Shown here one piece after another: positions 1 to 37,073 of a stretch of DNA of 37,073 bases. The notes under the pieces are model-generated. The model worked only from the letters and a program-made list of their open reading frames with translations. It did not search any database and was not told the DNA's origin. Origin of the DNA: Syntrophobacterales bacterium (GTDB taxonomy: Bacteria > Desulfobacterota > Syntrophia > Syntrophales > UBA8958). The stretch covers positions 1 to 37,073 of the forward strand of contig JAGPFL010000010.1 of NCBI GenBank assembly GCA_018056545.1. The letters run 5' to 3'. Positions within the stretch are counted from its first letter, which is position 1; each line of letters starts with the position of its first letter. Position numbers and translations under genes: made by a program.

Positions 1-617
1 TCATGGCCCTCCTGGTGATCGGTTCCCATTTCATCACCCGCAACCTCTCCACAGACCGGACCGTGAGCCGCTGGCAGAATTTGATGGAGGTCATCGTCAG
101 CGGCATCCGCTCCGAGATCGGCGATATGGTCAGAGAGGGGGTGAACACCTACTTCCCCTTTGTCGGCACCCTGTTTCTGTTCATCCTGGCGTCGAATCTC
201 TTCACCTTCATCCCGGGCTATGTGGCCCCTACCTCGTCCCTGACGACGACGGCGGCCCTGGCGATTGCGGTCTTCTTCGCCGTCCCCATTTACGGTATCA
301 CCAAGCAGGGGGTGGTGGAGTACCTCAAGGAATATTTCCGGCCCACCTTCATCTTCTTCCCCTTTCATGTCATGGGGGAGATCTCCCGGACCCTGGCCCT
401 GGCCGTGCGGCTTTTCGGCAACCTTATGAGTCACGAGAAGGTCATCGCCATCCTTCTGGCCGTGACCCCCCTGTTCTTTCCCGTGGTGATGCAGATCCTG
501 GGGCTCCTCATCGGGCTGATTCAGGCCTACATCTTCGCCATCCTGACGATGGTCTATATCGCTTCGGCGACCCAGTCTCACGAGGAGACGGAACATAAAA
601 CCAGCACAAACCATTAA
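1..617 (+). CDS. atpB: F0 subunit a of N-type (alternate) ATP synthase, 5' truncated
   Basis: Membrane subunit a, which forms the ion half-channels and faces the c-ring. The frame runs off the left edge, so the N-terminus is missing; at least 204 residues are present. Several hydrophobic segments are visible (about residues 50-70, 83-97, 148-188). The essential stator arginine sits in the motif ALAVRLFGNLMSHEK (Arg 136 of the visible part). The tail is polar and His/Glu-rich. It is followed 19 nt later by atpE. The order B-E-F-A-G, with no separate delta gene, is that of the alternate or N-ATPase operons (atpDCQRBEFAG); the D, C, Q and R genes would lie left of the window. Family assignment is firm; the N-ATPase subtype rests on gene order and on the features of AtpF and AtpE. 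Confidence 0.93.
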   Translation, partial: MALLVIGSHFITRNLSTDRTVSRWQNLMEVIVSGIRSEIGDMVREGVNTYFPFVGTLFLFILASNLFTFIPGYVAPTSSLTTTAALAIAVFFAVPIYGITKQGVVEYLKEYFRPTFIFFPFHVMGEISRTLALAVRLFGNLMSHEKVIAILLAVTPLFFPVVMQILGLLIGLIQAYIFAILTMVYIASATQSHEETEHKTSTNH

Positions 618-636
618 GAAAGGGAGGATAAAGACT

Positions 637-915
637 ATGGACAGCATCAGTATCGTTGCAATGGCATCGATCATCACGGCCGGGATCTGTATGGCCATCG
701 GTTCCATCGGGCCGGGACTCGGACAGGGACGGGCCGTGCAGGGGGCGTTGAACTCCATCGCCCAACAACCGGACGAGCGGAACTCATTGACGCGGACCCT
801 CTTCGTCGGCCTCGCCATGATTGAATCCATCGCCATCTACTGCTTCGTCATCTCCATGATCCTGGTGTTCGCCAATCCGTTCTGGGCCTACGTCATCAAG
901 AAAGCAGGAGGATGA
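637..915 (+). CDS. atpE: F0 subunit c, predicted Na+-binding
   Basis: Proteolipid of the rotor ring, 92 residues in two transmembrane helices (about 6-28 and 54-83) joined by the polar loop around AQQPDER. The ion site is readable: Gln30 in GPGLGQG of helix 1, and Glu63-Ser64 with Tyr68 in MIESIAIY of helix 2. The Q...ES...Y pattern is the Na+ signature known from the Ilyobacter and Propionigenium c subunits; proton-type rings usually lack the Ser and Gln partners. The Thr that supplies a water ligand in Ilyobacter is Ile65 here. The start has an AGGGAGG ribosome site about 10 nt upstream. Na+ specificity is an inference from these residues. Confidence 0.94.
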   Translation: MDSISIVAMASIITAGICMAIGSIGPGLGQGRAVQGALNSIAQQPDERNSLTRTLFVGLAMIESIAIYCFVISMILVFANPFWAYVIKKAGG

Positions 916-918
916 TCC

Positions 919-1689
919 ATGCATATCGACTGGTTCGTCTTTTTCTCCCAGATCGTCAACCTCCTGATCCTGATGTTCCTCCTGAAGAAGTTTCTCTTCG
1001 GGCGGATTGTCGGGGCCATGGATGCCCGGGAGGCCAAGATCGCCGCCCGGTTCGCCGAGGCGGAACGTTCCCAGGAGGAAGCCGAAACAGCGGCGGCGGC
1101 CTGTGAACAGAAGCTCCGGGATCTGGAGGCGCGCTACGAGGAGATGCTCAATCAGGCCCGCCGGGATGCGGAGGCGTACCGGGAGCGCCTCCTGGAAAAG
1201 GCCCGGGAAGAGGTGGATTTCCTGAAGAACAGGTGGATCGAGGCCCTGCGCTCGGAACGGGAGAATTTCCTTCAGGAGCTGAGGCAATTGGCGGGCAACC
1301 AGGTCTACGCCATCACCAGGCGGGTCTTGAAGGATCTGGCCGATCTCGATCTGGAGGAGCGGATCGTCAATGTCCTGCTGGCACGCTGGGCCGCCCTCGA
1401 CGAGGAGGAAAGGCGCCGGTTCCTCTCCGAGAGCGCGGAGGGACTGCGGATCACCGTCTCCTGCGCCTATGAAATCCCCGCCGCCACCCAGCGGCGCTTC
1501 CAGGAAAGCATCGGCCCCTATCTGCCCGAAGACGTGGAAGTCGCCTACGAGTGTTCCGAGGATGTCCTGTCGGGATGGGAACTCCGGTCCGACGGCCACA
1601 AGATCGCCTGGAGCATCAAGGACTATATCGACTCCCTGGAGGAGCGCTTCTACGGCGCCCTGCAGGAGGCGGCCCAGGAGCGGAAGTAG
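919..1689 (+). CDS. atpF: F0 subunit b with delta-like C-terminal domain (alternate ATPase AtpF)
   Basis: Peripheral stalk subunit, 256 residues, much longer than an ordinary b subunit (about 160). Residues 5-30 form the single membrane anchor, and about 35-120 are a charged, Ala/Glu/Arg-rich coiled coil. From about 130 to the end is a globular part with the delta-type pattern (a region ending in GWELRSDGHKIAWSIKDYI), replacing the separate delta subunit that is absent from this operon. This b-delta arrangement is characteristic of the alternate F1F0 family. The ATG starts 3 nt after the atpE stop, so the two are probably translationally coupled. A 95-nt gap follows before atpA. Confidence 0.9.
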   Translation: MHIDWFVFFSQIVNLLILMFLLKKFLFGRIVGAMDAREAKIAARFAEAERSQEEAETAAAACEQKLRDLEARYEEMLNQARRDAEAYRERLLEKAREEVDFLKNRWIEALRSERENFLQELRQLAGNQVYAITRRVLKDLADLDLEERIVNVLLARWAALDEEERRRFLSESAEGLRITVSCAYEIPAATQRRFQESIGPYLPEDVEVAYECSEDVLSGWELRSDGHKIAWSIKDYIDSLEERFYGALQEAAQERK

Positions 1690-1784
1690 ACGGGGAAACG
1701 GGCTTGATGCCTCGGTCCGGGACGTTCCGGTGACGGTGGTTGCGACAAGGTACGGAGACCGCCAACGGTCAAGGAGAACAGAAC

Positions 1785-3344
1785 ATGAATAATATCGTGA
1801 CGGAAAAGGAAGAATTGAAAGAATTTCTGAACGGCGCCTTCCGGACGATGGATGACGTCCTCGCCGGTCAGGAGGCCCAACTCAGGGACCGGGAGGTGGG
1901 GGTCGTCACCTATGTGGGTTACGGCATCGTCCGGGTCTCGGGGCTGCCGAACATCCGGGCGGAGGAACTGGTCCTGTTCCCCCACAATCTCCAGGGCCTG
2001 GTTTTCAACATCGACGCCGAGGAGATCGGCGTGATCCTCCTGGGACCCAGCGAGGGAATCCAGACCGGCGCCGAGGTCCGGCGCACGGGTCGCGTCCTCG
2101 ATGTCCCCGTGGGGGAATCCCTTGTCGGCCGGGTAGTGGACGCCCTGGGCCGCCCCCTGGACAACCGGGGGGAAGTCACGACGGTCAAACGACTGCCGGT
2201 GGAGCGGGAAGCCCCGCCGGTCATGGCCCGGGATCCCGTGACGGTGCCGCTCCAGACCGGCATCAAGGTGATCGACGCCCTCTTTCCCATCGGCCGGGGC
2301 CAGCGGGAACTCATCGTCGGGGACCGCCAGACGGGGAAAACGGCCATCGCCATCGACGCCGTCATCAACCAGGCCGACAAGGACGTCCTGTGCATCTACT
2401 GCACCGTAGGGAAGAAGGCCTCCGATGTGGCGAAGGTCATCGCCGACCTCAAGCAGTACCACGCCCTGGACTATACCATCGTCGTGGTCGCCACGGGCGA
2501 CGATCCCCCGGGCCTGCAGTTCATCGCCCCTTATGCCGCCACCTCCATGGGGGAGTATTTCATCGCCCAGGGGCGGGATGTCCTGATCATCTATGACGAT
2601 CTGACCTACCACGCCCGGGCCTACCGGGAGCTGTCGCTCCTCCTGCGGCGGCCCCCGGGGCGGGAGGCCTTCCCCGGCGACATCTTCTACATCCATTCCC
2701 GTCTCCTGGAGCGCTCCACCCATCTCCGGAAGGAACACGGCGGCGGTTCCCTGACCTCCCTGCCCATCGTGGAGACGGAGGCCCAGGACATCTCCGGATA
2801 TATCCCCACGAACCTCATCTCCATCACCGACGGGCAGCTCTATCTGTCTCCCCGCCTCTATCAGAAGGGCATCCTGCCGGCCGTGGACGTGGGAAAATCC
2901 GTTTCCCGGGTGGGCGGCAAGGCCCAACTGCCGGCCTATCGGGCCGTCGCCGGAGATGTGCGGATCTCCTACTCCCAGTTCGAGGAGCTGGAAACCTTCT
3001 CCCGCTTCGGCACCCGTCTGGACGAGGCGACCCGCAAGGTCCTCGAGCGAGGCTGGCGGGTCCGGGAGATCCTCAAACAGCCCCAGTACAAACCGATTCC
3101 CGTGGCGGAGCAGGTCGCGGCCATCCTGGCCGTCACCTCGGGGATGTTCGACGTCATTGCCACGGAGGATGTGCGGAAGGCGGAGGACGCCCTCCGGGAA
3201 CAGGTGCGCGAGAATCACGGCGCGTTCTGCGCCCGCATCGCCGCGGGGGACAAGCTGGGCGACGCAGAGCGGGAGCTCTTCGTCAATGCGGCCAAGACTG
3301 TCGCCGGCCGCTTCATCAAGGAGAATGACCGTGCTGACCGCTGA
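1785..3344 (+). CDS. atpA: F1 subunit alpha of alternate ATP synthase
   Basis: Nucleotide-binding, non-catalytic F1 subunit, 519 residues. An N-terminal beta-barrel (about 30-100) is followed by the P-loop GDRQTGKT at 179-186, the DDLT segment near 268 and a helical C-terminal domain. I chose the ATG at 1785 because AAGGAG lies 8 nt upstream and the protein then begins in the expected place; an in-frame upstream start at 1740 adds only 15 unlikely residues. The sequence is divergent from housekeeping alpha (for example the [12 protein letters not shown] and GGGSLTSLP motifs are kept, but linkers differ), as in N-ATPases. The end overlaps the start of atpG. Confidence 0.95.
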
Positions 3345-4263
3345 AGCCCTGAAGAGAAAGATCCAGAGCGCCGACGACCTCCTGAGCGTCGTGAAGACCA
3401 TGAAGGCCCTGGCGGCGGTGAGCATCCGCCAGTACCAGCGGGCGGTGGAATCCCTGGCCGACTATTACCGAACCGTGGAGATGGGCCTCCAAATCGTCCT
3501 CCGGGATCGCCAGGGGAGTATTTCCGCACCGAAGACCGGCGCCCGGGCCGTCCTGCTCGGGGCGGTCGTCTTCGGCTCCGATCAGGGGCTCTGCGGCCAG
3601 CTCAACAACCTCATCGCCCAGCACGCCCTGGAGGAGATGGACAGGACAGGGATTCCCCGGGAGAACCGGATCGTCATCGCCGTGGGCATGCGCGCCGCCG
3701 ACATCCTGGAAGACGCCGGCCAGAAGGTGTTCGAGATTCTTGCCACCCCGGGATCCACGGCGGGCATCACCGCCATGGTCCAGGACATCACTCTGGTCAT
3801 GGAGAGCTGGCGTTTCAAGAATTCCGTGGAAAACATGCATCTTTACTATAACGAATACCTATCGGGAGCGACGTACCGGCCTCAGACCCTGCGGCTTCTC
3901 CCCGTGGACAGGGAGTGGCTCCTGAGCCTGAAAAAGCGGCGCTGGGAATCCCGGACGATCCCCATGTTCACCATGGAATGGGAAGGGATCTTTCGGTCCC
4001 TGATCCGGGAGTATCTCTTTGTTTCCATCTACCGGTCCTTCGCCAATTCCCTGGCCAGTGAAAACGCCAGCCGTCTGGCGGCCATGCAGAACGCCGAGAA
4101 GAACATCGAAGAACGGCTGGAGGAGCTGGATGTCCAGTTCCACCGTCAGCGCCAGATGACCATTACCGAGGAGCTCCTGGATATCGTGGCCGGTTTCGAG
4201 GCCATGAAGGAAGATGTAATAGTGAAAAAGTTAAAACGAGAGCGGACGATCACTCGTGGCTGA
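3331..4263 (+). CDS. atpG: F1 subunit gamma of alternate ATP synthase
   Basis: Rotor shaft of the F1 head, about 310 residues, last gene of the operon. The N-terminal helix contains [19 protein letters not shown], which corresponds to the conserved gamma segment with the KAMKMVA-type motif. The C-terminal helix ends with [24 protein letters not shown], matching the NRARQAxITxE(I/L)xEI(V/I)xGA pattern. Two in-frame starts overlap the atpA stop: ATG 3325 and GTG 3331. The AAGGAG at 3318-3323 is only 1 nt from the ATG but 7 nt from the GTG, so I chose GTG. No epsilon or beta gene follows; in N-ATPases these lie at the operon start. Confidence 0.9.
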
Positions 4264-4297
4264 GGCGGCTTTTTTTGGATGAAAGGAGGTAACGGTT

Positions 4298-5095
4298 ATG
4301 GGACTGGAAAAAAGACTTTGCATCATCTGTGCGTGGCGACAGAATTGCCAGAAGCGGTTCTCCGTCACTTACAACGGTTCGGTGAATATTCATTGCCCTG
4401 ATTTCACGAGGGATTACACCATCAAGGACGTAGAGGCGGATAAAGAGGTCGTGGAACAGCAACTCGAAAGATGGCGCCAGGAAAAAATCGCCAAGGCCAA
4501 GCCCTGCATCACCGTCTCCCGGCAACCGGGGGCGGGGGGGAGTGAAATCGCCAGAATCCTGGCGGCGGACCTGAAGATGGACCTCATCGGCGGGCAGATC
4601 ATCTCCCGGGTGGCGGAAAGCGCCCGGATGAGCGAAAAGGTCGTCAAGACCCTCGATGAGAAAAATGTAAGCAAGCTGGACAGTTGGATTAATTCCCTCT
4701 TCACTTCCCGCCACCTCTGGCCCGATGTCTATCTCCAGCATCTGACCAAGGTCATCGGCACCATCGGTGAACACGGCAACGCCATCATCGTCGGCCGGGG
4801 GGCCCAGTTCATCCTTCGTCCCGACCGGATCTTCCGGGTCCGGTTCATCGCCCCCTTCGACAAGCGGGTGCACCGGGTGATGAAGAATCGCAACTGCACC
4901 AGCGAAGAGGCGGAAAGCTATATCATCAAGACGGACAGCGACCGGGCGGCGTTCATCAAGAAGTATTTCAACGAGGACATCACCGATCCTGCACATTACG
5001 ACCTGGTGGTGAATACGGCGGTCATCTCCTGCGAGGAGGCGGCGGAAATGGTCAAAAAGGCCTTTCAGGCCAAGAAGTTTTATAAAGGGCGTTAA
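4298..5095 (+). CDS. cytidylate kinase-like protein with Cys-rich N-terminal extension
   Basis: A P-loop nucleotide kinase of the cytidylate-kinase-like family (265 residues). The kinase part starts near residue 69. The P-loop is SRQPGAGGSEIA (74-85), the lid and base-binding regions include GNAIIVGRGAQFIL, and a late RVHRVM/DSDRAAFIKKYF region is kept. The first 45 residues are an extra module with four cysteines (C8, C11, C17, C33), which could bind a metal ion or act as a redox switch. Its start has a strong AAAGGAGG site 8 nt upstream. It lies 34 nt after atpG without a clear terminator, so read-through from the ATPase operon is possible. Substrate is not known; family members are often annotated as cytidylate kinase without proof. 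Confidence 0.8.
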   Translation: MGLEKRLCIICAWRQNCQKRFSVTYNGSVNIHCPDFTRDYTIKDVEADKEVVEQQLERWRQEKIAKAKPCITVSRQPGAGGSEIARILAADLKMDLIGGQIISRVAESARMSEKVVKTLDEKNVSKLDSWINSLFTSRHLWPDVYLQHLTKVIGTIGEHGNAIIVGRGAQFILRPDRIFRVRFIAPFDKRVHRVMKNRNCTSEEAESYIIKTDSDRAAFIKKYFNEDITDPAHYDLVVNTAVISCEEAAEMVKKAFQAKKFYKGR

Positions 5096-5140
5096 ACATC
5101 CGGACCCGCAAACGGAAATATTACAGGCAAGGAGGTCCTT

Positions 5141-6532
5141 ATGAAAAGAGAGACAGTCAAGAAAAGTGGCGACAGCGGGGACAGAAAAATTGTCGGAAAG
5201 GACCGGTCCGCAAAGACACCCATGGCGTCCGGAACGCTGCTGCACAGCATTGTCCAGGGTTTTTCCATTCCCGCCTTCGTGATTGGGACGGATCACCGGG
5301 TTATTTTCTGGAACCGGGCATTGGAGAAACTGAGCAACATCCGCGCCGCCGATATCGTAGGCACCAAGGAGCAGTGGCGGGCCTTCTATGCCGAAGAACG
5401 GCCCTGTATGGCCGATCTGATTGTGGACGGCGTGACGGCGAGAATTCCGAAATGGTATGAAGGAAAATACGAGAAATCCGAGCTGCTCGAGGAGGCTTAC
5501 GAGGCCACGGATTTCTTTCCCGCCCTGGGAGAAGAGGGCCTCTGGCTGCGTTTTACGGCGGCGGCGATCCGGGACGACCAGGGTCGGCTGGTGGGGGCCC
5601 TGGAGACCCTGGAAGACGTCACGGCGCGCAAGGTTGCAGAATTGCGCCGGCGGGAAACGGAGCGGGAACTTTACAGCGTCATCGAAGGATCGCCGACGCC
5701 CACCTTCGTCATCGGCATGGATCACCGGATCATTTACTGGAACCGCGCCCTGGAAAAGCTGAGCAAGCTTCCCGCCGCGGACATGATCGGCACCAATGAG
5801 CACTGGCGGGCCTTCTACGCCAAGGAACGGCCCTGTATGGCCGATCTGCTTGTCAATGAAACCCCGGAAATCATCCAGGAGTGGTATCCCGGGGTGGCAA
5901 AGTCGCAACTTCTGGACGAAACCTACGAGGCGGAGGGTTTCTTTCCGGATTTGGGGAAAAAAGGTCGCTGGCTGCGCTTTGTCGCCGTGCCCATCCGCAG
6001 CTCCCAAGGGGTGCTCAGGGGGGCCATCGAGACGCTGGAAGACATCACGGAGCGCAAGGCCATAGAACAGCAGATCGTAGAGAGCGAACGGCGCCTGTAC
6101 AGCGTCATCCAGGGTTTTTCCATTCCGGCCTTTGTCATCGGTAAGGACCACCGGGTGATCTATTGGAACCGGGCCCTGGAGAAGCTCAGCAAGATCCCGG
6201 CTGGGGAGATGGTGGGCACAAACAGGCACTGGAAGGCCTTCTATGCCAAGGAGCGGCCTTGCATGGCCGATCTCCTCGTGGACAGCGCCCTGGAGAAGAT
6301 CCCCAAATGGTATTCGGGGAAATACTGCCCGTCCGAACTCATCGAAGACGCTTATGAGGCGACGGATTTCTTTCCCGACCTGGGCGAGGGCGGCCGTTGG
6401 CTCCGCTTCACCGCGGCCGTGATCCGGGATTCCCGGGGCGAGCTGGTCGGTGCCGTGGAAACCCTGGAAGACATCACGGCCCAGAAGTCGGCAGGCGATC
6501 CGGCAGGAAAGGCGGCCAAGAAGAAGAAATAA
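5141..6532 (+). CDS. protein of three tandem PAS domains, no output domain
   Basis: 463 residues made of three consecutive, closely similar PAS units of about 140 residues (roughly 28-165, 172-305 and 316-450), each ending in an S-box-like LETLEDxTxxK segment. Shared landmarks in every unit are VIGxDHRxIxWNRALEKLS, a WxAFYxxERPCMADL block with an invariant Cys, and a GxWLRF block. No kinase, GGDEF, HTH or methyl-accepting region follows; the chain ends in a Lys-rich tail after the third PAS, and the first 20 residues are also Lys-rich. So it is a stand-alone sensor or scaffold that must act through partners. GGAGG lies 5 nt before the ATG at 5141. The neighbours (a sensor-only RsbRD-type protein and a PAS-LuxR regulator) are plausible partners, but this is inference. 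Confidence 0.88.
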   Translation: MKRETVKKSGDSGDRKIVGKDRSAKTPMASGTLLHSIVQGFSIPAFVIGTDHRVIFWNRALEKLSNIRAADIVGTKEQWRAFYAEERPCMADLIVDGVTARIPKWYEGKYEKSELLEEAYEATDFFPALGEEGLWLRFTAAAIRDDQGRLVGALETLEDVTARKVAELRRRETERELYSVIEGSPTPTFVIGMDHRIIYWNRALEKLSKLPAADMIGTNEHWRAFYAKERPCMADLLVNETPEIIQEWYPGVAKSQLLDETYEAEGFFPDLGKKGRWLRFVAVPIRSSQGVLRGAIETLEDITERKAIEQQIVESERRLYSVIQGFSIPAFVIGKDHRVIYWNRALEKLSKIPAGEMVGTNRHWKAFYAKERPCMADLLVDSALEKIPKWYSGKYCPSELIEDAYEATDFFPDLGEGGRWLRFTAAVIRDSRGELVGAVETLEDITAQKSAGDPAGKAAKKKK

Positions 6533-6616
6533 CCCTATGCAAGCTGAAGGTGGAAAATCCGACCGATCCCCTGGATTCGATCCGCAGGTTCATAAGCAGA
6601 AAAGGAGGGCCAGACC

Positions 6617-7117
6617 ATGACATCCTATGCCACGAAATTAATCGAGATCACCGAGGCCAATGCCGAGACGATCGCTCAGCAGTGGTACAATAACGTCAAG
6701 TTGAATCCCCGCACCCCGGCCTATCACACCATGCCGGAAGGGGAAGCCAAAAAACAGGCCATGTATTTCTTCAAGAATTTCGGGAAGCTGTTTTTCACCG
6801 ACAAACCCTTCGAGGAAGCGCAGACCCTCTTCTCCCGCTACGCCGAAGAACGTTATCGGCAGCGCATCCCCCTGTCCGAGGTCATCTACACCCTGACGTT
6901 GATGAGACGGCACATGTGGCTGTTTTCCTCGTCACAGGCGGTTTTCATCACGGCGGTGGAACATCATCAGGCCGCGGAAAGCCAGAGCCGCACCATCCTG
7001 ATGTTCGACTACGCCATCTATATCATCGCCCAGAAATACGAAGACCTCCTCAAGAACGAGCTGGAGGAGAAGATGAAGGCATTGAAAATCAAGACCCCCT
7101 TGTCGCTTTGGAAGTAG
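6617..7117 (+). CDS. RsbRD N-terminal-like sensor domain protein
   Basis: 166-residue, all-alpha protein resembling the RsbRD N-terminal sensory domain (a globin-like helical fold found at the front of stressosome RsbR proteins). Visible family traits are the early IAQQWYNNVK helix, the FxxxAEERYRQRIPLSEVIYTLTLMRRHMW segment and the closing helix FDYAIYIIAQKYEDLL. The usual C-terminal STAS domain or kinase is missing, so this is again a sensor without output. The start has AAAGGAGGG about 8 nt upstream. It follows the triple-PAS gene by 84 nt and probably shares its transcript. A GC-rich inverted repeat at 7134-7173 just downstream may end that transcript. Confidence 0.75.
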   Translation: MTSYATKLIEITEANAETIAQQWYNNVKLNPRTPAYHTMPEGEAKKQAMYFFKNFGKLFFTDKPFEEAQTLFSRYAEERYRQRIPLSEVIYTLTLMRRHMWLFSSSQAVFITAVEHHQAAESQSRTILMFDYAIYIIAQKYEDLLKNELEEKMKALKIKTPLSLWK

Positions 7118-7133
7118 CGCCGTTTCACCCTCC

Positions 7134-7173
7134 CCCCGGGCGGATTGTCTTTCCCCCTGCAAGCCGCCCGGGG
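7134..7173 (+). terminator. inverted repeat, possible terminator after the sensor genes
   Basis: A perfect 10-bp GC-only inverted repeat (CCCCGGGCGG at 7134-7143 and CCGCCCGGGG at 7164-7173) with a 20-nt loop lies 17 nt after the stop of the RsbRD-like gene. The following TTCCTTCC is a poor T-tract, so termination would be weak or factor-assisted. Confidence 0.5.
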
Positions 7174-7345
7174 TTCCTTCCTCAAGCCGCAAGCGTCCGG
7201 ACGGCTGCCGACAAGTAGAAACATCTTGACTTTATTCGCTTGATTTGGCTTTCTATTGATCCTGACTACCGGTTGCCTTTGTGCCGGCTGCGGTTTCTAT
7301 GCGCATCCTTGCGCGGTTGCCTCCCGCAGGGAGGGTGAGAGGTAA

Positions 7346-7360
7346 ATGAACAAAGCCTGA
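7346..7360 (+). other. 4-codon upstream reading frame before the PAS-LuxR gene
   Basis: ATG AAC AAA GCC TGA, preceded by GAGAGG at the right distance, ends 5 nt before the ATG of the regulator. It could act as a re-initiation leader. It could also be the true N-terminus of the regulator separated by a 1-nt deletion, because a single added base would join the frames. Confidence 0.3.
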
Positions 7361-7365
7361 CCAGG

Positions 7366-8619
7366 ATGGTTGCGCCGCTGCGACGAGTCGAAAACAAACA
7401 ACGCCAGTTGTTTGAGAAGCTGCTCAGATCGGAGCAGGAAAAGTCCGTTATCCTCGATTCGATGACGGAGCTCGTCCTATATCTGGACACGGATTTGCGC
7501 GTAATCTGGGCGAACAAGGCCATGCATGAGGCCTTTCAGTTGAGGCCCGGTGAACTGAACCGGAAACACTGCTATAAAGCTCTCCATAATCGGGACAAGG
7601 TGTGCCGCATCTGTCCCGCCGAGAAAACCTTGAAGACAGGCGATCCCCACGAGGTGGTGGATTTTTCCTCATACAAACGCAATTGGGTGCTCCGCAGCTA
7701 TCCCGTTCGCAATGAGAAAGGGATCCTTACCGGTATCGTGGAGATCGTTACCGACATTACAGAACGCCGAAAGGCCCAGGAAGCCTTGAGGCAGTCGGAA
7801 CAACAATATCGCGAGCTCTTCGAGAATGCCAACGACATCATCTTCATCCTCGATTTCGACGGCAAGATCCTGTCCGGCAACGCCGCCGCGGCAAAAACAT
7901 ACGGTTACGGGCCGGAGCAGCTCAAAGGAATGAATATCGCCGATCTTCTGCATCCCGATGATCTGGTTGTGGTTCGCGATATCCTCCAAAAGCGAAACGC
8001 CGAGATGGAAGGCCAATCGCCGCAGGAATTCCGGACGCATACCAAAAACGGCGAGACGGTATGGCTGGAAGTCAACACCCGGATCATGAAGGAAAACGGG
8101 CGCCACGTCGCCATCCATGGTATCGCCCGCAACATCACGGAACGGAAAAGAATGGAGGAAGATCTCAAAAAGAGAGAACGGGAATTATCGGAAAAGTCGC
8201 GGAATCTGGAGGAAGCCAACACCGCCCTGAAGGTGCTTCTCAAGCGCCGGGAGGAGGATCGGGTGGAACTGGAGGAGAAGGTCCTCTGTAACATCAGGGA
8301 ACTGATCCTGCCTTATATCGACAATCTGAAGCTGTCTTCCATGGACAGCCATCAACTGAACCAGCTGACGATCCTCGAAGGTCACATCAATGAAATCATC
8401 TCCCCGTTCCTGCGCAATCTGTTTTCCAAATACCCCCATCTTACGCCGACGGAAATCAAAGTCGTAAATTTTATCAAGGAGGGACGAACGACAAAGGAAA
8501 TCGCCGAACTGCTTCATATATCCAGTCGCACAATCGAGGTTCACCGGGACAATATCAGAAAAAAGATGGGGTTACGCAGCCGCAAGGTCAACCTCCGTTC
8601 TTACCTGCTTTCGATATAG
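7366..8619 (+). CDS. PAS-PAS-LuxR type transcriptional regulator
   Basis: 417 residues. PAS 1 (about 28-140) contains three cysteines (C69, C80, C83, the last two as CRIC), which could bind a metal or sense redox state. PAS 2 spans about 146-260 and ends in the S-box GIARNITERKRMEE. A coiled coil (about 262-300) leads to a C-terminal LuxR helix-turn-helix with LTPTEIKVVNFIKEGRTTKEIAELLHI split across 352-378 and SSRTIEVHRDNIRKKMGL after it. There is no receiver domain or kinase, so it senses directly and binds DNA. The ATG at 7366 has no good ribosome site of its own; a tiny 4-codon frame at 7346-7360 with a better site precedes it and may couple translation. The likely targets are the neighbouring genes, perhaps the redox cluster that starts at 8799 (inference). 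Confidence 0.85.
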   Translation: MVAPLRRVENKQRQLFEKLLRSEQEKSVILDSMTELVLYLDTDLRVIWANKAMHEAFQLRPGELNRKHCYKALHNRDKVCRICPAEKTLKTGDPHEVVDFSSYKRNWVLRSYPVRNEKGILTGIVEIVTDITERRKAQEALRQSEQQYRELFENANDIIFILDFDGKILSGNAAAAKTYGYGPEQLKGMNIADLLHPDDLVVVRDILQKRNAEMEGQSPQEFRTHTKNGETVWLEVNTRIMKENGRHVAIHGIARNITERKRMEEDLKKRERELSEKSRNLEEANTALKVLLKRREEDRVELEEKVLCNIRELILPYIDNLKLSSMDSHQLNQLTILEGHINEIISPFLRNLFSKYPHLTPTEIKVVNFIKEGRTTKEIAELLHISSRTIEVHRDNIRKKMGLRSRKVNLRSYLLSI

Positions 8620-8798
8620 CAAATGCGTTCCGGTCCGAGCTGAGGTACCTATTTCGAATAAGTATAAGATACGTATATTTTCAGTATTGCGTTTTGGGGC
8701 GATCGGTGCTTGCATCACCAGGAAAGATAGACTGTCCGTTGTGTTTCCGGGAAAACCAGAATCCTTTTTAACCAACCATAATTTGAGGAGGGGAAATT

Positions 8799-9338
8799 AT
8801 GACGCGTGAGGAAAAAATCGAGGAAATCCGCCAACGTGCCCGGAAAAACTTTTCTCTGGGTTATAATTGCGCGGAATGTGTGACGGAGGCCGTTTTAACC
8901 TTGGTGGACACGGGCTTGCCGCCGGAGGTGAAAAAAGTGGCCACAGGCTTCGGCGGCGGCATCGGACTTTACGGGGATACCTGCGGCGCCGTCGTCGGTG
9001 CGGTTCTGGCCGTCAGCGCTGTTCACGGGAGAAGCAGCCTTCCCGAGGGGGAGGGAAAGGAAGCGGCTATGAAGTCCAAGGAACAGCTTTACGGCAAACC
9101 AGGCCTCTATCGGCTGTTCAACATCATTCCCAATCGCTTTCACGATAAATACGGCAAGACCCTTTGCCGGGACTTTACCACCCAATGGCAGAATACCTGG
9201 CTTTGCCGGGATCACGCCCTTTTCTGTCGCGATCTGATCACCGAGGCGGCGGGCATAGCGGCGGAACTGATCCTTTCCGATCGGGACGAGCTGGCCTCCC
9301 GGCCCTTTGCCAAGAATGTCGAAAACCTGAAAGACTAA
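8799..9338 (+). CDS. C_GCAxxG_C_C family redox-active protein
   Basis: 179 residues with the full family pattern: NCAECV near residue 25, GFGGGIGLYGDTCGAVVGAVLA (about 49-70, the GDTCGA core giving the family name), then CRDF and WLCRDHALFCRDL in the C-terminal third. The regularly placed cysteines are thought to form disulfides or bind a metal; the biochemical role is not established. Its start has GAGGAGGGG 6 nt upstream. It is the first gene of a tight set whose next member, 15 nt downstream, is a UGA-containing disulfide reductase, so a thiol/selenol electron-transfer partnership is a reasonable guess. No clear promoter was identified in the 179-nt gap upstream, which does hold an AT-rich segment with the palindrome ATACGTAT near 8672. 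Confidence 0.85.
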   Translation: MTREEKIEEIRQRARKNFSLGYNCAECVTEAVLTLVDTGLPPEVKKVATGFGGGIGLYGDTCGAVVGAVLAVSAVHGRSSLPEGEGKEAAMKSKEQLYGKPGLYRLFNIIPNRFHDKYGKTLCRDFTTQWQNTWLCRDHALFCRDLITEAAGIAAELILSDRDELASRPFAKNVENLKD

Positions 9339-9353
9339 AGGGAGGTCATGGTT

Positions 9354-10688
9354 ATGAGTCAAAAATTAGTAGTTATCGGCGGTGGGGCGGCGGGTCCCTC
9401 AACGGCGGCGGAGGCCAAGCGGAGAAACAGGAACCTCGAGGTCACCATGATTGAGGCGGGCGATTTTGTCTCTTATGCCGCTTGACCCATGCCTTATTAC
9501 ATCGGCGATGTAATCAAGGATTATAGAAAGTTGGTGATACGGACACCGGAAGATTTTCAGAAAACGGGGATGAGCGTGAGGATCAAGACCCGTGTCGAGG
9601 ACATCGATCCGCAAAAAGGACTGGTCCGGCTGTCCGATGGCACAAGTGTTCCCTATGATATCCTTGTCATGGCCACCGGTGCCGGCGCCGTCCGCCTTGA
9701 TATCCCCGGTGCGGATCTGGAAGGGGTTTTCGTCCTGAGAAATCTTACCGACGCCCTCCAACTCAAAGCCTACCTGAATGAGAAGAACTGCCGCAAGGCG
9801 GTCCTCATCGGCGGCGGCTACATCGGCATGGAGATGTGCGAGGCCATGAGGAACCTGGGAATCCAGACAACGGTTATCGATTTGCTGCCCCGTCCGGTCG
9901 TTCGCTGGGACGAGGAATTCGCAAAGACGGTTCTGGACGAGTTGGGGAAACATGAGGTGCAATTCCAGGGAGAAACCAGACCCCTGGCGATTGAAACCGG
10001 CAAGGAATGCCGGTTGGTGCTGAAAACCGATAAAGGGGATTTGGATGCCGACGTGATCCTGATGGGAGTGGGAACCCGTCGCGAGGTGTCGCTGGCGAAG
10101 GCCGCCGGTCTGGAAATGGGCGCCAGTGGGGCCATCAAGGTCGATTTCCGTCAACAGACGTCCCGGGAGGGAATATATGCCGTCGGGGACTGCTGCGAGG
10201 TCTTTCACAAGGTTGCCGGCTGCTGGGTTTATTTCCCCCTGGGTGATATCGCCAACAAACAGGGCCGGGTTGCCGGACAGAATATCGGGGGCCGCCCGGC
10301 GGAATTTCCCGGCATTGTCGGCGCCCAATCCTTCAAGGTCTTCGACCTGGAAGTCGGAGCCACGGGTCTCACGGAAGAAGAGGCCACCCAGTATGGATTT
10401 CAGCCCCTCAGCATAATGATCCAGGGGCTTCCCGTCGGCAGGCCCATGGCTCGGGGTGAAAAACTGGGGGTGAAACTGGTGGCCGACAGAACCACGGGAA
10501 AACTCCTCGGCGGCCAGTGTGTCGGCGCCAAGGGCGCCATCCAGAGGATCTTTGCCCTGTCCGTTGCCCTCTGGTCGGGATTGACGGCGGAGGAGGTCGG
10601 ATACCTGGATCTCCCCTATGCCCCGCCCTTCGGCGGCGCCTGGGACGCCATCCATGTGGCGGCCCAAGAAATCGTGAAGAAATTGTAG
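9354..10688 (+). CDS. predicted selenoprotein: FAD/NAD(P)-dependent CoA-disulfide reductase/NADH oxidase-like, in-frame UGA as Sec44
   Basis: Read through the TGA at 9483-9485, this frame gives one 444-residue protein. It starts at ATG 9354 (GGAGG 8 nt upstream). Residues 5-20 are the FAD-binding VVIGGGAAGPSTAAE, about 150-180 the NAD(P) Rossmann motif LIGGGYIGMEM, a second FAD motif YAVGDCCEV follows, and the C-terminal dimer domain ends with the family motif DLPYAPPFGGAWDAI. Codon 44 is TGA in the context SYAA-UGA-PMPYYIGD, exactly where CoA-disulfide reductases and related NADH oxidases carry their single redox-active Cys (SYxxCGxPYY). A hairpin at 9492-9519 just after the TGA has the form of a bacterial SECIS element. 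So UGA most likely encodes selenocysteine at the active site. If read as a stop, the product would be a useless 43-residue piece. A mutated Cys codon cannot be fully excluded. Confidence 0.85.
9483..9519 (+). promoter_or_regulatory. UGA (Sec) codon plus SECIS-like hairpin
   Basis: TGA 9483-9485 is followed by a stem with left arm 9492-9503 and right arm 9507-9519: 12 base pairs with one bulged C at 9515 and a GGC loop (9504-9506). The apical loop begins 18 nt after the UGA and has G in its first two positions, both as expected for bacterial SECIS elements read by SelB. The hairpin lies wholly inside coding sequence, as bacterial SECIS must. Pairing was read directly; function is inferred. Confidence 0.8.
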
Positions 10689-10755
10689 GAAACAACCCTC
10701 CCGGCGTCGTGACGGCAGCGGGACAATAGAAAGGCAACAAGGAGGTACGAAGCCA

Positions 10756-11082
10756 GTGGCGGCAAAAGAAACGACATCGGGGGTGGAAACGATCGCTGTG
10801 AAGGTCGGCGGAAAAATCAAAGGGACATATCGGGGACTGGCAGGAACCTTCGCCGGTTTTGCCGATTCCTGTCTGCGCAGAAAGGAGCTGCCGGGGTTTT
10901 GTCTGGAGGACCTCATTTTGGAGGCCGAGCGACAGGACAGAAACCTGCTTTTGCGGCTGAAGGGGAAACGGACTCCAAAGAAAATAATGGAGATCATGGA
11001 CATATCCCTGGCGAACATGGTGGCCTTTCCCGGCGCCCCGGGAGAAGCGGAATGTTTCATTGAAGTCGAATCTGAAAAATGA
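10756..11082 (+). CDS. unrecognised 108-residue protein in the redox cluster
   Basis: I do not recognise a family. It starts with GTG at 10756 after AAGGAGG 11 nt upstream, 67 nt behind the selenoprotein gene and 17 nt ahead of the dehydratase-like gene, so it belongs to the same transcript. The protein is soluble and has no signal peptide. It has two cysteines (in FADSCLRRKELPGFC), a basic stretch KGKRTPKKI near residue 70 and an acidic end (GEAECFIEVESEK). Codon use is like the neighbours. Its fixed position between two redox enzymes suggests a small partner or chaperone, but nothing in the sequence proves this. Confidence 0.7.
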   Translation: MAAKETTSGVETIAVKVGGKIKGTYRGLAGTFAGFADSCLRRKELPGFCLEDLILEAERQDRNLLLRLKGKRTPKKIMEIMDISLANMVAFPGAPGEAECFIEVESEK

Positions 11083-11099
11083 GGAAAAAGGAGGAGATT

Positions 11100-12548
11100 A
11101 TGGCTTTAAAAACGGCACAGGAGTATCTGGACAGCATCAGAAAGATGAAACCGCGGGTCTATATCGGCGGCAAGTGGGTTACGAATCTGCTGGATCATCC
11201 CGTTACGAAGTCCATGGTCGTGGCCAACTCGGCGATTTATGGGTTGGCGGAAGATGAGAAAAATAAAGAGGTCATGGTGGCGACCTCTCATCTGACGGGC
11301 GAACCGATCAACCGTAATCTAAATGTAGCCAGAAATATTCACGATCTGGATATGCGTCAGGAGATGGCGCTCCTTACCAGCCAGACCGTGGGGACCTGTA
11401 ATTATCGCTGTGTAGGTTGCGATGCCCTCAATAGCCTTGCCGCCACCACCTGGGAGATGGACCGTGATTTGGGCACCAACTATAATGAACGATTCAACAA
11501 ATGGCTCGCCTACGCCCAGGCCAACGATTTGGCCGTCTCCGGAGCCATCACCGACGCCAAGGGGGATCGGAAGAAGCGCCCCTCCCAGCAGGATGATATC
11601 GATACCTTTATACATCTTGTCGAAAAACGGGAAGACGGGATCGTGGTCCGGGGAATCAGGGTCAGCCAGAGCGGCGCCATCGGCTCCCATGAGACGCTGG
11701 TGCTTCCCGGAGGCGCCCTGAAAGAAGGGGAGGAGAAATTCGCCCTGGCCTTCGCCGTACAGAACAGCGTCCCGGGTCTGTCTTATATCTGCCAGTACAA
11801 CGCCTATTCGGCGGAAAGGGAATTTTGCGACAGTGAGGACGAACTTGGCAACCCCCTCTACGGTCAACGGGAGACCTCGACGATGTATTTCGACAACGTC
11901 TTCATCCCTTGGGAGCGGGTTTTCCTTTGCGGCGAAACAAAGTATTGCGGAAAAATGGTGACGCGTTTCGCCAAGGCCCACCGTATGAACTGCGGCGGCG
12001 CCTGCAAGGTCGGCTTCGCCGATCTCATCATCGGCGGCGCCATGCTGGCGGCGGAATACATAGGCGTGGAGAAGGTTCCCCACATACAGGAAAAGATCGT
12101 GGACATGGTCCGTTTCAGCGAAACCTCCCATGCCTGCGCCATTGCCGCGGCAATGCGGGGCCGGGAGGAACCCAAAGGGTCGGGGGTATATCTGCCCGAT
12201 GATCTCTTCGGGAACGCCGCTAAACTAAACATTGCCCACGGCTTCTGGGAGATCATCAAGAACGCCGGCGATATCGGCGGCGGACTCGTGGTGACCATGC
12301 CGAGGATGAAGGATCTGGATGATCCGGAGGTGGGCCCCGTCCTGAAGAAGGCCTTTTCGGCGGTGGCGCCTGCGGACAAGCGCATGAAGGTCGCCAAGTT
12401 CCTCCAGCATTGGTCGGCGGGTCTTCATGGGCCGGGGACATGGCACGGGGCCGGGGCCCCCCAGACCCAGCGTTTCATGTTCACCGTGCTGACGGATTTT
12501 GAGGCCAAAAAGAAGATGGCCAAGAAACTCATGGGGATGAAAGACTGA
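11100..12548 (+). CDS. 4-hydroxybutyryl-CoA dehydratase-like FAD/[4Fe-4S] protein (HpaB superfamily)
   Basis: 482 residues, start ATG 11100 with GGAGGAG upstream (an earlier in-frame ATG at 11079 overlaps the preceding gene and is less likely). Similar over its length to AbfD, which dehydrates 4-hydroxybutyryl-CoA through a ketyl radical using FAD and a [4Fe-4S] cluster. Shared points are ATSHLTGEPINR, the cluster Cys pair C100 and C104 (TCNYRCVGCDAL), GAITDAKGDR with the conserved Thr, REDGIVVRG, the active-site Glu near 258, YFDNVFIPWERVFLC, and WHGAGAPQTQR with flavin-side residues. The third and fourth cluster ligands fall in AHRMNCGGACKVG: His294 then Cys302, one residue farther apart than in AbfD, and the AbfD Tyr of this loop is Cys298 here. 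So the fold is clear but the substrate may differ. A terminator follows at 12584-12611. Confidence 0.82.
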   Translation: MALKTAQEYLDSIRKMKPRVYIGGKWVTNLLDHPVTKSMVVANSAIYGLAEDEKNKEVMVATSHLTGEPINRNLNVARNIHDLDMRQEMALLTSQTVGTCNYRCVGCDALNSLAATTWEMDRDLGTNYNERFNKWLAYAQANDLAVSGAITDAKGDRKKRPSQQDDIDTFIHLVEKREDGIVVRGIRVSQSGAIGSHETLVLPGGALKEGEEKFALAFAVQNSVPGLSYICQYNAYSAEREFCDSEDELGNPLYGQRETSTMYFDNVFIPWERVFLCGETKYCGKMVTRFAKAHRMNCGGACKVGFADLIIGGAMLAAEYIGVEKVPHIQEKIVDMVRFSETSHACAIAAAMRGREEPKGSGVYLPDDLFGNAAKLNIAHGFWEIIKNAGDIGGGLVVTMPRMKDLDDPEVGPVLKKAFSAVAPADKRMKVAKFLQHWSAGLHGPGTWHGAGAPQTQRFMFTVLTDFEAKKKMAKKLMGMKD

Positions 12549-12583
12549 TAATTCATAGTTAACTCAAAATGCTTCTTTGTAAT

Positions 12584-12611
12584 ATTCCCCTCCGGGAGCC
12601 CGGAGGGGAAT
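12584..12611 (+). terminator. Rho-independent terminator of the redox cluster
   Basis: A perfect 13-bp stem (ATTCCCCTCCGGG, loop AG, and its complement) is followed by the AT-rich stretch TAATTTATTTG. It lies 36 nt after the dehydratase-like gene and closes the 8799-12548 transcript. Confidence 0.85.
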
Positions 12612-12947
12612 AATTTATTTGTATCACTATTCTTTATATCGCCGATCCTTTTCCCCTTGACAAAACAGCCCCATCGTAATATCAGAACATTCGGTATAAT
12701 AGAAATCCTTCAATATTTAATAATAGCTGATTATATTAAAATTTTTCAGTGGATGCTCTCAAACACGCTCCTCTTTCGGTTCATTCGCTTACCGGCAACA
12801 ATGCTCATGACAGCGGGATACTTCTCGCATGGGGGGAATGAGCAAGGGTCATAAAAGTATTTATGATGTTCGGTAGTTGGAAAAGCTTTATGATCAGGTC
12901 TCTTAGGGGGTTCAATGAAACATTTTAAAGTAAGGAGGGTGTAACGT
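12612..12947 (+). other. long non-coding gap upstream of the mutase operon
   Basis: About 335 nt, more AT-rich than its surroundings, between the terminator and the mutase gene. It holds a possible promoter (12657-12685) and a ribosome site TAAGGAGGG just before 12948. A 65-codon frame at 12657-12854 has no ribosome site and no recognisable sequence, so I did not call it. I saw no cobalamin riboswitch (no B12 box), although the downstream enzymes use B12. The remainder would be a long 5' leader of unknown role. Confidence 0.5.
12657..12685 (+). promoter_or_regulatory. possible sigma-70 promoter for the mutase operon
   Basis: Perfect -35 TTGACA (12657-12662), 17-nt spacer, -10 TATCAG (4 of 6 matches, 12680-12685). 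A TATAAT at 12695 also exists but is at the wrong distance. The resulting leader would be about 255 nt. Confidence 0.35.
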
Positions 12948-14630
12948 ATGTACTTTGCAGCGGAAGTGCTGGCAGCATCCAGCACGATGAGGCAGAAGTG
13001 GGAGGACGAGGTCCGCAAGGTCGTCGCCAAGAATCCCGATCAGAAACCGCGCTGGTCCACCGTGTCCGATTTGGAAATCAAGCGCCTCTACGGTCCGGAA
13101 GACATCAAGGATATGGATTTCGAGAGAGACATCGGCTATCCCGGTCAATATCCTTATCTCCGGGGGAACCAGCCGACGGGGTATCGGGGAAAATACTGGA
13201 CCTTTCGGATGTTTTCCGGCATGGGCGATGCGAAGACGACCAACGAACGCTGGCATCTGCTACTGAAAGAGGGGCAGACCGGGTTGAGTACGGCCTTCGA
13301 TTTCCCCACGTTGATGGGCTACGACACGGACTCTCCCAAAGCCAGGGGGGAATGCGGGAAGTGCGGCGTCGCCATCGACACCCTGGAAGATTTCATGCAG
13401 TTGGTGGACGGGATTCCCATGGATCGGGTTACGACCTCCATGACGATCAATCCTCCGGCGACGGCCCTGTGGGCGATGTATTGCGCCGCGGCGGAGATCA
13501 AGGGGATTCCCCTGACGAAGATCGGCGGGACGATCCAGAACGACATGTTGAAAGAGTTCATCGCCCAGAAGACCCTGATGTGTCCGCCCGATCCTTCGGT
13601 CAAACTGATCAGCGACACCGTGGAATTCGGGACGAAATACGTCCCCCGGTGGAACACCATCAGCATCAGCGGGTACCATATCCGTGAGGCCGGGGCGACG
13701 GCGGTGCAGGAGTTGGCCTTCACCCTCCGGGACGGCATGGAGTACGTGGAAGACGTCATCCGCCGCAAAGGTCTGGATGTGGACGAGTTCGCCCCGCGGC
13801 TGTCCTTCTTCTTCAATTCCCACATCGATTTCTTCGAAGAGATCGCCAAGATGCGGGCGGCCCGGCGGATCTGGGCGAAGGCCATGCGGGAGCGTTACAA
13901 ATCCAAGGATCCCCGTTCATGGTGGATGCGTTTCCATACCCAGACGGCGGGATGTTCCCTGACGGCGCAACAGCCTTACAACAACGTCATCCGGACGGCG
14001 ACGGAGGCCCTGGCGGCCGTGTTGGGCGGGACCCAGTCGCTGCACACAAACTCCCTGGACGAAGTTCTCTGCCTGCCTTCGGATCACGCCGTGCAGATCG
14101 CCCTGCGGACCCAGCAGATCATCGCCGAGGAAACCGGAGTGGCCAACACCATCGATCCCCTGGCGGGTTCCTACTTTGTCGAGGCCCTGACCAACGAGAT
14201 GGAAGAGAAGGCCTGGGAGTACATCCACAAGATCGACGAGATGGGCGGCATGGTGGCGGCCATCGAGAAGGGCTTCCCCCAGTTGGAGATCTCCGACGCC
14301 TCCTATCTCTTCCAGCGACAGGTCGATGCGGGCGAGAAGATCATGATCGGTATCAACAAGTACGTCTCCGCCGAGGCGACCCCCATCCCCCTGGTCGAGA
14401 TCGACGATTCCGTGGAGCTTCAGCAGATCGAGCGCCTGAAAGCAGTGCGTCGTAAACGGGACAACAAGGCGGTGAAGAAGGCCCTGGACGACATCAAGAA
14501 CGCCTGCAAGAAGGGTGACAATGTCATGCCCTATTGCATCGAGGCGGTGAAGAGCCTGGCTTCCGTTCAGGAGATCTGCGACGTATATCGGGAAGTTTAC
14601 GGTGAATACCGGGATCCGGGATTGTACTAA
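12948..14630 (+). CDS. B12-dependent acyl-CoA mutase large subunit, isobutyryl-CoA mutase-like
   Basis: 560 residues, the TIM-barrel substrate subunit of the methylmalonyl-CoA mutase family without the C-terminal B12 domain, which is supplied by the next gene. Conserved catalytic residues are in place: Gln197 (GTIQND), Tyr243-His244 (ISISGYH) and the Arg of RLSFFFNSHIDFFEE. The two residues that set specificity differ from methylmalonyl-CoA mutase. The Tyr89 position is Phe89 (YWTFRMFSG), and the Arg207 position, which holds the free carboxylate, is Gln207 (EFIAQKT). Phe/Gln is the pair known for isobutyryl-CoA mutases. So the enzyme probably interconverts isobutyryl- and butyryl-CoA or a similar non-carboxylated acyl-CoA, not methylmalonyl-CoA. 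TAAGGAGGG precedes the start. Family certain, substrate inferred. Confidence 0.9.
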   Translation: MYFAAEVLAASSTMRQKWEDEVRKVVAKNPDQKPRWSTVSDLEIKRLYGPEDIKDMDFERDIGYPGQYPYLRGNQPTGYRGKYWTFRMFSGMGDAKTTNERWHLLLKEGQTGLSTAFDFPTLMGYDTDSPKARGECGKCGVAIDTLEDFMQLVDGIPMDRVTTSMTINPPATALWAMYCAAAEIKGIPLTKIGGTIQNDMLKEFIAQKTLMCPPDPSVKLISDTVEFGTKYVPRWNTISISGYHIREAGATAVQELAFTLRDGMEYVEDVIRRKGLDVDEFAPRLSFFFNSHIDFFEEIAKMRAARRIWAKAMRERYKSKDPRSWWMRFHTQTAGCSLTAQQPYNNVIRTATEALAAVLGGTQSLHTNSLDEVLCLPSDHAVQIALRTQQIIAEETGVANTIDPLAGSYFVEALTNEMEEKAWEYIHKIDEMGGMVAAIEKGFPQLEISDASYLFQRQVDAGEKIMIGINKYVSAEATPIPLVEIDDSVELQQIERLKAVRRKRDNKAVKKALDDIKNACKKGDNVMPYCIEAVKSLASVQEICDVYREVYGEYRDPGLY

Positions 14631-14658
14631 GAGAACGACTTGAGGAGGGATATTCGCT

Positions 14659-15063
14659 ATGGCAGAGAGAAAACTTCGTGTGATGGTAGCCAAACCCGGT
14701 CTGGACGGTCATGACCGCGGCGCCAGGGTTCTGGCCCGCTGTTTCCGAGATGCCGGCTTCGAGGTCATATACACCGGTTGTCATCAGACGCCGGAACAGA
14801 TCGCATCCGCGGCAATCCAGGAAGATGTGGATGTGGTGGGGCTGAGTTGCCTGTCCGGTGCCCATCGGTATCTGTTCCCCGCGGTGGCCAAACTGCTCAA
14901 GGAGAAGGGTGCCGACGACATCACCGTCGTGGGCGGCGGCATCATTCCCGAGCAGGATTTTCAGATGCTCTATGACGCCGGCCTGAAGGCCATCTGGGTT
15001 CCCGGGGCAACCCTGGATAGTATCGTGGAATGGTTCCGAACGAATGTGCAACCAAGGGCTTGA
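14659..15063 (+). CDS. B12-binding small subunit of acyl-CoA mutase
   Basis: 134 residues, a stand-alone cobalamin-binding domain. It has the DxHxxG motif (DGHDRG, His supplying the lower cobalt ligand), the GLSCLSGAH segment (usual form SxL) and the glycine-rich VVGGGII. It begins 28 nt after the large subunit with GAGGAGG upstream, so it is the matching subunit of a two-chain mutase, the arrangement of IcmA/IcmB. The Cys in GLSCLSG replaces a more common small residue. The MeaB gene begins 4 nt after its stop. Confidence 0.92.
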
Positions 15064-15067
15064 AATC

Positions 15068-16042
15068 ATGGAAAAAGTTAAGAAAATTCGAGGTGGAGAC
15101 GTACGAACGGCCTCCCGCCTTATACGCAACCTGGAAGACGGTATCGATGAAGCGAGAACCACGATCAAACACATCTTTCCCCTGACCGGTAAGGCCCATG
15201 TCATCGGCATCACGGGTTCTCCGGGGGCGGGTAAGTCCACATTGGTGGACGGTTTGGTGGAGTCCTTCCGGAAGAAGGAGAAAACCGTGGGCGTCCTGGC
15301 GGTGGATCCGACGAGTCCGTTCACCGGCGGCGCCATTCTGGGCGACCGGATCCGTATGCAGCGCCATGCGGAGGATCCGGGGGTTTTCGTTCGTTCCCTG
15401 GCCACCCGCGGTGCCCTGGGCGGACTGGCCAAGGCTGTGGGTGATGCCATCCATATCCTGGATGTCATGGGCAAGGATGTAATTATCGTGGAAACCGTCG
15501 GGACCGGTCAGCAGGAAGTGGACATCATCAACCATTCCCATACGGTCATCGTGGTCCTGATTCCGGGGATGGGCGACGAGATCCAGGCCATCAAGGCGGG
15601 CATTATGGAGATCGCCGACATCTTCGTGATCAACAAGGCGGACCGGGAGGGATCCTCCAAACTGCGGCGGGAAATCATGGCCATGTTGGACATGGCACCG
15701 CCGGAGACCTTTGCGGCGGGCTGGCGTCCACCCATCATTCGGGTGGAAAACGCCTTCGAGCCGGAGGGATTCGGGAAAAGTCTCGAGGAGTTGTCGGGGA
15801 CGATCATGAAGCACTACCAGCACTTGGTGGATCACGATCTGCTCGGTTCCCGCATCCGCCGGAAGGCGGTGGTGGAGCTTAACGAAGCCATCCGGAACAG
15901 TGTTCTGGAACCGGTCTTGAACCGCCTGGTAAAGGATGGCGAGATCGAGGGGATGATCCAGAAGCTCATCGACAAGGAAACGGATCCCTACACCCTTGCC
16001 GAAGATGTAGCGAAACGGTATCTGAAGGAATGCAGCACCTAA
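15068..16042 (+). CDS. meaB: MeaB/ArgK-type G-protein chaperone of the mutase
   Basis: 324-residue SIMIBI-class GTPase that loads AdoCbl onto acyl-CoA mutases and protects them from inactivation. The P-loop GSPGAGKST lies near residue 50, followed by the Walker B-like VIIVETVGTGQQEVDI, the base-specificity motif VINKAD, and a C-terminal dimerisation part. ATG 15068 is chosen because AAGGG lies 9 nt upstream; an upstream in-frame ATG at 15044 is inside the previous gene. Placement directly after the two mutase subunits confirms the partner. A strong terminator follows at 16061. Confidence 0.93.
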   Translation: MEKVKKIRGGDVRTASRLIRNLEDGIDEARTTIKHIFPLTGKAHVIGITGSPGAGKSTLVDGLVESFRKKEKTVGVLAVDPTSPFTGGAILGDRIRMQRHAEDPGVFVRSLATRGALGGLAKAVGDAIHILDVMGKDVIIVETVGTGQQEVDIINHSHTVIVVLIPGMGDEIQAIKAGIMEIADIFVINKADREGSSKLRREIMAMLDMAPPETFAAGWRPPIIRVENAFEPEGFGKSLEELSGTIMKHYQHLVDHDLLGSRIRRKAVVELNEAIRNSVLEPVLNRLVKDGEIEGMIQKLIDKETDPYTLAEDVAKRYLKECST

Positions 16043-16060
16043 ATTTGTTTTTTTAATCAC

Positions 16061-16097
16061 AAAAACCCGGGATGACACGAGCATCCCGGGTTTTTGT
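16061..16097 (+). terminator. Rho-independent terminator after meaB
   Basis: Perfect 14-bp inverted repeat AAAAACCCGGGATG ... CATCCCGGGTTTTT with a 7-nt loop and a T-run, 18 nt after the meaB stop. It separates the mutase genes from the adenosyltransferase gene. Confidence 0.92.
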
Positions 16098-16127
16098 TCT
16101 CAAGGCCAAGCATGTTAAGCAGGGGCC

Positions 16128-16170
16128 GAAAACGGTGAAAATTACCATACAGTGGCGGACTTTTTCATAA
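16128..16170 (+). repeat. dispersed palindromic repeat, copy 1 (degenerate)
   Basis: Its 35-nt core (16135-16169) matches the core of the copy at 20151-20185 at 26 of 35 positions without gaps, with GTGAAAATT at one end and GGAC-T-TTTTCATA at the other, so it can fold as an imperfect hairpin. It lies between the meaB terminator and the adenosyltransferase gene. Confidence 0.55.
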
Positions 16171-16186
16171 ATGGGGGGGGACAACG

Positions 16187-16744
16187 GTGGCGGACAACCT
16201 TATCGAAGAGACCTTGGCGAAATTCAACCGGGGCATCGTCATGGTTATCACCGGCGACGGAAAGGGGAAGACAACCGCCGCTGTAGGCCAGGCCCTGCGG
16301 GCCTTGGGGCATGGGCGCAAGGTCTGCATGATCCAGTTCATGAAAGGGAGAAAATACGGTGAAGTGCTGGCCGCGGAAAAGGCGTTTCCTGATTTCACCA
16401 TCCGTCAGAGCGGTCTGGACAGCTTCGTCATGCGGGACAACCCCGCACCCGTGGACATCGAGCTGGCCAGAGCGGGGCTGGATTTGTCCCGGCAGATTGT
16501 CGCTTCGGGGGACTACGATCTCGTCATCCTCGACGAGATAAATGTGGCCCTGAATTTCAAACTGATTCCCCTGCCCGAGGTAGTGGATCTGGTGGTTAAC
16601 AAGCCGGCGGCGGTGGATCTCATCCTCACGGGTCGTTACGCCCCTCAGGAAATCGTTGATCTGGCCGACACGGTTAGTGAAATTAAGGAGATAAGGCATC
16701 ACTACACCAGAGGAATCAAGGAACGGGCCGGCATGGAGTACTGA
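16187..16744 (+). CDS. cobO: cob(I)yrinic acid a,c-diamide adenosyltransferase (CobO/BtuR type)
   Basis: 185 residues. Transfers the adenosyl group of ATP to cob(I)alamin or its precursors, giving the AdoCbl cofactor that the mutase just upstream needs. The P-loop GDGKGKTTAAVGQALRA covers about 23-39, then VCMIQFMKG, the Walker B-like YDLVILDEINVAL near 110-122 and LTGRYAPQEIVDLAD. The start is GTG 16187, preceded by a G8 run at 16173-16180 acting as ribosome site; no other start fits. It is separated from meaB by a terminator and a repeat, so it may have its own promoter. Confidence 0.92.
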   Translation: MADNLIEETLAKFNRGIVMVITGDGKGKTTAAVGQALRALGHGRKVCMIQFMKGRKYGEVLAAEKAFPDFTIRQSGLDSFVMRDNPAPVDIELARAGLDLSRQIVASGDYDLVILDEINVALNFKLIPLPEVVDLVVNKPAAVDLILTGRYAPQEIVDLADTVSEIKEIRHHYTRGIKERAGMEY

Positions 16745-16817
16745 TCGGCAGGCATGGGCAATCGGTCCCACTCCCGGGGAGGAGCTGCAGGCCCGCCTCG
16801 GGAGGCTCCGGGCGCTT

Positions 16818-17963
16818 ATGGCCGCCCTGGAGATCGACGGCGCCCTGATCCTCGAGAACACCAATCTCTTCTATTTTTCCGGGGCCGTTCCCCAGGGAGG
16901 ACTGTTTGTCCCCCTGGATGACGCACCGCTCTTGTTTGTCCGCAGAAACCCGGAACGCATCCGGCGGGACTCGGAGCTGAAGGCGGTCGTCCCCGTGTCT
17001 TCCTTGCAGGAGATACCGGAAGTTCTGTCCCGCTGCGGCGTTGGAAGGCTCCGCAGGCTCGGGATGGAGCTGGATGTCTTGCCGGTGAATCATTATCGGC
17101 GCTGGCGGGAGTCCCTGAACCCTGGAGAAATCGTCGATATCTGGCCGGCTGTCCGGCAGGTGCGGATGATCAAGTCCGCCTATGAAGTGGGCGTTGTCCG
17201 CCGGGCAGCCGACCTGGCGGATTATATGGTGGCGGTGGCCAAGGACAACCTCCGGGAAGGGATAATGGAGGTGGAACTGGCGGCCGTGATCGAGTGTGCA
17301 GCCCGAAAGCGGGGTCATCAGGGGCTGGTGCGGATGCGCGGTTTCAATCAGGAGGTATATTGGGGCCATCTGCTGTCCGGTCCGGAGGCGGCCAGCCTGA
17401 CCTTCGTGGACAGCCCCACGGGGGGGATGGGCCTGAGTTCCGCCTCGCCGCAAGGCTCGGGGTTTCGGAGGATCGGCCGTCATGAGCCGGTGATTATGGA
17501 CCTGGTGGGCGCCTGGGGGGGGTACATCGTCGATCAGACCCGTACCCTTTCCATCGGTCCCCTACCGGATATCCTGGCGGAAGCTTACCAAGCCGCCCTT
17601 GCCATCGAGACTTCCCTGGCGACCGCCATGAAGCCCGGCGCCCTCACCGGAGAGCTTTTTGGGTTGGCGCAGCATTTGGCGGCGGATTTCGGCCTGGCGG
17701 AACACTTTTTGGGCTTTGGGGATACGCGGGCCGGTTTCTGCGGCCACGGTATCGGCCTGGAGCTGGACGAGGCCCCGGTTATTGCCGCGGGGGGAAGGAC
17801 CCCCCTGGAGGCGGGCATGGTGCTGGCCCTGGAGCCGAAATTCAGCTTCCCCGGACTGGGTGTCGTCGGTGTCGAGGACACCTTTCTGGTGACCGAGACG
17901 GGGGTTGAAAAATTGACCGGGGCAAGTTATGAAGGAACCGTCGAACCCCTTTCCTCCTCCTGA
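16818..17963 (+). CDS. M24 family metallopeptidase (Xaa-Pro aminopeptidase-like)
   Basis: 381 residues: an N-terminal creatinase-type domain (to about 115) and a pita-bread catalytic domain. All five metal ligands of M24 enzymes are visible: Asp228 (IMDLVG), Asp239 (VDQTRT), His310 (FCGHGIG), Glu339 (LALEPKF) and Glu353 (GVEDTFL), so it should bind two metal ions. Substrate unknown. The ATG at 16818 has GGAGG 12 nt upstream, a little far. The frame stays open upstream with plausible family sequence (EELQARLGRLRAL), but no ATG, GTG or TTG is there, so the true start may be non-standard. It overlaps or abuts the DUF2284 gene. Confidence 0.85.
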   Translation: MAALEIDGALILENTNLFYFSGAVPQGGLFVPLDDAPLLFVRRNPERIRRDSELKAVVPVSSLQEIPEVLSRCGVGRLRRLGMELDVLPVNHYRRWRESLNPGEIVDIWPAVRQVRMIKSAYEVGVVRRAADLADYMVAVAKDNLREGIMEVELAAVIECAARKRGHQGLVRMRGFNQEVYWGHLLSGPEAASLTFVDSPTGGMGLSSASPQGSGFRRIGRHEPVIMDLVGAWGGYIVDQTRTLSIGPLPDILAEAYQAALAIETSLATAMKPGALTGELFGLAQHLAADFGLAEHFLGFGDTRAGFCGHGIGLELDEAPVIAAGGRTPLEAGMVLALEPKFSFPGLGVVGVEDTFLVTETGVEKLTGASYEGTVEPLSSS

Positions 17964-18024
17964 AAGGAGAAAAAACGAGGATCCGGGATGGAAAAATGCC
18001 GACCGGCTCCTGGGAGTCGAACAT

Positions 18025-18606
18025 ATGGCGAGTCTGCAGGACACAGGGGGGGCCATTCAATCGCTTATCTCTTTTCTCAGGGAACGGGGAGCCGCAACCG
18101 CGGCGGCCATTCCGGCGGAGCGGATCGTGGTGGACGAAAGGGTCCGGCTGAAATGCCGGGTGCCGGTTTGCGACAGCTACGGGAAGAATCTCATGTGCCC
18201 GCCGTTCGTCATGTCCGTCGGAGAATTCCGCCGGGCGCTCCGCCTTTATGAAGAGGCGGTGATTCTCCAGGTCGGGGGAGAGATTGCCGGTGGGGAAGAA
18301 AATTTTCCCACCCCGGATGTTTTTGCCCCCGCCGGCAGGCTTCATGAACTCGTCAACCTGGGAGAGCGGGAGGCCTTCCGGAACGGCTTTCGCTTCGCCG
18401 CCGGATTGATCGGCGGTTGCTGCCGCCTCTGTGCGGTATGCGTGGCCGCCGAGGGGGGCACGCACTGCCGTTTTCCCTTCCGGGCCCGGCCGTCGCTGGA
18501 GGCCATGGGCATCGACGTCGTTGCGACGCTGGCGCAGGCAGGATTGCCTCTGTTCTTTCCCGTCCGGGAACGGGTCATATGGACGGGACTTATCCTCGTG
18601 CGTTAG
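18025..18606 (+). CDS. DUF2284 predicted metal-binding protein
   Basis: About 193 residues. The family signature is complete: KCRVPVCDSYGKNLMCPPF, then CCRLCAVCVAAEGGTHC, and the closing FRARPSLEAMGIDVV block. The cysteines are spaced as for an Fe-S or other metal centre; the function of the family is unknown and it is common in anaerobes. I chose ATG 18025 (GGGAG 8 nt upstream). An in-frame ATG at 17929 would overlap the M24 gene by 35 nt and add 32 residues of low-complexity polar sequence. Co-transcription with the M24 gene is likely. Confidence 0.8.
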   Translation: MASLQDTGGAIQSLISFLRERGAATAAAIPAERIVVDERVRLKCRVPVCDSYGKNLMCPPFVMSVGEFRRALRLYEEAVILQVGGEIAGGEENFPTPDVFAPAGRLHELVNLGEREAFRNGFRFAAGLIGGCCRLCAVCVAAEGGTHCRFPFRARPSLEAMGIDVVATLAQAGLPLFFPVRERVIWTGLILVR

Positions 18607-18662
18607 TATGAACGATACTGAAAATCTTGGACAGCGACAATACTAAGGAAGAGGTTAAGGTA

Positions 18663-18854
18663 ATGGCACTTTTGAAAGAAGCGGGTATTCCCATCGGCAG
18701 GATGCTGTTCATCCCCAAGGAGGGTTTGAGCAAGGATGATCTGGAAATCGAGGCCACCGGCCAGTATCAGCTAATGGAAAAACCGGACTGCTTCGTAGTG
18801 AAAAACGCCGAGTGCTGCCGCAGCATCTCGGTCAAGGTAAGGACCAAGGAATAG
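18663..18854 (+). CDS. unrecognised 63-residue protein
   Basis: Short, soluble, no family recognised. ATG 18663 follows a purine-rich stretch (AAGGAAGAGGTTAAGG) that can serve as ribosome site; a TTG at 18627 in the same frame would add 12 residues. It has three cysteines near the centre and end (DCFVVKNAECCRSI). It ends 110 nt before the convergent lipoprotein gene. It could be the last gene of the 16187-18606 group. Reality as a gene is likely but not certain. Confidence 0.5.
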   Translation: MALLKEAGIPIGRMLFIPKEGLSKDDLEIEATGQYQLMEKPDCFVVKNAECCRSISVKVRTKE

Positions 18855-18963
18855 GCTCCGTCTTTAGAAATATTGCCGCAGAAGGACCGGAGAGGTTTGC
18901 ACCTCTCTCCTTGGCTATAAGCTGCGGTGGGAAAGGAAAATCTCGGCAGGACGGTGAGGAGGG

Positions 18964-19182
18964 TCACTGCTTTTGCGTCGAATCCTGCTTGGTTTCCTTT
19001 TTGCCGCTTTGCTTGCCGGTTGAGTCCTTTTTCACCGGACTCTGGAGAGAGTAACCCGCCTCCTTCGCTTTGTATCCGCCGTAGGCGCCGGCGCCTGCCG
19101 CCGCGGCATACCAACAGCCCGTCAGACCGGGCAGCATCATCACCACCAGCAATAGCGCCGCCATTGTTTTCATAAGCCTCAT
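18964..19182 (-). CDS. small lipoprotein
   Basis: 72 residues. It begins with a basic residue and hydrophobic stretch (KTMAALLLVVMMLPG) ending in the lipobox LTGC at about residues 18-21, so the mature protein is probably lipid-anchored at Cys21. Then follow an Ala/Gly-rich segment (AAAAGAGAYGGYKAKEAGYS) and a Lys/Gln/Ser-rich disordered tail. ATG 19182 has GGAG 10 nt upstream on the minus strand; a longer frame upstream has no ribosome site. Similar small YAxxGxG lipoproteins of unknown function occur in Deltaproteobacteria; no function can be given. It lies 86 nt downstream of the trmJ-like gene. Confidence 0.7.
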   Translation of the reverse strand: MRLMKTMAALLLVVMMLPGLTGCWYAAAAGAGAYGGYKAKEAGYSLQSPVKKDSTGKQSGKKETKQDSTQKQ

Positions 19183-19268
19183 TCTTACAATCTCCAGTGA
19201 TTTTTCATCGAGGCGATAGAAAACCCCGATGATAATGACCCCATTTCTGTAATCAAAGGCGTCTAATG

Positions 19269-20012
19269 TCAAGGAGTTTTGTTCCTGACGGCCCACCGGA
19301 TCTGCCGGCAGATGCCCCGGATGATTTTCACGTCTCGGGCAAAAAGACCGGTGCGGGAAAAAAGACGGCGGATGTGCATCAACCAGTAATCGGGGTTCTG
19401 GGGATTCAGGAAGCCGATTTCCATCAACACCTCCTTGAGCTGGTCATACATCCCCTCGAGCTCCCGGGAGGTGGCCAGTTTCGGCGTAAAGGCCTTCCGG
19501 CGTTCCGTACCCGCCAGAAATATCTCGTAGCAGAGGATCATCACCGCATGGGACAGATTGATGGATTTGAGCTGCTCCGACACCGGAATGGCGACGACGG
19601 CATGGCAAAACCGCAGGTCGCTGTTGCTTAGGCCCTTGTCTTCGGAGCCGAACAGCAGGGCCACCTCGTTGTGCTGCGACAGCTCCGCCAGCGACGGGGC
19701 TATTTCCCGAGGAGAAACGACAGGGCCGCGGGCGGACCCGAGCCGGGAGGTGGTGCCGACGATGTATTGAAACGGGGATAGGGCTTCCCCAAGACTATCG
19801 TAATATTTGATGTTGTCGATAAGGTCGGCGGCGAAATGGGTGGACATGATCTTCATCTCCGCCGCCTCGAACGGACCGGCCTCCGAAACGACAAGTTTCC
19901 CCATCCCCATGTTCTTCAGACAGCGGGCCACAGAACCGATATTGCCCGGGAACTTGGGCTTATGGAGAACGACGGTGAAATTTTCCAGACGTGCGGGAAT
20001 CATGGTCCCCAT
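19269..20012 (-). CDS. trmJ: TrmJ-type tRNA/rRNA 2'-O-methyltransferase (SPOUT)
   Basis: About 247 residues. SPOUT trefoil-knot methyltransferase that transfers methyl from AdoMet to the ribose of RNA; in the TrmJ group the target is position 32 of tRNA. The three SpoU motifs are visible: PGNIGSVARCLKNMG, LLFGSEDKGLSN and AIPVSEQLKSINLSHAVMI, followed by a helical C-terminal extension typical of TrmJ. Two close starts, 20012 and 20003, are possible; both give the full domain. The frame stays open up to 20168, but that part lies in a dispersed repeat and is not believed to be coding. The exact RNA target is inferred. Confidence 0.85.
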   Translation of the reverse strand: MGTMIPARLENFTVVLHKPKFPGNIGSVARCLKNMGMGKLVVSEAGPFEAAEMKIMSTHFAADLIDNIKYYDSLGEALSPFQYIVGTTSRLGSARGPVVSPREIAPSLAELSQHNEVALLFGSEDKGLSNSDLRFCHAVVAIPVSEQLKSINLSHAVMILCYEIFLAGTERRKAFTPKLATSRELEGMYDQLKEVLMEIGFLNPQNPDYWLMHIRRLFSRTGLFARDVKIIRGICRQIRWAVRNKTP

Positions 20013-20116
20013 GCCTACGACGATTCGCCGCCCTTTGTCAACCGGGTACCTTCTCGCTGCCGCCCCGGATGATCCGTTGCGGCATATTGCAATCAAAGGA
20101 AACAACCTCGATGTTA

Positions 20117-20187
20117 CTAACCACCATGCCTGCCGCAGACACAACGAAAGATGAAAATTGTCGGTCAATTGCGGACATTTTCATATA
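20117..20187 (-). repeat. dispersed palindromic repeat, copy 2
   Basis: Core ATGAAAATTGTC ... GGACATTTTCATA at 20151-20185 folds as an imperfect hairpin. The flank ACACAACGAAAG (20140-20150) and part of the region to 20117 (ACTAACCACCATGCC-like) match the copy near 28.85 kb on the other strand. It lies upstream of the trmJ-like gene. Confidence 0.7.
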
Positions 20188-20248
20188 AATCCGTTGCCCT
20201 TGTTTCCCGTGGATCTCGCGGTGCTCTTGACAGACCTTGCGGACCTCG

Positions 20249-20277
20249 TTGACACCGGCGGTTCATGGTTTTATAAT
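20249..20277 (+). promoter_or_regulatory. consensus sigma-70 promoter for the ABM-domain gene
   Basis: TTGACA at 20249-20254, exactly 17 nt, TATAAT at 20272-20277: both hexamers are perfect. Transcription would begin near 20284, leaving a leader of about 125 nt that starts purine-rich (GGGAGGTGAGAGAGGAAGG). Confidence 0.85.
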
Positions 20278-20410
20278 AAGTTAAACTGCTGACAGGGCTT
20301 ACACGTAAGGGAGGTGAGAGAGGAAGGAAGCGACGCGAGCAGGAACGAGGTTGCAGCAAACGGGTTCCATCGGTTGGGGATGTCGTTTCAAAGGAAAGGG
20401 GGGAAGTGCC

Positions 20411-20746
20411 ATGTCGGTGAAAATTCTCATCAAAAGGAAAGTTCCGGCGGCAAAGGAAGGAGAACTCCTGTCACTCATCAAAGAACTGCGCAACGCGGCG
20501 ACGGCCAGTCCCGGATATATAACCGGGGAAACGATGCGCCACGTGGAAAAACCAGATGAGTATCTGGTCATCAGCACCTGGGACAGTTTGGCGGCCTGGA
20601 AGGGCTGGCTGGCCTCGCCGGAGCGGGTGGCGATCCAGAAGCGGATCGACGAGCTGCTGGAGACAAAGACGGAATACGACGTCTATCATTACAGCCCGCT
20701 ACCCGCCCCCACCCTGAGCGGCTTCAAAGGCTGGGAAGGCGGGTGA
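20411..20746 (+). CDS. antibiotic biosynthesis monooxygenase (ABM) domain protein
   Basis: 111-residue ferredoxin-like alpha+beta barrel protein of the ABM/heme-degrading-monooxygenase-like group. Typical pieces are VKILIKRKVPAAKEGELLSLIKELR, then SPGYITGETM, EYLVISTWDSLAAWKGW and a late YDVYHY strand. Such proteins are dimers; some degrade heme or oxidise quinols, many have no known role. ATG 20411 follows a G-rich ribosome site (AAAGGGGGGAAG). It has a strong promoter and a long leader, and stands alone, so it is probably well expressed. No neighbour suggests the substrate. Confidence 0.8.
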   Translation: MSVKILIKRKVPAAKEGELLSLIKELRNAATASPGYITGETMRHVEKPDEYLVISTWDSLAAWKGWLASPERVAIQKRIDELLETKTEYDVYHYSPLPAPTLSGFKGWEGG

Positions 20747-21028
20747 TATCCGGATTCGCCGCCGGATCGGTTCATGAACCGAGGAAGCGGTCGATCTCGC
20801 CGGATATTACGACTTGTGGGGGACGAAGGCGAAGTTCGGGAAGCGGCCGGATTCATACCGATGCCGACCGGTGATGATCAATGTCCCTTGCGAGGAACGA
20901 CAATCAAGGCAACACATATGCGGTTGGCGTCATTTCCGGCGTGAAACGAAAAGCCCCGGATTATTTATGGGATTCCCATACCATAACCCGGGGCTTCGAT
21001 TGTCGGCGGCGGGAGCGCCTTGCGGACC
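20747..21028. other. gap between convergent genes
   Basis: 282 nt between the ABM gene and ilvD. Apart from the ilv terminator at 20951-20996 I see no gene or clear signal. A GC-rich partial inverted repeat around 20750-20815 (ATATCCGG...CCGGATAT) may be a terminator-like structure for the plus-strand gene, but it lacks a T-tract. Confidence 0.4.
20951..20996 (-). terminator. Rho-independent terminator of the ilv operon
   Basis: Outer 9-bp stem AAGCCCCGG/CCGGGGCTT with an inner hairpin (TATGGGATTCCCATA); read on the minus strand it is followed by TTTTCGTTT. It lies 33 nt beyond the ilvD stop. Confidence 0.8.
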
Positions 21029-22690
21029 TCAGTCCTTGAAGATCGCCCCCGTGCTGGCCGAGGTCACCAGCTTGGCGTAGCGGGCCAGGTAGCCGGTGGT
21101 GATGGCTGGCGTTTTTGGCTTCCACTCCTTCTTGCGCTTTTTCAGCTCCTCCGCCGCTACCTTGAGGGTGATCTTCTTCTTCGGGATATCGATGGCGATG
21201 ATGTCCCCTTCCTTGACCAGACCGATGGGACCCCCTTCCGCCGCCTCCGGGGAGATATGCCCGATGGCGGCGCCCCGGGTACCGCCGCTGAAACGGCCGT
21301 CGGTGAGGAGGGCCACGGTGGTGTCCAGGCCCATACCGGAGATGGCCGAGGTGGGGGCCAACATCTCCCGCATCCCCGGGCCGCCTTTCGGCCCTTCATA
21401 ACGGATCACGACGATATCCCCCGCCTTGATCTTGCCGCCCAGGATCGCCTTGATCGCGTCGTCTTCGGAATCGAAGACCCGGGCCGGCCCTTCGTTGACC
21501 AGCATGTTCTCCGCCACGGCGGACTGCTTGACGACGCAGCCGTCGGGGGCGAGATTGCCGCGGAGAATAGCCAGACCCCCTTCCTTGATGTAGGGGTTGT
21601 CGAGGGTGCGAATGACGCTGTCGTCCAGTACCGTCGCCGCCTTGATGTTTTCACCGACGGTCTTGCCCGTCACGGTCAAACACTTTTCATTTATCACCCC
21701 CAGGGAAGAAATGCGCTTCATCACCGCCTGGATGCCGCCGGCGGCGTCGAGGTCCTCAAGGTGATGGGCCCCCGCCGGACTGAGTTTGCAGAGATTGGGG
21801 GTTTTCTTGCTGATTTCGTTGAAGAGATCGAGATCGAGTTTGATCCCTGCCTCGTGGGCCACGGCCGGGATGTGGAGGACCGTGTTGGTGGAACAGCCCA
21901 GGGCCATGTCTACGGCGATGGCGTTCTTGAAGGCCTCGAGGGTGGCGATGTCCCGGGGTTTGATGTCTTTTTTCAGGAGCTGGATGATTTTCATCCCCGC
22001 TTCCTTGGCCAGGCGACGCCGGGCGGCATGGACGGCCAGGATCGTGCCGTTGCCCGGCAGACCGAGCCCCAGGGCCTCGGTGACGCAGTTCATGGAGTTG
22101 GCGGTATACATTCCGGAGCAGGAGCCGCAGCCGGGACAGGCGCAATCTTCGATATCGTCGAGTTCCTTCTGGGTGATGCTCTTGGCCTTGACCTTGCCGA
22201 CCCCCTCGAAAACGCTGATGAGATCTATTGTTTTCCCCCTGAGTTTGCCTGCCAGCATAGGGCCGCCGCTGAGGACGATGGTGGGGATGTTGATCCGCAG
22301 CGCCGCCATGAGCATGCCGGGGATGATCTTGTCGCAATTGGTGACCATCACCAGGGCGTCGAAGGGATGGGCGATGACCATCGATTCGATGGAGTCGGCG
22401 ATGAGTTCCCGGCTGGCCAGGGAATATTTCATGCCTGTATGGCCCATGGCGATGCCGTCGCAGATACCGATGACGGGAAATTCCACCGGCGTCCCGCCGG
22501 CGAGGCGGATGCCCGCCTTGACGTCGTTGGTGATGATCTGCAGATGGATATGCCCGGGAATGATCTCGTTGGCGGAATTGATTACGCCGATGAGCGGGCG
22601 ATTGATCTCCTCGTCCGTATAGCCCATGGCCTTGAACAGGGAGCGGTGCGGTGCCCGCTCCAAACCTTTTTTCATCAAGTCGCTGCGCAT
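21029..22690 (-). CDS. ilvD: dihydroxy-acid dehydratase
   Basis: 553 residues; converts dihydroxy-isovalerate and dihydroxy-methylvalerate to the 2-oxo acids of valine and isoleucine, using an Fe-S cluster and Mg2+. Recognised by [36 protein letters not shown] (Cys119-Asp120), [18 protein letters not shown], and the C-terminal [21 protein letters not shown]. Length fits the standard family. Last gene of the ilv operon, 18 nt after ilvC. GGAGGG lies before the ATG at 22690. Confidence 0.97.
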
Positions 22691-22708
22691 GAGTCCCTCC
22701 TTATGATG

Positions 22709-23755
22709 TTATTTCTTCCGGCGTTCAGGACGCAGGGCCCGCAGGACCGCGCCGGCCTGCCACATCTCGCTGTTTTTCATAAGATCCAGCTCCTTCTGGA
22801 GCGTGTCGCGGTAATCGGCGGCGGCGCCGGCCTTCAGGACGATCTCCGTTTCCTTGCCGGCGGCGACGCGGTCATAGAGCTCCGTGAAAACCGGAGCGAC
22901 GGCGTCGCGGAAGCGGTTCTTCCAGTCCAGGGCCCCCCGCTGGGCGGTGGTGCTGCAATTGGCGTACATCCAGTCCATACCGTTCTGGGCGACGAGGGGC
23001 ATGAGACTCTGGGTGAGTTCTTCCACGGTTTCGTTGAAGGCCTCGCTGGGGCTGTGGCCCCGCTTGCGGAGTTCGTTGTACTGGGCCTCGAGGACCCCCG
23101 CCAGACAGCCCATGAGGACGCCCCGCTCGCCGGTGAGATCGCTGTAAACCTCCATCTCGAAGGTCGTGGGGAAGAGGTAGCCGGAGCCGATGGCCACACC
23201 CGTCGCCAGGGTCCGCTCCCGGGCCCGGCCCGTGGCGTCCTGGAAGACCGCGAAGCTGGAATTGATGCCGCTGCCGGCCAGGAAGTTGTCCCGGACGGTC
23301 CGCCCGGCACCCTTGGGGGCCACGAGGATCACGTCGATGTCCGGCGGCGGAATAACGCCGGTCTGCTCCTTGTAAACGATGGAAAAGCCGTGGGAAAAGT
23401 ACAGGGCCTTGCCTTTGGTGAGGTGCGGCTTGAGCTCCGGCCAGATGGCCTTCTGCTGGGCATCGGAGAGGAGATACTGGATGATCGTTCCCCGGGCCGC
23501 CGCCTCCATGGGCGGAAAAAGTGTCTTGCCGGGGACGAAGCCCTCGTCGATGGCCTTCTGCCAGTTGTAGTCCCCTTCGCCGACGATGACATTGATGCCG
23601 TTGTCCTTCATGTTCAGGGCCTGACCACGTCCCTGGACCCCGTAACCGATCACCGCCACGACCTCGTCCTTGAGGGCCTTCCGGGCCATATCCAGGGTGA
23701 ATTCCTCTGCGGTGATCACATCTTCCACGACCCCGCCAATGTTCAACTTTGCCAT
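22709..23755 (-). CDS. ilvC: ketol-acid reductoisomerase, fungal Ilv5-like, predicted NADH-preferring
   Basis: 348 residues; isomerises and reduces acetolactate or acetohydroxybutyrate. The sequence resembles the yeast mitochondrial Ilv5 type more than the usual bacterial class I enzyme, for example LTKGKALYFSHGF, PPPDIDVILVAPKGAGRTVR, GHSPSEAFNETVEELTQSL, NCSTTAQRGALDW and a YRDTLQKELD end. The Rossmann motif is GYGVQGRGQ (38-46). The cofactor loop after the second strand reads VIVGEGDYNW (56-65), with Glu60 and Asp62 and no Arg or Ser to bind the 2'-phosphate of NADPH; this suggests NADH use. Start ATG 23755 has AAAGGAGG upstream; an earlier ATG at 23785 lacks one. Confidence 0.93.
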   Translation of the reverse strand: MAKLNIGGVVEDVITAEEFTLDMARKALKDEVVAVIGYGVQGRGQALNMKDNGINVIVGEGDYNWQKAIDEGFVPGKTLFPPMEAAARGTIIQYLLSDAQQKAIWPELKPHLTKGKALYFSHGFSIVYKEQTGVIPPPDIDVILVAPKGAGRTVRDNFLAGSGINSSFAVFQDATGRARERTLATGVAIGSGYLFPTTFEMEVYSDLTGERGVLMGCLAGVLEAQYNELRKRGHSPSEAFNETVEELTQSLMPLVAQNGMDWMYANCSTTAQRGALDWKNRFRDAVAPVFTELYDRVAAGKETEIVLKAGAAADYRDTLQKELDLMKNSEMWQAGAVLRALRPERRKK

Positions 23756-23848
23756 AACGACCTCCTTTTCAGTGTAAAATAACATCCCCGCGATCTACTT
23801 GAGACCGTTTCCATCGTTCGCGGGTGTCGGTTAACCAGGGAAACGCTT

Positions 23849-24334
23849 TTAAAGCTGGCGCTCCAGAGAAATGATACCTGTCCGGGCCATATCATCAATG
23901 CCCAAAGGTTTCAAGCTCGCGAGGGCCTTTTCGATCAAGGCCCTCTCACCGGTGATCTCGATGACGCAGTTATCGCCGTTCATGGTCACCACCCGGCCGT
24001 TGAAGGTATCGATGATCAGGGCCAGGTGTCCCTTGTTCGTATCCGTGAGTTTCATCCGGACGAGCATCAGCTCCCGGGTCACCGATTCCACCTTGGTGAG
24101 GTCCGTAACCTTGTGCACGTCGATGAGCTTGATGAGCTGCTTTTCGATCTTGGTCATCGTCGCCCGGTCCTGGATCGTCGTGAGGATGATCTTGGAGTAG
24201 GCGGGGTCCAGGGTGGCGTCCACGCACAGGGTCTCGATGTTGTAGCCCCGACCGCCCAGGATGCCGGCTACACGGGCGAGCACGTCGGGTTTGTTGCTGA
24301 CCAAAAGCGCCAGGGTATATTCTTTCTTTTCCAT
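23849..24334 (-). CDS. ilvN: acetolactate synthase small (regulatory) subunit
   Basis: 161 residues. N-terminal ACT domain (residues 6-80) with LVSNKPDVLARVAGILGGRGYNIETL, the valine-sensing part, followed by the conserved C-terminal domain (RELMLVRMK ... FNGRVVTM). It activates the catalytic subunit and gives feedback inhibition by valine. Length is standard for bacterial IlvN/IlvH. The ribosome site GGAGG is 14 nt from the ATG at 24334, rather far. It follows ilvB after 181 nt that hold a strong hairpin, and precedes ilvC by 93 nt. Confidence 0.95.
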   Translation of the reverse strand: MEKKEYTLALLVSNKPDVLARVAGILGGRGYNIETLCVDATLDPAYSKIILTTIQDRATMTKIEKQLIKLIDVHKVTDLTKVESVTRELMLVRMKLTDTNKGHLALIIDTFNGRVVTMNGDNCVIEITGERALIEKALASLKPLGIDDMARTGIISLERQL

Positions 24335-24449
24335 AACTTGTCTTGTTACCTCCGTTATTGTTTCAATATTCGATCAAGTTTGATCCCGATGCTCTACAGG
24401 ATCAACCGATTTCCATCACGCCCGCCCGGGGTAGGGTGACTGTCTCGTT

Positions 24450-24494
24450 CCGTGAAAAACCGGCAACCGTAGAGATGTCTTCGGTTTTTCACGG
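24450..24494 (-). other. strong hairpin between ilvB and ilvN
   Basis: A perfect 13-bp inverted repeat (CCGTGAAAAACCG and CGGTTTTTCACGG) with a 19-nt loop inside the 181-nt ilvB-ilvN gap. There is no following T-run on the minus strand, so it is not an ordinary terminator; it could affect mRNA processing or the relative dose of the two subunits. Confidence 0.6.
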
Positions 24495-24515
24495 TTCCCG
24501 CCCCGGGTGCGACCT

Positions 24516-26213
24516 TCAGTTCGCCATCTCCCGGCCCAGGGTCATCTCGTGGATGGGTCCGCCGGGTCGCACCATGGGATAGACGCATTCCTCCCGGGCG
24601 ACGCGGAAATCCATGAGCACCGGTCCGGGGGCTTCCAGACCCTGTTTGAGCACCGGTTCCACTTCCTCGGGTTTGGTCGCCCGCAACCCCAGCCAACCGT
24701 AAGCTTCCGCCAACTTCAGAAAGTCCGGCTGATAGGTCATGTCCGTATGGGAATACCGTTTGCCGTAGAAAAGCTGCTGCCACTGGCGGACCATGCCGAG
24801 AAAGCCGTTGTTGAGCAGGACGATCTTTACGGGGATGTTGTCCTGGATCGCCGTGGCCATCTCCTGGATGTTCATCTGGATACTGCCGTCCCCGGCGATA
24901 TCCACGACCAGTTTGTCCGGGAAGGCGATCTTCGCCCCCAGGGCCGCGGGGAAGCCGTAACCCATCGTACCCAGGCCGCCGGAGGACAGGAAGGTGTTGG
25001 GTTCGTCGTACTGATAGAACTGGGCCGCCCACATCTGATTCTGACCGACCTCGGTGGTGATGATGGCCTTGCCCTTCGTCAGCTTGTAGAGGGTCTCGAT
25101 GACGAACTGGGGCTTGATCTCCGTATCGCTTTGGCAGTAGCTCAAGGGATTCTCCCGGCGCCACGCCGCGATCTGATCGAACCACTCCTGCCGCTGTTCG
25201 TCGGTGACGCTGAAATTCTGCTGTTCCAGGAGGGCATTGAAGCTCTGGAGGGCGCTTTTGCAGTCGCTGACGATGGGGACGTCCACCATGACGTTCTTGT
25301 TGATGGACGAGGGATCCACATCCACATGGACGATCTTGGCGTTGGGGGCGAAATGATCGATCTTGCCCGTCACCCGGTCGTCGAAGCGCATGCCGATGGC
25401 GATCAGGAGGTCGCAATGGCTGATGGCCATGTTGGCGTAGTAGGTGCCGTGCATCCCCGGCATGCCCAGCCAGAGGGGATCGGAGCCGGGGAAGGCCCCC
25501 AGGCCCATGAGGGTGGAGGAGACGGGCATTTTGGTCCGCCAGGCCATCTTCCGGAGCTCCGCCGCGGCGCCGCCGAGGATGACGCCGCCGCCGGAGAGAA
25601 TCATCGGCTTGGCCGCTTCGGAAATCAAATCCATCACATAAAAGGCCTTCTTCGAGGCGGGGCGCGGTTTGGCCTCCTCGATCTTCCGCGGTGGCTGCGG
25701 TTCGTAGTCCGTCACCGCCGCCATGACGTCCTTGGGCAGGTCCACCAGCACGGGGCCCGGCCGTCCGGAACGGGCGATATGGAAGGCCTCGTGAAGGGTT
25801 TTGGCCACCTCTTCCACCCGCTTGATGAGGAAGTTGTGCTTCGTACAGGGGCGGGTGATGCCCACGATGTCCACCTCCTGGAAGGCGTCGGTCCCGATGA
25901 GATGGGTGGGCACCTGGCCGGTGAGGACGACGATGGGGATGGAATCCATATAGGCGTTGGCGATTCCCGTCACCGTGTTGGACGCCCCGGGGCCGGAGGT
26001 TACCAGGGCCACCCCGACCTGGCCGGAGGCCCGGGCGAACCCGTCCGCCGCATGGACCGCCCCCTGTTCGTGACGGACCAGGATATGGCGGATCTGGCCC
26101 TTGTGGAGTTCGTCGTAGATATCCAGGAGCACGCCCCCGGGATAGCCGAAGATCGTATGGATCCCCTCCTCCTTCAACACCTTGATCAGTATCTCTGCTC
26201 CTCTCAATTGCAC
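24516..26213 (-). CDS. ilvB: acetolactate synthase large (catalytic) subunit
   Basis: 565 residues, thiamine-diphosphate and FAD dependent; condenses two pyruvates, or pyruvate with 2-oxobutyrate. The catalytic Glu lies in RHEQGAVHAADGFAR near residue 50. A middle FAD domain holds LMGLGAFPGSDPLWLGM, and the C-terminal ThDP motif runs from GDGSIQMN to LNNGFLGMVRQWQ. Length is standard. The first residues MQLRGAEILIKVLKEEGI are usual. It is the first structural gene of the ilv operon, after a leader peptide and two terminator hairpins. Confidence 0.97.
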   Translation of the reverse strand: MQLRGAEILIKVLKEEGIHTIFGYPGGVLLDIYDELHKGQIRHILVRHEQGAVHAADGFARASGQVGVALVTSGPGASNTVTGIANAYMDSIPIVVLTGQVPTHLIGTDAFQEVDIVGITRPCTKHNFLIKRVEEVAKTLHEAFHIARSGRPGPVLVDLPKDVMAAVTDYEPQPPRKIEEAKPRPASKKAFYVMDLISEAAKPMILSGGGVILGGAAAELRKMAWRTKMPVSSTLMGLGAFPGSDPLWLGMPGMHGTYYANMAISHCDLLIAIGMRFDDRVTGKIDHFAPNAKIVHVDVDPSSINKNVMVDVPIVSDCKSALQSFNALLEQQNFSVTDEQRQEWFDQIAAWRRENPLSYCQSDTEIKPQFVIETLYKLTKGKAIITTEVGQNQMWAAQFYQYDEPNTFLSSGGLGTMGYGFPAALGAKIAFPDKLVVDIAGDGSIQMNIQEMATAIQDNIPVKIVLLNNGFLGMVRQWQQLFYGKRYSHTDMTYQPDFLKLAEAYGWLGLRATKPEEVEPVLKQGLEAPGPVLMDFRVAREECVYPMVRPGGPIHEMTLGREMAN

Positions 26214-26253
26214 TTTATGGCACCTCCTTACATGGATGTTTGATTTTGACCAT

Positions 26254-26286
26254 AAAAAAAGCCGCGATCTTTTCGGAGATGCGGCC
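26254..26286 (-). terminator. second attenuator-like hairpin before ilvB
   Basis: Read on the minus strand, GCCGCATCT pairs with AGATCGCGGC (one bulged G) and is followed by a run of seven T. It shares the GCCGC/GCGGC core with the hairpin upstream, so the arms can pair in alternative ways. Confidence 0.75.
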
Positions 26287-26296
26287 TTTCGTATAA

Positions 26297-26330
26297 TAAA
26301 AAAGCCGCGGGTTTCAGGGGCCCGCGGCTC
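26297..26330 (-). terminator. attenuator terminator after the ilv leader peptide
   Basis: Perfect 9-bp stem AGCCGCGGG/CCCGCGGCT with a 9-nt loop, followed on the minus strand by TTTTTTATTAT. It lies 19 nt after the leader peptide stop codon, the expected place for a transcription attenuator. Confidence 0.85.
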
Positions 26331-26347
26331 TGGTTTTTAAAGGGTTT

Positions 26348-26425
26348 TTAAAAACACCGAGCAGCAGTCCCCCTCGGTACGATGACTACAACTACGCTGC
26401 CCGGTACAATGAGTTTGTTCTTCAT
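26348..26425 (-). CDS. ilv operon leader peptide (attenuation)
   Basis: A 25-codon frame on the minus strand (ATG at 26425, TAA at 26348-26350). Residues 5-7 are Leu-Ile-Val and 11-16 are Val-Val-Val-Val-Ile-Val, so 9 of the first 16 residues are the three end products of the operon. It is followed by two terminator hairpins and then ilvB. Ribosome stalling at the Val/Ile/Leu codons when charged tRNA is scarce would let transcription continue, as in enterobacterial ilv leaders. The ribosome site is weak (no clear GGAGG upstream). Confidence 0.85.
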   Translation of the reverse strand: MKNKLIVPGSVVVVIVPRGTAARCF

Positions 26426-26465
26426 CTTGGTGGTTTATCCGCTTTCATACTGAAAAAGTGAAGGC

Positions 26466-26494
26466 ACCGTACGAAAATTATCGGTCCTTGTCAA
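26466..26494 (-). promoter_or_regulatory. promoter of the ilv operon
   Basis: On the minus strand: perfect -35 TTGACA (26494-26489), 17-nt spacer, -10 TACGGT (26471-26466; 3 of 6). Transcription would start near 26459, about 34 nt before the leader peptide. Confidence 0.55.
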
Positions 26495-26555
26495 GCGGTT
26501 TTTTGTTCCCATCGCCAAGGGAATTATCACCATCGTTTTTCGGAAGCGATTGTTT

Positions 26556-27767
26556 TCATGTCCCGGGATTTCTCTCCCTGATGAAACACCGGGGGTCTTC
26601 GGCGAGATAGTCGCCGCTGTATGCCAGGGCCCGTCCCCGGCACCCGCCGCAAACGGTACGGAAATCGCATTCCCCGCACATCCCCTTGAGGGTCTGCTCT
26701 CTCCTCCGGAGGTCCCGGAATACCTGGGAGTCTTCGTAGATAGAACGAAAAGCGCGTTCCCGGACGTTCCCGCCCGATACCTCCACGAAAGGACAGGGCC
26801 AGACGTCGCCGTTGGCCTTTATATAGACGAAACCCCGACCGGCGGCACAGCCGTGGAATACCTTCTCGGCGAGCTTCAGCCGCCGGCCGCTGTCGAACCC
26901 CCGGGCCTTGAGCATGTGGGGCCAGTACTGGGGGCCGGCTACGGGTTCGATGACGGTCTGCACGTTTCTCTGCTTGGCCGTGATCAGTTCGCTGAGTCGG
27001 CGATTGGCACTCTTCTTCAGGGTGGCGTTGCTGATCTTTTCGCCCCGGCCCACGGCGACGAGCTGGTACATGAGCATGATCCCCGCGTCCTGCGCCGCGA
27101 CGAAGTCTATGAGGTCGCCGAGGTGGGACATATTGTACTCCATGGCCGTCGTGTTGATCTGCAGCAGGATCCCCGCCTTCTTCGTCGCCTCGATGGCCCG
27201 GAGGGCGAGGTCGAAGGCCTCGGGCTTGTTCCTGATGAAGTTGTGCACCGCCGGGTCGGCGGCATCCACGCTGATGGCGTGACAGACAACCCCGTGATCC
27301 TTGAGCTTGTAGGCCGTCTCCTCGTCGATGAGGGTCCCGTTGGTGGCGATGATGTTGGCGAAGCCCGCTTGCTGAGCGTGCCGGAGGAGTTCGTAGATAT
27401 CCTCCCGGACGAGGGGTTCGCCGCCGGTAAAGATCAGGGTCCGAAATTCGTCCATCGCCGCCAGCTCGTCGATGAGTCGTTTACCCTCATCGGTGTTGAG
27501 TTCCTGGGGATCGGGTTTCCCGCTTCCCGCATGACAGTGGATGCAACGGAGATTGCATGCGGCGGTGACCTCCCATACCGGGTGGCCGGGGTAGCCGATA
27601 CAGCCCATGCCCAGGGCGCCGTTGGCTACGGGCAGGGAGCGGAGACTGTGGTGCCGGAGCCATTGGGGAAAGCGCCGCCAGCGGTTCAGGTAGGCCATGA
27701 GGAGGGCGCTGCCCAATTGTCGAAACATCAGGGAGGGGGGAAGGAAAAAGGGTTTGCGGAGGCTCAT
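26556..27767 (-). CDS. radical SAM/SPASM domain protein
   Basis: 403 residues. An N-terminal stretch of about 60 residues with a hydrophobic/amphipathic part (FRQLGSALLMAYLNRW) is followed by the radical SAM core: CNLRCIHC (Cys71, 75, 78) binds the AdoMet [4Fe-4S] cluster and FTGGEPLVR is the GGEP motif. The C-terminal SPASM-like region has HGCAAGRGFVYIKANGDVWPC and then CGECDFRTVCGGCRGRA ... DPRC, enough cysteines for one or two more clusters. The layout is close to heme/heme-d1 pathway enzymes (NirJ, AhbC, AhbD) and to peptide-modifying enzymes; I cannot decide between them. It starts 4 nt after the UbiA-like gene, so the two are coupled. Confidence 0.85.
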   Translation of the reverse strand: MSLRKPFFLPPSLMFRQLGSALLMAYLNRWRRFPQWLRHHSLRSLPVANGALGMGCIGYPGHPVWEVTAACNLRCIHCHAGSGKPDPQELNTDEGKRLIDELAAMDEFRTLIFTGGEPLVREDIYELLRHAQQAGFANIIATNGTLIDEETAYKLKDHGVVCHAISVDAADPAVHNFIRNKPEAFDLALRAIEATKKAGILLQINTTAMEYNMSHLGDLIDFVAAQDAGIMLMYQLVAVGRGEKISNATLKKSANRRLSELITAKQRNVQTVIEPVAGPQYWPHMLKARGFDSGRRLKLAEKVFHGCAAGRGFVYIKANGDVWPCPFVEVSGGNVRERAFRSIYEDSQVFRDLRRREQTLKGMCGECDFRTVCGGCRGRALAYSGDYLAEDPRCFIRERNPGT

Positions 27768-27771
27768 CGGA

Positions 27772-28704
27772 CTATAGGTACGCGAAAAGATAACAAGCCG
27801 TGGTGCCGAGGTTCACCCCGATGTTGAGGCCGCACATCCACTCCAGCAACCGGCGGTCTCGGTCGAGGCGCCGGGCCGCCATGACGACGAGCACCAAGGA
27901 CAGCAGGAATACGGGCAGATAAGGGTAGAGAACCTGTACCGGTACGCCGGCCCGGACGGACAGCAGCACGGCCGGCCCTGACAGGACGGCGAGGAGCGCA
28001 TAGATGACCCGGCCCGTATCTCTGCCGAAGCGTACCAGGAGATTCCTCTTGCCGGTCGCGCGGTCCGCCTCGTAGTCGGGGAATTCGTTGAGGAGGATGA
28101 CGTTGAAGATGGAAAAGCCTATGGGGACGGCGATCCAGTGGATCACGTCGTGGATGTAACCCGTCTGGATATAGAAGGCCGCCGCCACGGGAAGCCAGCC
28201 GTAGCAGAAGCCGATCAGGATCTCCCCGACGCCCCGTGCGACCAGCCGGACGGGTCGCGTGGAGTAGAAGAACCCCGCCAGGGCGCCGACGGCGCCGATG
28301 AGGAGGGTATAGGACCCCGTTTTATAGTGGAACTGGAGAACCAAACCGATCAGGCAGGCCATGACGAAGCTGGCGACACCGCTCCATAGGGGCACGGATG
28401 CCGATACCCGGCCGGTGGGCATGATACCGGAGCCGCCGGCGAAACGACTGGGCGAGGCGTTGCGGGATATCCGGTCCTCCTGCTGGTCAAAAAACTCCCC
28501 TAACTGGTAGGTGGAGAGCATAATGAGGATCACCGCCGCCAGCCCCAAGAGAAAGACTTCGAGATGAAAGACGTTTTCCAACCGGTAAGCCAGGACGGCG
28601 CCCAGGACGAAGGGCAGAACGCCGACGGTATGAAAGGGCGGTCGGGCCAGGGTAATCCAGTCCGAAAGCGATAATTTCAGGGTCTGTCTTTCCTCCATGA
28701 TCAT
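27772..28704 (-). CDS. UbiA-family prenyltransferase (MenA-like)
   Basis: 310 residues, about eight to nine transmembrane helices. UbiA enzymes join a polyprenyl chain to an aromatic acceptor at the membrane. Two Asp-rich motifs that bind the Mg-diphosphate are visible in divergent form: YQLGEFFDQQEDRISRN near 65-85 and NEFPDYEADRATGKRNLLVRFG near 200-222. The N-terminal ARPPFHTVGVLPFVLGAVLA resembles MenA (1,4-dihydroxy-2-naphthoate prenyltransferase). The coupled radical SAM gene and the nearby MenB/BadI-like gene fit a quinone or tetrapyrrole-related pathway, but neither is proven. A TTGACA at 28766-28761 on the minus strand may be part of its promoter. Confidence 0.85.
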   Translation of the reverse strand: MIMEERQTLKLSLSDWITLARPPFHTVGVLPFVLGAVLAYRLENVFHLEVFLLGLAAVILIMLSTYQLGEFFDQQEDRISRNASPSRFAGGSGIMPTGRVSASVPLWSGVASFVMACLIGLVLQFHYKTGSYTLLIGAVGALAGFFYSTRPVRLVARGVGEILIGFCYGWLPVAAAFYIQTGYIHDVIHWIAVPIGFSIFNVILLNEFPDYEADRATGKRNLLVRFGRDTGRVIYALLAVLSGPAVLLSVRAGVPVQVLYPYLPVFLLSLVLVVMAARRLDRDRRLLEWMCGLNIGVNLGTTACYLFAYL

Positions 28705-28821
28705 CCGGTGTTGCCGCCTTTGTCCGTTAAGTTGCCCCGACTAACACAGACGGTTTTAATTGTCAAACCTGTGTGCTGATTTAATGTCGGAAGGGCCGCT
28801 CGGCTATTTGCCGTGAGTTTT

Positions 28822-28895
28822 TATGTAACAATGTCCACAAGTGCCGGACAATTTTCATCTTTCGTTGTGCTCGAACCGGGCATGGGGTTTATTAG
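28822..28895 (+). repeat. dispersed palindromic repeat, copy 3
   Basis: The complement of 28822-28858 reads ATGAAAATTGTCC ... GGACATTGTTACATA, the same core as copy 2, preceded by the shared flank CACAACGAAAG and a further partly matching stretch (CTAATAAACC-CATGCC). It lies in the gap between the crotonase and prenyltransferase genes. Confidence 0.7.
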
Positions 28896-28963
28896 GAAAA
28901 CACATCCATGCGATGTCCCTTAAACCGTTTCCATCGTTTTGGATAAACATGGCGATTCAGGGT

Positions 28964-29761
28964 TCATTTCTTGCGGAAGCGGGTGTAGTCCGGTCGGCGC
29001 TTTTCCATGAAGGCGCGCTTGCCCTCCAGGGATTCGTCCGTCTCGTAGAACATGCTCAGTCCGCCCACCCCCAGGTTGGAGATGCCCATCACCCCGTCCG
29101 TCTCCCCGTGGAAGGCGTACTTGAGCATCTTTAAGGCGGTGGGACTCTTTTCCAGAAGCTCACGGCACCATTTTTCCACCTCGGCGTCGAGCTGGTCCAG
29201 GGGGACGACGGCGTTGACGAGACCCATTTCCAGGGCCTCCCGGGCGGTGTAGCGCCGGCACAGATACCATATTTCCTTGGCTTTTTTCATGCCCACGGCC
29301 CGGACGAGGTCGCCGGTGCCGTACCCGGGATCGAAGCTGCCCACCCGGGGGCCCGCCTGGCCGAACTGGGCGGTTTCCGCGGCTATGGAGAGGTCGCAGA
29401 CCACCTGGAAGACGTTTCCCCCGCCGATGGCGAAGCCGTTGACCCGGGCGATGACCGGTTTGGGGATGGTGCGGATGAGGAGCGATACCTGCTGCCAGCC
29501 CACCTCCAGGGGAAGGGCGGCGACGGTGCCGCCGTACCCGCCTTTCTCCCGTAGGGACTGGTCGCCGCCGGTGCAGAAGGCCTTGTCGCCCGCACCGGTG
29601 AGAACCACCACGCCTACCTCCGTGTCCACCCAGGCGTCCGTGAAGGCCCGGGTGAGTTCATAGATCGTCACCGGCGTGCAGGCGTTGTACTTTTCCGGCC
29701 GGTTGATGGTGACCGTCGCGATCCCTTCCTTCTTTTCGTAAATGATTTCCCTGAATTCCAT
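28964..29761 (-). CDS. crotonase of the MenB/BadI type
   Basis: 265 residues. Enoyl-CoA hydratase fold with the MenB/BadI hallmark AFCTGGDQS, the oxyanion-hole strand VIARVNGFAIGGGNVFQVVCDLSIAAE, FGQAGPRVGSFDPGYGTGDL and the closing TDESLEGKRAFMEKRRPDY. MenB makes the naphthoquinone ring; BadI hydrolyses the ring of 2-ketocyclohexanecarboxyl-CoA in alicyclic/benzoate breakdown. The exact wording FCTGGDQS, DPGYGT and LDAEVEKW looks closer to BadI, whereas the nearby MenA-like gene favours MenB. ATG 29761 is preferred (GGAGG 6 nt upstream); ATG 29764 is directly before it. A syntrophic benzoate degrader could use the BadI reaction. Confidence 0.82.
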   Translation of the reverse strand: MEFREIIYEKKEGIATVTINRPEKYNACTPVTIYELTRAFTDAWVDTEVGVVVLTGAGDKAFCTGGDQSLREKGGYGGTVAALPLEVGWQQVSLLIRTIPKPVIARVNGFAIGGGNVFQVVCDLSIAAETAQFGQAGPRVGSFDPGYGTGDLVRAVGMKKAKEIWYLCRRYTAREALEMGLVNAVVPLDQLDAEVEKWCRELLEKSPTALKMLKYAFHGETDGVMGISNLGVGGLSMFYETDESLEGKRAFMEKRRPDYTRFRKK

Positions 29762-29780
29762 CATCCCCCTCCGATAATGA

Positions 29781-29924
29781 TCAAAAAGCAATTTTTGTGC
29801 TCGAAATGGCTTTCACCTCGTCCAACCTGCCCAGGATGTCGGTGTCCGGCTCGCCGAAGATGACGAAGAGGTTCCCCTTGCCGGTGTTCTTCAGGTCATC
29901 GGCCATGTGGAGGTCGGCGTTCAT
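29781..29924 (-). pseudogene. fragment of a type III DNA methyltransferase (Mod)
   Basis: A 47-codon frame containing DLHMADDLKNTGKGNLFVIFGEPD, a stretch I recognise from the C-terminal half of COG2189 type III adenine methyltransferases. The catalytic DPPY and AdoMet motifs are absent, so it is an internal scrap. The ATG overlaps the restored stop of the XRE antitoxin (ATGA). It is read here as a remnant, together with the restriction-enzyme scrap at 31013-31252. Confidence 0.5.
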
Positions 29925-30285
29925 TTCAACTTTCCGTAATGCAAATCCCCTTCGGCGATGCCCACAGTTTTCCTTTGCTTTTCGCGCAGCAGTTCGACGT
30001 GGATCGTGGCGTCGAGGCCTCGGCGACCCTTCTGAGCATGCTCAGAGGATGGCCTTCATGGGCTGGCGATTCCAGGCGACTGATCTGCTGCTGGGTCGTG
30101 CCCACCCGTTTGGCCAACTCCTTCTGCGAAAGACCGGATTCCTTTCTCAAGGCGGCCAGCTCCAACGCGACATCCCATGCTTCACCGGCTTTCTTGAAAC
30201 GTTCGGCAAATTTCTCATCCTTGAGTTGCTCTTCGAGATATTTGTCGAAATTTGTCTTTCTTTTCATTGCCTGAGCCGTTTTCAT
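29921..30285 (-). pseudogene. XRE-type antitoxin (HigA-like) with frameshifted C-terminus
   Basis: About 88 intact N-terminal residues contain a helix-turn-helix LRKESGLSQKELAKRVGTTQQQISRLE, as in HigA antitoxins. After RVAEA the current frame turns into Ser/Thr/Cys-rich nonsense and stops at 29926. Reading the +1 frame from the same point gives LDATIHVELLREKQRKTVGIAEGD and a stop at 29921-29923, a normal C-terminus. So one base, probably a G in the run near 30015-30018 of the plus strand, has been lost. DNA binding might survive. The start (30285) lies 3 nt after the preceding antitoxin gene. Confidence 0.65.
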
Positions 30286-30288
30286 GGT

Positions 30289-30603
30289 TCAATGCTGACA
30301 GACCTGAAGCGTGAGGCGCTCCGCGGAACTGCACACCTTCAGGAGGCTTAGGAAATTCTTCAGGGTCGGGTTCCCTTTCGGGCCGAGCATGCGGCGCAGG
30401 CTCTTTTCGTTGATCTGCAATTCCCGGGCAATATGGGTGATAGATCCGGTGGCGTTCAGATAGTCGCGGAGCAGGGCTTTGCCTGTTTCGATGTCGTCCA
30501 TGAGGAAGGCGTTGGTCGCCTCCACGATCAGCTCACTTCTGAAATCCGGGTCCGACTTCACCCGGGCCATGACCGTTTCCCTGAAATCTCTTGTCAGCGG
30601 CAT
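30289..30603 (-). CDS. antitoxin, HI1420-like helix-turn-helix protein
   Basis: 104 residues of the addiction-module antidote family that pairs with HigB/RelE-type toxins. Family features are the opening LTRDFRETVMARVKSDPDFR, the middle AFLMDDIETGKALLRDYLNATGSI and the DNA-binding helix ELQINEKSLRRMLGPKGNPTLKNF. The length is usual and the frame is intact. It follows the broken toxin gene by 12 nt, the usual toxin-first order of this module. It should neutralise the toxin and repress the operon through the palindrome at 30964-30979. Confidence 0.85.
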   Translation of the reverse strand: MPLTRDFRETVMARVKSDPDFRSELIVEATNAFLMDDIETGKALLRDYLNATGSITHIARELQINEKSLRRMLGPKGNPTLKNFLSLLKVCSSAERLTLQVCQH

Positions 30604-30615
30604 TGCTCGCCTCCC

Positions 30616-30938
30616 CTATCGTTGCTTCTTTCTGGCCTGATAATCGATCCAGTGTGCCTTGGCCGTTTCGATGTCCTGGGCTTGGCGCTTCTTGGCGCCG
30701 CCGCCGACCAGGATGATCGGTTCATCGCCATCCATGCCGAAATAGACGCGGTAGCCGGGGCCGTAATCGATCTTTCTTTCGTAAACGCCGGCCCCGACGC
30801 TTTCTATGTTCGACCGGTTTCCCATCCCCATGCGGATCAGGGCCGTCTTACCTTTGCCGCCGCGCGGCCATCGAGCCCTTCGAACCAGGAGCGGAAAGGG
30901 CTCGAACCATTCGTTGTCACATACTCGAGGATCTTCAT
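30616..30938 (-). pseudogene. HigB/RelE-type toxin, frameshifted
   Basis: From ATG 30938 (GAGG upstream) one frame gives KILEYVTTNGSSPFRSWFEG and LDGRAAAKV, a normal N-terminus of the phage-derived Gp49-like/HigB family, then stops. Another frame gives the rest: TALIRMGMGNRSNIE, AGVYERKIDYGPGYRVYFG and IETAKAHWIDYQ up to the stop at 30616. Joining them needs one extra base near 30848-30851 of the plus strand (AAGGT-AAGACG). The RNase core (RKIDYGPGYRVYF) is intact. So either the toxin has been killed by a 1-nt deletion or the assembly has an error. Confidence 0.7.
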
Positions 30939-30963
30939 GAATGCCTCGGAGATCGATCAAATG

Positions 30964-30994
30964 GTAACATAGGTGTTACTAAGAGTAAAGGTAA
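30964..30994 (-). promoter_or_regulatory. toxin-antitoxin promoter and operator
   Basis: The palindrome GTAACA-TAGG-TGTTAC (30964-30979) overlaps a -10 hexamer TATGTT (30971-30966, minus strand), with a -35 TTACCT 17 nt upstream (30994-30989). It lies 25 nt before the toxin ATG, the usual site for antitoxin autorepression. Confidence 0.55.
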
Positions 30995-31012
30995 TTCTTC
31001 GCCTCATGGTTC

Positions 31013-31252
31013 TTACGGTTCGCGGCAAAGGGCGTCGCCGATCGTCCTGTCGAACTCCGCTGCGACCTTGGCCTCGAACTCCGCCTCGATTTGGTAGACC
31101 TCCGTGAACTCGGCAAAGGCCCAGCGGCCGTACCGCTGGAGGTTGTTCACCCCCGGGATATAGTCATTGTCCGTGGCGAGTTTCTTTTCCTTTGCGTCTG
31201 CCCGCCGGAAGCCCTTGATCTCGACGACCAGCTGGAGGGGGCGGCTTCTCAT
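31013..31252 (-). pseudogene. C-terminal fragment of a type III restriction enzyme (Res)
   Basis: 79 codons with LVVEIKGFRRADAKEKK, YIPGVNNLQRYGRWAFAEF and a YQIEAEFEAKV end, which I recognise as the C-terminus of type III restriction subunits (the EIK triad is of the PD-(D/E)XK nuclease). The helicase part and most of the nuclease are gone. Its ATG lies 1 nt after the stop of the penicillin-binding protein gene, so the deletion or insertion junction abuts that gene. Confidence 0.6.
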
Positions 31253-31253
31253 G

Positions 31254-33278
31254 TTACTCCGCCTCTTCCCGGGGGACCATTTCCTCGGGTCTGACCTGTC
31301 CGGCCTCGACGGGAATGGCGCCGGGGGGCGTGGTTCCCTCCAGGAAGCTTTCGTAAATGGCCCCCGGACCGGAGCTGGGCGCCCCGGTTTTCGGGTCCAC
31401 CTTGACGAAAACGATTCCCTCCGGCACGGGAAAGGTTTCGATGGGCTGTCCGGCGAGGGCCTGGGACATGTAGTAGAGCCAGATCGGGGCCGCCGCCCGT
31501 CCGCCGACCTCCTGATGGCCCAGGGATCTTTCCTGGTCGAAGCCCACCCAGACCCCGGTGATGAGCGACGGGGTGAAGCCCAGGAACCAGGCGTCCCGCA
31601 CGTCGTTGGTCGTTCCGGTCTTGCCCGCCACAGGCCGGCCGATACTCTTCACCCGCCGCCCGGTTCCGCTTTCCACGACGTCCTGCATGATATAGGCGGA
31701 GATGAAGGCGATGCGCGCATCGATGACCTGTTCCACCTTCGGCTGGTTTTCCTCGAAGACATGGCCGGTACGGTCCACGATCCTGGTGATGAAGTAGGGC
31801 GTGGTCCGCCGGCCTTGATTGGCCAGGACGCCGTAGGCCCGCACCATTTCCAGGAGGGTGACGCCGGAGCTGCCCAGGGCCAGGGAGAGGTTCCGGTTCA
31901 GCGGCGAGGTGATCCCCATGATCGTGGCGTAAGAAGCGGCGTAATCCACGCCGATTTCCTGCAGCACCTTGATGGTGATGATGTTCCGGGATTGAACAAT
32001 GGCGTTTCTCAGGGTGGTGGGGCCGTGAAATTTCCCGTCGAAGTTCTTCGGCTGCCAGTGGCCGTCCGGCTTGGAGGGGTCGGGGAAGGAAAGCGGGGCG
32101 TCCACAAAGCGCGTGGAAGGCGTCAAGCCCTTGTCGAAGGCGGCGGTATAGATGAAGGGTTTGAAAGCCGATCCCGGCTGCCGGCGGGACTGGGTTGCCC
32201 GGTTGAACTCGCTTTTGGAGAACTCCCGGCCGCCGACCAAGGCCTTCACGGCGCCGGTGCGCACATCCATGGACACAAGCGCCCCCTGAACCACGCCGGT
32301 CTCATATCCCTGGCGCTGTTCCAGTTCTCGCAAGCCCCTTTCCACGGCATCCCGGGCGGCCTTTTGCGCGGCGATGTTCAGGGTGGTGTAAACCTCCAGC
32401 CCCTCCTTGTAGAGGACGTCGCTGCCGTATTTTTCCACGATGTACCGACGGATGTGTTCGACGAAATAGGGGGCGATCTTCTCCTTGGGACGCACGGAAC
32501 GGAAGGTGAGCTGGGCGTTGAGTGCCTTTTCCCGGTCCGCCCGGGTGATGTAACCGTCTTCCTCCATGCGTTCGAGGACGTAGATCTGGCGCTGTCGGGC
32601 CCGGTCGCTGTGGGTGAAGGGGGAGTAGGTGCTGGGGGCCTTGGGCAGCCCGGCCAGCATGGCCGCCTCGGGCAGGGTCAGATAACGGGCGCTCTTGCCG
32701 AAATATCCCTGGGCTGCCGCCTCGACCCCGTAGGTGCCGTGACCGAGATAGATATGGTTCAGATAAAGATTGAGAATTTCGTCCTTCGTCAGGTAACGGT
32801 CGATCTTGAAGGCGAGGATGGCCTCCTTGATCTTGCGGACATAGCTCTTCTCCGGCGACAGATAGAGGGCCTTGGCCACCTGTTGGGTGATGGTGCTTCC
32901 GCCTTGGACGATTCGTCCCGCCTGGATGTTCTTGAAGAATGCCCGGGAAATGCCCTGAAAATCCACCCCCCGGTGTTCGTAGAAACGGGAGTCTTCCGCG
33001 GCGACGAAGGCCTGGATGACGTATTTCGGCAGTTCGGAGATGTTGATGATCTTCCGGTCCTCAAGAAAGAATTCGTCGATCAGTTCGTTGTTGTCGGCGT
33101 AAACCCGGGTGGCGATGCTGGGCCGGTAGTCCTTCAGGGTGTCCACGCTGGGGAGTTCACCGAGAAAGAAATAGAGCAGATATGCGGATATGGACAAAAC
33201 CATGAAGACGGCCAGGCCGATGGCCAGCGTCAATAGACTGACAAAGGCCCGGTTGTCCGGCAGGCGCTCAGGCATCCC
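31254..33278 (-). CDS. mrcA: penicillin-binding protein 1A (transglycosylase/transpeptidase)
   Basis: 674 residues, periplasmic bifunctional peptidoglycan synthase with one N-terminal anchor (about 15-40). Glycosyltransferase domain GT51: EDSRFYEHRGVDF with the catalytic Glu, GGSTITQQVAK, and KIKEAILAFKID. Transpeptidase domain: active Ser in QPGSAFKPF, SRN, and GKTGTTND. An internal OB-like stretch lies between them. I start it at ATG 33278 (GGAGGAG upstream), which overlaps tatC by 11 nt; an upstream ATG at 33365 lies deep in tatC and gives a basic low-complexity head. The C-terminal tail runs into the scrap of a restriction enzyme but looks complete. Confidence 0.92.
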   Translation of the reverse strand, partial: GMPERLPDNRAFVSLLTLAIGLAVFMVLSISAYLLYFFLGELPSVDTLKDYRPSIATRVYADNNELIDEFFLEDRKIINISELPKYVIQAFVAAEDSRFYEHRGVDFQGISRAFFKNIQAGRIVQGGSTITQQVAKALYLSPEKSYVRKIKEAILAFKIDRYLTKDEILNLYLNHIYLGHGTYGVEAAAQGYFGKSARYLTLPEAAMLAGLPKAPSTYSPFTHSDRARQRQIYVLERMEEDGYITRADREKALNAQLTFRSVRPKEKIAPYFVEHIRRYIVEKYGSDVLYKEGLEVYTTLNIAAQKAARDAVERGLRELEQRQGYETGVVQGALVSMDVRTGAVKALVGGREFSKSEFNRATQSRRQPGSAFKPFIYTAAFDKGLTPSTRFVDAPLSFPDPSKPDGHWQPKNFDGKFHGPTTLRNAIVQSRNIITIKVLQEIGVDYAASYATIMGITSPLNRNLSLALGSSGVTLLEMVRAYGVLANQGRRTTPYFITRIVDRTGHVFEENQPKVEQVIDARIAFISAYIMQDVVESGTGRRVKSIGRPVAGKTGTTNDVRDAWFLGFTPSLITGVWVGFDQERSLGHQEVGGRAAAPIWLYYMSQALAGQPIETFPVPEGIVFVKVDPKTGAPSSGPGAIYESFLEGTTPPGAIPVEAGQVRPEEMVPREEAE

Positions 33279-34050
33279 CGTTCTCCTCCGCGGCCGCTTC
33301 CCCGGCGCCGGGGTCCGCGGTTTTTTTCCTCCCCGCGTAGCGGGCGACGATGATGCTGATTTCATAGAGAAACATCAGGGGCACCGCCATGAGGATCTGA
33401 CTGAAGGCGTCGGGGGACGGGGTCAGGACGGCGGCGGCGATGAAGATCATGAGGATGGCGTAACGTCGGTAACGGGTCAGCAGCGGGGCGTCGACGATGC
33501 CGATCTTGGTCAGAAAGAAGATGAATACGGGCAGTTCGAAGGAGATCCCGAAGGCCAGCAGAAATTTCATGGTAAAGGACAGATACTCCCTAAAGGAGAT
33601 CATGGGCTTCAAAAAGTCCGTGGAAAAGGCGACAAAAAACTCAAAGGCCGTAGGCAGGACAAAGAAATAGCCGAAGAGGATGCCGCCGATAAACAAAGTG
33701 CTGGAGGCGGCCACGAAGGGCACGACGTATCTTTTCTCCCGTTCGTAAAGACCGGGGGAAACGAACTTCCATATCTGATAGAGGGTGTAGGGGCTGGTGA
33801 CGATCAAGGAGGCGAAAAAGGCGATTTTCATGTAGATGAAAAAGGCCTCCGGCAGACCGGTGAAGATCATGTGACTGTTTTTCGGCAGGACCTCGGTCAA
33901 GGGTCTCGTGATGATGTGAAACAGCCGTTCCTTAAAGTAGTAGCAGGCGAAAAACCCCACGCCGACGGCTATGAGAATCCGGTAGAGACGGGTCCGCAAT
34001 TCCGCCAGGTGGCTGGTCAACGGTAACTTTTCGTCCTCGGCTCGATCCAT
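33268..34050 (-). CDS. tatC: Sec-independent protein translocase TatC
   Basis: 260 residues, six transmembrane helices, receptor for twin-arginine signal peptides. Typical features are LTSHLAELRTRLYRILIAV at the start, the FKERLFHIITRPL segment, FASLIVTSPYTLYQIWKFVSPGLYEREKRY with the conserved Glu, and a late TPSPDAFSQILMAVPLMFLYEISI. A cytoplasmic tail rich in Glu/Ala follows. It is 26 nt after tatA. Confidence 0.95.
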   Translation of the reverse strand: MDRAEDEKLPLTSHLAELRTRLYRILIAVGVGFFACYYFKERLFHIITRPLTEVLPKNSHMIFTGLPEAFFIYMKIAFFASLIVTSPYTLYQIWKFVSPGLYEREKRYVVPFVAASSTLFIGGILFGYFFVLPTAFEFFVAFSTDFLKPMISFREYLSFTMKFLLAFGISFELPVFIFFLTKIGIVDAPLLTRYRRYAILMIFIAAAVLTPSPDAFSQILMAVPLMFLYEISIIVARYAGRKKTADPGAGEAAAEENGDA

Positions 34051-34076
34051 AGGGCAGTCATGTCAACGATTTATCT

Positions 34077-34346
34077 TCAGGCTTGCTTTTTGGGGGCGGC
34101 TTCTTTGTCTTTTTCGCCATCCCTCTGGCCGTATAGGAGGGAATCTTTCAGCCCTTCGACGTCTTTCTTGATTTCATCCGGCTTGAGCGTGTCCTTGATG
34201 GATTCCGTGACGTCATCCGTCGCCCGGCGGAATTCCTGGAGACCCTTGCCCAGCGATTTGGCCAAGCCGGGAAGTTTCTCCGGGCCCACGACCAGGAGGG
34301 CGACAATGGCGATGACGATCAGTTCCGGCAGGCCTATTCCAAACAT
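34077..34346 (-). CDS. tatA: Tat translocase TatA/TatB family protein
   Basis: 89 residues: one N-terminal membrane helix (ELIVIAIVALLVV), the hinge GPEKLPGLAKSLGKGLQEFRRA and an amphipathic, charged tail. GPEKLP is like TatB, the overall length like TatA; deltaproteobacterial proteins of this kind often serve as the only TatA/B. It precedes tatC. The start codon has no ribosome site and lies 9 nt after a -10 box, so the mRNA may be almost leaderless. Confidence 0.9.
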   Translation of the reverse strand: MFGIGLPELIVIAIVALLVVGPEKLPGLAKSLGKGLQEFRRATDDVTESIKDTLKPDEIKKDVEGLKDSLLYGQRDGEKDKEAAPKKQA

Positions 34347-34355
34347 GAGGGACTT

Positions 34356-34383
34356 TATATAGTGCCTCTCCAGCCCTTGTCAA
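34356..34383 (-). promoter_or_regulatory. promoter of tatAC
   Basis: On the minus strand: perfect -35 TTGACA (34383-34378), 16-nt spacer, -10 TATATA (34361-34356). Only 9 nt separate the -10 box from the tatA ATG. Confidence 0.6.
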
Positions 34384-34496
34384 TGGCAAATATTTTTGCA
34401 CTTCCAGGGGTTTTGTGGTAGAAGAGGCCGGTTTTCTCCCGGTCTTGCATCGGCGTTTGCCGGCAGACAAGCAGGGATTTTACCGGGGAGTGGGGC

Positions 34497-35555
34497 ATGC
34501 CCGAAACGAAGACGGGAGTAGTGGTGGACGAAAGGTATTTGCGGCACGGCGAGGGATTTTACCATCCCGAATCGCCCCGCCGCCTGGAATCCGTTTATGC
34601 CATGCTGAATAGACCGGAGATGGCCGGCCGGTATGTCTCTATCCCCCCCCGTTATGCCTCCCACGAAGAGATCGGATTGGTCCACAGCAGAACCTATATC
34701 AGCCTCATCGCCGGTACGGCGGGCAAAAGTTGCTATTCCCTCGATCCGGATACCCAGACCTCTCCGGATTCCTACGATACGGCGAAGCTGGCGGTGGGCG
34801 GTTTTCTCAACGCCGTCGACGCCGTCATGACGGGGGAGGTGGCCAATGCCTTCGCCTTTGTCCGTCCCCCGGGGCATCACGCCGGCCGGGATCGGGCGGC
34901 GGGATTCTGTCTGTTCAACAACGTGGCCATCGGTGCCCGCTATGCCCTGGCGAAATACGGATTGCAGCGGATCCTCATCGTCGACTGGGACCTCCATCAC
35001 GGCGACGGCACCCAGGACATCTTTTACCGGGACAGAAAGGTCCTTTATTTTTCTGTCCATCAATACCCCGCCTATCCCGGCACCGGCGCCCTCACGGAAA
35101 CCGGCCAGGGGGAGGGGCAGGGATACACCGTCAATGTGCCTCTGAAGGCCCGCACCGACGACGCCCTCTACGTGAAGACCTTCAGCAGCATCCTGAAGCC
35201 GGTGGCCATGAAGTTCCGGCCGGAGCTGATTCTCCTTTCGGCGGGATTCGACACCTATTTTCAGGATCCCCTGGGTGATATGCGGGTTACGCCCAAGGGG
35301 TATGTTTACATGACGAGGATTCTCCTGGACATCGCCGCCGCCTGCTGCGAGGGGCGCCTCGCGGCGGTGCTCGAAGGCGGCTATCATGTCGAAGGTCTTA
35401 CGGAATCCGTGCAGGCGGTCCTGCGGGAGATGGGGGGCGAAACCCATGTTGGGGACGACGATCTCTACCGTATGGAATACGAGGCCGACCAGGGCAAGGA
35501 CCAGATCCTGCGAAGGGTGGCCGATCAGCTCAACCCTGTGTGGCAGGTATTCTGA
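34497..35555 (+). CDS. histone deacetylase-like amidohydrolase
   Basis: 352 residues, arginase-deacetylase fold. Zn2+-dependent enzymes of this group remove acetyl groups from lysine or polyamines; bacterial relatives include AcuC and acetylpolyamine amidohydrolases. Readable sites are RPPGHHAGRDRAAGFCLFNN (the His-His dyad), IVDWDLHHGDGTQ (Asp and His metal ligands), SAGFDTYFQDPLG with the second metal Asp, and LEGGYHVEGL with the catalytic loop. The N-terminal HPESPRRLESV is also typical. The start ATG is at 34497. It is divergent from tatA and ends 87 nt before gatC. Substrate unknown. Confidence 0.9.
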   Translation: MPETKTGVVVDERYLRHGEGFYHPESPRRLESVYAMLNRPEMAGRYVSIPPRYASHEEIGLVHSRTYISLIAGTAGKSCYSLDPDTQTSPDSYDTAKLAVGGFLNAVDAVMTGEVANAFAFVRPPGHHAGRDRAAGFCLFNNVAIGARYALAKYGLQRILIVDWDLHHGDGTQDIFYRDRKVLYFSVHQYPAYPGTGALTETGQGEGQGYTVNVPLKARTDDALYVKTFSSILKPVAMKFRPELILLSAGFDTYFQDPLGDMRVTPKGYVYMTRILLDIAAACCEGRLAAVLEGGYHVEGLTESVQAVLREMGGETHVGDDDLYRMEYEADQGKDQILRRVADQLNPVWQVF

Positions 35556-35641
35556 AAATTCGGGGACGGTTCCGATTTTCCGTCTTTAAGGAAAAAGGAA
35601 CCGGCAGCAAAATTCACTTTAAGGGGAAAGGATTCGCTACT

Positions 35642-35929
35642 GTGAAGATAACCAGAGAAGAAGTCGCCCATGTGGCCCATCTGGCGCGTTTGAACTTCCG
35701 GGAGGAGGAGATGGAGAAGTTCACCTCTCAGTTGAACGACATCCTCCTGTATATGGACAAACTCAACTCCGTGGACACGACGGGGGTGGAGCCCATGACC
35801 CATGCCACGGTGCTGCACAACGCCTTCCGGGAGGACGTGGTGAAACCGTCGCTTCCCAACGAGCTGTCCCTGGCCAATGCCCCGGACCCCCGGGGGGAAT
35901 TCTTCCGGGTTCCCAAAGTTATTGAATAA
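35642..35929 (+). CDS. gatC: Asp/Glu-tRNA amidotransferase subunit C
   Basis: 95 residues. Small subunit that helps assemble GatCAB, which turns Glu-tRNA(Gln) and Asp-tRNA(Asn) into the amide forms. Begins with KITREEVAHVAHLARL, followed by LNDILLYMDKLNSVDTTGVEPM and the end REDVVKPSLPN ... FFRVPKVIE. Start GTG 35642; the frame is open upstream but without a family match or ribosome site. GatA begins 12 nt later. Confidence 0.93.
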   Translation: MKITREEVAHVAHLARLNFREEEMEKFTSQLNDILLYMDKLNSVDTTGVEPMTHATVLHNAFREDVVKPSLPNELSLANAPDPRGEFFRVPKVIE

Positions 35930-35941
35930 AAAAGAGGTATT

Positions 35942-37073
35942 ATGGAACTCCATGCGTTGACCGTTCATGAACTTCAGGATAAACTCCGTGCCGGTGAAAT
36001 AACCGCCGCCGACCTCCTCGCTTCCGTATATCGGCGGATCGAGGCGGTGGAAGACAAGGTGCACGCCTACATCACCCTGATGAAGGAATCCGCCCAGGCC
36101 CAGGCAGCCGCCGCCGACGAGGCCCTCCGCCGGGGCGAATTCCGGGAATTGACGGGCATTCCCATCGCCCTGAAGGATATCTACTGCACCCGGGGGGTGA
36201 CCACGACCTGCGGCTCCCGGATCCTCGGCAATTTTGTTCCCCCTTACGACGCCACGGTGGTGGAAAAACTCCGGGCGGCGGGAGCGGTTTTCACCGGCAA
36301 GGCGAACATGGACGAGTTCGCTATGGGTTCCTCGACGGAGACCTCCTGGTTCGGGGTTACGAGAAACCCCTGGGACCTCGAGCGGATCCCCGGCGGCTCC
36401 AGCGGCGGTTCCGCGGCGGCGGTAGCCGCCGACGAGTGCATTGCCGCCCTCGGTTCCGACACCGGCGGTTCCATCCGTCAGCCGGCGGCCCTCTGCGGGG
36501 TGGTGGGGATGAAGCCCACCTACGGCCGGGTCTCCCGCTTCGGTCTGGTGGCCTTCGCCTCCTCCCTGGATCAGATCGGTCCCTTTACCAAGGACGTGGA
36601 AGACTGCGCCATCCTCATGAACGTCATTGCCGGCTATGACCCCCGGGAATCGACCTCCGTAGATATCGAGGTGCCCGACTACCGTTCCTTCCTCGACCGG
36701 GGCATTGCCGGTCTGCGCATCGGCATCCCCAAGGAATACTTCATCGCCGGGATCGATCCGGAGGTCCGCGCCTCCGTGGAGGCGGCCATCGGCGTTCTCG
36801 AAAAGGGCGGGGCGCGGTGCGTGGAAATCTCCCTGCCCCATACGGAATACTGTCTGGCGGTTTACTACATCATCGCCCCTGCCGAGGCCAGCTCCAACCT
36901 GGCCCGCTATGACGGCGTCAAATACGGCTTCCGCGCCCCCGAGGGACGCGACCTTCTGGACATGTACAAACAATCCCGTTCCGCGGGGTTCGGCGCGGAG
37001 GTTAAAAGAAGGATAATTATAGGTACTTATGTCCTTTCCTCCGGTTATTACGACGCCTATTACAAGAAGGCCT
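35942..37073 (+). CDS. gatA: Asp/Glu-tRNA amidotransferase subunit A, 3' truncated
   Basis: At least 377 residues of about 485; cut by the window edge. Amidase-signature enzyme that frees ammonia from glutamine for the transamidation. Catalytic Lys in [11 protein letters not shown], the cis-Ser and nucleophile Ser in [14 protein letters not shown] and [22 protein letters not shown] 35942, with AAAGAGG about 5 nt upstream. gatB would be expected to the right or elsewhere. Confidence 0.95.

Follow-up and report, generated by a model that had tools for sequence, protein, structure and literature searches.

A CoA-disulfide reductase/NADH oxidase-like flavoprotein with a very likely selenocysteine at its catalytic position in a Syntrophobacterales bacterium

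A selenocysteine (Sec) form of the CoA-disulfide reductase/NADH oxidase-like flavoproteins is already known as a prediction. An 'NADH oxidase' of Geobacter metallireducens was predicted to be a selenoprotein in 2006 (PMC1794560), and a Sec-containing 'NADH oxidase' was seen once in ocean metagenomes in 2008 (PMC2398784). A 2022 catalogue lists WP_011365774.1 as an FAD-dependent oxidoreductase (CoA-disulfide reductase) (PMC9312934), and a 2026 review gives the same family and accession with the motif UGxP (PMC13188914); the G. metallireducens genome paper makes no mention of this selenoprotein (PMC2700814). We found no biochemical characterisation of the Sec form in the open-licence literature. 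This agrees with the initial annotation of the locus studied here, which knew of no characterised member and expected that relatives may appear in surveys; the family has been catalogued since 2006, so the Sec form is not unrecorded. The persulfide reductase Npsr belongs to the same fold family and uses the same catalytic Cys chemistry via bound CoA, and it carries at its C-terminus a rhodanese domain some 100 aa long (PMC7969121).

We analysed a 37,073-nt stretch of a Syntrophobacterales genome (contig JAGPFL010000010.1, hereafter the window). The flavoprotein locus has the following features.

9340 to 9345, + strand: Shine-Dalgarno-like GGGAGG, 8 nt before the ATG at 9354 (read from the sequence)
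9354 to 10688, + strand: predicted Sec-containing CoA-disulfide reductase/NADH oxidase-like flavoprotein, 444 aa, stop TAG (profile match end to end, PDB alignments, Pfam PF07992/PF02852)
9483 to 9485, + strand: UGA codon 44, read as Sec, at the catalytic Cys position (homologue TGA counts, codon alignment)
9496 to 9514, + strand: putative SECIS hairpin, stem AUUACAUC/GAUGUAAU, apical loop GGC at 9504 to 9506 (fold, consensus fold, covariation)

When the TGA is read as a residue, positions 9354-10688 encode a single 444-aa protein, MSQKLVVIGGGAAG...SYAA-U-PMPYYIGD...YAPPFGGAWDAIHVAAQEIVKKL, and codon 44 is the sole in-frame UGA of this frame. One profile runs through both sides of the UGA (NF007123, residues 4-437, E 4.5e-112; TIGR03385, E 3.2e-110), as do solved structures, among them the best PDB match, the NADH oxidase 6ruz of Thermus thermophilus (E 3e-89), and the P. 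horikoshii CoA-disulfide reductase (E 2e-75). The catalytic Cys of these structures, in the segments VSYGACGLPY and VSHAPCGIPY, lines up with codon 44. The initial annotation had described an open frame around this TGA, a single family on both sides and a TGA at the family's catalytic Cys, and all of this was borne out, coordinates included. It had also expected automatic annotation to split the gene into 43 and 399 residues. Under the standard code, the 399-aa part (9489-10688), which starts at the ATG two codons past the TGA, is indeed among the listed ORFs of at least 80 aa; it is the only one from this gene, and no second ORF of that length is listed. Without the N-terminal FAD-binding GxGxxG strand, this shorter product, judged by its fold family, could not be a working enzyme on its own. 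An AlphaFold2 model built from 15 close sequences has a mean pLDDT of 62.8 and is poor (below 50) in the active-site stretch 38-54.

Comparison with the locus L046 revealed that the stretches before and after the TGA are both under purifying selection, with 2, 2 and 16 differences at codon positions 1, 2 and 3 in the former and 46, 32 and 176 in the latter. We searched 395 genomes of the phylum (E <= 1e-100) and obtained 40 matches, of which 31 have one in-frame TGA and nine have none; the latter carry TGT or TGC at codon 44. A scan of genome contigs added 14 loci with an intact N-terminal part (68-85% identity), and every one of them (14/14) has TGA at codon 44. A fifteenth, shorter locus (L060) was not interpretable and was set aside together with three C-terminal fragments. 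When 49 Sec and 9 Cys sequences were aligned, the TGA fell at codon 44 in all 49 Sec rows, and all non-UGA homologues examined have Cys there. Because 31 of the 40 homologues share one in-frame TGA and its position is the same in 49 of 49 rows, the interruption should be neither a sequencing error nor chance. TGA homologues share as little as about 41% protein identity with the window, which makes the UGA old. An in-frame UGA at a catalytic Cys position, conserved or exchanged for Cys, is the pattern by which bacterial selenoproteins are recognised. Genome G030 has two copies of the flavoprotein (L068 and L069), one with Sec and one with Cys, as though the gene had been duplicated and Sec then exchanged for Cys.

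The putative SECIS hairpin, of 8-9 bp, has its apical loop 18 nt after the UGA and is extended in the window sequence by CCUU/AAGG (9492-9495/9516-9519). It folds at -10.8 kcal/mol (z -2.34). Taken alone, the window hairpin is modest and not decisive: 5 in 200 shuffled sequences fold equally well, and 8 unbroken pairs also arise in 11.5% of synonymous recodings of the window sequence. The weight therefore rests on comparison. Downstream of the UGA, the homologues share the consensus UAYUAYAUC-GGN-GAUGUARUN. Among 39 sequences, 8 of the 9 pairs are kept almost without exception and 3 of the 9 show compensatory changes on both sides; for example, UA is replaced by CG in nine sequences, where Val54 stands for Ile54 and the Tyr48 codon is changed alongside. 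The covariation score exceeded 500 of 500 shuffles and all slid versions of the hairpin, in sequences that are related and not independent, so that these shuffle counts are not probabilities. The RNAalifold consensus fold found the same 8 pairs. An Rfam search of the window returned nothing at the gathering score.

The joint loss of stem and UGA is the stronger argument. In a larger set, 46 of the 48 Sec rows of the window branch have the complete window-type stem; among 21 Cys rows, a single one does. The codon for Val53 follows this pattern: it is GTA in 46/49 Sec rows and in 0/9 Cys rows, and GTA is rare in the genes of the window (14 of 231 Val codons). One Cys homologue that retains the window-type stem (L121, loop GCG) possibly holds a remnant SECIS, or the stem is there by chance.

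The window comes from an 82%-complete assembly of 1.85 Mb in 130 contigs, which contains selB, tRNA-Sec (selC, 77.4 bits) and selD. The last gene (L009, 1501-2430) is itself a selenoprotein gene, with an in-frame UGA at the active site (HGAGUACKIGP). selA was not found in this incomplete assembly; of 15 related genomes, 14 have it. The one without it, G206, is a 97%-complete genome from the same family as the window. Its homologue has TGT at codon 44 and a broken hairpin, and the genome has no tRNA-Sec above the background of ordinary tRNAs (best 47.6 bits, versus 70-78 in the others) and no selB over the cut-off. In G206, therefore, Cys at codon 44 goes with loss of the Sec trait. A one-genus group of genomes from the same order has Cys at codon 44 yet keeps the machinery. 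In genome G000, selB over the curated cut-off was detected on two contigs, C92 and C61 (L003 and L004; 386 and 258 bits), reflecting either a second SelB or a binning mixture.

The initial annotation had proposed to look for Cys or TGA at codon 44 of homologues, for a bacterial SECIS and for selA, selB, selC and selD, and it would have given up the Sec reading if the machinery were missing or if the codon turned out to be TGT or TGC. Relatives keep the TGA, with 31 of the 40 having TGA and 9 TGT or TGC; a covarying hairpin with a G in its apical loop lies directly downstream of it; and selA alone is missing, from an incomplete assembly, the other three genes being found. Together with the TGT, lost machinery and broken hairpin of G206, these results uphold its central proposal of Sec at the catalytic Cys position.

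The window protein has the motif UPMP at the Sec, and its relatives have UPxP, UExP or UDxP. The catalogued WP_011365774.1 belongs to the same family, has Sec at the corresponding catalytic Cys (UxxP) and comes from the Deltaproteobacteria in the wide sense; on motifs, the only feature compared, it is UGxP where the window is UPMP. One distant Sec row (L094, in G093) has UGMP, and a search of the phylum with it revealed a second branch of 16 genomes with one TGA, mostly of the UGxP type. The hairpin of this branch, AUCGGCA-GGGU-UGUCGAU, has its loop 22 nt after the UGA and is built from different bases of the codons homologous to those in the window hairpin, so that the window-branch hairpin is 4 nt closer to the UGA. 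The UGxP-type stem also covaries. Within its own branch, 13 of the 16 rows have it complete, against none of 48 window-branch rows, and the window-type stem is complete in none of the 16 UGxP-branch rows. The UGxP type of the phylum (P0003, 42% identical) thus differs from the window in the distance of its hairpin and in the loop GGGU, and it has kept the YYPG segment discussed below. Genome G271 carries both Sec subfamilies (L067 and L107), each with its own hairpin register.

An unrooted tree separates the window and UGxP branches with support of 100/100 and places further Cys rows on the UGxP side. The AU test rejects a single clade of all Sec rows; we dropped this as evidence for two origins of Sec, as Cys rows nested in the Sec branches would cause the rejection anyway. 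Sec may have arisen twice, or the hairpin may have moved. Only tentatively, and with more doubt than belief, do we propose the combined reading that Sec was gained at least twice at the same catalytic position, with hairpins in different registers, and that the window's subfamily acts on a substrate other than CoA disulfide. The UPxP/UExP/UDxP proteins form a distinct subfamily that is widespread in anaerobic bacteria and has a hairpin register of its own, and which we put forward as new. We found no description of this subfamily, its hairpin or its wide distribution in the open-licence literature, which is weak evidence of novelty.

By sequence, the protein is a pyridine-nucleotide-disulfide oxidoreductase that uses FAD and NAD(P) and has a single catalytic position. 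The CoA-disulfide reductases (TIGR03385/NF007123; Pyrococcus, Bacillus, Staphylococcus) share with it the whole-length profile match, the catalytic Cys position, the FAD and NAD(P) domains and the C-terminal YAPPF..WD segment, and the window protein has the single catalytic Cys/Sec of their SxxxC/UxxPY segment. The window protein differs from them in having Sec for Cys, in scoring below the curated cut-offs (375 versus 458 bits and 368.9 versus 578.8 bits) and in replacing the HYYPG segment of the P. horikoshii CoA-disulfide reductase and the T. thermophilus NADH oxidase by GRPMARG in the window branch. Because of the low scores and the replaced segment, the name CoA-disulfide reductase should be taken as provisional, and the substrate may differ; the family assignment made in the initial annotation holds, and CoA-disulfide reductase activity is a candidate function. 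Although 6ruz is the best PDB sequence match, it is a Cys-type enzyme. Unlike Npsr, the window protein ends after the dimerisation domain and has no rhodanese domain. The residues Arg23, Asn301, Lys302 and Tyr422 are invariant or nearly so in the alignment. The window has GDCCE where the two aligned structures have GDVAE, and we considered the vicinal Cys pair of GDCC (280-281) as a resolving partner for Sec. The pair does not seem to follow Sec clearly, because Cys280 is found in all Sec rows and also in 9/9 Cys rows, and Cys281 in 46/49 Sec rows and also in 5/9 Cys rows.

The Sec gene lies among the following genes.

8799 to 9338, + strand: C_GCAxxG_C_C redox protein, Cys form (PF09719, 2e-22; TIGR01909 over cut-off)
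10756 to 11082, + strand: 108-aa protein without a Pfam match (neighbourhood cluster 4)
11079 to 12548, + strand: 4-hydroxybutyryl-CoA dehydratase (AbfD)-type protein (1u8v, E 4e-111; cluster 1, 12 loci)

The C_GCAxxG_C_C gene is 15 nt upstream of the Sec gene and adjoins it in 14 of the loci examined; the gene for the 108-aa protein adjoins it on the other side, between the flavoprotein and AbfD-type genes, in 8 loci. This layout, with the Sec gene between the C_GCAxxG_C_C gene and the 108-aa and AbfD-type genes, is that of the Syntrophaceae. The CxxxC and H...C Fe-S ligand positions of 1u8v are aligned in the AbfD-type protein, with one residue inserted between His and Cys. A methylmalonyl-CoA mutase gene (12948-14630) follows the AbfD-type gene in several loci. 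Other branches have different neighbours, among them thioredoxin reductase, lgt, TerC, a Fur-family regulator and rubrerythrin-domain proteins, and the thioredoxin reductase, Fur-family and rubrerythrin-domain genes are as expected beside a redox-protection gene.

We conclude with high confidence that codon 44 is decoded as Sec via SelB and tRNA-Sec, in an FAD/NAD(P)H disulfide oxidoreductase of the single-catalytic-Cys type; on comparative evidence, the protein is very likely a selenoprotein and its Sec very likely sits at the catalytic site. If the TGA were a true stop or a sequencing error, the locus would be a pseudogene or encode separate 43- and 399-residue proteins. Standard translation does yield the 399-aa ORF with its own ATG, but that product would lack the FAD-binding N-terminus, the same TGA recurs across dozens of genomes whose proteins have 41-85% identity, differences concentrate at the third codon position on both sides of it, and the hairpin covaries, which makes a genuine stop or an error highly improbable. 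Equally little credence goes to a UGA read as another residue, be it Trp or Cys by suppression or in a recoded genome. Read-through by itself names no residue, and Cys is what the non-UGA homologues have. Against such decoding, the genes of the window freely end in TGA, the genome has tRNA-Sec, SelB and a Sec-type SelD, a SECIS-type hairpin accompanies the UGA, and the relative without Sec machinery has TGT.

A further alternative concerns function and is compatible with Sec: the window's subfamily could be an oxidase/peroxidase, or an electron-transfer partner of the redox protein and the AbfD-type enzyme. The scores under the CoA-disulfide reductase cut-offs and the change from YYPG to GRPMARG speak for such a job, as do NADH oxidases and peroxidases among the PDB relatives and the conservation of the C_GCAxxG_C_C, 108-aa and AbfD-type neighbours in Syntrophaceae. 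The near-invariance of Arg23, Asn301, Lys302 and Tyr422 speaks against it, and neighbours differ between branches, so the gene does not depend on AbfD. On balance this different job is somewhat less likely than not.

For the Sec protein itself, a general role in thiol/persulfide redox protection fits best, as far as we can infer. The hairpin at 9496-9514 would direct decoding of UGA 44 by the bacterial SelB/tRNA-Sec route, giving one of the enzymes that work with a single catalytic Cys, as do CoA-disulfide reductase, NADH oxidase/peroxidase and persulfide reductase. By analogy with the family, NAD(P)H would reduce FAD, which would reduce the redox centre at Sec44; once Sec44 had attacked a small disulfide, persulfide or oxidant, the resulting selenenyl intermediate would be resolved through the flavin. 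The likely role is thus NAD(P)H/FAD-dependent reduction of such a compound via Sec44. The part of which we are least sure is the substrate; the most likely one is the disulfide or persulfide of a low-molecular-weight thiol, whose reduction would serve to protect anaerobic CoA-thioester metabolism in redox terms.

A single Geobacter genome and a single ocean read were the first catalogued sources of the family; in the broad set of related anaerobes surveyed here, Sec is the usual form, and automatic annotation can break off each such gene at the UGA. With its Cys exchanges, its two hairpin registers and, in G206, the matching loss of hairpin and Sec machinery, the family offers a good natural experiment on the gain and loss of Sec at one catalytic site.
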